Shown piece by piece: positions 1 to 40,202 of a stretch of 40,202 nucleotides of DNA (position 1 is its first letter; the number at the start of each line of letters is the position of its first letter). Source of the DNA: a virus; IMG/VR virus record IMGVR_UViG_3300031784_000072, positions 1-40,202 of that record; one strand, 5' to 3'. Made by a program: the position numbers and the translations under genes. Under the pieces are notes generated by a model, which saw only the letters and a program-made list of their open reading frames with translations, was not told the origin of the DNA and ran no database searches.

Positions 1-135
1 CAAAACCCACCACCCCTCTGATACAATCAACACCACAACCAAACCCACCACACAGACCCCTGCCACTTGCACGGCCAGCGAGGATGACACACGGAAACGT
101 GGGTAGACGATCATGCACCGACATGATCGAGCAGC
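1..135. repeat. Direct terminal repeat, left copy
   Basis: Positions 1-135 match 40068-40202 with one difference: A at 9, G at 40076. The repeat starts inside the last codons of the replication-initiator gene, whose stop recurs at 19-21, and the difference falls on the third base of a Pro codon (CCA/CCG), so it is silent. This is most simply the overlap of a circular assembly, or terminal redundancy of packaged DNA. A silent change suggests a population variant rather than an error. Confidence 0.95.
108..129. repeat. 8-bp inverted repeat with 6-nt spacer
   Basis: CGATCATG and CATGATCG flank CACCGA and form a perfect dyad. It lies in the terminal repeat and so recurs at 40175-40196. It could be an operator for a dimeric repressor or an RNA hairpin; it has no U-tract, so an intrinsic terminator is unlikely. 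Confidence 0.5.
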
Positions 136-506
136 GTCCAAACGACACAAATGCGAACGGTGACCGTCCTGAAAAACCCGGCGACCAGAGAAGACATTCT
201 CAAACAGCGGGAGGACTAAACCCACCCTGCACCAACCCAACCTGACAGCCAGCCGCAAACAAAACCACACTTGCAGACAACAAGTAATATATATGTATGC
301 CCGCTGCGGCCACGGCAGACCCCCGGTCGACGTGTGCGCGTGTGCTTGTCCCCCTCCCCTCCCAAATTGCGGGCGTGCCACGCGGATCACCAACCGGACA
401 CGAACCCAACCGGATCACCCACACGGACACGTCATCGACAACAGAGAGAGCGAGGGACGACACACCAACGTGTGCGCGGGTGTGAGTCGGGAGAGTGTCG
501 CGCCTA

Positions 507-593
507 GTTCTGTCTGTTGTGTGTGTCTGTCCGGTGTGTGTGTGTGTGGTTCTCTCGCGGGTGTGTGTTGGTTGGTGGTCTTCGCGGTTGGCC
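507..593. other. Adenine-free GT-rich tract
   Basis: Eighty-seven consecutive plus-strand bases contain no A, and only one A (594) occurs between 507 and 621. The tract is rich in GT dinucleotides and has a GGTTGGTGG run near 570-579. It sits just upstream of the TTGACA element at 633. It may be single-strand-prone or G-quadruplex-forming DNA; no function can be read from sequence. Confidence 0.6.
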
Positions 594-632
594 AGGTTGG
601 CGGGTGTGTTTGGGTGTCCCGAAAAATAGTCC

Positions 633-662
633 TTGACATCCGAATGATTTTGTGGGCGTAAT
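633..662 (+). promoter_or_regulatory. Sigma-70-like promoter for first early genes
   Basis: TTGACA at 633-638 is followed after 18 bp by CGTAAT (657-662), a 4/6 match to TATAAT. The first early gene starts at 712, behind a purine-rich leader at 689-706. The same CTTGACA context recurs before the genes at 3085 and 7419 (minus), which supports a shared host-type promoter class. Confidence 0.5.
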
Positions 663-711
663 TGTGGGGACGGGAATTCGTCCCGTTCATAGAGAGAGAG
701 GGAGAGCGACG

Positions 712-891
712 ATGAGCGTCGATCTTGATAGTCAGGAAAGGCAAGTGAGCATCGCGCGCCGGTTGATGCGTCTCGCGACGGATGATGCGGGGTTTGTGGC
801 GGCGCGGGGATTGCTTGAGCGTGTGAAGAATGGTGAGCGTGTGTTTCGTGTGTTCGTCGATGGCGATGAGATCAAGTGGGAGGTGTTGTGA
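712..891 (+). CDS. Small early protein, 59 aa, unknown
   Basis: First gene of the rightward early cluster; I do not recognise a family. The protein is soluble, with a helical, charged N-terminal half (a run such as QERQVSIARRLMRLA) and a C-terminal part ending IKWEVL that looks like a beta strand. The ATG at 712 is chosen because it follows the GA-repeat leader at 689-706; an in-frame alternative start upstream at 652 would swallow the leader and the promoter. The stop TGA overlaps the next ATG by one base, so translation is probably coupled. Confidence 0.7.
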   Translation: MSVDLDSQERQVSIARRLMRLATDDAGFVAARGLLERVKNGERVFRVFVDGDEIKWEVL

Positions 892-1025
892 TGCGACGGA
901 AAATCAAGACAACTTTCCCCGCTAATTTTGGTCTTCGGTGTGGTGTCTGTGGTCTCAAGCCCAACATTGACCCGCGCGACGGTTCTGTCCGGTGGTGTGC
1001 TTGTGAGAGGACGGGGGACAAGTGA
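891..1025 (+). CDS. 44-aa zinc-ribbon-like microprotein
   Basis: Short gene lying in a TGATG overlap with the genes on both sides. The product has CGVCG near residue 18-22 and CAC near residue 37-39, giving two Cys pairs about 15 residues apart, a spacing that fits a small zinc ribbon. The N-terminus is basic (MRRKIKTTF). Phage microproteins of this kind often bind host proteins or nucleic acid, but no target can be inferred here. The exact overlap with both neighbours is the main argument that it is a gene. Confidence 0.7.
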   Translation: MRRKIKTTFPANFGLRCGVCGLKPNIDPRDGSVRWCACERTGDK

Positions 1026-1402
1026 TGTCGCTTTTCATTGTGTCGATGTCGCGCGCGGTTGATCCTTTTCCCGTGTCTGTTTTGCATGGCGCGAAGAACG
1101 CCGAAATTTTGCAGGAGAGCGACGGGGGGATCGATGTCCTCGCGTGGCGCGGGGAGAATCCGGCAGAGTTGATTTATGACGCGGTTTCGTTTGCGCGTGA
1201 TTGGGGGAGGGTTCACGGGGACGACGTGTCTGCGTCTCTGCTTGTCCGTGTCGTGACGGAATACGCGAACCGTTGTGGCACTCATCGTGTGAATGAGTGG
1301 GCGCATGTCGGGGACATCATCGACGACGGGGAAGTGATTTTGGGCGTGTCGGATTCGCGCGTGTGGGAGGCTCTCAACGCGTCATCAATCCGGTTCGTGT
1401 GA
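1025..1402 (+). CDS. Early protein, 125 aa, unknown
   Basis: Not recognised. The ATG at 1025 shares its A with the previous stop (TGATG). The product is acidic and soluble, with no membrane segment or Cys pairs. The C-terminal half contains EWAHVGDIIDDGEVILGVSD, which could be a small beta domain. It ends the first translationally coupled group (712-1402). The stop codon lies inside a 13-base sequence that is repeated at the stop of the gene ending at 2045. Confidence 0.75.
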   Translation: MSLFIVSMSRAVDPFPVSVLHGAKNAEILQESDGGIDVLAWRGENPAELIYDAVSFARDWGRVHGDDVSASLLVRVVTEYANRCGTHRVNEWAHVGDIIDDGEVILGVSDSRVWEALNASSIRFV

Positions 1403-1502
1403 GTGGTTGGCCATGCCGGTTGGCGGTTGACGGGGATCGTTCCCCCGCGTGGCACTCTCGCGTCAAGGCGGCGCGGGTCAAACAGAGAGAGAGGGCTCAA
1501 AA
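1399..1502 (+). repeat. Intergenic module, copy 1 (hairpin plus GA leader)
   Basis: From the upstream stop codon this spacer holds GTGAGTGGTTGGC (1399-1411), CCGGTTGG, the 18-mer CGGGGATCGTTCCCCCGC (1431-1448) and then the GA-repeat leader of the next gene (1483-1495). The same ordered parts recur at 2042-2146. The 18-mer can fold with a CGGG(G)/CCCCG stem around ATCGTT. It may be a terminator/antiterminator or an operator; the strand is nominal. Confidence 0.6.
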
Positions 1503-2045
1503 ATGCGGTTGATGGATGCAGAGCGCGAGGCGTATTGGCGCGGGGTTCGCATGGCAGAGAGTGACCGGCTTGTGCCGGACGCGTGGCCACGTGTGTCCCC
1601 GTTGTCCGGTGAGTGGGCGGGCGAGAGTGTCCCCGAATTGTTAGGTGATCTCGTCGCGTCCGTGTTGGGCGGGGAGAACATGGAAAGTGATTGGGATGAG
1701 TGTGATGTCATTGACGCTCTGTCTGATTCTTTTGAGCATGGATATGCTCTCCGGTTCCCCGACATCGTGGCGCACACGTACAGCGTTTGTGTCGATTGCT
1801 ACTACGTTCTGCACAATGGTGTCGATGAGTACGTGAGTGAAAGCGTCGATCAGGATGAAACGCGCGCGCGGCCTGCCGGTTCGTTTGGTTGGGACGTTCA
1901 CGACGTGGCAGACGCGCACGATTACGGGCGTCACGCGGATGCGTCGTTTTCGTGGCGGGCGTGTGAGTGTTGCGGGTCGATGTTGGGCGGGGATCGTTAC
2001 GACGTGAATGTGTGGGATCGTGAGAGCGAGGACATCGACGCGTGA
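1503..2045 (+). CDS. Cys-pair (zinc) early protein, 180 aa
   Basis: Conserved-looking actinophage early protein of unknown role. It has a Cys pair in CVDCYYVLHNG (around residue 97) and a second in CECCGSMLGGDRYDV near the C-terminus, consistent with one zinc site made from two distant knuckles. From memory, proteins with a C-terminal 'CxxC-GSxLGGDR' end are common in mycobacteriophage-type genomes; I could not verify this. The body is strongly acidic. The ATG at 1503 is chosen for its GA-repeat leader at 1483-1495; an upstream in-frame ATG at 1449 lacks one. It is the only gene between the two repeated intergenic modules. Confidence 0.8.
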   Translation: MRLMDAEREAYWRGVRMAESDRLVPDAWPRVSPLSGEWAGESVPELLGDLVASVLGGENMESDWDECDVIDALSDSFEHGYALRFPDIVAHTYSVCVDCYYVLHNGVDEYVSESVDQDETRARPAGSFGWDVHDVADAHDYGRHADASFSWRACECCGSMLGGDRYDVNVWDRESEDIDA

Positions 2046-2146
2046 GTGGTTGGCGGGTGATCCGGTTGGGGATCACGCGGGGATCGTTCCCCCGCACCCG
2101 CGCTACCGTGTCAAGGTGACGCGGTTTTTAGAGAGAGGATCAGAGA
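2042..2146 (+). repeat. Intergenic module, copy 2
   Basis: Second copy of the 1399-1502 arrangement: GTGAGTGGTTGGC (2042-2054) on the upstream stop codon, CCGGTTGG, the 18-mer at 2078-2095 (here with a 6-bp GCGGGG/CCCCGC stem), and the GA-rich leader (2131-2146). Both copies place the parts in the same order over about 100 bases. Confidence 0.6.
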
Positions 2147-2575
2147 GTGAAGACATACGGGGACAATTGGGGCGCGATTGATTCGCGTTACATCGTTCAG
2201 AGTGTGACCGGCGCGGGTAACCATTTCTTCGCGCCTGACACGATGCGCTTTTTCGCGTCACGTGTCGCGTCATCCGGTTGGCGGGTGCGTTCTGGCGGTT
2301 GGGATCACGTCGACGTGTTGGTGACATCAGAGCGTGACACGTACAGCGATTTCCCCCGCGCGTATACCGTGCGGGTGTTCGTGTTCTCTGATTGTGGGCG
2401 CAAGGTTCGCACGTATGAAGACATCGCCGGTTTTCAGGGCTACGCGACAGGCGCAAGCGCGAACAAGGCAGCGCGACGTGTGGCGCAACGAATCGCGGGC
2501 GGGGCCACGTATCGGGAGATTACCGGACGTGAGAGCGACAGCGACGTGTCGATTCTTGAGAGCGTGAACGCGTGA
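2147..2575 (+). CDS. Conserved phage early protein, 142 aa
   Basis: GTG start directly after the GA-rich leader at 2131-2146. Residues 20-45 (NHFFAPDTMRFFASRVASSGW) resemble a small phage family that I recall as having an 'xFFxxDTMRFFxSR' signature; its function is unknown. The following region is beta-rich (VDVLVTSERD, YTVRVFVFSDCGRKVRTYED), and the C-terminal third is helical and basic (NKAARRVAQRIAGG). No signal peptide or membrane segment. The stop overlaps the next start by four bases (GTGA). Confidence 0.8.
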   Translation: MKTYGDNWGAIDSRYIVQSVTGAGNHFFAPDTMRFFASRVASSGWRVRSGGWDHVDVLVTSERDTYSDFPRAYTVRVFVFSDCGRKVRTYEDIAGFQGYATGASANKAARRVAQRIAGGATYREITGRESDSDVSILESVNA

Positions 2576-2757
2576 CCGGCGCGACGTTACTGTCAGACCT
2601 GGCGGGCGCGTTTGTGTTCGCGGGGATTCTGGCGGGCGCGTGTGCTTTGTGGATTCTGGCGGGCGCGTGTCTGCCAGAGAACCGCGCACGGGCCCGTCGA
2701 TATCGGGCGCGTCGTCGTCGTGAGCTTGAGAACGCCGGTTACCGTTTTCGCCGGTGA
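2572..2757 (+). CDS. Small single-pass membrane protein, 61 aa
   Basis: GTG start overlapping the previous stop (GTGA). Residues 9-34 form one long hydrophobic, glycine/alanine-rich helix, followed by a strongly basic tail (RARARRYRARRRRELENAG). By the positive-inside rule the tail would be cytoplasmic and the N-terminus outside. The role is unknown; small early membrane proteins in phages often affect host division, transport or superinfection, which is only analogy here. Confidence 0.65.
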   Translation: MTGATLLSDLAGAFVFAGILAGACALWILAGACLPENRARARRYRARRRRELENAGYRFRR

Positions 2758-2955
2758 CCCCCCGAAAATGACGCTCTAGGATTCGTTCTAACGGGCGCGG
2801 CGGGGACGGTATGGGCTACGGGTGCGGGCGTTTTGGGCGGGCGGGCGTGATGTCCGTCCGTCCTCGCTTGTCCGGTGCGCGTCACGTGGCACGTGCGGGT
2901 CGATGGCGGGCGCGTCGTCGATGTTTGGGCAAGAAGACGCGCGGCCGGCGAATTA

Positions 2956-3003
2956 GCCCGCGCCCAATACTGCCCGCGCACGCTACTGCCCGCGCGCAAT
3001 ATG
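2956..3003. repeat. Three tandem 16-bp direct repeats
   Basis: Units are GCCCGCGCCCAATACT (2956-2971), GCCCGCGCACGCTACT (2972-2987) and GCCCGCGCGCAATATG (2988-3003). A partial fourth (CGCGCACAATAC, 3033-3044) covers the promoter -10 region. Further copies lie at 5127-5142 and 5164-5179. They look like repeated binding sites of a phage or host regulator. Confidence 0.75.
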
Positions 3004-3012
3004 CGAAATGTC

Positions 3013-3042
3013 TTGACACGTGGCCTACGTGTCGCGCACAAT
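3013..3042 (+). promoter_or_regulatory. Promoter overlapped by repeat element
   Basis: TTGACA at 3013-3018, an 18-bp spacer, and CACAAT at 3037-3042 (4/6). The -10 region lies inside a partial copy of the 16-bp repeat, so a protein bound to the repeats could block or recruit polymerase. It would serve the gene starting at 3085. Confidence 0.5.
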
Positions 3043-3084
3043 ACAAGTAGCCCCAACCGGGGCAGAGAGAAAGAGAGAGAGACA

Positions 3085-3471
3085 ATGAATCAGAACGACG
3101 ATTTGATCGACCGGCGTGTCCGGTTCCGCGATACGTCCGGCAGATGGTATTTGGGGGATGTGATCGCGGAAAATGTTCGCGTGTGGAATGACAACGTGGC
3201 CTATTTGACCAACCGGATTTTGGTGGTCAAGGATGACAGCGGTAATTGTTGGGGTGTGGCAGCGCGACACGTGTTCGTGGTCAATCCCAATTATTACGCG
3301 GATATCGACAATCCGGCGTTGTGCGATCATTGTTGGCATCCGTGCCATTCGGATGATGCGGCCACGGACGGCAACGTGTCTTTGTGCGGGTCTTTGCGCG
3401 GTAACGGTTGCGCGGATCGTGCCGTGTGGCGCGGGGATGCGATTGTGGGCATCGACGGGAAAGAGTGGTGA
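3085..3471 (+). CDS. Zinc-binding-like early protein, 128 aa
   Basis: Unknown function. The N-terminal 80 residues are beta-rich (RVRFRDTSGRWYLGDVIAE, then RILVVKDDSGNCWGVAARHV), suggesting a small barrel. A Cys/His-rich C-terminal part contains CDHCWHPCH followed by two more Cys (SLCGSLRGNGC), consistent with a zinc site. The ATG at 3085 follows a long GA-repeat leader (3061-3083) and the promoter at 3013. The stop overlaps an alternative ATG of the next gene (TGATG at 3469-3473). Confidence 0.75.
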   Translation: MNQNDDLIDRRVRFRDTSGRWYLGDVIAENVRVWNDNVAYLTNRILVVKDDSGNCWGVAARHVFVVNPNYYADIDNPALCDHCWHPCHSDDAATDGNVSLCGSLRGNGCADRAVWRGDAIVGIDGKEW

Positions 3472-3476
3472 TGGTG

Positions 3477-3668
3477 ATGAACGGCATCCGGTTTTGGATC
3501 ACGGTTGAGTGTGACGTGCAGGACGGCAAATCGTCGGGGCCGTACGTGGTGCAACGGACGTATCCGATTGCGCCAGGAACGGACATCGAATCGTTTCTTC
3601 CGTTGTTTTTGTCGGAATTGCGGGCGCGTGGCCAAGAGCCATATGGCGATGAGATTGGGGGTGAGTGA
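3477..3668 (+). CDS. Tandem paralogue A, 63 aa
   Basis: Unknown protein beginning MNGIRFW. It aligns with the next gene: both have MN-x-IRFW, DGK-x(2)-GPY, a TY, D-[IV]-E-x-FLP-x-FL and L-x-A-x-G in the same order. It is a compact beta-then-helix domain without a signal or membrane segment. The ATG at 3477 is chosen because it matches the paralogue's N-terminus; the ATG at 3471, overlapping the previous stop, would add two residues. Confidence 0.75.
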   Translation: MNGIRFWITVECDVQDGKSSGPYVVQRTYPIAPGTDIESFLPLFLSELRARGQEPYGDEIGGE

Positions 3669-3669
3669 G

Positions 3670-3885
3670 ATGAACAGCATCCGGTTTTGGATGTCCGATC
3701 AGGATGAAGATGGGGCATTGTTGACGTTCGCTGCCGTCGTCGTCGACGGTAAGGCGTGTGGCCCTTACATGACAGAGCTAACGTACCATGTGACGTGGGA
3801 AATTGATGTTGAGACGTTTCTCCCGATGTTTTTGGCAGACCTACAGGCACAAGGGAAACGTTTGCATCTTCGCGAACACGAATGA
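3670..3885 (+). CDS. Tandem paralogue B, 71 aa
   Basis: Starts one base after the stop of its paralogue and shares its whole layout (MNSIRFW; DGKACGPYMTELTY; DVETFLPMFLADLQAQG). It differs by a small acidic insertion after the first strand (SDQDEDGALL) and a basic tail. The pair looks like a local gene duplication kept in one operon; divergence at many positions suggests it is not recent. Function unknown. The tRNA-like element begins six bases after its stop. Confidence 0.75.
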   Translation: MNSIRFWMSDQDEDGALLTFAAVVVDGKACGPYMTELTYHVTWEIDVETFLPMFLADLQAQGKRLHLREHE

Positions 3886-3891
3886 GATGTG

Positions 3892-3937
3892 ACGCGTCCG
3901 TGGTGGCTCTGCCCCGGTTCGATTCCGGGGACGCGTA
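3892..3937 (+). other. 46-nt tRNA-like acceptor/T-arm element
   Basis: ACGCGTC (3892-3898) pairs perfectly with GACGCGT (3930-3936), and the latter directly follows a canonical T arm: CCCGG (3913-3917), TTCGATT (3918-3924), CCGGG (3925-3929). A3937 sits at the discriminator position. Only 14 nt (3899-3912) occupy the place of the D and anticodon arms, so this cannot decode a codon. Alternatives are a deleted tRNA, a tRNA-derived attP remnant (no integrase seen), or a structured leader RNA. ACGCGT is itself palindromic, which weakens the outer-stem argument. Confidence 0.4.
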
Positions 3938-3974
3938 CTGTCGCCAATCGGCGGCCATTACAGAGAGGGAGACA

Positions 3975-4169
3975 ATGAGTAGCACAAGCGGTAACTACGG
4001 CACTTTGTACGGGTGTCATTGGGAACGGCATCCGTTCGGGATCACCGTGTTTGGTTCGGATTCGACGGGTCAATTTCGGATGATCCGGTTCGCGGGGAAT
4101 GGTTCGGATCGGGTGACGGTTCGCGGTTCGGTTCTCGCGTTTCGCCAGAAGATCGGGGTGGCGCGATGA
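3975..4169 (+). CDS. Small early protein, 64 aa, unknown
   Basis: Begins after a GA-rich leader (3960-3973) downstream of the tRNA-like element. The product is soluble and beta-rich, with Gly/Ser/aromatic content (GTLYGCHWERHPFGITVFG). It has no recognised family. An in-frame ATG at 3882 would read through the tRNA-like element and is not preferred. The stop overlaps the next start by four bases (ATGA). Confidence 0.7.
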   Translation: MSSTSGNYGTLYGCHWERHPFGITVFGSDSTGQFRMIRFAGNGSDRVTVRGSVLAFRQKIGVAR

Positions 4170-4387
4170 ACAACCATTTCGCGTATTACAACGTGACCAC
4201 CGTTGTTGATGACGGCTACCTATCCACGACGGTATGTCTCCCTTATCGGAACGATGATGATTGCGCGTATGACGGTGATGATTCGGCCGTTGATATGGCG
4301 ATGGCCTTGTGGCGGGATGAGTACGGGTTTGATCTGTCGCGTGTCCGTTTGCGCGACGTGGTTGTAGATTTGTTAGGGGTTGAGTGA
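4166..4387 (+). CDS. Small acidic early protein, 73 aa
   Basis: The ATG at 4166 overlaps the preceding stop (ATGA). The protein is strongly acidic (a run DDDCAYDGDDSAVD near residues 30-45), with an N-terminal beta part and a C-terminal helix ending RDVVVDLLGVE. Acidic phage microproteins sometimes mimic DNA or act as inhibitors of host factors; that is analogy only. I do not recognise a family. Confidence 0.7.
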   Translation: MNNHFAYYNVTTVVDDGYLSTTVCLPYRNDDDCAYDGDDSAVDMAMALWRDEYGFDLSRVRLRDVVVDLLGVE

Positions 4388-4388
4388 G

Positions 4389-4787
4389 ATGAGAGAACAT
4401 TTGTATGATCGGATCACACCGGAGAACGTTTGTGACCGGATGGCGGCCGTTGGCGATGACACGTGTAGCGTCGAAGACGCTAGCCAGATGACCGTGGTCG
4501 ACGTGTCCGGCATGACAGAGAATGAGATTGATTGGTTGGGATCAATGGGGGTAGTACCGGACGGCCATACGGTTGACCGGTTGCCCGATCTGATTGTCGA
4601 CGCTCTCCGGTATCGGACGTTGGTGGCCACGGCACAAATGCGCGATGACATCACGTGTGCAGCGTGTGAGCTTGCGAACGGAATCCACAAATTGGTGGAT
4701 TGGATGACGGCCGATCTCATCAAATGGGATGTGATGGGCGACCCGCGGCCGCACGTTCTGATTTGTTCGGAATGTTCGGGCGACTAA
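4389..4787 (+). CDS. Early protein with C-terminal Cys pairs, 132 aa
   Basis: Unknown function. The N-terminal half is acidic and helical (LYDRITPENVCDRMAAVGDD). The C-terminal third has CAAC (near residue 93-96) and CSEC close to the end, plausible zinc ligands. The ATG at 4389 follows the previous stop directly; a TTG at 4380 would add three residues and overlap that stop. The 3' end overlaps the next gene by 16 nt. Confidence 0.7.
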   Translation: MREHLYDRITPENVCDRMAAVGDDTCSVEDASQMTVVDVSGMTENEIDWLGSMGVVPDGHTVDRLPDLIVDALRYRTLVATAQMRDDITCAACELANGIHKLVDWMTADLIKWDVMGDPRPHVLICSECSGD

Positions 4788-5056
4788 CGATCCGTGAACG
4801 TCTGTACTTACGTCCGATCATTGGTCGATGGATACCCTGCCCTCCCGAACCGATCCCGGAACGGTGGGTTGTGCTTGTACGTCACCCGGCGATGGGGGTG
4901 TACTGGCGCGACCCGTACGGGCTACGGGACGGATCAACGGTATGGGGGCCGCCAAATAAGGCGTGGCGGTTTGTGTCCGAACCGGTTGCGCGGGAGATGG
5001 TCGAACGTGAATTAGGCGTTCCGGTGGTCTACAGGCATTACCGTCTGCCGGATTGA
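4772..5056 (+). CDS. Last early gene of the rightward cluster, 94 aa
   Basis: Unknown protein, rich in Pro and Trp (PCPPEPIPERWVVLVRHP; VWGPPNKAWRF), which looks like a compact beta domain followed by a short helix (VAREMVERELG). The ATG at 4772 is taken inside the upstream gene because no later in-frame ATG precedes the conserved-looking start LTIRERLYL. It ends nine bases before the bidirectional hairpin at 5065-5099. Confidence 0.65.
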   Translation: MFGRLTIRERLYLRPIIGRWIPCPPEPIPERWVVLVRHPAMGVYWRDPYGLRDGSTVWGPPNKAWRFVSEPVAREMVERELGVPVVYRHYRLPD

Positions 5057-5064
5057 CGGTGTTG

Positions 5065-5099
5065 AGAACCCCGGTCGGGATCATCCCGGTCGGGGTTCT
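5065..5099. terminator. Bidirectional hairpin between convergent operons
   Basis: AGAACCCCG (5065-5073) and CGGGGTTCT (5091-5099) enclose GTCGGGA/TCCCGGT arms, giving a 16-bp helix with two G-T pairs and a 3-nt loop. It lies between the last rightward gene (stop 5056) and the leftward whiB gene (stop 5138). There is no T-run, as in many actinobacterial terminators, and the symmetry would serve both strands. Confidence 0.75.
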
Positions 5100-5126
5100 T
5101 GGCATTGTCGGCATCGGGGGTTTGTG

Positions 5127-5179
5127 GCCCGCGCACACTACTGCCGGCCTGGTGGTGTTTCTGATCCGCGCGCAATACT
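5127..5179. repeat. Two further copies of the 16-bp repeat
   Basis: GCCCGCGCACACTACT at 5127-5142 and ATCCGCGCGCAATACT at 5164-5179 match the tandem repeats at 2956-3003 (14 or more of 16 positions against a consensus). The first spans the stop codon of the whiB gene and the second lies within its last codons. This puts a second binding-site cluster at the convergent junction. Confidence 0.6.
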
Positions 5180-5590
5180 GATCGCCTGATGGTATTTGGT
5201 GATGCGACGTTGTTCCGATTCGATCATGTCGGTGACCAGGACATCGTGGACGAGGTTGAGCAGGGCCGCTAACGCTTCCTGCCGGTGGTTCCCGCGCTCA
5301 ATACGGTTCTCCGGCACAGCGACGCGAACATGGACACGTTTATCGTTGCGAAGTTTGTGTCGTTGTGCGGGCAAAAGGCCACCGTAGATGCCGTACAAGT
5401 CTTCGTCGCGCGAGTATTTGGTGAGAATCCAGTTGAGACAGTCTTGTTTGACTGGGCAGGGTTCTGTGTCGGGTGTGCCGTTACAGATTTCGAGGCTGGT
5501 TTTCATTGTGTGTTGGTCACCCTTCTCAGGGTGGAACAGGTTGGTGTTCAGTCCTCGGCAGGCCGCGTCTAGTCGCCAGTCTTCGCTCAT
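5138..5590 (-). CDS. whiB: WhiB-family iron-sulfur regulator, 150 aa
   Basis: WhiB-like proteins hold a 4Fe-4S cluster on four Cys and bind the primary sigma factor to change transcription. The four Cys are seen in DAACRG, EICNG and EPCPVKQDC, followed by the family's turn motif in the form LYGIYGG. The spacing between the second and third Cys is 8 residues rather than the usual 2, as I recall in some phage WhiB proteins. A long basic/helical C-terminal tail (about 65 residues) is extra compared with the second WhiB. The start is fixed by the ATGA overlap with the methyltransferase; upstream in-frame codons would lie inside that gene. Last gene of its operon. Probably reprograms host or phage transcription. 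Confidence 0.9.
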   Translation of the reverse strand: MSEDWRLDAACRGLNTNLFHPEKGDQHTMKTSLEICNGTPDTEPCPVKQDCLNWILTKYSRDEDLYGIYGGLLPAQRHKLRNDKRVHVRVAVPENRIERGNHRQEALAALLNLVHDVLVTDMIESEQRRITKYHQAISIARGSETPPGRQ

Positions 5591-7056
5591 AGGATTTCTT
5601 TCAAGTGACTGGCGATCCAGCGGGCTACGGGGGTGGCTACACCGTTCCCGCATTGTTTGTAGCGGTTGCTGTCTGCTTGTTCTTTGCCGGTGTCGGTGTA
5701 CCTGGTGTGGTCATCAGGCCATCCCATCAATCTTTCACATTCGAGAGGGGTGAGGCGACGTACCGCGTATTCGGTGAGAACGGCATGACCCCCTCCTTCG
5801 GAACGCAGAGTAGGCCACGCGGTTTGGGATGCTTGCGGGTCTAACCCTTGTGTATGTGAGAATCCGATGAGTTGGGCGACATGAGGCTGGTTCCCGCCGC
5901 CTGTCCCCATTTTGGCGGGCAGACAATGTGAGATGCCGTCGTTGATTCGTATGCCGTCACGAAACGAGTTCTCGAAAATGATGGGTTGCGCTACCCCGTG
6001 CATACTTACGCGGTCAAGGGTGAACATAACGCCGTCAGGTTGTCCGATCCCTGTTCCTTGTGGGCCGGCCGTGTCGGATCGACCGATGATTGTGCCTTGT
6101 ATGGGGATCGGTTTTGATACGGGGATAACTGATCCCGACATAACTTCTTGATGGTTGGAATAGTTTTTTGATCCGTAAGTTGTTGTCAGAGTCGGCCCAA
6201 GTTCTGACAACGGCAAATTGACTTGATCCACAATTGGCATCAGAACGGTTGCTCTAGATTCGCCGCCGTTGTCAAACGCGTTGAGTGTCGGGGTGACTTC
6301 GCCTTCTACCCATGTTTCGTCGTCGGTGTCGTTCTGGGCGCGACGTGCCTTCACGAACGGGATGAAGGTCATTCGGTCGGTGTCGGGCGACCAGCCACGG
6401 CTTCCAGAGCCACCTCCAATGGTTCCGGCAAGTTCTTCCCCCTTCTTCTTGCCCTTCGCAAAATCCCCTCGGCGGCCTTCGCTGACAGGTAGTAGCGGGT
6501 CGGGACATCGGTTGGCGGTTGCAGGATCGAAGATAGCGACGAGGAAGACGCGCCGTCGTCGTTGGGGGACTCCGAAATGTTGCGCGTCCAAGACAGCCCA
6601 CTCAACGAGACACGCCCCGAGGTCAACCATTTCGTCGACGACTGACTGGAAGTCGGCTCCTTTATTTGAGGACAAGGCTCCGGGGACGTTTTCCCAAACG
6701 GCGATTCGGGGAACAGGGCCAGTTGGTCGGGATGATGTTGCATCTCGCATCTCCTTGATGATTCTGATTGCTTCGTAGAACATGGATGAGCGACCGCCGT
6801 CCAACCCGGCTCGTTTACCGGCGACGGACAGGTCTTGGCACGGGGAGCCGAATGTGAGGACATCGCATGGCGGGAGGTCTGCCCCGTTGACTTCTTGTAC
6901 GTCACCCCATTTGGCTACGTCGGGCCAATGGCGGCGCAGGATGGATTGGGCGTGTTTATCCCATTCAACCTGGAATACGCAGTCCATGTGGGTGTCGAAC
7001 CCCATGTCCATGCCGCCGACACCGGAGAATAAGGAGCCGTAAGTTGGGCGTGTCAT
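5587..7056 (-). CDS. DNA (cytosine-5) methyltransferase, 489 aa
   Basis: Transfers a methyl group from S-adenosylmethionine to C5 of cytosine in DNA. Seen in order: motif I SLFSGVGGMDMGF (8-20), motif IV with the catalytic Cys in GSPCQ (Cys73), ENV (122-124), QRRRRVFLVA (165-174), a long variable insert of roughly 260 residues before motif IX (RRLTPLECERLMGW) and motif X GNGVATPVARWIASHL near the C-terminus. The insert should hold the target-recognition region. No cognate restriction enzyme is nearby, so it is an orphan enzyme that could protect phage DNA or alter gene expression. Start and stop both overlap neighbours by four bases. Confidence 0.95.
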   Translation of the reverse strand: MTRPTYGSLFSGVGGMDMGFDTHMDCVFQVEWDKHAQSILRRHWPDVAKWGDVQEVNGADLPPCDVLTFGSPCQDLSVAGKRAGLDGGRSSMFYEAIRIIKEMRDATSSRPTGPVPRIAVWENVPGALSSNKGADFQSVVDEMVDLGACLVEWAVLDAQHFGVPQRRRRVFLVAIFDPATANRCPDPLLPVSEGRRGDFAKGKKKGEELAGTIGGGSGSRGWSPDTDRMTFIPFVKARRAQNDTDDETWVEGEVTPTLNAFDNGGESRATVLMPIVDQVNLPLSELGPTLTTTYGSKNYSNHQEVMSGSVIPVSKPIPIQGTIIGRSDTAGPQGTGIGQPDGVMFTLDRVSMHGVAQPIIFENSFRDGIRINDGISHCLPAKMGTGGGNQPHVAQLIGFSHTQGLDPQASQTAWPTLRSEGGGHAVLTEYAVRRLTPLECERLMGWPDDHTRYTDTGKEQADSNRYKQCGNGVATPVARWIASHLKEIL

Positions 7057-7142
7057 TTTGTTTTTCCTGTTCCCCAGATGATGACCCAGAGTAGGGCAAT
7101 CATGTATGTGACGATCATGGTGGTGAGAATCGTGTCAGTCAT
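7053..7142 (-). CDS. 29-aa membrane microprotein
   Basis: Thirty codons fit exactly between the upstream whiB and the methyltransferase: the ATG (7140-7142) overlaps whiB by 8 nt and the TGA overlaps the methyltransferase ATG by 4 nt. The product MTDTILTTMIVTYMIALLWV... has a single helix (about residues 7-23) and a short basic end (GTGKTK). Both overlaps and the clean membrane segment support a real gene. Role unknown; its place between a regulator and a methyltransferase suggests co-expression early in infection. Confidence 0.7.
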   Translation of the reverse strand: MTDTILTTMIVTYMIALLWVIIWGTGKTK

Positions 7143-7419
7143 TGGCCGGCTTCTTCACGCTCTTACGGTTCTTCGGTGTACGACCCTCCGCGATCCTCAG
7201 CTGATCGTCGCGTTCCATCCTAGTCAACCCGCCGAACACACCATGCAAATCCCACGCTCGATGATTGTCCAACCCGTACTGTCGGCATTGGAACATGACA
7301 GGGCAAGTGTTACAAATCTTCTTTGCGTTCCTGATCTTCACGATGTCGCCGCGTACTGGCATGAAGTCGTTGACATCCATCCCACGGCACGCACCGTATT
7401 GCAACCATTCGGTATCCAC
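7135..7419 (-). CDS. whiB: WhiB-family iron-sulfur regulator, 94 aa
   Basis: Canonical short WhiB: ACRG near residue 11, then CNTCPVMFQC with the usual C-x2-C-x5-C spacing, followed by the turn motif as LHGVFGGLT and a basic C-terminal tail (RTPKNRKSVKKP), which in the family contacts DNA. Starts at a GTG, preceded by the GA-rich leader at 7422-7434 and a good promoter at 7444-7472. First gene of the operon whiB, membrane microprotein, methyltransferase, whiB. The two WhiB proteins share the core but differ in Cys spacing and tail, so they probably have different targets. Confidence 0.93.
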   Translation of the reverse strand: MDTEWLQYGACRGMDVNDFMPVRGDIVKIRNAKKICNTCPVMFQCRQYGLDNHRAWDLHGVFGGLTRMERDDQLRIAEGRTPKNRKSVKKPAND

Positions 7420-7443
7420 ATTCTCTCTCTTTCTGTTTGTTGA

Positions 7444-7472
7444 AGTATCCCACCGGTCGGCAGGGTTGTCAA
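7444..7472 (-). promoter_or_regulatory. Promoter of the whiB/methyltransferase operon
   Basis: On the minus strand TTGACA (7472-7467) is followed after 17 bp by GATACT (7449-7444, 4/6). It is the best sigma-70-like match in the window. Transcription would start about 20 bases before the GTG at 7419. The -35 box lies only four bases from the stop of the upstream lipoprotein gene. Confidence 0.65.
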
Positions 7473-7476
7473 GGAC

Positions 7477-7971
7477 TTATTTGCAGGGCCGCGACCAGGG
7501 TTTGAACCCGCAACCCTTGTGGTGGTCGTACCACTTGTACATTTCCCATGCCCACGCGAAGTTGTAGTACGGGTCTTTGACGTACTCCCAGCTTCCGTAC
7601 TTGTCTTCAACCTCGTTGAGCCACACCTGGTTGATTTGTAGTGGGCCTCGATCCCAACCGTTGAAGTTCTTGTGGCCGTCGATGATGTTGAGGCATCGGG
7701 ATTCGTGCCATGCTTCGTCCAGCACGTCGATGAGCAGATGGTCGGGCCATCCGGCTGCGGAGGCAACCGGGGCTAGTTCGGCGCATTTTGCGTCGGCGGG
7801 GACGAGAGTGCTGGTTGTGGTTGTCGGTGCGACCGTTGTAGTTGTGGTTTCTGGGGTGGTGACAACGACGGTGGTTGGTGGGATGGTTGTCGGCAACGGG
7901 GTCAAATCGACTGGTTTGATGTGGGTTGTAGCGCATCCAGCCAATAGCAATACAGGCAACAAACGTTTCAT
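7477..7971 (-). CDS. Membrane-anchored lysozyme-like lipoprotein, 164 aa
   Basis: Residues 1-13 (MKRLLPVLLLAGC) form a lipoprotein signal peptide with lipobox LAGC, so Cys13 should be lipid-anchored outside the membrane. A Thr/Pro-rich linker (about 20-58) follows, then a domain of the lysozyme / lytic transglycosylase superfold with WHESRCLN (candidate catalytic Glu90) and GPLQIN (109-114). The domain is short (about 105 residues), with extra Cys that may form disulfides. It would cut cell-wall glycan from the membrane face, or act on incoming phages as an exclusion factor. The start follows a GA-repeat leader at 7977-7987. It is not part of the lysis cluster. Confidence 0.85.
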   Translation of the reverse strand: MKRLLPVLLLAGCATTHIKPVDLTPLPTTIPPTTVVVTTPETTTTTVAPTTTTSTLVPADAKCAELAPVASAAGWPDHLLIDVLDEAWHESRCLNIIDGHKNFNGWDRGPLQINQVWLNEVEDKYGSWEYVKDPYYNFAWAWEMYKWYDHHKGCGFKPWSRPCK

Positions 7972-7985
7972 AAGTTGTCTCTCTC

Positions 7986-8321
7986 TCAGTAGCCGGCTTG
8001 CTTCAGCAAACCGATGATGGTGTTGACGGTCATTACGGCATACTGTTCGCCAGGATCGGACACGCCGACTCGTTTGGCGATCAGGACACCGATGTCGGCC
8101 TGACCGTTCACACGTTCTGTTTCTGTTTCACGCAGCCATTCGGACAGTTTGAGTGTCTTATGGTTCTTACATTCCCATACGACACCGGGCGTGCCGGTGA
8201 TGTCACCTTCGTCGTGTTGACCGGTGAGCGCACGCCGTTCCGCATACGGGAATCCGTGTTCTCGAAGATGTCGGACGATCAGCGTTTCAAACGCTGTCCC
8301 CTTCTGTTTTTGCTTGCTCAT
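7986..8321 (-). CDS. PD-(D/E)XK nuclease, Holliday-resolvase-like, 111 aa
   Basis: Small nuclease of the archaeal-resolvase / VRR-NUC-like type. It shows GTAFETLIVRHL (Glu near residue 12), GDITGTPGVVWECKNHK (metal-binding Asp, then the E-x-K core) and a following helix LKLSEWLRE. The length is normal for single-domain phage resolvases. It would cut branched DNA made by recombination or replication before packaging. It sits last in the replication/recombination block after SSB and the zinc protein, with which it overlaps by 35 nt. Confidence 0.85.
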   Translation of the reverse strand: MSKQKQKGTAFETLIVRHLREHGFPYAERRALTGQHDEGDITGTPGVVWECKNHKTLKLSEWLRETETERVNGQADIGVLIAKRVGVSDPGEQYAVMTVNTIIGLLKQAGY

Positions 8322-8466
8322 CAGCTAGCTCCATTGGGTATCGCCGTGCGCGTCGAGGTTTGCAGGTGTGCATTGGTACACCGTTCAACGGCACGTGGGT
8401 TGTTATGGTTTGCTCGCAGATGCGGCACAACCATTTTACCGTATGGAGGTCAGAAAGGTTCTTCAT
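8287..8466 (-). CDS. Small zinc-finger-like protein, 59 aa
   Basis: ATG at 8466 inside the last codons of ssb; the 3' end overlaps the nuclease gene by 35 nt. The protein has WLCRIC near residues 12-17 and HTC near residues 33-35, which together could bind zinc, and a basic stretch KPRRARRYPMELADEQ. From memory, similar W-x-C-x2-C small proteins are found in actinophage replication regions. It probably binds nucleic acid or a partner; function unknown. An in-frame TTG at 8472 would add two residues. Confidence 0.65.
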   Translation of the reverse strand: MKNLSDLHTVKWLCRICEQTITTHVPLNGVPMHTCKPRRARRYPMELADEQAKTEGDSV

Positions 8467-8839
8467 CTGCAACGTCAGTAGCGTTGAGCAGGTCTTTTGC
8501 GGTGTTGACGTTGGTGTCGTCGCCGTATGCAGACCAGCGAAGTGAGATTGACACGTCGTCTGCGATCACTTCGACACGCTGTTTCTTCGTACCGTCTTTG
8601 CCGGTGTACTCGCTCTTGTCCAAACGTCCGGTGACGATGACACGCGATCCCTTCTTGACGGAGGCGGCGACGTGTTCGGCCTGCTCTTTGAAGACGACGA
8701 CATCATGCCAAACAGTTTTCTTGTTGTCGTCTTTGCCTGTTGTGTCGGCAACCGAGAACTTGACGACTGCTGTGCCGTTGGCCGAATACTTCAGTTCCGG
8801 GTCACGTCCGACGTTTCCGCTGATGGTGATGGTGTTCAT
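8450..8839 (-). CDS. ssb: Single-stranded DNA-binding protein, 129 aa
   Basis: Classic SSB: N-terminal OB fold starting MNTITISGNVGRDPELKY, containing VVKFSVADT, KKTVWHDVVVFKEQAEHVA and GSRVIVTGRLDKSEYTGKDG, and an acidic tip DVADEEPF that in SSBs recruits partner proteins. It coats ssDNA during phage replication and recombination. Somewhat shorter than host SSBs (about 160-180 aa) because the Gly/Pro linker is reduced. Its ATG overlaps the annealing-protein stop by four bases, which suggests co-expression. Confidence 0.95.
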   Translation of the reverse strand: MNTITISGNVGRDPELKYSANGTAVVKFSVADTTGKDDNKKTVWHDVVVFKEQAEHVAASVKKGSRVIVTGRLDKSEYTGKDGTKKQRVEVIADDVSISLRWSAYGDDTNVNTAKDLLNATDVADEEPF

Positions 8840-9468
8840 GGCTTCATCATTTCTTTGAAGGCGACACGAAGTTTGGTCATGTCGCTGATGGTTACTGTTC
8901 CGCTGAGGTCTACCCCAGCGCGGTCTGCTACCTGGTCGTGGTCAAGGTTTGCTTCTGCACAGGCGCGTGCGAACTTGCCGAGGACTTCCGGTTCAACCGG
9001 GCTGTTGTCTTCGACGGGTTGTGCGACAGCTTTCTGTTTCGCTGTGGGCTTCTTAGCGGGTGCGGTCGGCTTGCTGTGGCCGAGGTCTTCCCACTCTTGT
9101 TTCGTCCACAGGGCGAGCGAGATGCCGAATCGCATGGCTGCGTTGCGGAGGAAATCTCCGACAAGTTCCTTGTCCAATTCGGCTTTGTCGGCGCGTACTG
9201 ATCCGACTCCGAGCATCGGCTTGCCGTGGACGGTGAGTCGCGCCCACATGGTTGCCATCCCGTTTTCGACGTGGACGTGGGGGCGGCCGTTCACCCATCC
9301 GCATGGTTCCCACGACCACATGGGGTCGATCTCGATGAGGATGCGGGTGATGTCGGCGTGTCCTACGAAGTCGAGTTGCATCCCGCCTTTGGGGAGTTTG
9401 CCGACGATCTTCGGGTCGGGGACAGCGTATTTGGTGAGTACCTCTGCGAGCTGCTTTGTGGTGTCCAT
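8836..9468 (-). CDS. ssDNA-annealing recombination protein (ERF/Rad52-like), 210 aa
   Basis: Contains the core typical of actinophage annealing proteins: LDFVGHADITRILIEIDPMW, then RLTVHGKPMLGVGSV and KELVGDFLRNAAMRFGISLALW. This core (roughly 20-125) is followed by a Lys/Ala/Pro-rich linker and a C-terminal helical part (about 165-210). It would anneal homologous ssDNA exposed by the neighbouring exonuclease, as Red-beta or Erf does. Starts at the ATG at 9468 in a TGATG overlap with the upstream gene. The exact annealase superfamily is uncertain without a profile search. Confidence 0.8.
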   Translation of the reverse strand: MDTTKQLAEVLTKYAVPDPKIVGKLPKGGMQLDFVGHADITRILIEIDPMWSWEPCGWVNGRPHVHVENGMATMWARLTVHGKPMLGVGSVRADKAELDKELVGDFLRNAAMRFGISLALWTKQEWEDLGHSKPTAPAKKPTAKQKAVAQPVEDNSPVEPEVLGKFARACAEANLDHDQVADRAGVDLSGTVTISDMTKLRVAFKEMMKP

Positions 9469-9800
9469 CACTTGTCTCCTGTCAACTGTGAAATCCAAAC
9501 GCGAACCGGGCGTGCATGGCAAGCCGGTCGTTCGGATGACACGAACCTGTCGGTCGGTGCGATCAAACCCATGCCCTCGGCACGCTTCATCGCGCTACCC
9601 AACGCTCGACCGTCATGGTTCAACTCCAACTTGTTGTCGGCAAAGTATTCCCACACGTCGTCGGTCGTGAACTCGTCTTCGGTTTCTGCCAGGACGATGA
9701 TCGCTTTGAACGCGTTGTCACGGAACTTGACTGCGCTGTTGCTCCACCCTCGGTTGATCGCCTCGTCACGAAGCGTCTTGGCTAACTGCTTGTTCTTCAT
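9468..9800 (-). CDS. Winged-helix-like protein of recombination block, 110 aa
   Basis: Between the exonuclease and the annealing protein, overlapping both by one base. The middle (FTTDDVWEYFADNKLELNHDGRALGSAMKRAEGMGLI) reads as two helices, a recognition-like helix and a wing, and the C-terminus is beta-rich and basic (ARPVRVWISQL). Probably DNA-binding. It could regulate the operon or help load the recombination proteins; there is no direct evidence for either. Confidence 0.75.
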   Translation of the reverse strand: MKNKQLAKTLRDEAINRGWSNSAVKFRDNAFKAIIVLAETEDEFTTDDVWEYFADNKLELNHDGRALGSAMKRAEGMGLIAPTDRFVSSERPACHARPVRVWISQLTGDK

Positions 9801-10756
9801 TATCTCTCTCCTTTGAACCGCATGACGCGGATCGTTGATGTGGTTTCGTACTGACTGTACAAGTCAGGGTGGTCGCTTGTAAAGGCTTTCTTGTCCCAGC
9901 CTTTACGGTTCTGCGATTTCCAGGTGACGGCCGGCTGACCGTTGATGATGCCGGTGTTGGCATCCTTCATCAGTTGGGCGATGGTGGCTTTCAGCGTGTC
10001 TTCTTCGGTTTCCAACAGTTTCTTTGCGGCTTGCACTTCTGCGATCCGTGTGATGAGGTCGGCGTGTGCGGTGAGATCGACGGTGTTGTCGTCGGCGGTG
10101 GGGAACCGTTCGGAGATTTCGGTGTAGGTGGCCGGCCATTCGGCGGGGATTGTGCCGAGGTCGAGATACCACAGGAAATCTTTGACAGCTTCGATGTGAT
10201 CGGCTTTTTCTTCGGCGGTGACTTTCTGCCGGTGGATGTGAAGGTCGAGCGTGCTGTCGAAGATGCCCCAAATGATTTCGTTGACATCGCAGCACATGGC
10301 TTGTTGTACGCCTTGCCAATACCAGTAGGCGGGCAGTTGGCCGTCCCATTCCCGGTTGTACGTTTTGATTTCGACAACGTAATCAGGTTGGTCAATGTTG
10401 TTGTCGTAGGAGTATTGGTCGATGCCGTCGATGGTGGCGATCAGCGGGCAGGTTTCCCAGTCGAACGCGTACATAACGTCTGGCGTTATGAGGGGGATAC
10501 CGATTTCGTCGCCCACCCAATCCAGCAGGACGGACTCCAGGCGGTTCCCTCGATCCATCGCACGACTGGTTTCCTTCACGGCCGGTGCGTCTTTCATCTT
10601 CTCGACCGCCAACGCGTACTTGCTGATGAACCGATGCTGGTCGTGGACTGCGGCCGCTTCTGAGGCGGCGATACGCGGTTTGCCGTTGGCAGCTCGATGC
10701 CTGAGCATCAGCCAGTCCATGCTTCCGTGGTCGGGTTTCGGGATGGTCAATATCAT
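9800..10756 (-). CDS. YqaJ-type viral exonuclease, 318 aa
   Basis: Lambda-exonuclease / YqaJ superfamily: N-terminal HGSMDWLMLRHRAANGKPRIAAS (substrate-handling helix and the Ser of the RIAASE-like motif), RGNRLESVLLDWV, a central acidic strand FDWETCPLIATIDGID, and the catalytic DYVVEIKTY (E-x-K). A helical C-terminal region (about 225-275) precedes a beta tail. It would resect dsDNA 5'-3' to give ssDNA for the annealing protein. ATG at 10756 after a GA-rich leader (10759-10769) and a weak promoter at 10790-10818. Confidence 0.9.
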   Translation of the reverse strand: MILTIPKPDHGSMDWLMLRHRAANGKPRIAASEAAAVHDQHRFISKYALAVEKMKDAPAVKETSRAMDRGNRLESVLLDWVGDEIGIPLITPDVMYAFDWETCPLIATIDGIDQYSYDNNIDQPDYVVEIKTYNREWDGQLPAYWYWQGVQQAMCCDVNEIIWGIFDSTLDLHIHRQKVTAEEKADHIEAVKDFLWYLDLGTIPAEWPATYTEISERFPTADDNTVDLTAHADLITRIAEVQAAKKLLETEEDTLKATIAQLMKDANTGIINGQPAVTWKSQNRKGWDKKAFTSDHPDLYSQYETTSTIRVMRFKGER

Positions 10757-10789
10757 TGTTCTCTCTCCTTGTTGTTTGAGACTGGTTAC

Positions 10790-10818
10790 ACCTTACAAAG
10801 GGGGTGTGGCAGAGTCAA
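10790..10818 (-). promoter_or_regulatory. Weak promoter-like site before exonuclease gene
   Basis: Minus strand TTGACT (10818-10813) overlaps the upstream stop codon and is followed after 17 bp by TAAGGT (10795-10790, 3/6). The position, just ahead of a GA-repeat leader, is right for an internal promoter of the recombination genes. The -10 match is poor. Confidence 0.35.
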
Positions 10819-11129
10819 TCCAATTCTTCAAACCAGTTGACTGGCAGGTGTGTTGCCAGCGAATACACCCGCACGATGCACTCCAACGGGATGTGGTTGA
10901 TGTCAGACACCACCTCAGGTTCTTCGGCATCGTTCATCACAGTTGACACAAGTGTCAAATATCCTTCTTTGCATTTGGGCCACACCCAGCCGACCGTCAA
11001 CGGCATCATGGTTTCAGGCACATAGCCTTCTGTCATCGTCCAGCTGTGTTCGCCGCCCTGGTGTGCGTCACGCCATTGGACGACAACCATCGCCCATGTC
11101 GGATCGTTCTCGTCGTAAACCTCATTCAT
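10815..11129 (-). CDS. Acidic protein of unknown function, 104 aa
   Basis: The start at 11129 is chosen for its strong GGAGG ribosome site six bases upstream; upstream in-frame codons overlap the 39-aa zinc gene more deeply. The protein is acidic, Trp-rich and without membrane segments (NDPTWAMVVVQWRDAHQGG; LTVGWVWPKCKEGYLTLVS). The C-terminus YSLATHLPVNWFEELD is unusual but not a known motif. It lies between the metallophosphoesterase and the exonuclease, so a role in DNA metabolism is possible. Confidence 0.7.
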   Translation of the reverse strand: MNEVYDENDPTWAMVVVQWRDAHQGGEHSWTMTEGYVPETMMPLTVGWVWPKCKEGYLTLVSTVMNDAEEPEVVSDINHIPLECIVRVYSLATHLPVNWFEELD

Positions 11130-11241
11130 CGATTCCCTCCGGGGCGGGGTGTCCGTGTTGTCCACATTCGGGGCATCGTCGTCCTGCGGATTCTGGCCAG
11201 TATTCATCGCATCGTTCACAGTACAAGAGGTTGTCGCTCAC
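11122..11241 (-). CDS. 39-aa zinc-ribbon microprotein
   Basis: GTG start (11241-11239) overlapping the metallophosphoesterase stop (GTGA); the TGA overlaps the next ATG by 8 nt. The product MSDNLLYCERCDEYWP... carries CERC and CPEC 15 residues apart, a textbook zinc ribbon, followed by a short acidic tail (PAPEGIDE). Its perfect fit in the gene chain makes it a real gene. It probably binds RNA, DNA or a polymerase subunit; the target is unknown. Confidence 0.75.
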   Translation of the reverse strand: MSDNLLYCERCDEYWPESAGRRCPECGQHGHPAPEGIDE

Positions 11242-12386
11242 CCGAATAGTGTACCTCTCCACAGGCATCGGCCGGAGTGGATCGGTACTTGTTCATACCA
11301 GAAATCGCCGTCACCAGGCTGGTAGGTGACGACCGCGAACCCTTGTTGCCAGTCTTCGACCACGGTGAGTGGCCGGCCGTCAAGATCAATGCCACCTTTG
11401 GTGGAGGGGACTGCCCCATCGGTGCGGGCTAACGTCCCCGGAGATGCCGCCAAGATCGTTTTTGCGCCATCCCAATCTTCACGTGACCGTTCTGCCCATT
11501 CACGCCTGTGGATGTGACCGTAGATAACGGAGGTTTTGGATGAAGCAAGATATGAGTGAGCGGTGCTTCCGTTACTGCGTACTTTGTCGCCGTGGATGAC
11601 ACGGAGCCTTTGGTTGATCCAGAAGCTCGACGCGGGGTAGCCAGCCAGATACCTAACCCGATACTCGTTGAAACGACAAAGGTAAGGAACAGAAAGAACC
11701 GGCCAATCATCCGGTGTATTGCCTTTTCTAAGACCGAACGCTGCTTTTGCGTTGTCCAATACATAGTTCACCAGTCTTTCTTCGTGGTTGCCGGCGATCC
11801 ACACGATGTCTGCGTCTGGGGCGCAGAGCCTCAGGGTGGCGGCGAAGGTGGTGGCACGGTCGATGGATGCTTGGGTTGTTTGTTGGAACGCTGGGGACAG
11901 CCGGTATTTGCCGAGTTCGGGGAGATCGAGGTTGTCTCCGACGAGGACGATCACGTTGGGTTGGATTCGTGTGACGACGGCCAGGGCTGTCTCAATGGCT
12001 TTCTCGTCGTGTGTTGCTTCTAGTTCGCCGGTGATGTCACGGTAGTAGCCGAATTGGATGTCGGGCAGGATGACGGCGGTTTCGTAGCCTTCGGGTTTGA
12101 CGACTGGTTTGGGCAGTCGGATTGATCCGATGGTCTGTTTGCCTCGTTCGATGACGGGCCATTGGGGGCCGGACTCCCAGGACGGCGAGAACTGTACGCC
12201 CATGAGATCATGGATTTCGGCTTCACCTTCGTCGTTCTTGGTGAGCGACTGGTAGATGGACACCCGGTTGACCCTTCCGATTTCATCAACGGAGATACCT
12301 TGCCGGTCGAGAAGGTCAGCGAGTTTGCCGAGGGTGTCTTTACGGTTGGGCGGCGGGCCGACTGTGAGATCGTCAGAGAGAGTCAC
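11238..12386 (-). CDS. Metallophosphoesterase, 382 aa
   Basis: Calcineurin-like phosphoesterase core from about residue 104: LPDIQFG (Asp109; the usual D-x-H is D-x-Q, as in many phage members), GDNLD (150-154), GNHE (199-202), then HGDKVR and YGHIHR. The N-terminal ~100 residues include a possible helix-turn-helix (LGKLADLLDRQGISVDEIGRV). Substrate unknown: phage enzymes of this family may act on nucleotides, nucleic acid ends or proteins. The GTG at 12386 overlaps the upstream gene by 14 nt; longer starts would overlap it far more. Confidence 0.88.
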   Translation of the reverse strand: MTLSDDLTVGPPPNRKDTLGKLADLLDRQGISVDEIGRVNRVSIYQSLTKNDEGEAEIHDLMGVQFSPSWESGPQWPVIERGKQTIGSIRLPKPVVKPEGYETAVILPDIQFGYYRDITGELEATHDEKAIETALAVVTRIQPNVIVLVGDNLDLPELGKYRLSPAFQQTTQASIDRATTFAATLRLCAPDADIVWIAGNHEERLVNYVLDNAKAAFGLRKGNTPDDWPVLSVPYLCRFNEYRVRYLAGYPASSFWINQRLRVIHGDKVRSNGSTAHSYLASSKTSVIYGHIHRREWAERSREDWDGAKTILAASPGTLARTDGAVPSTKGGIDLDGRPLTVVEDWQQGFAVVTYQPGDGDFWYEQVPIHSGRCLWRGTLFG

Positions 12387-12651
12387 AACTGCACCTTCTG
12401 TTGATGTGTCGGGCAAGTGCTTTCGCGTTGAGCTTGTACCCGTTCTCGTTGAGTTTAGTGGACAGCCATGCAACTGTGTACGGGTTTTGGCCGTTCTTCC
12501 GGGAGATCACGTCTGCTGTTTGAATCTTCAGCATCGTGTCGTACAGCGCGTCTCGATCTGTTTTGTCCAACGATTCTTTGAGGACAGCGACCGGGCATCT
12601 AGCGCGGGGCGCAGGTTTGTCGGGTATCCCTAACGATTTGGCGAGGCTCAC
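12373..12651 (-). CDS. Possible helix-turn-helix protein, 92 aa
   Basis: First gene of the leftward replication/recombination block. The C-terminal half (NPYTVAWLSTKLNENGYKLNAKALARHINRRCSC) resembles a DNA-binding helix-turn-helix with a basic recognition helix; the N-terminal part is helical. The GTG at 12651 has a GGAG ribosome site. Likely a DNA-binding factor for early leftward genes or for replication; the family is not recognised. Confidence 0.7.
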   Translation of the reverse strand: MSLAKSLGIPDKPAPRARCPVAVLKESLDKTDRDALYDTMLKIQTADVISRKNGQNPYTVAWLSTKLNENGYKLNAKALARHINRRCSCDSL

Positions 12652-12704
12652 AGCACTCCAATCTGTTTATCAACGACAACAGTAGTTGTTCGTCTTCTCT
12701 CCCT

Positions 12705-12735
12705 TTAGGCACTACGCGTGTCAGGTAGTGCCTGA
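12705..12735 (-). terminator. Hairpin(s) after lysis genes, possible attenuator
   Basis: The gene-free spacer 12652-12809 separates lysis from replication genes. AGGCACTAC (12707-12715) and GTAGTGCCT (12725-12733) give a 9-bp stem with a 9-nt loop. On the minus strand a shorter overlapping hairpin, TCAGG-CACTA-CCTGA, would form first and exclude it. No U-run follows. A weak promoter-like pair (TTGACT 12775-12770, 17 bp, TCAACT 12752-12747) lies just upstream. It could be a terminator or an attenuator. Confidence 0.5.
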
Positions 12736-12809
12736 TTTCAGGGAACAGTTGACAGACATTGGAACACAAAGTCAAGCATCCTTTACAAATTGACCCGCTA
12801 CGCTGGGGT

Positions 12810-13004
12810 TTAGTCTTGGTGAGCGTGCCAGTCTATATGCTTGTCAAGCCGACGACGAACTGTCTTCATGTCGTCGCGTACTTCGGTCAGGATTTTCATT
12901 GACTGGCCGTGCTGTTGAGTGTTCCTCTGGTCGAGGCGATGCAGGAACCACATCACCGGCCCGCCGATGAGGGCTACGGCGATGGGGACGAGTATCGCTT
13001 CCAT
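12810..13004 (-). CDS. Holin-like one-TM protein, 64 aa
   Basis: One N-terminal membrane helix (residues 3-21, VPIAVALIGGPVMWFL) followed by a basic, coiled-coil-like cytoplasmic tail (KILTEVRDDMKTVRRRLDKHIDWH). I recall similar short proteins beside actinophage endolysins annotated as holin or lysis membrane proteins. The start at 13004 lies four bases after the upstream stop; longer in-frame starts would overlap that gene. It could be a holin, antiholin or accessory factor. Confidence 0.75.
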   Translation of the reverse strand: MEAILVPIAVALIGGPVMWFLHRLDQRNTQQHGQSMKILTEVRDDMKTVRRRLDKHIDWHAHQD

Positions 13005-13008
13005 CGGG

Positions 13009-13296
13009 TCACTCGTCTTCGTCGCGGTTGGCGATCTTCTTTGCTGCGCCTCCTGCGGCGAGTCCGGTGAGCGCACCGCCGATGGAGAACGAGAGGGGGG
13101 ACAGAACGTCCATGAAAGCGAGATCGAGCGGGGCCGCTTCTTCAGGCTGGTAGACGAAGATGAGGGAGTACAGCATCCCGAGGACGGTGATACCGAGAAC
13201 GCCTGCCAGGGTGAGGATCAGGATGGCCCTGATCCGGGCTTCAATCTCAGTCGGGTTGAGTCGTTGACGACGGCGAGGGCTGTTTACGGGGGTCAT
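13009..13296 (-). CDS. Holin candidate, two TM segments, 95 aa
   Basis: Two membrane helices (about 24-49, ILILTLAGVLGITVLGMLY; and about 66-86, rich in Gly/Ala) with a basic N-terminus and a charged C-terminus (KKIANRDEDE), the layout of a class II holin. The gene sits in the lysis region with the endolysin upstream. The ATG at 13296 lies inside the overlapping lipoprotein frame, so both proteins probably come from the same mRNA. Confidence 0.75.
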   Translation of the reverse strand: MTPVNSPRRRQRLNPTEIEARIRAILILTLAGVLGITVLGMLYSLIFVYQPEEAAPLDLAFMDVLSPLSFSIGGALTGLAAGGAAKKIANRDEDE

Positions 13297-13390
13297 TGGG
13301 GTTCCTGTACTGGTCGCTGCAAGCTGCAAGCAGGCAGGCCAACGCCACAGCGACGACTACTCCTACTTGTATCCGCAGATGGTTTGCCAC
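13247..13390 (-). CDS. 47-aa lipoprotein overlapping holin gene
   Basis: Reads in another frame over the first 50 bases of the 95-aa holin-like gene. Residues 1-23 form a signal peptide (a run VGVVVAVALACLLAAC), with lipobox LAAC and lipidated Cys24. The mature part is a 24-residue Pro/Ser-rich peptide (SDQYRNPNDPRKQPSPSS). The layout recalls Rz1 spanin lipoproteins embedded in another lysis gene, yet actinobacterial hosts usually lack a Gram-negative outer membrane. GTG start with a weak ribosome site. The signal/lipobox architecture is hard to obtain by chance. Confidence 0.65.
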   Translation of the reverse strand: MANHLRIQVGVVVAVALACLLAACSDQYRNPNDPRKQPSPSSTTQPD

Positions 13391-13418
13391 GGGGATAAGT
13401 GTACCTTACTTTAGCAGT

Positions 13419-13577
13419 CTATTTGTCGTCGGTGAGGGCTGCGCCGATGTACATGATGATGGATGCGACCGCGCAAACCACCCCGATGTCGCGGGTTGTG
13501 CCGGACAGGGTGATGAGGACGAGGATGAGGCCGGCGAGCATGATCCCGGCTTCAAGGAAGATTCTAAAATATTTCAC
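13419..13577 (-). CDS. Small two-TM protein, 52 aa
   Basis: GTG start overlapping the upstream stop (GTGA); ends TAG at 13419. The product has helix 1 (about 9-25, AGIMLAGLILVLITL) and helix 2 (about 30-47, GVVCAVASIIMYIGAAL) with a tight turn, a basic start (MKYFR) and an acidic end (TDDK). It is a typical holin or antiholin shape. Together with the 64- and 95-aa proteins it makes three candidate membrane partners for lysis. Confidence 0.7.
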   Translation of the reverse strand: MKYFRIFLEAGIMLAGLILVLITLSGTTRDIGVVCAVASIIMYIGAALTDDK

Positions 13578-14674
13578 GGCTTTCTCCGGGTTGGGGTTAC
13601 GGCGACGACTCCCATTGTGACAGCCCCGGCTGTGACTGTTCGTCGTGTGCCGACATCTACGGTGGAGCCGAGGGGGACGTAGGTGTCAAATTGGCCGTCA
13701 AACACGTTGATTTCGGTTTCGAACGCTTCACGGATTTCGGTGGGGGCGTTTTGGACGGCGGCGACGATGGCTTCGGCTTCGGCTTCGGTGAGTTCGTCGG
13801 GGACGATGGCATCAAAGATGTCGGCCGCCTGGTCGGGGGTGGCTTCGGCTAGGGCTTCGGGGTCGGTGGCTAGTTCGGTGGCCTCATCCGCTGTTATTTC
13901 CTCTGTGACGACTGGTTCGGGGTCGTCTGGGGGTTCGGTGGGGTCTGGGGCGGGGAGGCTGTCAGACGGCAAATTAGAGGTGTCTGGCGGGGTTTCTGTG
14001 GTTGGCGGGATGGTTGTTTCGGGCGCGGAGGTAGGCGGCACGGTAGGCGGGGTCGTAACCGTCGTCGTCGTGATCGGCGGTGGGGCCGGCTGGGTCGTCG
14101 TTGTGGACGGCTCGGAGATAGGCGGCTCGGTGCTGGTCGATGTCGTAGATGGAAGGGTTGGGGGCCATGTGGTTACCTCGCTTGTCGTGGTTGTCTCTGG
14201 CACGGTACTGGTTGTGCTTGACGTGGTGGTGGATGGTTCGGTCGTCGTCGTACTGGTCGTGCTAGTTGTCGTCGTTGAGGGTTCGGTTGTTGTGCTGGTT
14301 GTGGTGGGTTCAACGGGGGTGGTGTTGACATCAAGCGTGTACGAGGTTCCGTACCATGCGTCTGGGTTCCCGCAACAAACCCCTGCTCGGAGACGATACG
14401 ACCCTGACCCAACTTCTACCTCCAGCCAAGAGTCCAAACCGAAATAGTCGTCGTTCTGGGCAAGCAGGTTGCCTGACGAGTCGTACAGCCACAGCATTGA
14501 GTCGATGCCGTACTGTTGGGCGTATGACCGCACTTTGAACACGGCCGGTTCTTCGTAGGTGAACCAATGGTCGGATGCGGAGGTGACGGTAACGGTGTCT
14601 GCTGACGCTCGACCGGGCTGAACCCAGGCCAGCAACGTCAAAGTGAGAAGGGTGAGGCGTGGGAGATGCCTCAC
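13574..14674 (-). CDS. Secreted Thr/Pro-rich protein with PPC-like domain, 366 aa
   Basis: Signal peptide MRHLPRLTLLTLTLLAWVQP...ASA. Next comes a beta domain resembling bacterial pre-peptidase C-terminal (PPC) domains (DSMLWLYDSSGNLLAQNDDY ... GSYRLRAGVCC), a Thr/Pro linker of over 100 residues, an acidic helical segment (TADEATELATDPEALAEATP) and a C-terminal motif FDTYVPLGSTVDVGTRR. Such linkers and ends remind me of Acidimicrobiia surface proteins, suggesting gene exchange with the host. GTG at 14674, one base past the endolysin stop. It could help the endolysin reach the wall, or modify the cell surface. Confidence 0.75.
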   Translation of the reverse strand: MRHLPRLTLLTLTLLAWVQPGRASADTVTVTSASDHWFTYEEPAVFKVRSYAQQYGIDSMLWLYDSSGNLLAQNDDYFGLDSWLEVEVGSGSYRLRAGVCCGNPDAWYGTSYTLDVNTTPVEPTTTSTTTEPSTTTTSTTSTTTTEPSTTTSSTTSTVPETTTTSEVTTWPPTLPSTTSTSTEPPISEPSTTTTQPAPPPITTTTVTTPPTVPPTSAPETTIPPTTETPPDTSNLPSDSLPAPDPTEPPDDPEPVVTEEITADEATELATDPEALAEATPDQAADIFDAIVPDELTEAEAEAIVAAVQNAPTEIREAFETEINVFDGQFDTYVPLGSTVDVGTRRTVTAGAVTMGVVAVTPTRRKP

Positions 14675-14675
14675 G

Positions 14676-15401
14676 TCAACCGAACATTTTGGCCCACGTT
14701 GCAGGCCCGACAACCCCATCTGACTTCAAACCCTGCTTGGCTTGCCACAAACGCACAACCGCGTCAGTCTTACGACCGAAATCGCCGTCGATCACAGGTT
14801 CCCCGACGACAGCCTGAACGAGCTTCACCGCGTCACCTGTGCTTCCCAACTTGATTGGGGTTCCAGGGTATTCAAACTTCATGCCACCAGCAGGGGCAGG
14901 AGCAGGGGCGGCGACGGGGGCGGGTGCGCCTCCGAGACTGGCGAAAGCCTGCTCATAGTAGGCGGGGTTGTCAGCGTGCTGAGGGGCGATCTCAACGTGG
15001 AACCAGTCGCCACCGGGGGAACCGATGGTGTTCTTGGTGTACACCTTCCATGCGGAACGATCACACCGCCAGCCGCGTCCGAACGGGGCGAGATGGTAGT
15101 CGTGGATTTCCTCGATCAGGAACAGTTCGGCGTTGGCAACCCAGAAGTCAACGACTTGGCAGGCGGTCTGATAGTTGCCGAAACCTTTGCCTTTGTTGGC
15201 ACGCCACGACAGGTCGGCGGCACGACCGGTTCCGTGGACGGACGGGCGGGGCGGGCCGTCGTTCTTCATGTTGCGAACCGACCATGTGCCGACGTTCCAC
15301 ACGCCGTTGTTGAAATGCTTGATAGTGAGTTCCACGAACTTTTCGAGGCCGGCACGCTTTCCTGTCGCGTTGGCATCCCATCCGGTGTATTTGCGTCCCA
15401 T
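14676..15401 (-). CDS. Endolysin: M15-like peptidase plus peptidoglycan-binding domain, 241 aa
   Basis: The N-terminal domain carries the zinc ligands of D,D-carboxypeptidase-like M15 enzymes: SVHGTGRAADLS (His56, Asp63) and GDWFHVEIAP (His135). An Ala/Pro linker (158-172) leads to a PG_binding_1 repeat (about 180-241, LGSTGDAVKLVQAVVG ... DGDFGRKT ... WQAKQGLKSDGVVGPATW). It cleaves peptide bonds in host peptidoglycan to release progeny. No signal peptide, so it should need a holin. First gene of the lysis region, ten bases from the tail genes. Confidence 0.93.
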   Translation of the reverse strand: MGRKYTGWDANATGKRAGLEKFVELTIKHFNNGVWNVGTWSVRNMKNDGPPRPSVHGTGRAADLSWRANKGKGFGNYQTACQVVDFWVANAELFLIEEIHDYHLAPFGRGWRCDRSAWKVYTKNTIGSPGGDWFHVEIAPQHADNPAYYEQAFASLGGAPAPVAAPAPAPAGGMKFEYPGTPIKLGSTGDAVKLVQAVVGEPVIDGDFGRKTDAVVRLWQAKQGLKSDGVVGPATWAKMFG

Positions 15402-15410
15402 GACTGCTCC

Positions 15411-16364
15411 TTAGTTGTAAACCAATGTTACCAAACCGGAGAAGTCCGATTTACCACGCACACCGCCAGGTTGGTTGCTGTGATCCGTAAGAGCAACACC
15501 GTAGGATGTTCCTGCACCAAAAGCTGACAGCCAGTCACCAGGCATTGTGATTGTCGCTGAAGCATTAGTCCCAGACAAAGACTGAGTAGCATTGGTCCCT
15601 GCAAACGTCGGCGTTCCTGATGCAGAAGTTAGGTTGTGAACACGGAACGTAAAGGTTCCTGTGTTGCCTTCAAAGACTGCCCCTGAAGCAGACCGTTTCA
15701 CGAAAATTGTTCCGCTGTCAGCGGTATGACCCTTACAACCAGACGTGATATTTGTGCCGTAAAAGAACGCACCGTACTGCCAAGTTGTAGACCTTCGAAC
15801 AACAGCTTCGTCGGCAACAACAAAATTACTCCAGCTTGTCCCGAAAGATTCAGCGTCAGTTGGCAGATACGAGTATGTGCCGAGGGGTCGGGTGTACTGG
15901 TAGATCGAGCCGTTGCCAGTTGCCTGGTTGTTAGCCACGTCGGTAGCGGTGATCTTGAACGACACTTCCCACGTTTCACCGGACGGTGTATTACGACGGT
16001 TGGTCGGAACAGTCATCGTGGTTGTGCCACCACCAAAACCGCCAGACGTGATCGAGTACGTGCTGCCGTTGACCTCACCGCTCGATGAGCCGATGAACAC
16101 CTGTTGCAACGTGGCTGACGCGACACCCGACTCTGAGTCCGTGATCGCGCCCCAGGTCACATCAAACGACGAACCGTTCTTCACCACAGTCGGCGTAGGG
16201 ATCGTCGGCGCGGTGTTGTCATACTGGTACACCTGCTGCCAAGTCCCAGACACCTTCGCATAACCGTTAGTGACACCCTGCCAACTGCCCGACACCTTCA
16301 CATACGGTCGGTCAAGGCCAGTCAACTCCTGCCATGCGCCACCAGTCTTGATATACGACGGCAT
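15411..16364 (-). CDS. Tail fibre/adhesion-type protein with Ig-like domain, 317 aa
   Basis: Begins with three short repeats (YIKTGGAWQEL, YVKVSGSWQGV, YAKVSGTWQQV), a pattern common at the start of phage receptor-binding proteins. A fibronectin/Ig-like region follows (TAPTIPTPTVVKNGSSFDVTW, about 50-150), then a beta-rich C-terminal domain of about 150 residues, probably the outer, receptor-contacting part. It lies last in the structural block. No enzymatic motif is seen. Confidence 0.8.
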   Translation of the reverse strand: MPSYIKTGGAWQELTGLDRPYVKVSGSWQGVTNGYAKVSGTWQQVYQYDNTAPTIPTPTVVKNGSSFDVTWGAITDSESGVASATLQQVFIGSSSGEVNGSTYSITSGGFGGGTTTMTVPTNRRNTPSGETWEVSFKITATDVANNQATGNGSIYQYTRPLGTYSYLPTDAESFGTSWSNFVVADEAVVRRSTTWQYGAFFYGTNITSGCKGHTADSGTIFVKRSASGAVFEGNTGTFTFRVHNLTSASGTPTFAGTNATQSLSGTNASATITMPGDWLSAFGAGTSYGVALTDHSNQPGGVRGKSDFSGLVTLVYN

Positions 16365-16365
16365 A

Positions 16366-17391
16366 TCAGTACTTCAACCACACGTCGCCATCAGACCCAT
16401 CGCCCGAGGTAGGCGCAGACGTAGAAATCCACAACCGGTTGTTTGTTGAGTCCCCAGTCGTGAACACACCCGCGATCTTTGACGGCTCAATTGCAGCCGA
16501 AGCGTTCACATCGGCGTTCACAATCGCACCATCAGCAATTTTTGCAGACGTGATAGCCGAGTCAGCGACCTTCGCTGTCGTAACATTCGAGTCCAGAATC
16601 TTTGCGGTCGTCACAGCGTCCGAAGCCAACTTACCGGCCGTAACCGCACCATCATTGATCTTCGCAGTCGTAACGTTGCTATCCAAAATCTTGGCGGTCG
16701 TCACCGAATCGGCAGCCAACTTTACGGCAGTCACGTTGCCATCCACGATCTTGGCGGTCGTCACCGAATCCGACGCAAGTTTCCCGGCAGTCACATTGGC
16801 ATCAAGAATCTTGACGGTGGTGACAGCATCAGAAGCCAACTCAGACGCGCCGACAGCACCAGCCGCAATCTCCGACGAACCGACCGCATCAGCGGCGATC
16901 TTCGCTGACGTGACCGCATCATCAGCGATACCAGCCGTAGCGACCTGACCCCACACCAACCCAGTCGTAGCCGACGAATCAGCTTTCAACACCAAAGCGT
17001 TCGTGCCGACAGCCAGACGAGCAAACGTCGAGGTGTCATGGGTAAGGATGTCGCCCTTACTTGTCAACGTTGCCGCCAACTCGTTTGCTTCATCAGCGTC
17101 AATTGCGGTGAATACCGGATACACCACGGAACCGGAAACGTGCTGGGCGGCCGTCGTATCGTCCACACCGCGAGTCGTCACGTTCACCGTCGTGTCAGTC
17201 GCACCCGAACGGGTAACCAACACCTTTTCCTCATTCGCTGTACCAGGCTCAATCACCACATAAAACGGGTTAGCACCATACGGCCAACCGGTATACGCGG
17301 CAATCACAAAGTTCGTACCGTTTGACGCGAGCGTCCCGGTGATCGTGGTGGAGGCTGCCCCACCCTTATAGGTTCTGCGTGTCTTAGCCAT
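16366..17391 (-). CDS. Repeat-rich tail fibre protein, 341 aa
   Basis: The N-terminal 110 residues are a beta domain containing EEKVLVTRSGATDTTVNVTT. From about 145 to 305 a repeated unit of 10-11 residues (forms of VTTAKILDSNVTTAKINDG and VTAGKLASD) makes a long regular stalk, as in many phage fibres with 'AKI' repeats. A short C-terminal cap ends GDGSDGDVWLKY. It is likely a trimeric fibre linking virion and adhesin. Repeats at DNA level make it prone to copy-number change. Confidence 0.8.
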   Translation of the reverse strand: MAKTRRTYKGGAASTTITGTLASNGTNFVIAAYTGWPYGANPFYVVIEPGTANEEKVLVTRSGATDTTVNVTTRGVDDTTAAQHVSGSVVYPVFTAIDADEANELAATLTSKGDILTHDTSTFARLAVGTNALVLKADSSATTGLVWGQVATAGIADDAVTSAKIAADAVGSSEIAAGAVGASELASDAVTTVKILDANVTAGKLASDSVTTAKIVDGNVTAVKLAADSVTTAKILDSNVTTAKINDGAVTAGKLASDAVTTAKILDSNVTTAKVADSAITSAKIADGAIVNADVNASAAIEPSKIAGVFTTGDSTNNRLWISTSAPTSGDGSDGDVWLKY

Positions 17392-19236
17392 TTATGCCAC
17401 CAAACTCCTGAGTGTTACTACTGCTGTACCGTCGTATTCCCACGACTTATCGCCCGAATCAATCGGGAACCATTCTACATTCTCGACCACAGCCCTAAAG
17501 GATTCGACACCTTCCTGGTAGCTGATGATCCGCTGATCGGAGATCAGGCCACGCAGATAAGACAGTTCGCTGACGACATCCATGTAGTAGTCGCGGTTGA
17601 ACCGGTTGATCTTGCGGTGCAATAAGACAGGGACGGAGAACAGTTCGCTTCGTACTGGGGCAGGGAACACTCGGGCTTGCCAGCGTGTCAACGTCGGGCC
17701 AGCAGTTGAGTCTGTGCCAGATCGGGTGAACGACAGTTTGATGAGGGTTTCACCGAATTGTCCGTCAGGGCCGTCAAAGGAGATTTCGGTGGCGTTGACG
17801 GTGTTGAACGGGGCAAGTGTTTCGTAACCGGAACCGTCGTGGTCGTAGGAGAAACTGATGGAGCCGGCGAGGGGGCGGGTGCGGAAGTCTGCGAACGCCA
17901 TGAATTTGCGGTCGGGGATACCCCACCGCCAGAAGCCTGTCTCGATGTAGCCGGTGGCCGCCAGGTTGGTGGCGTGTTCAAGATAGATGCCTTGCCCAGA
18001 TACGGAGAACAGGCGACGGTCGTTCCAGTTGACGACTGCGTTGACTGCACCTTGCACATCAGCCATCAGATCGGATGCGTAAGCGGGTTCGTTGGTGGCG
18101 TTGAATTGGGACAAGTCCATGCGACCCAACCCGGTGGATGTGCCATCAAAGTTTGTCCACCCGTAGTAGACGAACCGGTTGTCGCCTATCGCGCACTTCA
18201 CGTCGGTTCCGGTTTCAAGGATCGGGCCGATGAGAAGGTCACCGTTGTTGTCTGATGTTGCGAGACGGACACCCTTGTTTGTGCCGATGATAATGCTTCC
18301 CAAATAACCGTAGATGGAGGTGACGAGTTCACCGCTGGGAAGTTCGCCGGCTTGCACAGGGACATCCAGGGATGTGCCGTCTGCCTTGATTGTGGTGCGA
18401 TAGATGAGACTGCTTTTACCGGCGTAACCGGCAGCGTAAATATGGTTTTGACCGGCTGCGAATCCGACCCATCGGAAAGCGGTGTTCGGATGGACGTAGA
18501 GAACGGTCGGATTGTTGCCGGAGGCGGTGATGTTCCAAATTTTGTGACCGTCTGTAGCCCCTGAACCGGCTGCCATAAAGCGGCCCTTGACGTAGGCGAG
18601 GACACCCCAGTTGTGGCCGGTTTGATATGACGACGCAGACGTAGACGCGGTATTTGTTGAATAGATGCCGTTACCTTCAAACGACACGAATACGGTGTAG
18701 CCGTCTGTCATCATGCCGTTGATTGTTGCAGTCGGCGTGCCAGTCACAGTCGAGAACGTAGACAGGTTAGTCGTGTATTTCAACGTTTGGTTATCGGCAA
18801 CATACAAACGTTCGCCGGCCACAACCAGAAACAAGTTTGTGTTCGCAGAACTGTAAACATTCGATGTGGTCTTCAGCAATCTCAACTGGCCTTTAGTCCA
18901 CGGGTCAATGTTCTTCGACGTGTAGAACCGGGTGTCGACACCCTCAGCCGTATCCGCATACTTTTGCCCGGAACCCTTGTGCCAGGACACCTGCGAACGT
19001 CGCCACAAACCTTGTGGGTTGATCGCCGCTTCACCAGGAATGTTGGAGTCGTCAGCCGAGTCACGCAAACGGTTCTCGAACGTGCGAGTGAACCGGTTGG
19101 ATTTGATGTCCAACATATAGGAGTGGCCACCAATGGCGACCGGGAAGATGTCGGGGACGAGTGAGGATGTGCCTGTACCCGTGAAGAACGTCGGCCCACC
19201 CGTAAAGGCGGTCGTGAAATCCATCAGGGTAGCCAT
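17392..19236 (-). CDS. Large tail protein, propeller-like, 614 aa
   Basis: Beta-rich protein with many repeated short strands (NLFLVVAGERLYVADNQTLKY; GMMTDGYTVFVSFEGNGIY; IIIGTNKGVRLATSDNNGD), suggesting a beta-propeller. The C-terminal 150 residues form a separate domain (DYYMDVVSELSYLRGLI ... WEYDGTAVVTLRS). By size and place after the adaptor-like gene it could be the tail nozzle or hub of a short-tailed phage. No sequence family is certain. It follows the 293-aa gene by three bases. Confidence 0.75.
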   Translation of the reverse strand: MATLMDFTTAFTGGPTFFTGTGTSSLVPDIFPVAIGGHSYMLDIKSNRFTRTFENRLRDSADDSNIPGEAAINPQGLWRRSQVSWHKGSGQKYADTAEGVDTRFYTSKNIDPWTKGQLRLLKTTSNVYSSANTNLFLVVAGERLYVADNQTLKYTTNLSTFSTVTGTPTATINGMMTDGYTVFVSFEGNGIYSTNTASTSASSYQTGHNWGVLAYVKGRFMAAGSGATDGHKIWNITASGNNPTVLYVHPNTAFRWVGFAAGQNHIYAAGYAGKSSLIYRTTIKADGTSLDVPVQAGELPSGELVTSIYGYLGSIIIGTNKGVRLATSDNNGDLLIGPILETGTDVKCAIGDNRFVYYGWTNFDGTSTGLGRMDLSQFNATNEPAYASDLMADVQGAVNAVVNWNDRRLFSVSGQGIYLEHATNLAATGYIETGFWRWGIPDRKFMAFADFRTRPLAGSISFSYDHDGSGYETLAPFNTVNATEISFDGPDGQFGETLIKLSFTRSGTDSTAGPTLTRWQARVFPAPVRSELFSVPVLLHRKINRFNRDYYMDVVSELSYLRGLISDQRIISYQEGVESFRAVVENVEWFPIDSGDKSWEYDGTAVVTLRSLVA

Positions 19237-19239
19237 CGG

Positions 19240-20121
19240 CTACTTCCTGATACGCAACGGATATTGGCGGTTCAAACGTGCGGCTTCAGCGGTGATGCGA
19301 TCTCGACGCAAACGCAACAGGTTGTTGATGCTGTTGCCGACAGCACCGGCAGGCACTTCGTCGCCACGGCGAGTGTCGCCCTGCGATTCCGTAAAGTTGC
19401 GCTTCACTTCGCGGCCGGCCATCAAACGGATTTGGGTTCCCAACACCAGCAAGTCCTCGATCTCCGTTGACGCACCGACCGAAGATACGGTGGTGGACTC
19501 GGACGCGAACGGGGTGTACGGAGCCTTGTAAATGACACGCACCGTACCGGAACGAACATACGAGTCGAAAGCCAACGCAAACCCGGATGCGAAATCGCTG
19601 GTGGGCATATCGCGGAGCAGACGGACGTTACGGATGATCGGATAGTCGTCGGTAAGGAAACGGTAACGGACATCGTGGAGGTCGATGATGCTGGTTACGT
19701 TTGTCAGGTTGACCATACGGTCGGAACCGTTGTACGAGATGTCCACCGTCTTGACCTGGAACAGACCGTTCATCGGGGATGACAGGTCAGCCAAATCAGA
19801 GTTGAGTCCAGTAAGAACCTGGTGTCGGGGGAACCGAGGGTTGACGGTGATGATGTCGCCGGCTGTGTGGCTGGCGGCGGTTGTACCACCGTAACCGCGT
19901 TCCACCGTCAACGTCTTGTTGCTGGTGTTCGCTTCCCACACATAGAACAGTTCCGTGCCGATCTCGAACACGGTGTTCTCACGCAACGAACCGAGGTTGT
20001 AGGTGAGCGTCAAACTGGTGGCAGACGAGTTCACCGAGGACGCAAGCTTGTTGCGTTCCTCGACAGTCCCAGCCAACAGTTGTTGGACTGAACGGTCAAT
20101 CAGGTCGCCTGCGGTCGTCAT
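19240..20121 (-). CDS. Putative head-tail adaptor / tail tube protein, 293 aa
   Basis: The N-terminal helix (AGDLIDRSVQQLLAG) is followed by beta structure with LTYNLGSLRENTVFEIGTELFYVW, which recalls phage structural domains with repeated 'VEIGxE' strands. The middle has helices and strands (IIDLHDVRYRFLTDDYPIIRN), and the C-terminus is basic and helical (LLRLRRDRITAEAARLNRQY). ATG at 20121 in an ATGA overlap with the 51-aa gene; a GTG at 20136 would lie inside it. Assigned by position between capsid-type and tail genes. Confidence 0.65.
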   Translation of the reverse strand: MTTAGDLIDRSVQQLLAGTVEERNKLASSVNSSATSLTLTYNLGSLRENTVFEIGTELFYVWEANTSNKTLTVERGYGGTTAASHTAGDIITVNPRFPRHQVLTGLNSDLADLSSPMNGLFQVKTVDISYNGSDRMVNLTNVTSIIDLHDVRYRFLTDDYPIIRNVRLLRDMPTSDFASGFALAFDSYVRSGTVRVIYKAPYTPFASESTTVSSVGASTEIEDLLVLGTQIRLMAGREVKRNFTESQGDTRRGDEVPAGAVGNSINNLLRLRRDRITAEAARLNRQYPLRIRK

Positions 20122-20273
20122 TGGTTCTTCGCCCACGCATTGTCAACAAGATTCGGATACGGACGGCCAGCCTTCGCAGCGCGAGCCTTAGCCGCCTTCT
20201 TCTGACTGTCCGTCAAAGGAGAAGACTTCTTGTTCGGGTTCTTCTTATCCCAAAACTGCTTCTTAGCGGCCAT
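20118..20273 (-). CDS. Small Lys/Ala-rich protein, 51 aa
   Basis: Reads MAAKKQFWDKKNPNKKSS... with AAKARAAKAGRPYPNLVDN near the C-terminus. I recall short basic phage proteins ending in a similar 'AKAGRPYPNLVDN' signature, in structural regions of actinophages. It is very basic and helix-forming, so it may bind DNA in the virion. The stop overlaps the adaptor ATG by four bases. Confidence 0.75.
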   Translation of the reverse strand: MAAKKQFWDKKNPNKKSSPLTDSQKKAAKARAAKAGRPYPNLVDNAWAKNQ

Positions 20274-20276
20274 CAT

Positions 20277-20537
20277 TCACCACGCCTTGCACGACCAATA
20301 GCGTGCGCTCGTCTTCGGGCCAGGGTCAGCGCAGTTGTGACGCGCCCGGAAATTGCTACGGCGACCAGGCTGGTCCTTCTTGATCGACATATTCGGGTCA
20401 CCGAACATCACACGCTTCACCTTGCCCTGACCGGCAGAAACGAAGACGACAGACTTCTTCCGGCCGTAGCCGGGTTCACCCTGCCGGATGCGGCGAGGCG
20501 CATCCAACTTGACGTTCTTACCCTGATAAGTCGCCAT
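20277..20537 (-). CDS. Conserved viral protein with FRARHNC signature, 86 aa
   Basis: Shows a signature that I recall from several phage groups and other viruses: VFVSAGQGKVKRVMFGDPNM, RRSNFRARHNC and ARYWSCKAW. The two Cys and a His may bind metal. Function is not established; position in structural operons suggests a virion or maturation role. Start at 20537 in a TAATG overlap with the 38-aa gene. Strongly basic. Confidence 0.8.
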   Translation of the reverse strand: MATYQGKNVKLDAPRRIRQGEPGYGRKKSVVFVSAGQGKVKRVMFGDPNMSIKKDQPGRRSNFRARHNCADPGPKTSARYWSCKAW

Positions 20538-20653
20538 TACTTCTTCTTGGCAGCCTTCTTGAGGTATTCCATCGCACGTTCCTTCTTGCCTTCGGTCTTT
20601 TCGTGCTTCATCTTGGCTGAAGCCGACTTGTAGTTTTCCTTCTTGTAAGGCAT
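20537..20653 (-). CDS. 38-aa lysine-rich microprotein
   Basis: Begins MPYKKENYKSASAKMKHEK and ends in a poly-Lys helix (LKKAAKKK). The ATG at 20653 follows a GGAG ribosome site and a TATACT element (20688-20683), and the stop overlaps the next ATG (TAATG). It resembles small phage DNA-condensing or structural basic proteins. The three successive genes of 38, 86 and 51 residues are all basic, suggesting a common task such as binding packaged DNA or RNA. Confidence 0.7.
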   Translation of the reverse strand: MPYKKENYKSASAKMKHEKTEGKKERAMEYLKKAAKKK

Positions 20654-20682
20654 GAGTTCTCCAATGCGAGATAGACACAGCG

Positions 20683-20688
20683 AGTATA
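20683..20688 (-). promoter_or_regulatory. TATACT -10 element before basic-protein genes
   Basis: TATACTCG on the minus strand, about 30 bases before the ATG at 20653, in a 47-base intergenic gap. No clear -35. The same TATACTCG occurs before the terminase gene (39220-39213), and TACACTCG before the scaffold gene (27356-27349), suggesting a late-promoter type. Confidence 0.35.
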
Positions 20689-20700
20689 CCGCAAACAAGC

Positions 20701-21810
20701 CTAGAATCTGGTGACGACACCGGCTTCAAGCAGGACATCTAGTGTCGAGATCGGAACATAGCCGACCTGCCCCGAAGCCAACCGAATCTTGTACCGGCCG
20801 ATATCCGCGTCCACTTTCACGTTGGCTCGAACAGGGGTCATCTTTTCGCCGGCTTCCACCCAATGTTTCTCGGTCAGACGGCCGGTAGGCGGGTGAACCT
20901 CCAACAGCCGTTTCGTCGCGTTATGCCACGAAAACCCGAGGGTGTCCTCGAACCGGGTTTGCCGTTCCCACAAGGGAGGCCGACCTCGCTTGTAGGCGTG
21001 GCGCATCGCGTCCACCAGTTCGTCGTGGTCGGGGACAAACCAGTTGCCGACACCAGGGAACTTGGACATAAACGACTTTTCTTTACGGCACTCCAACGGG
21101 AAGTCAAACAGCCGGGAGAACATCAGGTGGCCGTGGGCGGCTGTGCCGATGACCAGGTTGCCCAAAGCGCATTGTTGCAAGGGCATCATCCCGAACCCTT
21201 CACCCCTGCTAGCTGAGATGAAACAGTCGGCGGTGGCGTGCAAATCACGTTCCGCTATCGGGTCGAGGGCCGCTTTGACGACGGTGATCCGGTCATCAAA
21301 ATCGTAGATTTCAGGGTCATCAAACGTGTACGGCGGGATTTTGATAACCAGTTCAGAGTCCGGCAAGTTCGCGTCTTTGAACGCTTGGATGACTTGTGGG
21401 ATGCCTTTACGCAACCAACCGGAGCCACCGGTAACAAAGCGGAAACGCTCATTTTCGGGGACGTTTTGGGGACACCACATATCGTGGTCAACGCCCAACG
21501 GCACGACCTGAACGTCGTCGTGAATGTCGTCAAACAATTCTTTGTTCCAGTCGCATGGGACAATCACGCGGTCAAACATTGAGGCGGTTCGACTAAACCT
21601 TTCGGGTAGCAGGTCGGTTTCCCACATGGTCATCACCGCTGTCGATTGGCCGGCCCACCAGCCTTTCACCATGTCCGGCAACATCCCGAACACCACAGAC
21701 CCAGCGTCGTCAGATAACTCGACCTTATGGGACAGATGGCGGGCAAACTCGTCCACCATACGGCCATACCCGACATGAGGGATGTTTACCCCCTTGATGT
21801 CGTAGATCAC
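20701..21810 (-). CDS. GT4-like glycosyltransferase, 369 aa
   Basis: Glycosyltransferase of the GT-B fold: N-terminal half with HVGYGRMVDEFARHL and a linker VVPLGVDHDMW; C-terminal half with GSGWLRKGIPQVIQAF and GEGFGMMPLQQCALGNLVIGT. The usual E-x7-E motif has Glu204 but Gln212 instead of the second Glu, so donor or activity may differ. A 50-residue C-terminal extension (TPVRANVKVDADIGRYKIRL ...) follows. GTG start overlapping the upstream stop. Lying among virion genes, it may add sugar to tail or capsid proteins. Confidence 0.85.
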   Translation of the reverse strand: MIYDIKGVNIPHVGYGRMVDEFARHLSHKVELSDDAGSVVFGMLPDMVKGWWAGQSTAVMTMWETDLLPERFSRTASMFDRVIVPCDWNKELFDDIHDDVQVVPLGVDHDMWCPQNVPENERFRFVTGGSGWLRKGIPQVIQAFKDANLPDSELVIKIPPYTFDDPEIYDFDDRITVVKAALDPIAERDLHATADCFISASRGEGFGMMPLQQCALGNLVIGTAAHGHLMFSRLFDFPLECRKEKSFMSKFPGVGNWFVPDHDELVDAMRHAYKRGRPPLWERQTRFEDTLGFSWHNATKRLLEVHPPTGRLTEKHWVEAGEKMTPVRANVKVDADIGRYKIRLASGQVGYVPISTLDVLLEAGVVTRF

Positions 21811-22079
21811 GGAAGAATACCTGACTCCACCTGGGCTTTCGTTTCAGCCCGCTTTTCGACCTCGGCTGACCCGTCAATCTTGCGGGGTTGCAAACCATCG
21901 TTGCGAAGACGTTTGTAGGCATCCAAATCCTTGTCCAACACAGCCTCTTTGTTGGCGATGTGTTGAACCTGCTGACGACGAGTCGGGGTTGCGGCCGAGC
22001 TGATACGGACGTGAGCGATCCGACAGCCGAAACAGCCGTCAACATCGAGCGTCGGGTGGGTTTCCTGATGTTTCACCAT
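21807..22079 (-). CDS. Conserved phage protein with CFGC motif, 90 aa
   Basis: The N-terminal CFGC (residues 16-19, in LDVDGCFGCRIAHVRIS) suggests a metal or redox site. The C-terminal half, DLDAYKRLRNDGLQPRKIDG followed by AEVEKRAETKAQV, looks like a signature of a small protein that I recall from several actinophage structural operons. Function unknown. Starts one base after the ribosome-site side of the previous gene's stop and overlaps the glycosyltransferase by four bases. Confidence 0.75.
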   Translation of the reverse strand: MVKHQETHPTLDVDGCFGCRIAHVRISSAATPTRRQQVQHIANKEAVLDKDLDAYKRLRNDGLQPRKIDGSAEVEKRAETKAQVESGILP

Positions 22080-22080
22080 G

Positions 22081-22368
22081 TCAGGAAATATAGGCTCCGT
22101 AGCCTGCGGTTGTCAGTTGCGCGGCTTCCTCATCGGTGATCTGGTTGTCGTGACCACCGTAATAAGTAATCACTACAGTTGCCATGTCGGATGGTTCAGA
22201 CTCGACGTAGGTTCCGTCCACCAGCTTGTAGACGTTGCGTCCTTTGGGCAGGGACGCATAGTGGCGTAACAGCCGGTAGGAGAACCGTTCACGTTCACCC
22301 CACGGGATTGTCTCATCGAAATCGGACAGGTTGTAGAAGTTGTCTGACGGGCATCTGAAGATGGGCAT
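22081..22368 (-). CDS. Small tail protein sharing a domain with its neighbour, 95 aa
   Basis: Aligns with the C-terminus of the upstream 271-aa protein: [IT]PW, RNVYKL-x-DGTY, an acidic-proline stretch, YYGGH, an I-T-[DE]-EE segment and a final TAGY. From memory this 'GGH...L-x-AAGY' module occurs in many phage tail proteins. Here it stands alone as a full gene. ATG at 22368 in a TAATG overlap. It is probably a tail-tip or fibre-attachment domain. Confidence 0.7.
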   Translation of the reverse strand: MPIFRCPSDNFYNLSDFDETIPWGERERFSYRLLRHYASLPKGRNVYKLVDGTYVESEPSDMATVVITYYGGHDNQITDEEAAQLTTAGYGAYIS

Positions 22369-23183
22369 TAGGTCACCGTGTATCCGGCCGCTACCAGGTC
22401 GGCTTTCTCTTGTTCTGTTACGAAGTGTTCGTGTGCGCCAAGATACACCTTGTCTACGAGACTTGGATCAAGTGGGTCTACGTTGGTGTATGTGCCGTTG
22501 GTGAGCCGGAAGATGTTTCTGGCACGGTATCCAGGGTTGGCTCGGGCAAACAGACGGTGCGACGGGGATGCGTCACGGTAATCAGACCACGGGAACCGAT
22601 CTTCGACGGGCGGCCGGAAGATCAACGATTTCGTCCAGTTGGCGGTTTGGGTGCTGGCCCCGGAGCCGGTGGCGGTGCGGATGAATAGGATGCCGCCGAG
22701 CGCGCTCGATGTGCCTGTGCCACTAGATGTTGCGGTTCTTGGGGCGATATGTAGCCCTGTGCCACTAGACCCTGTGGTTGCGCCTCCTGCGCCGTAGGCG
22801 GTGCGTAGCCGGCCGACGACGATGGCGGTGAGAGATGTCCCCGTACCGGAAGCAGAAGCGGTACGGGGGACTGTTCGCAGTCCGGTCGCATCGAAACTGC
22901 TTGTGCCTGTTCCGGTGGCGGTTCTGACGGGGACGCGGATGCGGGTTGCTGTGCCGGAGCCTGTGCCGGAGCCGGTAGCGGTTCGAACCGGGTTGATGTT
23001 GGAGTCGGCTGTTCCAGTTCCTGCGCCTGTGCCGGTTCCTTGCCGTTGCTTGAATACGCTGCCTGAGGCTGTGCCGGTTCCTGTACCTGACCCAGATGCG
23101 GTGGCGGTAAATGTGGCTACGCCGTCATAGGTGAGGTTTGACGCATCATAAGAAAAGTTTGCGTCGTCGTACAGGTGAGCCAT
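22368..23183 (-). CDS. Low-complexity Gly/Ser/Thr tail protein, 271 aa
   Basis: Residues 25-185 are imperfect repeats built on TGSGTGTGTA and R-x-P-R-T-A, a low-complexity region known from phage tail proteins and probably a flexible or beta-solenoid stalk. The last 85 residues are a folded domain (PPVEDRFPWSDYRDASPSHR ... NIFRLTNGTYTNVDP ... YLGAHEHFVTEQEKADLVAAGY) paralogous to the next gene. Likely a fibre whose end domain is also supplied separately by the 95-aa protein. Confidence 0.75.
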   Translation of the reverse strand: MAHLYDDANFSYDASNLTYDGVATFTATASGSGTGTGTASGSVFKQRQGTGTGAGTGTADSNINPVRTATGSGTGSGTATRIRVPVRTATGTGTSSFDATGLRTVPRTASASGTGTSLTAIVVGRLRTAYGAGGATTGSSGTGLHIAPRTATSSGTGTSSALGGILFIRTATGSGASTQTANWTKSLIFRPPVEDRFPWSDYRDASPSHRLFARANPGYRARNIFRLTNGTYTNVDPLDPSLVDKVYLGAHEHFVTEQEKADLVAAGYTVT

Positions 23184-23185
23184 GA

Positions 23186-23851
23186 TTAGTGCGGGTGTGG
23201 GTGCGGGTGGTCGTGGACTTGAGCGGTCTGCTGTTTATTGATAAAGAACGTGGAGATGATCCATTTATCGTCCGACAACGGGGTGCAGGCTTCATGCGGG
23301 TGAGTGAAGGTAGCAGGGAACAAGACGATCCGGCCGGCTGCTGGCTCAATACACGCACCGTGCAACGGGAAGTTGGTTTGCCCACCATGCTTGACATCGT
23401 TTAGATACACGATGCCTGCCAACACACGGGCTGCCATCTCCGGGTTTTCGCTAGGGAAACTGTCCACGTGTTCCCGGTAGTAGCCGTCGTTACGATGGTA
23501 CTTCTGGATTTGGTAGCCGGTGTCAGCAACGCTCGTCCAATCTTGGGTGTGCCGATAAATGTCTCGGTATGAGGCGACGGCCGTGTGGAACGCGTCAAAG
23601 ATAGCCATTTCGATTGCGGCGAATCGGCTGTCCCACGGCGACGAATGAGAGGTAAACGTGCTTTCGCTCAACGTCAAATCAGATGACCGCTTGACGTTGT
23701 ACATGACCCCACCAACCGTTTTGCCATCTTGCGCCACCTCCTCGTACATCGGCTGAAGTTTGCCGACAAGCTCATGGCACAGGTTCTCGTCAAGAACATT
23801 ATCCAAACACAAGATCATGCCCTCTTTACGGGCGGGAAACGACACGATCAT
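23186..23851 (-). CDS. 2-oxoglutarate/Fe(II) dioxygenase (prolyl-hydroxylase-like), 221 aa
   Basis: Double-stranded beta-helix oxygenase with the iron ligands in YYREHVDSF (His128, Asp130) and a distal His in FTHPHEA (His184 or 186), and Lys196 for 2-oxoglutarate, as in prolyl 4-hydroxylases. It hydroxylates a protein or small molecule. A His-rich tail (HDHPHPHPH) may bind metal. ATG at 23851 with a GA-rich ribosome site (AAGGAGAGAG). It lies two genes upstream of the low-complexity tail genes and close to the glycosyltransferase, so it may prepare Pro/Lys residues of a virion protein for glycosylation (inference). Confidence 0.88.
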   Translation of the reverse strand: MIVSFPARKEGMILCLDNVLDENLCHELVGKLQPMYEEVAQDGKTVGGVMYNVKRSSDLTLSESTFTSHSSPWDSRFAAIEMAIFDAFHTAVASYRDIYRHTQDWTSVADTGYQIQKYHRNDGYYREHVDSFPSENPEMAARVLAGIVYLNDVKHGGQTNFPLHGACIEPAAGRIVLFPATFTHPHEACTPLSDDKWIISTFFINKQQTAQVHDHPHPHPH

Positions 23852-24549
23852 ATTGCTCTCTCCTTCTCGTATTCTCCGAACGTCCGACAGTTTACAATCA
23901 AACCGTGCATCCAACTGGACACAAAATCTGGGAGTTCGGGGATCGGTTCGGTTGTTCTAGCGCGGGCATCCGGGTGACCTTGTAGGAACCGGCCCACCTT
24001 TTCTGGCGGCATCTGTTCAATCACCCATTGTTTGACTTCATCGGGGGTGGAGATGGTGGACATGATGTTGTTACACAACGCTGCGATTTCTTCACGATTC
24101 CCAAGAGTGTCGTAAGCCCAATCCCACTCGATGATGTAACGCAACATTTCTTGCAGAGTGCGTGTGTGGTTCGGCTGTCGGATCGCTTCTTCTTCTTTGA
24201 GAGTGTCTTTCAATTCGATGTACAGGATGATTGCGTGTGGCATCGCCTCGAACACCGGGTAGCAGACAACAAGATCCTGCATGGCGATCAGGTGGTCGCC
24301 GGTCACCGGGTCGGGTGGTTCTGTTGACCCGCAGGCGCAAAGACCGCTGGTTCCATCCCAACGATGCAACGACGACGGGCCGATTTTGCCTCGATCACAC
24401 CGAGCATCTTCGCCCTCTACAACTTCTTTGACTGGGATTTGCGCTACCTTGCTAATAGCAAAAAAGCCTGTGGTGTCGTTGACACCCACAATTTTGTCGT
24501 AATAGCCGACTGCACCAGGATCGGTGGGTTCGTCTTTGAGCGTAGCCAT
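23848..24549 (-). CDS. Unknown structural-block protein, 233 aa
   Basis: I do not recognise a family. The N-terminal half has four Cys/His-type positions (SSLHRWDGTSGLCACGS), perhaps a small metal site, followed by a helical region (QDLVVCYPVFEAMPHAIILYI ... RTLQEMLRYIIEWDWAY ... LCNNIMSTISTPDEVKQWVI). Alternating hydrophobic helices suggest a compact soluble domain rather than membrane passage. It overlaps the collar gene by one base and the oxygenase by four, so all are co-translated. Confidence 0.65.
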   Translation of the reverse strand: MATLKDEPTDPGAVGYYDKIVGVNDTTGFFAISKVAQIPVKEVVEGEDARCDRGKIGPSSLHRWDGTSGLCACGSTEPPDPVTGDHLIAMQDLVVCYPVFEAMPHAIILYIELKDTLKEEEAIRQPNHTRTLQEMLRYIIEWDWAYDTLGNREEIAALCNNIMSTISTPDEVKQWVIEQMPPEKVGRFLQGHPDARARTTEPIPELPDFVSSWMHGLIVNCRTFGEYEKERAI

Positions 24550-25367
24550 CAGGTCTTGATGATATAGATGAACTGGGTTACACCAAGAGCATGGCTATGA
24601 GACTGCGATTCGTTGCCGCTTGTCCCGTTGTGAGTGTGGTTGGCAGATTCCGTGCCGGTCGTCGTATTGTGTGTGTGGGTTGCCCCATCACCACCAGTTG
24701 TTAGGTTGGCGTTCCAGGTGTGACTATGGCCTGCGCTTACGCCACCAGTAGCCGCACCAGAGTTAGACCCGTTCGACTTGTCATACGTGTGCGTGTGGTT
24801 AGTGTTGTCATTCCCGGTGGTAACCGTATAGTTCGCATTGTGCGTGTGGTTAGAACTCGCGTTGCCCGACGTACCGTTATGCGTGTGCGTCGCAGAAGGG
24901 TTACCTGTCGTCGTGTTGTGCGTGTGGGTTTGAGAGGCCACTCCGGTGTAAATCAACGTTGTTGAACGTGTATCCGATGTAGTGCCATAAGGCAAAACAG
25001 TATTCATTGACGGAACATTGAATGTGGTCGAGCCGTTGCCCGCACCATAAGCAGTACCGATAGCACTAAACAATGCCGAATAGGTAGTACGTGAAACAGC
25101 AGACCCGTCGCAAACCAAAAACCCAGCTGCCAACGCGCCGGCATTAGTGCCAGCCCACAACCAAACCGTGCCGGCCGGAGCAAGGTTCGCAACCTTGTAA
25201 TCGAGACTGGTCGTCACCGCCGACCCATTCACCCCAACCTTCGCCTGCAAAGCCTCAATCGCATCATTCGCATCAGCGTGCTGCCCTGAATGAGACGGAC
25301 TGTTCAACGCCGACCCGGAAGTCGGATTAGTCAAAGAATCAAGAGAAGAAGGAAAATTAGTAGCCAC
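24549..25367 (-). CDS. Tail collar-domain fibre with HTH repeats, 272 aa
   Basis: The N-terminal 80 residues are an attachment region (SGQHADANDAIEALQAKVGV), followed by a phage tail collar domain (AGTVWLWAGTNAGALAAGFLVCDGSAVSRTTY ... TFNVPSMNTVLPYG). The C-terminal 110 residues carry about nine H-x-H units (THTHNTTTG, NHTHNGTSG, HSHTW) spaced roughly 10-16 residues apart. In T4 gp12-type fibres such HxH sites bind Fe or Zn and hold a trimer. It ends SHSHALGVTQFIYIIKT. Confidence 0.88.
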   Translation of the reverse strand: MATNFPSSLDSLTNPTSGSALNSPSHSGQHADANDAIEALQAKVGVNGSAVTTSLDYKVANLAPAGTVWLWAGTNAGALAAGFLVCDGSAVSRTTYSALFSAIGTAYGAGNGSTTFNVPSMNTVLPYGTTSDTRSTTLIYTGVASQTHTHNTTTGNPSATHTHNGTSGNASSNHTHNANYTVTTGNDNTNHTHTYDKSNGSNSGAATGGVSAGHSHTWNANLTTGGDGATHTHNTTTGTESANHTHNGTSGNESQSHSHALGVTQFIYIIKT

Positions 25368-25380
25368 TCAGGGCCACCCC

Positions 25381-25743
25381 TCAATCCAACGTCAACGTCA
25401 AAGACGTGATCTGGAACGTGTCCCCGGCAGTCACCGCAGCCGACGACGACAACGCGCCAGCAAACAAACAGTTGCCAGTCGTAGCCGAATCCCACAACGA
25501 CCAATGGCTGTACGTTTCCGTAGCCGCCACATTCGTCCACTCCACCGTCGCAGACGACGACATCGAACCGCTAGAAGCAGCCGAAAACGAAATGCTCTTA
25601 CGAGTCGTCTCCGTCGCCGCGTTCGACGTACCCGCCTCACCAGGATCGCCAGTATGCAACTTCACATACACCGCCGACACAGCCAACGACACATTACGCA
25701 AAGTGTCCAGCCACGCATTTTCCAGATAATTCGAAATCGACAT
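25381..25743 (-). CDS. Conserved phage structural protein, 120 aa
   Basis: Begins MSISNYLENAWLDTL, then VYVKLHTGDPGEAGTSNAA and YSHWSLWDSATTGNCLFAG, signatures I recall for a widespread small phage tail or fibre-associated family. All-beta after the first helix, no membrane segment. First gene after the terminator that follows the capsid gene, so it begins the tail transcription unit or depends on read-through. Its plus strand is markedly A/C-rich, as in the neighbouring collar gene. Confidence 0.8.
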   Translation of the reverse strand: MSISNYLENAWLDTLRNVSLAVSAVYVKLHTGDPGEAGTSNAATETTRKSISFSAASSGSMSSSATVEWTNVAATETYSHWSLWDSATTGNCLFAGALSSSAAVTAGDTFQITSLTLTLD

Positions 25744-25762
25744 TGTTTACCTCACTAAAGCC

Positions 25763-25802
25763 AAAAGGCCGGGGACACGGTAATTGTACCGCATCCCCGA
25801 CC
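25763..25802 (-). terminator. Strong intrinsic terminator after capsid gene
   Basis: On the minus strand a 15-bp stem (25802-25788 with 25781-25767, three G-T pairs) encloses the loop ACAATT and is followed by TTTTGG. It lies 22 bases after the major capsid stop. It would limit transcription into tail genes so that capsid mRNA is most abundant, a usual phage strategy. Confidence 0.88.
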
Positions 25803-25823
25803 TCAAAGCGGGTTGACTCAGAC

Positions 25824-26780
25824 TCAGGCGAGCGAGCTGGACGACTCGATGCGACGGAGAGCCGCCTCACGGAATCGGCCGTAGCCACCCAGCCAGTACC
25901 AACCGACCGGCTGGAAACGGTTGAGGGTGTCGGTGACGGGGCCGCGCACGACCTTCGGAACCGAACCGTTGCCGTCCTGCTGGCTGTACGCCTTCGCGAT
26001 GGCCTGACGACCCATGATGTGCGTGCAGTACACCTCGATGGTTCCGGTCGAACCGGAGCCGTCCGAAGCATTCTCGAACACCTTCGCACGGGGGGTTTCG
26101 ATGAAACGAACACCCTCGAACGCGCCGATCTCACCGTTGTAGATCATGCTGGTGTCCACGTACACGTGCGGGTCACGCCACGCGGCCGCGCCAGTCTCAC
26201 GACGGAAGTCGTAAGCCACGTCCGGGTGGATGTAACCCATGTACAGGCCGTTGAACGTCGGAACGTTCGCGCCACGCAACTGGGCGGTCACCTTGCGGAT
26301 GTCGTTGGCCTCGATGATGTCCTCGGCGGCGACGGTCGTGCGGCTCGACGGGGTGGTGCTTCCACCGCCACCGTAAACCACGTTCGTTCCACCGGCGATC
26401 ACGTCACGGACGATGCTGTCGATGGAGATTCCGGCGTTGTAACCGACGACGTTCGCGGCCACAGCGTCCACGTCGAGGAACGAGGTTCCGCGAAGCTTGG
26501 CGGTGGTGAGGACGGCGTTACCGTATTCCGCGAGGGTGACAGTCACCTGCGAGTCGGACATCGCCACGGCGGTCACGTCGGAGGTTTCGGTCAGCGCGGA
26601 GGTAGCGGCCGACAGGTCGTTGAAAATGGTGAAGGTCACCGACGCACCGGGCATCGCCTGGTTCGTGGGCTGGACTTCAACGGCTCCGTCGAACAGCAAC
26701 TCGGAACGGAGGGCGAAGTACGCCAACCGGTCAAATGCTGCCTGATCGACTGAGAGGGCTGCGGTATCTGTGTATGCCAT
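25824..26780 (-). CDS. Major capsid protein, N4-gp56 family, 318 aa
   Basis: HK97-fold capsid of the N4-gp56 type: N-terminal helix AAFDRLAYFALRSELLFDG, then a central region with MGYIHPDVAYDFRRETGAAAWRD and MIYNGEIGAFEGVRFIETP, and the C-terminal GRQAIAKAYSQ ... RFQPVGWYWLGGYGRF. It forms the icosahedral shell. Preceded by a GAAGGAG ribosome site and the scaffold gene, followed by a strong terminator. Typical of podoviruses and some siphoviruses. Confidence 0.93.
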   Translation of the reverse strand: MAYTDTAALSVDQAAFDRLAYFALRSELLFDGAVEVQPTNQAMPGASVTFTIFNDLSAATSALTETSDVTAVAMSDSQVTVTLAEYGNAVLTTAKLRGTSFLDVDAVAANVVGYNAGISIDSIVRDVIAGGTNVVYGGGGSTTPSSRTTVAAEDIIEANDIRKVTAQLRGANVPTFNGLYMGYIHPDVAYDFRRETGAAAWRDPHVYVDTSMIYNGEIGAFEGVRFIETPRAKVFENASDGSGSTGTIEVYCTHIMGRQAIAKAYSQQDGNGSVPKVVRGPVTDTLNRFQPVGWYWLGGYGRFREAALRRIESSSSLA

Positions 26781-26827
26781 GAGGGTTCACTCCTTCAAGT
26801 GAGATTGGTAGCCCCCCGACTGGCAGG

Positions 26828-27253
26828 TCAGTAGGGCTGTTGGGCTTGACGTGCTTCGGCCAGCAGCATTTCGATCTCGGCTTGGCTGTTCGCCTTACCG
26901 ATCCGGGTCATCAAATCGACGGGCGGCTCGCTGTTGTTGCCGGACGCGACCTTTGCGGTTCTGTCCCAGGCATCCTTCTCGGCGGCCTTAGTGTCATGGA
27001 TGATCGCGGCTTCGATGGCTGCAGCTCGGATCGCATCAGCCGACAATTCGCCGTCATACGCCTTCACGAAATACTTGGCGACCGGGAGGCTCGGATCAAC
27101 TCCGGCCTTCACAAACGCCAGTTCGCGGGACGCTGCGGCGGCTTCATCAGCCTTCGCTTTCAGGGCTGCGTTCTCGGCTTCCAACTGCTTCATCCTCTCA
27201 CGGAGAGGATTACGGCCGGACTCCTGTTCATCGAGTTCGAGTTCGCTGTCCAC
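26828..27253 (-). CDS. Capsid scaffolding protein, 141 aa
   Basis: Acidic, helical protein directly before the capsid gene. An N-terminal acidic part (SELELDEQESGRNPLRERM) leads to a coiled coil (KQLEAENAALKAKADEAAAAS) and a C-terminal helix-turn-helix-like end (MTRIGKANSQAEIEMLLAEA), as in phage scaffolds. It guides shell assembly and is then removed. The GTG at 27253 is chosen because AAGGAG lies eight bases upstream (27267-27262); an upstream in-frame codon would overlap the ribosome site. Confidence 0.85.
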   Translation of the reverse strand: MDSELELDEQESGRNPLRERMKQLEAENAALKAKADEAAAASRELAFVKAGVDPSLPVAKYFVKAYDGELSADAIRAAAIEAAIIHDTKAAEKDAWDRTAKVASGNNSEPPVDLMTRIGKANSQAEIEMLLAEARQAQQPY

Positions 27254-27276
27254 TATGTACACTCCTTTGCCCAACC

Positions 27277-27376
27277 AACCCCCGGAGGCAGGGGAAGGTG
27301 CTGCTATGTCTCACCTTGCGGTGGTTCCTGCCGGGTTTGGCATCGATACGAGTGTAGCACATACTTTTGTATATGC
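27277..27376 (-). promoter_or_regulatory. Structured leader upstream of scaffold/capsid genes
   Basis: The 131-base spacer before the scaffold gene has nested inverted repeats: AACCC/GGGTT (27277-27281 / 27333-27337), GGCAGG/CCTGCC (27287-27292 / 27327-27332) and AAGGTG/CACCTT (27295-27300 / 27312-27317). Upstream lies an 8-bp hairpin with a 4-nt loop (27357-27376), and TACACT at 27356-27351 could be a -10. It may be a processed or regulated 5' UTR raising capsid expression, or a terminator for upstream genes. Confidence 0.45.
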
Positions 27377-27384
27377 CACTATTG

Positions 27385-28221
27385 TCAGACGATAGATGAC
27401 TCGCCTTGCTGACTGACCGCGAAACTACCGCCACCAGCGAACGCGGCTTCACGTTCAGCTTGCCTCTTACGGAGACGCTGTTGCGCTGCGCTCGATGTCC
27501 CGAACACCGCACCGATCTGTTCGGCTTGCGTGATCTGGTCACCTTGTTCGCCGGCGAGAGGCTGGAACAGTTCTTGCGCTGAAGCGATTGTCTGGAATCC
27601 CTGGCGGGCTTGTTCACCAGTAACACCGGCCTGAGCCAGTTCTTCAGCCTGCTGTTGACTGATACCGAACCCGGCTTGCAGGTTGCTTTCGGCGGCGATC
27701 TGAGCGGCCTGAGCCTGCTTCAACAGCATTGGGGTGGCCCGCTGAGGGTCAAGGAAGTAGGCGGCCAACTGGCTGTCATCCACCCCGTACAACCGGCGCA
27801 TTTCCTCGACAACCTGCGGGTCGGCTTCACGGACAGCCTGATAACCCTGGTTGATTCGCTGAGAGAACTCTTGCACGGACACGTCGCCACCGATCAGACG
27901 GCTGAACGTGTCGGGGCTGGAGTAGAACTCGCGGGGCATCCCAGCCGACCGCAACGTCTGACGGTACACGTTCTCCAACTGGATATACTCGCCTTCAGAC
28001 AGAACGTTCAGGCCGGCCTGACGGCGAGCCTCGTTCCCTGCGAACCGTTGACGGTATTCGTTGGTTTGCCGGATACGACCCACAAGGATGTTCGTGTCAA
28101 CAATGTTTTCTTCAAACACCATTTGGTTGACGAACGAACCCAACTGATCGAGGCCGTAGTTGGCGAGGGTTTGGGCGATGATCTCATACGCCGACTGCTG
28201 GCTTGCTCCCATGTCACTCAT
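27385..28221 (-). CDS. Internal virion / structural protein, 278 aa
   Basis: Gln/Ala-rich, largely helical (SAYEIIAQTLANYGLDQLG; QAAQIAAESNLQAGFGISQQ; AAQQRLRKRQAEREAAFAGG). Part of a group of four proteins between the portal accessory gene and the scaffold, where podoviruses keep internal virion or ejection proteins. No enzymatic motif. The ATG at 28221 is one base after the upstream stop. Shares its style with the next gene (NYGLDQLGSF, QRINQGYQAVRE versus NNIATGKDNIQSF), perhaps distant relatives. Confidence 0.7.
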   Translation of the reverse strand: MSDMGASQQSAYEIIAQTLANYGLDQLGSFVNQMVFEENIVDTNILVGRIRQTNEYRQRFAGNEARRQAGLNVLSEGEYIQLENVYRQTLRSAGMPREFYSSPDTFSRLIGGDVSVQEFSQRINQGYQAVREADPQVVEEMRRLYGVDDSQLAAYFLDPQRATPMLLKQAQAAQIAAESNLQAGFGISQQQAEELAQAGVTGEQARQGFQTIASAQELFQPLAGEQGDQITQAEQIGAVFGTSSAAQQRLRKRQAEREAAFAGGGSFAVSQQGESSIV

Positions 28222-28222
28222 G

Positions 28223-29233
28223 TCATGCCTTCCCAAACAAATTTGCCAACTGGTTCGTTACCTCGAACGCCCGCTGTTTGGCTTCTGACGTGTACTCGTA
28301 GCCGAACGACCTGGTGTTACGCAGGTATTTGCCCCATTCGTTGTAGTTCATGGGGCGGGCTTCACCTTTGTCTGTGGTGAACGTGACGGCTTGCGCCCAT
28401 CGAGGGTCAGCGAAGTCGACGGTTTCCGGGTTGATTTCGAGGATGCGCGCGGCCGTCTGACGATAAGGGTCGGTGATCTGCTGGAACGTTTGACCGGCAT
28501 CCAACTGTGCGCTGATCCCGGGGTATAGGGCTTTGGCGGTGTTGAGCGCATAGTTGTTGAACGACTGGATGTTGTCTTTGCCGGTGGCGATGTTGTTCAC
28601 CCAGCCGTTGAACGTTTCGTCCGACAACGAGACACCGTATTTAGCAGCAATCTCTTTGAGTTGCTGTCCGAAGAAACCGGTGGACAGTTGGGACATTGTG
28701 CCGGTGTTCTTGACGGCTTCAGCCCCAACAGAGTTCTGAAGGGTTTGTTCGTCCCAACCGCCACGCAAACTGTTCTCTGACAGACGGCTGATCGTCGCAT
28801 CATCAAAGTTCACGCCGAGGTTGCTGGCGAGGGTGCGGATGTCGTTGTTTCGCTTGTCGATCTGCTGTTGGGCTGACGCAGGGTCGGTTTGCTTCAGGGT
28901 GTCCCAGGTGCGAGCCGAAGCCGAGTTTGTTTTGAACCAGTTGGTTTGCTTCAGTTCATAATCAAACTTTGCGTCTGACCAGTCGCCCTTGACTGCGTTC
29001 TCGATCAGGGTGGAGATTTCGGGGACGGACTCGATGATGGCAAAATACCCGCCATATTGTTCTTTGGCGGCTTGTTTCCAGTCAACTGGGGCGGGGGCGG
29101 CCGGAGCAGCCGGAGTTGCAGGCTTTGTCGGTTTTCTCAAATACGACTTTGGCAACGGGGGTCTGCCGAGTCGCGCCCGCAAACGGTTGTAGTTGTCATA
29201 TTCCTCTTGTGTCAGAGTTCCTTCTGCCATCAT
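28223..29233 (-). CDS. Internal virion / structural protein, 336 aa
   Basis: The N-terminus (TQEEYDNYNRLRARLGRPPLPKSY) and a Pro/Ala-rich linker (about 35-50) precede a long helical domain with regular short repeats (VPEISTLIENAVKGDWSDAKF, LASNLGVNFDDATISRLSEN, LKEIAAKYGVSLSDETFNGW), each ending in a turn before a helix. These look like an array of helical hairpins, as in some ejection proteins. The ATGATG start overlaps the previous stop by four bases. Confidence 0.7.
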   Translation of the reverse strand: MMAEGTLTQEEYDNYNRLRARLGRPPLPKSYLRKPTKPATPAAPAAPAPVDWKQAAKEQYGGYFAIIESVPEISTLIENAVKGDWSDAKFDYELKQTNWFKTNSASARTWDTLKQTDPASAQQQIDKRNNDIRTLASNLGVNFDDATISRLSENSLRGGWDEQTLQNSVGAEAVKNTGTMSQLSTGFFGQQLKEIAAKYGVSLSDETFNGWVNNIATGKDNIQSFNNYALNTAKALYPGISAQLDAGQTFQQITDPYRQTAARILEINPETVDFADPRWAQAVTFTTDKGEARPMNYNEWGKYLRNTRSFGYEYTSEAKQRAFEVTNQLANLFGKA

Positions 29234-29961
29234 GCACCACCAATCGCGTTGAAGAACTTGTTGATATACCCCAACGTCTTATATGCCGAAGCCTCATCCG
29301 GAGCCTGTTCCTCAGCAAACTGTTCAGCAGCCACATCCGCAGACGCAGCCTGCACCATCGTCCCACCACCGGACGCGCGACGCTGTTCCGCGATTTCCTC
29401 TGCTTGGAACGCACGAACGAAACGGTCGGCTTCCTCATCGGTGAACCCTCGACCCAACGTCTGTTGGGCGACCTGGCGGGCGACAGCCTTCAGATCGTCA
29501 GGGTTGGAGGTGCGATAGGTGCGACCACCACCAGACGACGCTGATGTTTTTCCGGCGAGGCGTTGCCCCAAATAGTTCTTGTACGTAATGCCGTTTGCGT
29601 TAGACAAAATGAGCAGACGAGACAACGCAGTAACTTCAGCAACCGGGTCATTGAACTGAGACTTTTCAATCAAACCAGCTTTTTCCAACTGGTTCATCAA
29701 CACGTCTTGATTAGCAGGACTCAAACCGTTGTACAAAACAGGAGCGAAATCGTCAGGATACGGGCTGTCACGTTCAACTTCACCAGCCGAGTTCACCAAA
29801 CCAGGGCCGTTGTACGGAACCAATTTACCGTTCTCAAAGATGAATCGAGGCGGTACAGCGTCAACGCCACCTTGTTGTGCGGCGGCGTTGATCGCATCTT
29901 CCGCACCACCGGCTTCTTCGTTCGCCTGCGAACCGCCCTCACTTATCTTCCTCGAAGCCAT
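29230..29961 (-). CDS. Internal virion / structural protein, 243 aa
   Basis: The N-terminal 80 residues are Gly/Pro-rich and probably flexible (PPRFIFENGKLVPYNGPGL). The rest is helical, with RTYRTSNPDDLKAVARQVAQ and LGRGFTDEEADRFVRAFQAE, a pattern I recall from phage virion proteins with paired helices. It is flanked by the giant protein and the 336-aa protein. Role is inferred from position only; it has no catalytic motif. Confidence 0.68.
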   Translation of the reverse strand: MASRKISEGGSQANEEAGGAEDAINAAAQQGGVDAVPPRFIFENGKLVPYNGPGLVNSAGEVERDSPYPDDFAPVLYNGLSPANQDVLMNQLEKAGLIEKSQFNDPVAEVTALSRLLILSNANGITYKNYLGQRLAGKTSASSGGGRTYRTSNPDDLKAVARQVAQQTLGRGFTDEEADRFVRAFQAEEIAEQRRASGGGTMVQAASADVAAEQFAEEQAPDEASAYKTLGYINKFFNAIGGA

Positions 29962-29963
29962 AA

Positions 29964-32900
29964 CTATTCCTCGCTATCCAAATCAACTTCTTGCAGCAAC
30001 AGACGCTCCCACAAACGACCGAAATCAGGATACACCGCCGCCAAACGCTCACCCTCAGCACGCAGAATGTCACGCAAATCGGCGTTCGCGCCAGCCGCCA
30101 ACGTCTTGCCACGTTGTTCCGCAACCTCCAAAGCCTTATCACGAACATTCAGATACTCGCGCGTACCCATCGCCACTTCGTTGTCGTTCATACGTTCATC
30201 AAACGCGGCTTCATACAACACATCCATCTTCGCGTCAAACGCTCGCACATCAATCGGGGCCTTAGCGAAACCCGGATACTGGTCATACAACCGTTCGCGT
30301 TCCTGGCGCAGAATATCCTTCTGTGCGTCGTTCGGGTTAGGGCCGGCCGCGCGAATCAGGCGACGGTAGATCGACGTTCCCATCAACCGTTGCGATTCCT
30401 CAATTTGTTGTTGCGGTGTCAAATTGACACGTACGCCAGTTTCCAGTTGGCGCATATACACCTGGTAATCAAACTTTGATCCGGTCGGCGCAAAATAGCC
30501 AGCGATCTCATCATAAGTTTCAAAGAACTTTTGATTAGCCCGTTCCCAATTACCGAACTCTGTAGATGCGTCAAGTCCACCAGCAATAGATTTCGTTTTA
30601 CCCGCCATGTACAACATGAAATCGTCACCGAAAGTGTCCAAGAATACTTCGACAGCGGTGTCATAATTTTCGTCTTGCAATTGACGGAAATACTTGGAGA
30701 TTTCCGTGGCGTAAATGTCGGTCTTTGACAAGTCAATGGTTTCCCCATCAATCACAATTGTCTTAGTTCTTGCTTCCTCAGACAAAGGTGCTGTCAACTG
30801 GGGGATCGGTCGGGTCGGGCCAACAAACTGACCGAAACCACGCAACAGCATCAAATTACGCGCTTTGCCTACCGCGTCGTCTTGAAGACGTTGCATATCA
30901 GCTTCAGTTGAAAGATCGTATTCGCCAGACGCAGCCAACACTTCCATGACCTGCATCGTCATGTCACCCAAATAACGGTCGTTATCAGGGTCACCAAACG
31001 CTCCTGACCATACTTTTTGCCACCAGGGGGGATCAGGCACAAGGCCGACTTTAGGCGCACCATAAGGTGTCAGTAGCTTACGAATATCATCGTATTGCGG
31101 TTTGTCTTTGAGAATCCATGCGGCCGCAACCTGAGCGTATGGCCCCAAACCTGGCAGAACGTTGAAACCCATGTTCAAACTCTTGGCAGGTGCAACAAAT
31201 TTTACGTCAGGAATATCGAACGCTTCTTCGACACCCTTGCCACCAGCAAACCCGATTCCGGCTCCAGCAATCAAACCAGGCAACCCGAGTGCAATACCTC
31301 CGATAGTGGCTCCGCTGAAAGCGGTCATCAACGACACAGTATTGGAACCGAACGGGTATTGGAAAACGTATTCGCCGGACACCGGGTCGGTGTAGAAGAA
31401 GCCTCGACCGTCACCGTCGATGTCGGCGTTACGCAAACCTTGAACAGACACATAGCCGCGCTTGAACGCTTCCGGATCAGAGGTGAGACGGTTCGTCCAG
31501 TTCCTCATCACTTCAGCCCACGCAGAACCGAACGGTGAAATGATTGCCATAATGTCAGCAAAGTTGGAGCGTTCGGCTGCGTTGTAAAACAGTTCTTTGG
31601 TGGTATCCAAAGCTGCGCCTTTAGCGTAAGCATCCAAATCCGAGAACGTCAGTTTGCCGTTAGACGGTATTGATCCTTGTGCTTTGCCCCACAACTTTTG
31701 TGCGGCTTCTTTATTGCCGACATAACGGAAAAAGAAACGCTTGTTGAAAGTTTCTCCGGCCGCTTTAGCGGCGGCCTGGACGTTTGCTTTGATAATGGCT
31801 GCTTCGCCAGGTGCAAGTTCGTCAGCCAGTTTGCCAATGACGTTGTAATATTCCTGTCGGAATACGGGCGAACGGTTGAGGAACGCTTCACGTTTCGGAT
31901 ACAACTCGCTGAAAAAATAATCGACACCCTGGTCAAATTTTGCGCCAATTTGAGAGGCTCGACCGGCTTCGTCTTTAGCATCAACGAGAATTTGTGCTTT
32001 GTACGTGTCTTTCAGTTTGATATTCGGGTCATCGATTGTGTCGCTAATCAACTTCCAGAAACCTTCTTGGTAGCCCGTGATTTGGCCGGTGTTTGACAAG
32101 TTGATTGCATTACGAATATTCCCGGATTTCGGGTCGGTGAATTTGCCGGTAGCAATAACTTCGCGCAATAGCGGGCTGCCACCTGTAGTCACATCGATTC
32201 GAGGACGAATGTAATTGTCGATATAGCCGCGTGCGTTCGCTTCGTCCAACTGATTTTGTGCGTCTTTGAAAAGGACAGAGCCGACACGCTTCTGACCTGA
32301 CGCGTCAGGAATCGTGCGGTTCTTCCACATATTCTGAAGTTTGTCTACGTGCCTGCGACCTTCAGGAGTGTTACGCATCCAATCAAGAATTTCATCGGTG
32401 GTACTATTGCCAGCAACAAGTTTTGCTACCTCGTCGGTATACAACAACGATATTTCTGCGGCGATCCCCTCAGAATAAGCTTGTCTTCCGTCACCTCGAC
32501 GGACGCGTCGCCACACACCAGTTTTCATTTGGCGTGCGCCAACTCTTACTGGGTCTACCGTTTCACGCAACGAGCCGGACACGGCCTCAGCCATTTCGGT
32601 TTGACCATTACGAATCAAATCTTCTGGGTCGCCTTTGAACGTCATACCCCAAATGTCGCCCTTGAACTTTTTGTGCAACGCGACTTGGATCAATTCAAAC
32701 GGATGGAAAGCACCGGTTTGAATGCCTGGTGCAAACGATTGACGGAGGAACGAGTCGGACATATTGCGGAGTACGTAACCTCCGGTTAGAAGCGTGACAG
32801 GTCGCCAAATCCAGTTTTGCGCCCACAACAAAGCTGTTGCCGGTGCGCGAAGTTCACCCAGTTTTTCAGGGTTGATAAATCCTTGTTTTGTCGTGATCTT

Positions 32901-34655
32901 CTGGATCGGCGAATATCTGGCGGCGATTCGACGTACACGTTGCGCGTCAGGCAGGAAGACTGAGTGCTTCAACATTTCTGATTGCAACCCGGCCGTCATC
33001 ATCGGATGACCAGCCGTCACAATGTTACCAGCATCATCAACCCACGTAAACGTTCCACCCAGGTCAGCGGCACTACCAACATCATCAATAGCACCAAACA
33101 AATCACGGTCCAAGACTTCTTTTTGTCCGAGCAAACCCTTGTGAAGAATGTCGTTTAGTTCATCGCTGACACCAAACTTCGTCATCGCCGCGCGACTAGC
33201 TTCCTCAATTTCAACCGCCACATTACGGATCGAGCCGTCGCCCAACACGAAAGCGTCCGTCAAACGGTTCACCAAATCGAGACGCAACTTGCGGTCAACA
33301 CGTGCCTGGATCAAATAGTTGTTCACGTTCTTGATTGACTGGGCGACCTGACGCGAAGAACCGCCTTCAACAACAACATGACGACCCGGCACAAGATTCA
33401 ACAGGCGTGCCGCTTTAGATTCTTTCATCGTGCCGAAATACGGGATATTGCGTTTGACCTCATCCCAACGACCAATATCGATGTTGTCGATTTTCTTAGG
33501 GCCGACACCGCGAGTGATGTCACCCAAACCGAGAGTGTCGTTCAAAAACTGTCGGGCTTTGACAGCATCGTCAACCTCAACAACACCCTTCCAGAAAGCC
33601 GCGTCAGCAGTCGGGAAAATGCGGATCGCCTCATCAACATTCTTGATATTGACGATACGGTTGATGACGCTTTGACCGCCTTTAGTGTCAAGAAATTCTG
33701 CGACCTTAGACGGAACAATGTAAACCGAATTTTTTTCTGTTAGCCCAGCAAGAGTGCGTAGACCAATTTTCGCACCAACTTCAGTTTTTGCGAGACGTGC
33801 GAGCGCACCACCGCCAGGGAGAGCTGGCGTTTTGATCGCTACAGCAGCGTCAACGATGCCGGAAAGAATGTTGTATTCGCGGGAACCTGGTTGAGCAACC
33901 ATTGTTGCGATAGCACGTCCGGCTGTCAATGCTTTGCCGTCAATAGTTCCGCGCAGTTTGCGGGCTTCCTCAGCCTGCTTTTCGTAGATGCGTGCGTTCG
34001 GGAACCAGCCGTCACCGACAAGTCCAGGGTTTTGGATTGCTTGGCCCAACAAAGTCGCATCCCAGAACGCGTCCTCGAAACTAAAATTGCCTGGGGTGTA
34101 TGCGCTGTTGCCTCCACCGAAAGCGGTCGCAACCTCATATTGGAAGTCGTTAGATGCGGTAGCAGTCGGAATAACAGTTGTGCCGGGGACTCGACCGGTA
34201 GTTGACGCTTCTTGGATTTGGCCTGACACATTGTAAATTGCGCCGACGACAGGAGCAGCAAGGTTTTGTGCGACATCGGAAGTCCATTGAAGACCTGTGC
34301 CACCCCAACGAACAGCCGTTCTCAGAAAATCAAGGCTTGTGCCTTTTGTATACCACGGTTGTTCTTCTTCTTTGACCACGTTGGGGTTTTCTCGAACAAC
34401 CCGGAACACTTCTTGTTTTACAACGTCAGACAAAAAAGACTTTGCTTGTTCCTCGTCCATCGCCCCAGCGGTATATGCACGCGCAGCCGCAATAATCGCA
34501 GCCGGGTTCGCATCAGGTACGGTGTTGTAGAAATCTTTGACAGCGTTAGCCAAATTGAACGACACCGTAGGCTTTGCAGCTTCATACGCTCGCTCGGCAG
34601 CCTCCAACTCTGCGTCAAGACTGTCTTCCTCAGCAGGTGTAAACGGAAACGGCAT
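29964..34655 (-). CDS. Giant putative internal virion / ejection protein, 1563 aa
   Basis: Longest gene of the genome (about 12 per cent). Mostly helical and Ala-rich, with one clear glycine-rich hydrophobic segment (about 1110-1145, ATIGGIALGLPGLIAGAGIG) that could insert in a membrane during DNA ejection. C-terminal helical repeats (LRQERERLYDQYPGF, DILRAEGERLAAVYPDF) resemble each other. No lysozyme or protease motif was recognised. Position before scaffold and capsid, and no tape measure elsewhere, favour an internal core protein of a short-tailed phage over a tail ruler. Starts in a TGATG overlap. Confidence 0.75.
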   Translation of the reverse strand: MPFPFTPAEEDSLDAELEAAERAYEAAKPTVSFNLANAVKDFYNTVPDANPAAIIAAARAYTAGAMDEEQAKSFLSDVVKQEVFRVVRENPNVVKEEEQPWYTKGTSLDFLRTAVRWGGTGLQWTSDVAQNLAAPVVGAIYNVSGQIQEASTTGRVPGTTVIPTATASNDFQYEVATAFGGGNSAYTPGNFSFEDAFWDATLLGQAIQNPGLVGDGWFPNARIYEKQAEEARKLRGTIDGKALTAGRAIATMVAQPGSREYNILSGIVDAAVAIKTPALPGGGALARLAKTEVGAKIGLRTLAGLTEKNSVYIVPSKVAEFLDTKGGQSVINRIVNIKNVDEAIRIFPTADAAFWKGVVEVDDAVKARQFLNDTLGLGDITRGVGPKKIDNIDIGRWDEVKRNIPYFGTMKESKAARLLNLVPGRHVVVEGGSSRQVAQSIKNVNNYLIQARVDRKLRLDLVNRLTDAFVLGDGSIRNVAVEIEEASRAAMTKFGVSDELNDILHKGLLGQKEVLDRDLFGAIDDVGSAADLGGTFTWVDDAGNIVTAGHPMMTAGLQSEMLKHSVFLPDAQRVRRIAARYSPIQKITTKQGFINPEKLGELRAPATALLWAQNWIWRPVTLLTGGYVLRNMSDSFLRQSFAPGIQTGAFHPFELIQVALHKKFKGDIWGMTFKGDPEDLIRNGQTEMAEAVSGSLRETVDPVRVGARQMKTGVWRRVRRGDGRQAYSEGIAAEISLLYTDEVAKLVAGNSTTDEILDWMRNTPEGRRHVDKLQNMWKNRTIPDASGQKRVGSVLFKDAQNQLDEANARGYIDNYIRPRIDVTTGGSPLLREVIATGKFTDPKSGNIRNAINLSNTGQITGYQEGFWKLISDTIDDPNIKLKDTYKAQILVDAKDEAGRASQIGAKFDQGVDYFFSELYPKREAFLNRSPVFRQEYYNVIGKLADELAPGEAAIIKANVQAAAKAAGETFNKRFFFRYVGNKEAAQKLWGKAQGSIPSNGKLTFSDLDAYAKGAALDTTKELFYNAAERSNFADIMAIISPFGSAWAEVMRNWTNRLTSDPEAFKRGYVSVQGLRNADIDGDGRGFFYTDPVSGEYVFQYPFGSNTVSLMTAFSGATIGGIALGLPGLIAGAGIGFAGGKGVEEAFDIPDVKFVAPAKSLNMGFNVLPGLGPYAQVAAAWILKDKPQYDDIRKLLTPYGAPKVGLVPDPPWWQKVWSGAFGDPDNDRYLGDMTMQVMEVLAASGEYDLSTEADMQRLQDDAVGKARNLMLLRGFGQFVGPTRPIPQLTAPLSEEARTKTIVIDGETIDLSKTDIYATEISKYFRQLQDENYDTAVEVFLDTFGDDFMLYMAGKTKSIAGGLDASTEFGNWERANQKFFETYDEIAGYFAPTGSKFDYQVYMRQLETGVRVNLTPQQQIEESQRLMGTSIYRRLIRAAGPNPNDAQKDILRQERERLYDQYPGFAKAPIDVRAFDAKMDVLYEAAFDERMNDNEVAMGTREYLNVRDKALEVAEQRGKTLAAGANADLRDILRAEGERLAAVYPDFGRLWERLLLQEVDLDSEE

Positions 34656-35044
34656 CAGTAACCACGGTTCCCGTAACGAGTCAACATCTCCAACAGATCG
34701 TCGTCAGGGAACATCGCATACAACGCACGCAAAGTCGTCACCACATTGTCCTGTGGGACACGACGAGGAACCATCCCTGCCTCCATCGAGGACGGCCCCG
34801 GCCCGAAATCTGCGCCGGCAGTAATCGGCTCATCCGGTCGTTCCGTAGGACGCAACAAATCGCCGGCCCCACCAGGAACCGGGCGTGCCATCTGCTGTGC
34901 CTGAACATCAGACGGAGCAGAACCAGGTGAAACCTGCTGTTGAGAACGCGCCTGAGCCGCACCCTCACCATACGTTTGACCGGTAAACGCCATCTTCCGT
35001 GTCGCAGGATTACGCAAATCAGATCGATTCGGATAGTCAGCCAT
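34655..35044 (-). CDS. Small portal-adjacent protein, 129 aa
   Basis: The first 100 residues look disordered, rich in Gln, Gly, Pro and Arg (ARSQQQVSPGSAPSDVQAQQ); a C-terminal helix (NVVTTLRALYAMFPDDDLLEMLTRY) could dock on the portal or on the giant protein. It overlaps both neighbours by one base. Unknown family; perhaps an accessory virion or plug protein. Confidence 0.7.
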   Translation of the reverse strand: MADYPNRSDLRNPATRKMAFTGQTYGEGAAQARSQQQVSPGSAPSDVQAQQMARPVPGGAGDLLRPTERPDEPITAGADFGPGPSSMEAGMVPRRVPQDNVVTTLRALYAMFPDDDLLEMLTRYGNRGY

Positions 35045-36801
35045 CAGCCACCACCAAGTTGAGCGAGCAACCCTTCAATACCAGCAGGAGCAGCCGCCTC
35101 AACAGGCTGTTCCGCACCCATCCCCGGCATCGCCAAACCAGGCTGTGCTTCAGGTGCGCCAGCAGGAACCTCCTGCGCCTGACGTTCCCTCGCCGCCTGA
35201 TCCACCTCAGACACCGCATCATACAAACTCTTGTTGTCCACCAACACCTTCTTCACCAGCAACGCAAGATCGGCAGGCTGATACGGGCCAGCAGGGTTCG
35301 CGGCCTGCTGTTGAATCGAAGACAACAACGCGGCCTCCACACCCTCAGCGATAATCCGATCATGTTCCATATCAGGATCATCGATCAGCGGATCAGCCTC
35401 ACGTGCCGACTCTTTCGACATCAAACCAGTACCAACACGCTGACCCAACCCGATAATCAGGTTGTTCACGTCCGAACCAGCGGCCGAATATGCGACATAA
35501 TGGAAGTCGGTTTCCCACACCTTGTTCGGCGTGTAATCAACCTTGCCGGCCGTCGCACGACCCGGCATGAAGAACGACTTGGGGGTGTTGCCCCAATACG
35601 CTTTCTCGATGGCGATAGCCACCTTGTCCTCGGCCAATAACGACTGAGCGAACGCCTCCTGTGCTTCCTGCACACGAAAGTCAATAGTGGCTGACAGCAC
35701 GTTTTCGCCACGGCGACCGGTACGAATGTTCGTACCCGATTCGCCACCGAACTCGGCGGGGATCGCACCCTCCAAACGTTCCTGACGTTCCAAACGATCC
35801 AACGCCTGCTCAGTCTTGTAGCCAGGGTTGACCTGCTGAATCTGAAGGTCGCCGCCCTTCAACACACCCAAGATTCCGGCTTTGCCGTCAGCGAGCTGGA
35901 CGATCTCCGGGTTCTCACCAGGGCGTGCAACCAAATATTCGTCAGGGAAAATGCCTCGCTCAATAGCGATTTCGGTCAACGCTTGCAGTCTGGCACGCGT
36001 GTAGTACATCCCGAGCAGACCGTCAAACTGGCCATGCGGCTTATCGAGCGTTGTACGGTTAGCGACAATCGCCAAAGGCACACCAGCACGGTTCACGATC
36101 CGTTCCAACTCGACCGAATCAAGACCGGCGTTCTCATGCGGGGTGAAGTTCGGATGCTCGTCTGCACCCAACACACCCATCACGATCTCGTATTCGTCCA
36201 CGTACTCCAGAATGGTGAACATGGTGTCCGGCTCGACACGGCCGACACGCAGACGGCCGGCGACCATCGGCCCATAGTTCTGCATCAGCCACGAATACGG
36301 CTTGCGGTAGGTGAAGATGCAGTCGTAGGGGACAGGGTTGTCCTGGTCTTCAGACGGACACGGGTAAGTATCCAACGGGTTCCGGACGTGCCAACGCGGA
36401 ACCAAAGTCTTGAAGTCCGGTTTCAACACGACAGCCGACGATGAATAAGCGAGCAGATGGCGGGCGCGGCGACGCAACACCATCTTCATCCGGTTCTCAT
36501 CCCAAATAGCGAGCATCGCCTTCTTGCGGGTGTTCGCCAAATCCTTTGAGCGTTCCGAACCTTCACGGAACGCCGGGAAATACGGGGACGGCATAGTCGA
36601 GGCGACACGCATCGACATCTGATCCAAGCCCTGTACAAGCAGGTTAGCGACCGAAGAACGTGCGCTCTTATCCAACTCGTTCAACGGGACAATGATGTCG
36701 CCGTTAGCGAGTTCACGGACAGCCTGCATCTGCTGATGCACCGGCCCCATCACCCTACGGCGATGGTTGTATAGCGCAACTATTTCTTCGATTGTTCGCA
36801 T
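35044..36801 (-). CDS. Portal protein, 585 aa
   Basis: Forms the dodecameric DNA-entry ring at one capsid vertex. Recognised by place (after terminase, before scaffold and capsid), size and composition: helical N-terminus (RTIEEIVALYNHRRRVMGPVH), a wing region with LGMYYTRARLQALTEIAIER and a clip/stem-like part. A long Ala/Pro/Gln-rich C-terminal tail (about 520-585) may be the barrel or crown. The ATG at 36801 is preferred over a TTG at 36804. Confidence 0.85.
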   Translation of the reverse strand: MRTIEEIVALYNHRRRVMGPVHQQMQAVRELANGDIIVPLNELDKSARSSVANLLVQGLDQMSMRVASTMPSPYFPAFREGSERSKDLANTRKKAMLAIWDENRMKMVLRRRARHLLAYSSSAVVLKPDFKTLVPRWHVRNPLDTYPCPSEDQDNPVPYDCIFTYRKPYSWLMQNYGPMVAGRLRVGRVEPDTMFTILEYVDEYEIVMGVLGADEHPNFTPHENAGLDSVELERIVNRAGVPLAIVANRTTLDKPHGQFDGLLGMYYTRARLQALTEIAIERGIFPDEYLVARPGENPEIVQLADGKAGILGVLKGGDLQIQQVNPGYKTEQALDRLERQERLEGAIPAEFGGESGTNIRTGRRGENVLSATIDFRVQEAQEAFAQSLLAEDKVAIAIEKAYWGNTPKSFFMPGRATAGKVDYTPNKVWETDFHYVAYSAAGSDVNNLIIGLGQRVGTGLMSKESAREADPLIDDPDMEHDRIIAEGVEAALLSSIQQQAANPAGPYQPADLALLVKKVLVDNKSLYDAVSEVDQAARERQAQEVPAGAPEAQPGLAMPGMGAEQPVEAAAPAGIEGLLAQLGGG

Positions 36802-36807
36802 CAAAGA

Positions 36808-37068
36808 TTACATTCTGCCTTTGCCGTACTTCTCCGCACGCTTCATACCATTGAAAGCGTTTTGAGCAACACGGGTCGCCGCCGCGTCCAGGGTTCGCAT
36901 CGAAAACTTGTCAGTCAACGACGACTCAGCCACCACATCCTGCAACGACTGAATAGCCTGCTTCAACGTCTTCGCACCACCCAAATTGTTGCCGTAACGA
37001 CGCTGAATCGCAGCAGCCGCTTCCTCAACCGGGGTCATATTCGACGCAGCCTTCTTCTTCGCGGCCAT
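36808..37068 (-). CDS. Small basic protein between terminase and portal, 86 aa
   Basis: Basic N-terminus (MAAKKKAASN), then helices (MTPVEEAAAAIQRRYGNNLG; LDAAATRVAQNAFNGMKRAEKYG). The ATG at 37068 is chosen over that at 37071 because AAGGAG then sits five bases upstream. Position suggests a portal- or terminase-associated factor, but the family is not recognised and it does not look like a usual small terminase. Confidence 0.7.
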   Translation of the reverse strand: MAAKKKAASNMTPVEEAAAAIQRRYGNNLGGAKTLKQAIQSLQDVVAESSLTDKFSMRTLDAAATRVAQNAFNGMKRAEKYGKGRM

Positions 37069-37112
37069 CATTTCTCCTTGATCGGACGGTCAACCACTAA
37101 GAGTAACACATT

Positions 37113-39116
37113 TCAAGCTGAAAGCCACGAAGGTCGCCACATTTGCGGTGGCAACTTCGGCTCAGACAACTTCGGGCCATGCAACAACGTAAACCACAAC
37201 GCCATCGCCAAGTCCGTCCCCCGCTTCTTATCTTTCGTCCACGAACACAGTTCCTCGATCAATGCCAACGTCTTCCAGTTTGCTGTCAAAGTCGGCAACC
37301 GCAGCGAACCCGACCGGACAACCGGGGGAATCAACGCCTCCAACCCCAAATTCTCGTCCAACTTGTTCTTCGAAGTCGTATGCGGGACAACCAACACGCC
37401 TCGGGTCGCCTGCCAGCGACGCACAAAATCGTGAGCCAACAAAAACCGTTGAGCCGCGTTGATCTCCACCACGATATGCGTCACCGGATACCCCATATCG
37501 GCCGCCCGTTGCACCCAATCCTCCAAAATACCTGAATACTGGCCGGTAGACATCGAGTAACCCAACAGTTCCTCGGCCGTCAACTTCACCCGCTCCAAGT
37601 CAACGACGTGGTACAACCCCATGTCGGGCTGTACAACAGTCCAGATCACACCCCAAAACTGGGATGGGGACGGGTCAACCGAAATGATTGACACCCACGG
37701 GGCTGACAAACCCCGAGGCAAATACCCTGGCTGACGTTCCCGATCCACACACCCCGAATACTGCACCCCGTCCGACCCGACCCCGCCAGTCAACATCACC
37801 CGTTCCACCAGCTGATAGTCAACATCAACGTCTTCCTGCTGATACACCACCCGGAACGTCGTCGGCTTGTTCTGTTTCACAAACGACAACGTTTCTTTCC
37901 ACGACAAACGGATCGGATCGAGAAGCGGGCCGTCCGGCCATGCTGGGGCATCCTTGCGGCGGCTCGCCGGCCCCGTATCCAATTCCTCGTAATACGCCTT
38001 ATAGATCAAATGATGATATTTCTGCTTGCGGATCGGGTCGCGCATCACCTCATCGACAGTCACATCGTCGCCCGACCCGTCAACATCATCCTGATCCTCA
38101 TAAATCACCTTGTCCAAACAATGCTTGTACAAGTCTCCCGGCCCCAAACGCTGCCCGATCACAGCAACCAAACCACCCGGATCGCAACGCGCCTCAGCCA
38201 TATTGTCCCAACGATCCAACAGTCTGTCCCGAGCCACCGACTCCTTCGCGTTCTCCGTCGAAGCCACGTCATCAAACAAACACAAATCGGCGCGGTGACC
38301 GATGAACTCCGAATCAATACCGTAAGCCGAAACAGTCGGCTCCTTATTCTCCAACATCCCAGGGATCGTCTGCTCAACAATAAATTCTTCTTTACGCCAC
38401 AACGAGCCGGACGCAAGCGGTTTGAACCGGCCATAATCATGCGCCAAACACGCCTCCGCGTCAATCGCCAACCCCTTACGCACCAACTCCGGGTCAGCGA
38501 TCAGCCTCGTCGGACGTTCCAACGTTTCACGGATACGCCTCGAATACATTGAAGCCAAAGTCTGCGAAATCGAACCGATCAACACACGAATCGACCGGTT
38601 ACGCACGATACACCACACCGCGACATCATGGAAAAGGGTGGATTTACCTGCACCTGGAGGACAGTTCAACACCATGAACTCCTTGTCCTCCGACTCCAAA
38701 TAGGAAGCGATCTTGTATCCGGCATCCACCTGCCACGGCGAATCAACACGCCCCAAATAGACACGCCGAAAATACGCGAAATCATCCCAGCCGCGTTTCG
38801 CCCGTTCCGACAGACGGTCATACGGGATCACCGGAGGCAACTCGGCGGCCTCAGACAAATCAGACTGCAAACGACGATACGCGTCCCCCGACCGCTTATT
38901 GTCCTTCACCCCAGCGATCTTCGCCTCAACCTGCGCGGCCTCCAAATTGGCTTTCACCAACTTGCTTTTCGCCACCCAATTCTGACCGGTGTTGTAATGA
39001 ATCCCCGCGATCTTGCACGACTCAGTAATCGACAAACCCGCACCAATAGAAGCCCAAAAACGGGCTTTATCCTCAGCAGAAATCCCGCGACGACCCGAAT
39101 TCTTAGTACCTGCCAT
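37113..39116 (-). CDS. terL: Terminase large subunit with N-terminal HTH, 667 aa
   Basis: DNA-packaging motor. ATPase: Walker A CPPGAGKST (152-160), Walker B LCLFDD (278-283), followed by a coupling-type segment. Nuclease: SIISVDPSPSQFWG (catalytic Asp), HIVVEINAAQ (acidic), DLAMALWF (Asp). Residues 12-50 (SAEDKARFWASIGAGLSITESCKIAGIHYNTGQNWVA) read as a helix-turn-helix of the type found in small terminases, so DNA recognition may be fused to the motor; no separate small subunit is evident. ATG at 39116 with GGAG upstream; the leader contains a strong hairpin. Confidence 0.93.
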   Translation of the reverse strand: MAGTKNSGRRGISAEDKARFWASIGAGLSITESCKIAGIHYNTGQNWVAKSKLVKANLEAAQVEAKIAGVKDNKRSGDAYRRLQSDLSEAAELPPVIPYDRLSERAKRGWDDFAYFRRVYLGRVDSPWQVDAGYKIASYLESEDKEFMVLNCPPGAGKSTLFHDVAVWCIVRNRSIRVLIGSISQTLASMYSRRIRETLERPTRLIADPELVRKGLAIDAEACLAHDYGRFKPLASGSLWRKEEFIVEQTIPGMLENKEPTVSAYGIDSEFIGHRADLCLFDDVASTENAKESVARDRLLDRWDNMAEARCDPGGLVAVIGQRLGPGDLYKHCLDKVIYEDQDDVDGSGDDVTVDEVMRDPIRKQKYHHLIYKAYYEELDTGPASRRKDAPAWPDGPLLDPIRLSWKETLSFVKQNKPTTFRVVYQQEDVDVDYQLVERVMLTGGVGSDGVQYSGCVDRERQPGYLPRGLSAPWVSIISVDPSPSQFWGVIWTVVQPDMGLYHVVDLERVKLTAEELLGYSMSTGQYSGILEDWVQRAADMGYPVTHIVVEINAAQRFLLAHDFVRRWQATRGVLVVPHTTSKNKLDENLGLEALIPPVVRSGSLRLPTLTANWKTLALIEELCSWTKDKKRGTDLAMALWFTLLHGPKLSEPKLPPQMWRPSWLSA

Positions 39117-39137
39117 ACCACTCCAGTAAAGCACAAA

Positions 39138-39169
39138 CCTCCACCCGGTAGGGGGTTACCAGGTGGAGG
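39138..39169. promoter_or_regulatory. Strong hairpin in terminase leader
   Basis: CCTCCACCCGGTA (39138-39150) pairs with TACCAGGTGGAGG (39157-39169), 13 positions with one mismatch, loop of six bases. It lies between a -10 element (39220-39215, minus) and the terminase ATG (39116). On the minus strand TTTGTGCTTT follows. It could be an attenuator, a 5' stabiliser or a protein-binding site controlling terminase expression. Confidence 0.55.
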
Positions 39170-39214
39170 CGTGCAGGTTGCCGACCAGGAGAGAGAGTAC
39201 CGGCCGACAACCCG

Positions 39215-39248
39215 AGTATACACACAACCCCGACAGAAGGTGTACACT
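39215..39248. promoter_or_regulatory. Overlapping divergent promoter elements
   Basis: Minus-strand TATACT (39220-39215) faces terminase, and plus-strand TACACT (39243-39248) faces the initiator gene. They are 22 bp apart, so each -10 falls near the -35 position of the other and the two promoters would exclude one another. TATACAC (39217-39223) and GTGTACA (39240-39246) form a near-perfect dyad between them, a possible operator. Neither has a good -35. Confidence 0.4.
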
Positions 39249-39317
39249 CTCGATTACCACCGCGCAACCACCACAGTTGCCGGAAGCATGGACAACAGGA
39301 AAGGACAAACTGCCGTC

Positions 39318-40088
39318 ATGGACGAGCATACCACACCACAGCTCACAGCAGACGCATACTTCGCCATCATCCCCGAGTGGATACTCGACGCACCCATCAG
39401 CCCCACAGCCGTCCGAGCATTCGCCCTACTCCAACGCTACGCCAACAACCACAACACCTGCTGGCCATCACGAACCACCCTTGCCACCCGGATGCGCTGC
39501 TCCACCGACACCGTAGACCGCGCCCTAAAAGAACTCGTCAACATTGACGCACTCACCATCCAACCCCGCACCGCCATCGCCGGCCAACCCCAAACCAACC
39601 TGTACACACTCCACATGGGGGTAGCCGCACAGATGCGGAGGGGTATGGGCATGGATGCGGAGGGGGTAGCCGCACAGATGCGGAACAAACCAAAGAAGAA
39701 GAACCAAAGCCAAGAAGAACTAACTCCATCATCCGAAGATGATGACTTCAACACCTTCTGGGACACCTACCCCCGCAAAGTCGGCAAAGGCGCAGCCCGC
39801 AAAGCCTGGAAAACCGCCCTCAAAAAAACCGATTCCACCACCATCCTCCAAGCCGTCAACCACTACCGAATCACCTGCCCACAAGACCCCACCTACATCG
39901 CCCACCCAACCACCTGGCTCAACGCCGAACGCTGGCTCGACAACACCACCCCCACCCCACCCCCCACCCCCAGCTACACCCCACCCCCACTCTGCGGCAA
40001 CTGCCGAAACGGATGGATCTACATCACCCGCAAAGACGGCACAGAAGCCGTCGCACCCTGCCCCTGCCAAAACCCGCCACCCCTCTGA
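39318..40088 (+). CDS. Replication-initiator-like (lambda O-type) protein, 256 aa
   Basis: The N-terminal winged helix (about 10-100; ISPTAVRAFALLQRYANNHN, WPSRTTLATRMRCSTDTVDR) is typical of phage replication initiators and replisome organisers. A linker (101-145) encoded by the DNA iterons follows, then a C-terminal domain (145-210; FWDTYPRKVGKGAARKAWK ... THPTTWLNAERWLD-like) as in DnaT/primosome-type proteins, and a final Cys-rich part with CGNC and CPC (226-250), a likely zinc site. It would melt the origin and load the host helicase. The ATG at 39318 is used; one at 39288 would add ten residues. The coding strand is A/C-rich, unlike the other rightward genes. Confidence 0.85.
   Translation: MDEHTTPQLTADAYFAIIPEWILDAPISPTAVRAFALLQRYANNHNTCWPSRTTLATRMRCSTDTVDRALKELVNIDALTIQPRTAIAGQPQTNLYTLHMGVAAQMRRGMGMDAEGVAAQMRNKPKKKNQSQEELTPSSEDDDFNTFWDTYPRKVGKGAARKAWKTALKKTDSTTILQAVNHYRITCPQDPTYIAHPTTWLNAERWLDNTTPTPPPTPSYTPPPLCGNCRNGWIYITRKDGTEAVAPCPCQNPPPL
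39617..39684. repeat. Three tandem iterons inside initiator gene (candidate origin)
   Basis: Units at 39617-39639 (23 bp), 39640-39661 (22 bp) and 39662-39684 (23 bp) all begin with GGGG and end GATGCGGA. The outer two are identical and include TAGCCGCACAGATGCGGA, which has a CCGCA/TGCGG dyad. An A-rich stretch follows (39685-39720). This is the plan of lambdoid origins: O-binding iterons within O, next to an easily melted region. Confidence 0.75.
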
Positions 40089-40202
40089 TACAATCAACAC
40101 CACAACCAAACCCACCACACAGACCCCTGCCACTTGCACGGCCAGCGAGGATGACACACGGAAACGTGGGTAGACGATCATGCACCGACATGATCGAGCA
40201 GC
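40068..40202. repeat. Direct terminal repeat, right copy
   Basis: Right copy of the 135-base repeat; differs from the left copy only at 40076. It includes the last seven codons of the initiator gene (to 40088) and the inverted repeat at 40175-40196. After joining the ends, the circular or monomer genome length would be about 40,067 bp. Confidence 0.95.

Follow-up and report, generated by a model that had tools for sequence, protein, structure and literature searches.

The initiator gene and its tandem repeats

The window, that is, the whole 40,202-nt stretch of viral DNA analysed here, carries nearly the same sequence at both ends, positions 1–135 being equal to 40068–40202 with one mismatch. 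Given these near-identical 135-base ends, it very probably represents a complete genome in circular form, about 40,067 bp long. On the circular map, the region downstream of the initiator gene thus resumes at position 136. The initiator gene comprises the following features.

39318..40088, + strand: replication initiator gene, 256 residues (phrog_270, E 4e-41; phrog_391, E 8.5e-11; HTH_36, E 9.5e-11)
39348..39617, + strand: code for the N-terminal winged-helix domain, residues 11–100, presumed to bind the iterons (AlphaFold2 pLDDT mostly >90; Foldseek)
39618..39639, + strand: iteron 1, GGGGTAGCCGCACAGATGCGGA, with the dyad CCGCA (39625–39629)–caga–TGCGG (39634–39638) (repeat search, pattern counts, triple scan)
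39640..39661, + strand: iteron 2, GGGGTATGGGCATGGATGCGGA, in another reading frame; GGGGTAGCCGCACAGATGCGGA or near it in relatives (repeat search, relatives)
39663..39684, + strand: iteron 3, same sequence as iteron 1 (repeat search, pattern counts)
39685..39730, + strand: A-rich segment, presumed to unwind, with ARCCA at 39688, 39702 and 39708 (AT content, GC3, motif profile)
39738..39941, + strand: code for the helical C-terminal domain, residues 141–208, FxxFWxxYPRK...TWLNAERW (AlphaFold2)

The phrog_270 replication initiation protein profile spans residues 11–220 and thus both domains of the initiator, and HTH_36 of Pfam covers residues 27–74; a further match is the O-like profile phrog_391. 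The match to DnaD_N of Pfam fell below its cut-off, RepA_N (PF06970) was absent in the Pfam scan, and neither a PDB sequence search nor a search of Rfam returned a match. Structural comparison by Foldseek placed Rep–DNA or initiator N-terminal domains at ranks 2–4 and 6 (E 0.008–0.016, probability 1.00). Ranks 2–4 correspond to the RepA_N plasmid initiators 5kbj, 4pql and 4pt7 (E about 0.01), alongside many MarR-type and other winged helices, all Foldseek E-values being only about 0.01 and none <0.001. In the AlphaFold2 model, residues 104–139 form a linker predicted to be disordered (pLDDT <50). It is nearly exactly this stretch that the iterons and the A-rich segment encode, in agreement with the original prediction, made from the sequence alone, that the repeats lie in the linker of a winged-helix initiator.

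The C-terminal domain is presumed to contact the helicase or its loader, on the basis of the genes beside homologues of the initiator in cultured phages. There, the neighbouring gene often encodes a DnaB-like helicase or an annotated helicase loader, and the cultured relatives Bolt007, Kovu and Gingerbug have an annotated helicase loader gene beside the initiator gene. Downstream of the initiator gene in the window (293–5056), no helicase loader (P) was recognised. The early region encodes a WhiB-like regulator, a RecE-like exonuclease, an annealing protein, RusA and a DNA methyltransferase. A scan of about 40 ORFs with PHROGs or Pfam recognised none that encodes a DNA polymerase, replicative helicase or primase, as had been predicted, and host enzymes would thus be needed. 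The WhiB-like protein and the Arthrobacter-phage relatives found for this phage support the predicted actinobacterial host, which is probable, though short of proven. The terminase and initiator genes are divergent, and the gap separating them holds a strong 14-pair hairpin with a terminator-like tail on the minus strand (39137–39170). On the structural-gene strand, a 1563-aa ORF between the portal and major capsid genes (29964–34655, minus strand) gave zero matches in Pfam or PHROGs.

The predicted arrangement of three tandem repeats, the outer two identical, was recovered. Positions 39617–39639 and 39662–39684 are identical across 23 nt, the middle copy (39639–39661) is 74% identical, and the spacings are 22 and 23 nt. 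Allowing up to 3 mismatches, the pattern GGGGTANNNGCANNGATGCGGA occurs three times in the whole window, always in the array, against 0.04 expected from shuffles. The array is also the strongest three-copy repeat of the window, scoring 50 of 60 against 40 at the next best place, and shuffling the codons of the gene 2000 times gave at most 43. As a control, the same triple scan was run on lambda O, where it picked out the known iterons with a score of 46 (200 shuffles, maximum 36). Judged by the pattern count and the codon shuffles, chance is excluded as the source of the array. The peptide GVAAQMR, originally described as duplicated by the repeat, is encoded by copies 1 and 3 only, whereas copy 2 lies in another frame and reads RGMGMDAE. 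Within the close group of this phage, iteron 2 is the most degenerate copy, and its palindrome is also weaker. An exact search of viral contigs with the iteron core yielded 20 matches, of which three tandem copies occurred only in initiator genes, the others being single and chance or unrelated occurrences; blastn of the array against annotated phages gave marginal matches only (E 2–6).

Constraint on the linker DNA and recurrence of the layout

The iterons had been expected to persist as DNA while the linker codons vary, and this pattern is seen down to 46% domain identity, with copies in different frames. Six relatives of 77%–78% identity (L003–L008) and two of 57% (L092 and L093) possess three iterons that are again spaced by 22 and 23 nt. 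In these relatives, the middle copy equals or nearly equals GGGGTAGCCGCACAGATGCGGA, and the other frame yields GSRTDAE or GTRTDAE rather than GVAAQMR. A relative 46% identical in the N-terminal domain (L112) has three near-identical copies of GGTAGCCGCACGGATGCGG, spaced by 24 and 23 nt and in a different frame pattern. Counting only codons that encode the same residue in both sequences, the comparison with L092 gave 1 synonymous difference at 25 sites in the linker (residues 99–137) and 44 at 113 sites elsewhere (Fisher p 0.0003). The same trend, though weaker, was found against three closer relatives (p 0.05–0.08), and the regional synonymous profile dips across the iterons and the A-rich segment. 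As judged from these alignments, the nearly frozen synonymous sites and the mixed frames demonstrate that the iterons and the A-rich segment are constrained at the DNA level, which supports the earlier suggestion that a DNA function may constrain the protein linker.

Protein scans of viral contigs, together with cultured phages and plasmids, provided 101 sequences in 34 clusters at 70% identity; a scan of genome contigs for relatives returned only five, all distant. A significant triple directly after the domain was found in 24 of the 34 clusters (best member reported for multi-member clusters; p floor 0.005, from 200 shuffles), with a spacing of 21–25 nt, mostly 22 followed by 23 or 24. These clusters include the cultured Arthrobacter phages Bumble and Kovu, the Microbacterium phage Margaery, and the cultured phage Gingerbug. 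Among the ten clusters lacking a significant triple, several are distant homologues found via the C-terminal domain. Laroye is also counted there since the scanned stretch cut its triple off; the scan of its whole gene gave 52 against a null maximum of 35. All three copies share one frame in none of the 24 clusters, and the three copies occupy three different frames in L010, L017, Margaery, Gingerbug and a Thermaerobacter plasmid. The count of zero rejects a peptide repeat, yet is not unusual alone under random spacing (5.9%). Given the absence of any single-frame triple among the clusters, the duplicated peptide is regarded as a by-product, and the linker peptide would be whatever the DNA site happens to encode.

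The half-sites differ among families (CCGCA, TCAC, GGCCCG, GGTCA, GCCGC, GGAAG, TAGCA and GTATC) and are mostly mirrored. In a set from which L195 dropped out (marker not found) and which did not include L184, the pairs three to seven from the centre are complementary in 0.71–0.94 of the copies. The left and right halves match each other within a copy (0.691) just as they do between copies of the same gene (0.690). Such a lack of copy-specific compensation is compatible with recognition of one and the same half-site by two protein subunits, and argues against hairpins. Setting the recognition-helix residues against the half-sites by eye gave no firm rule.

The Thermaerobacter plasmid just mentioned (Thermaerobacter sp. 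FW80, NZ_CP037896.1; L241) belongs to a member of Bacillota and has its initiator CDS at 1432–2577, upstream of a ParB-family gene. It carries three iterons with GCCGC...GCGGC half-sites, spaced by 23 and 23 nt and lying each in a different frame; its half-site is similar to the one in the window phage. C-terminal homologues with other N-terminal domains (Catfish, Dardanus, Pitbull, MooMoo, Renaud18 and Rousseau) showed no comparable array. The weak triples of Dardanus and Pitbull (p 0.003) are of a different kind, lying all in one frame in Dardanus and early in the gene in Pitbull. One initiator-like CDS (L061, 2389–3312), whose N-terminal part is different, has several copies of (V)QGADTRHPE in its linker; this peptide-level repeat may represent another kind of intragenic array.

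The A-rich segment and the ARCCA motif

The A-rich segment noticed earlier after the repeats abuts iteron 3, the highest-AT 40-nt stretch of the gene starting at 39684. Its AT content is 62% against 40% for the gene, and the GC3 of its codons is 0.38 against 0.75. The corresponding segment is AT-richer than its own gene in 20 of 22 families, and the 16 codons following the iterons have a lower GC3 in 21 of the 22 (p about 1e-6), for instance 0.06 against 0.75 in Laroye and 0.19 against 0.85 in Kovu. On the coding strand, the motif ARCCA occurs 51 times in 17 of the 22 families, compared to 7.3 expected from composition and four on the opposite strand. Its mean per family reaches 1.95 in the first 44 nt past the iterons and is at most 0.36 in any other bin. 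The occurrences start about equally in the three frames (17, 18 and 16), and their spacing peaks at 6, 10 and 14–16 nt.

As the motif was found upon inspection of these same 22 sequences, a hold-out set of 18 sequences was scanned, which is only partly independent since several come from the same clusters; it contained 17 occurrences where 5.5 were expected (maximum 12 in 200), and L009 alone accounted for six. ARCCA as a strand-specific signal following the iterons is thus a strong lead, though not a settled one. Given that families with unrelated iterons have the array in common, it may be read in single-stranded form by a conserved part, for which the C-terminal part of the initiator and the helicase-loading machinery are candidates. 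We tentatively consider, though we would not rely on it, that the origin in this group of phage initiators is a two-part code laid over the linker codons, in which three family-variable dyad iterons are followed by a shared, strand-specific ARCCA array, a phage counterpart of the DnaA-trio or the DnaD recognition element. A fixed array beside diverse iterons would set the part of the origin that confers specificity apart from one for melting or loading that is possibly general.

Short one-strand motifs in melting regions beside double-strand sites are known to be read by initiation proteins, as exemplified by TrfA and RepE on a strand of the DUE, the DnaD recognition element and the DnaA-trio (PMC4081077, PMC10201434). 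ARCCA resembles these elements as a short motif on one strand, but differs in sequence, and its reader protein is putative. For this initiator group, the rule would read: after the winged-helix domain, three sites 21–25 nt apart in mixed frames, then A-rich codons with ARCCA. What appears to be new here is this family-wide, frame-independent layout rule together with the ARCCA segment; a prior description of the layout cannot be excluded, the literature search having covered open-access papers only. Since the same layout recurs with differing site sequences in many related phages, the origin should be predictable from sequence. The cultured phages with this layout (Bumble, Kovu, Laroye, Margaery and Gingerbug) make the rule directly testable.

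A putative intragenic origin and its alternatives

Taken together, the iterons are likely 22-nt, partly palindromic sites for a winged-helix dimer of the initiator encoded by the same gene, and would constitute the phage replication origin together with the A-rich segment. The best reading is an intragenic origin of the lambda or pSK41 style in a probable phage of Actinobacteria. At the level of sequence, the original interpretation is well supported. From the sequence we infer binding, opening, helicase loading and origin use, for which a putative model can be proposed. Initially, initiator dimers would fill the three sites, about two helical turns apart, yielding a nucleoprotein complex. The resulting strain would open the A-rich segment beside iteron 3. 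Afterwards, one strand with its ARCCA motifs would be held open, perhaps by the initiator itself. Finally, the C-terminal domain would recruit the host replicative helicase, either directly or via a small phage loader, and host enzymes would copy the DNA.

This model is reminiscent of the origin of lambda, which is located in the middle of the initiator gene O with iterons followed by an AT-rich tract (PMC7466680). The architecture of lambda O and ori, to which the locus had been likened, is indeed present, with the codes for a binding domain, semi-palindromic iterons, an AT-rich tract and a C-terminal domain in the same order. The lambda iterons are 20, 24 and 23 nt apart, compared to 22 and 23 nt here, and these spacings place the lambda copies in different frames as well. 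However, this phage has three iterons (CCGCA/TGCGG), whereas lambda and its Stx-phage relatives have four to six of another sequence; no P gene was recognised downstream, unlike in lambda; and the two proteins are only distantly related, as indicated by the match to O-like phrog_391.

In the RepA_N initiators of pSK41 and pTZ2162, the winged-helix N-terminal domain binds four Rep boxes in the centre of the rep gene, where the encoded protein sequence is dispensable (PMC5703833), and the iterons of RepA_N plasmids are semi-palindromic (PMC7145576). The N-terminal domain structures of these plasmid proteins are among the best, though weak, fold matches of our initiator. Given their place near the top of the fold comparison, pSK41 appears to parallel this layout as closely as lambda O does, although the present initiator is devoid of PF06970, has a different C-terminal domain and belongs to a phage rather than a plasmid. 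Common to lambda ori, pSK41 and this phage are in-gene iterons, a linker whose sequence hardly matters, and a binding domain and a C-terminal recruitment domain, the latter two presumed in this phage. The mycobacterial prophages Miko and Rachaly encode a RepA-type HTH initiator, and their origin was suggested, by analogy with lambda, to be in or beside repA; that study reported that the regions examined contained no repeated motif, and stopped short of assigning the origin to the gene interior (PMC7157519). The present phage, likewise probably one of Actinobacteria with an HTH initiator, is likened to them by description. Intragenic iteron origins are known from lambdoid phages and staphylococcal plasmids, whereas for RepA-type phages of Actinobacteria only a location had been suggested, with no repeats (PMC7157519).

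Initiators often act both as initiator and as repressor. The iterons might be bound by the initiator mainly as an intragenic operator limiting its synthesis, with replication starting elsewhere. A winged-helix dimer on a dyad site is a typical repressor arrangement, and the Laroye homologue is annotated as 'transcriptional repressor' in one record; but about 300 nt of the gene precede the sites, their surroundings yielded no promoter-like site, and the AT-rich, codon-biased and strand-specific segment that follows in most families is one that an operator would not need, which leaves this explanation improbable. The duplicated peptide and the inverted half-sites permit two further readings. Since one peptide is shared by copies 1 and 3 of this phage, a tandem GVAAQMR might be kept for a function of the linker itself. 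This we consider next to impossible and reject, given the mixed frames, with five genes having one copy per frame, and the frozen synonymous sites; the linker is moreover predicted to be disordered. Perfect short inverted repeats such as CCGCA-caga-TGCGG might instead fold into hairpins, of RNA or of a single strand, within the messenger, where they could, for instance, slow translation or control RNA decay. This reading is very improbable and likewise rejected, since the half-sites lack copy-specific compensation and the folding energy of 39605–39730 is ordinary (z -0.9).

Counting against an origin at the iterons, both the skew minimum and the most AT-rich place of the genome lie in the downstream intergenic region. 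On the circular map, the cumulative GC skew is lowest at 443 and highest at 25,032, with an amplitude that none of 2000 block shuffles reached. Genes appear to switch direction at about 39.2 and 5.1 kb, positions that differ from these turning points. An extreme had been anticipated near 39.6 kb; the minimum falls about 0.85 kb downstream of the iterons (resampling range about -70 to 1000) and thus within about 1 kb of them, but not at the site, with nothing finer resolved. This agrees with an origin at 39.6 kb, though it is no sharp proof of one. The true origin might hence be this intergenic region, from about 40089 round to 292, with the intragenic repeats only loading or storing the initiator. 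Beyond the skew minimum, the highest-AT 40-mer at about 257 and a conserved element with compensatory stem changes favour this explanation. In contrast, no iteron-like sequence was found in the region, the range of the minimum spans about 1 kb, its position is displaced by the C-rich initiator gene, and the core of the element was found in eight viral contigs only, compared to 24 clusters for the intragenic layout. We thus assign an intergenic origin a low probability and prefer the intragenic one.

The 40-mer in question (257–296) is the most AT-rich of the genome, contains AAGTAATATATATGTATG and is located between the conserved element and the first early ORF, near the skew minimum. The element itself (59–190, also 40126–40202) lies downstream of the initiator and consists of the core GGATGACACACGGAAACGTGGGTAGAC followed by a hairpin with changes in both sides of the stem in L091 and L252. 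It has no match in Rfam and is possibly an undescribed phage RNA or a packaging or replication element.
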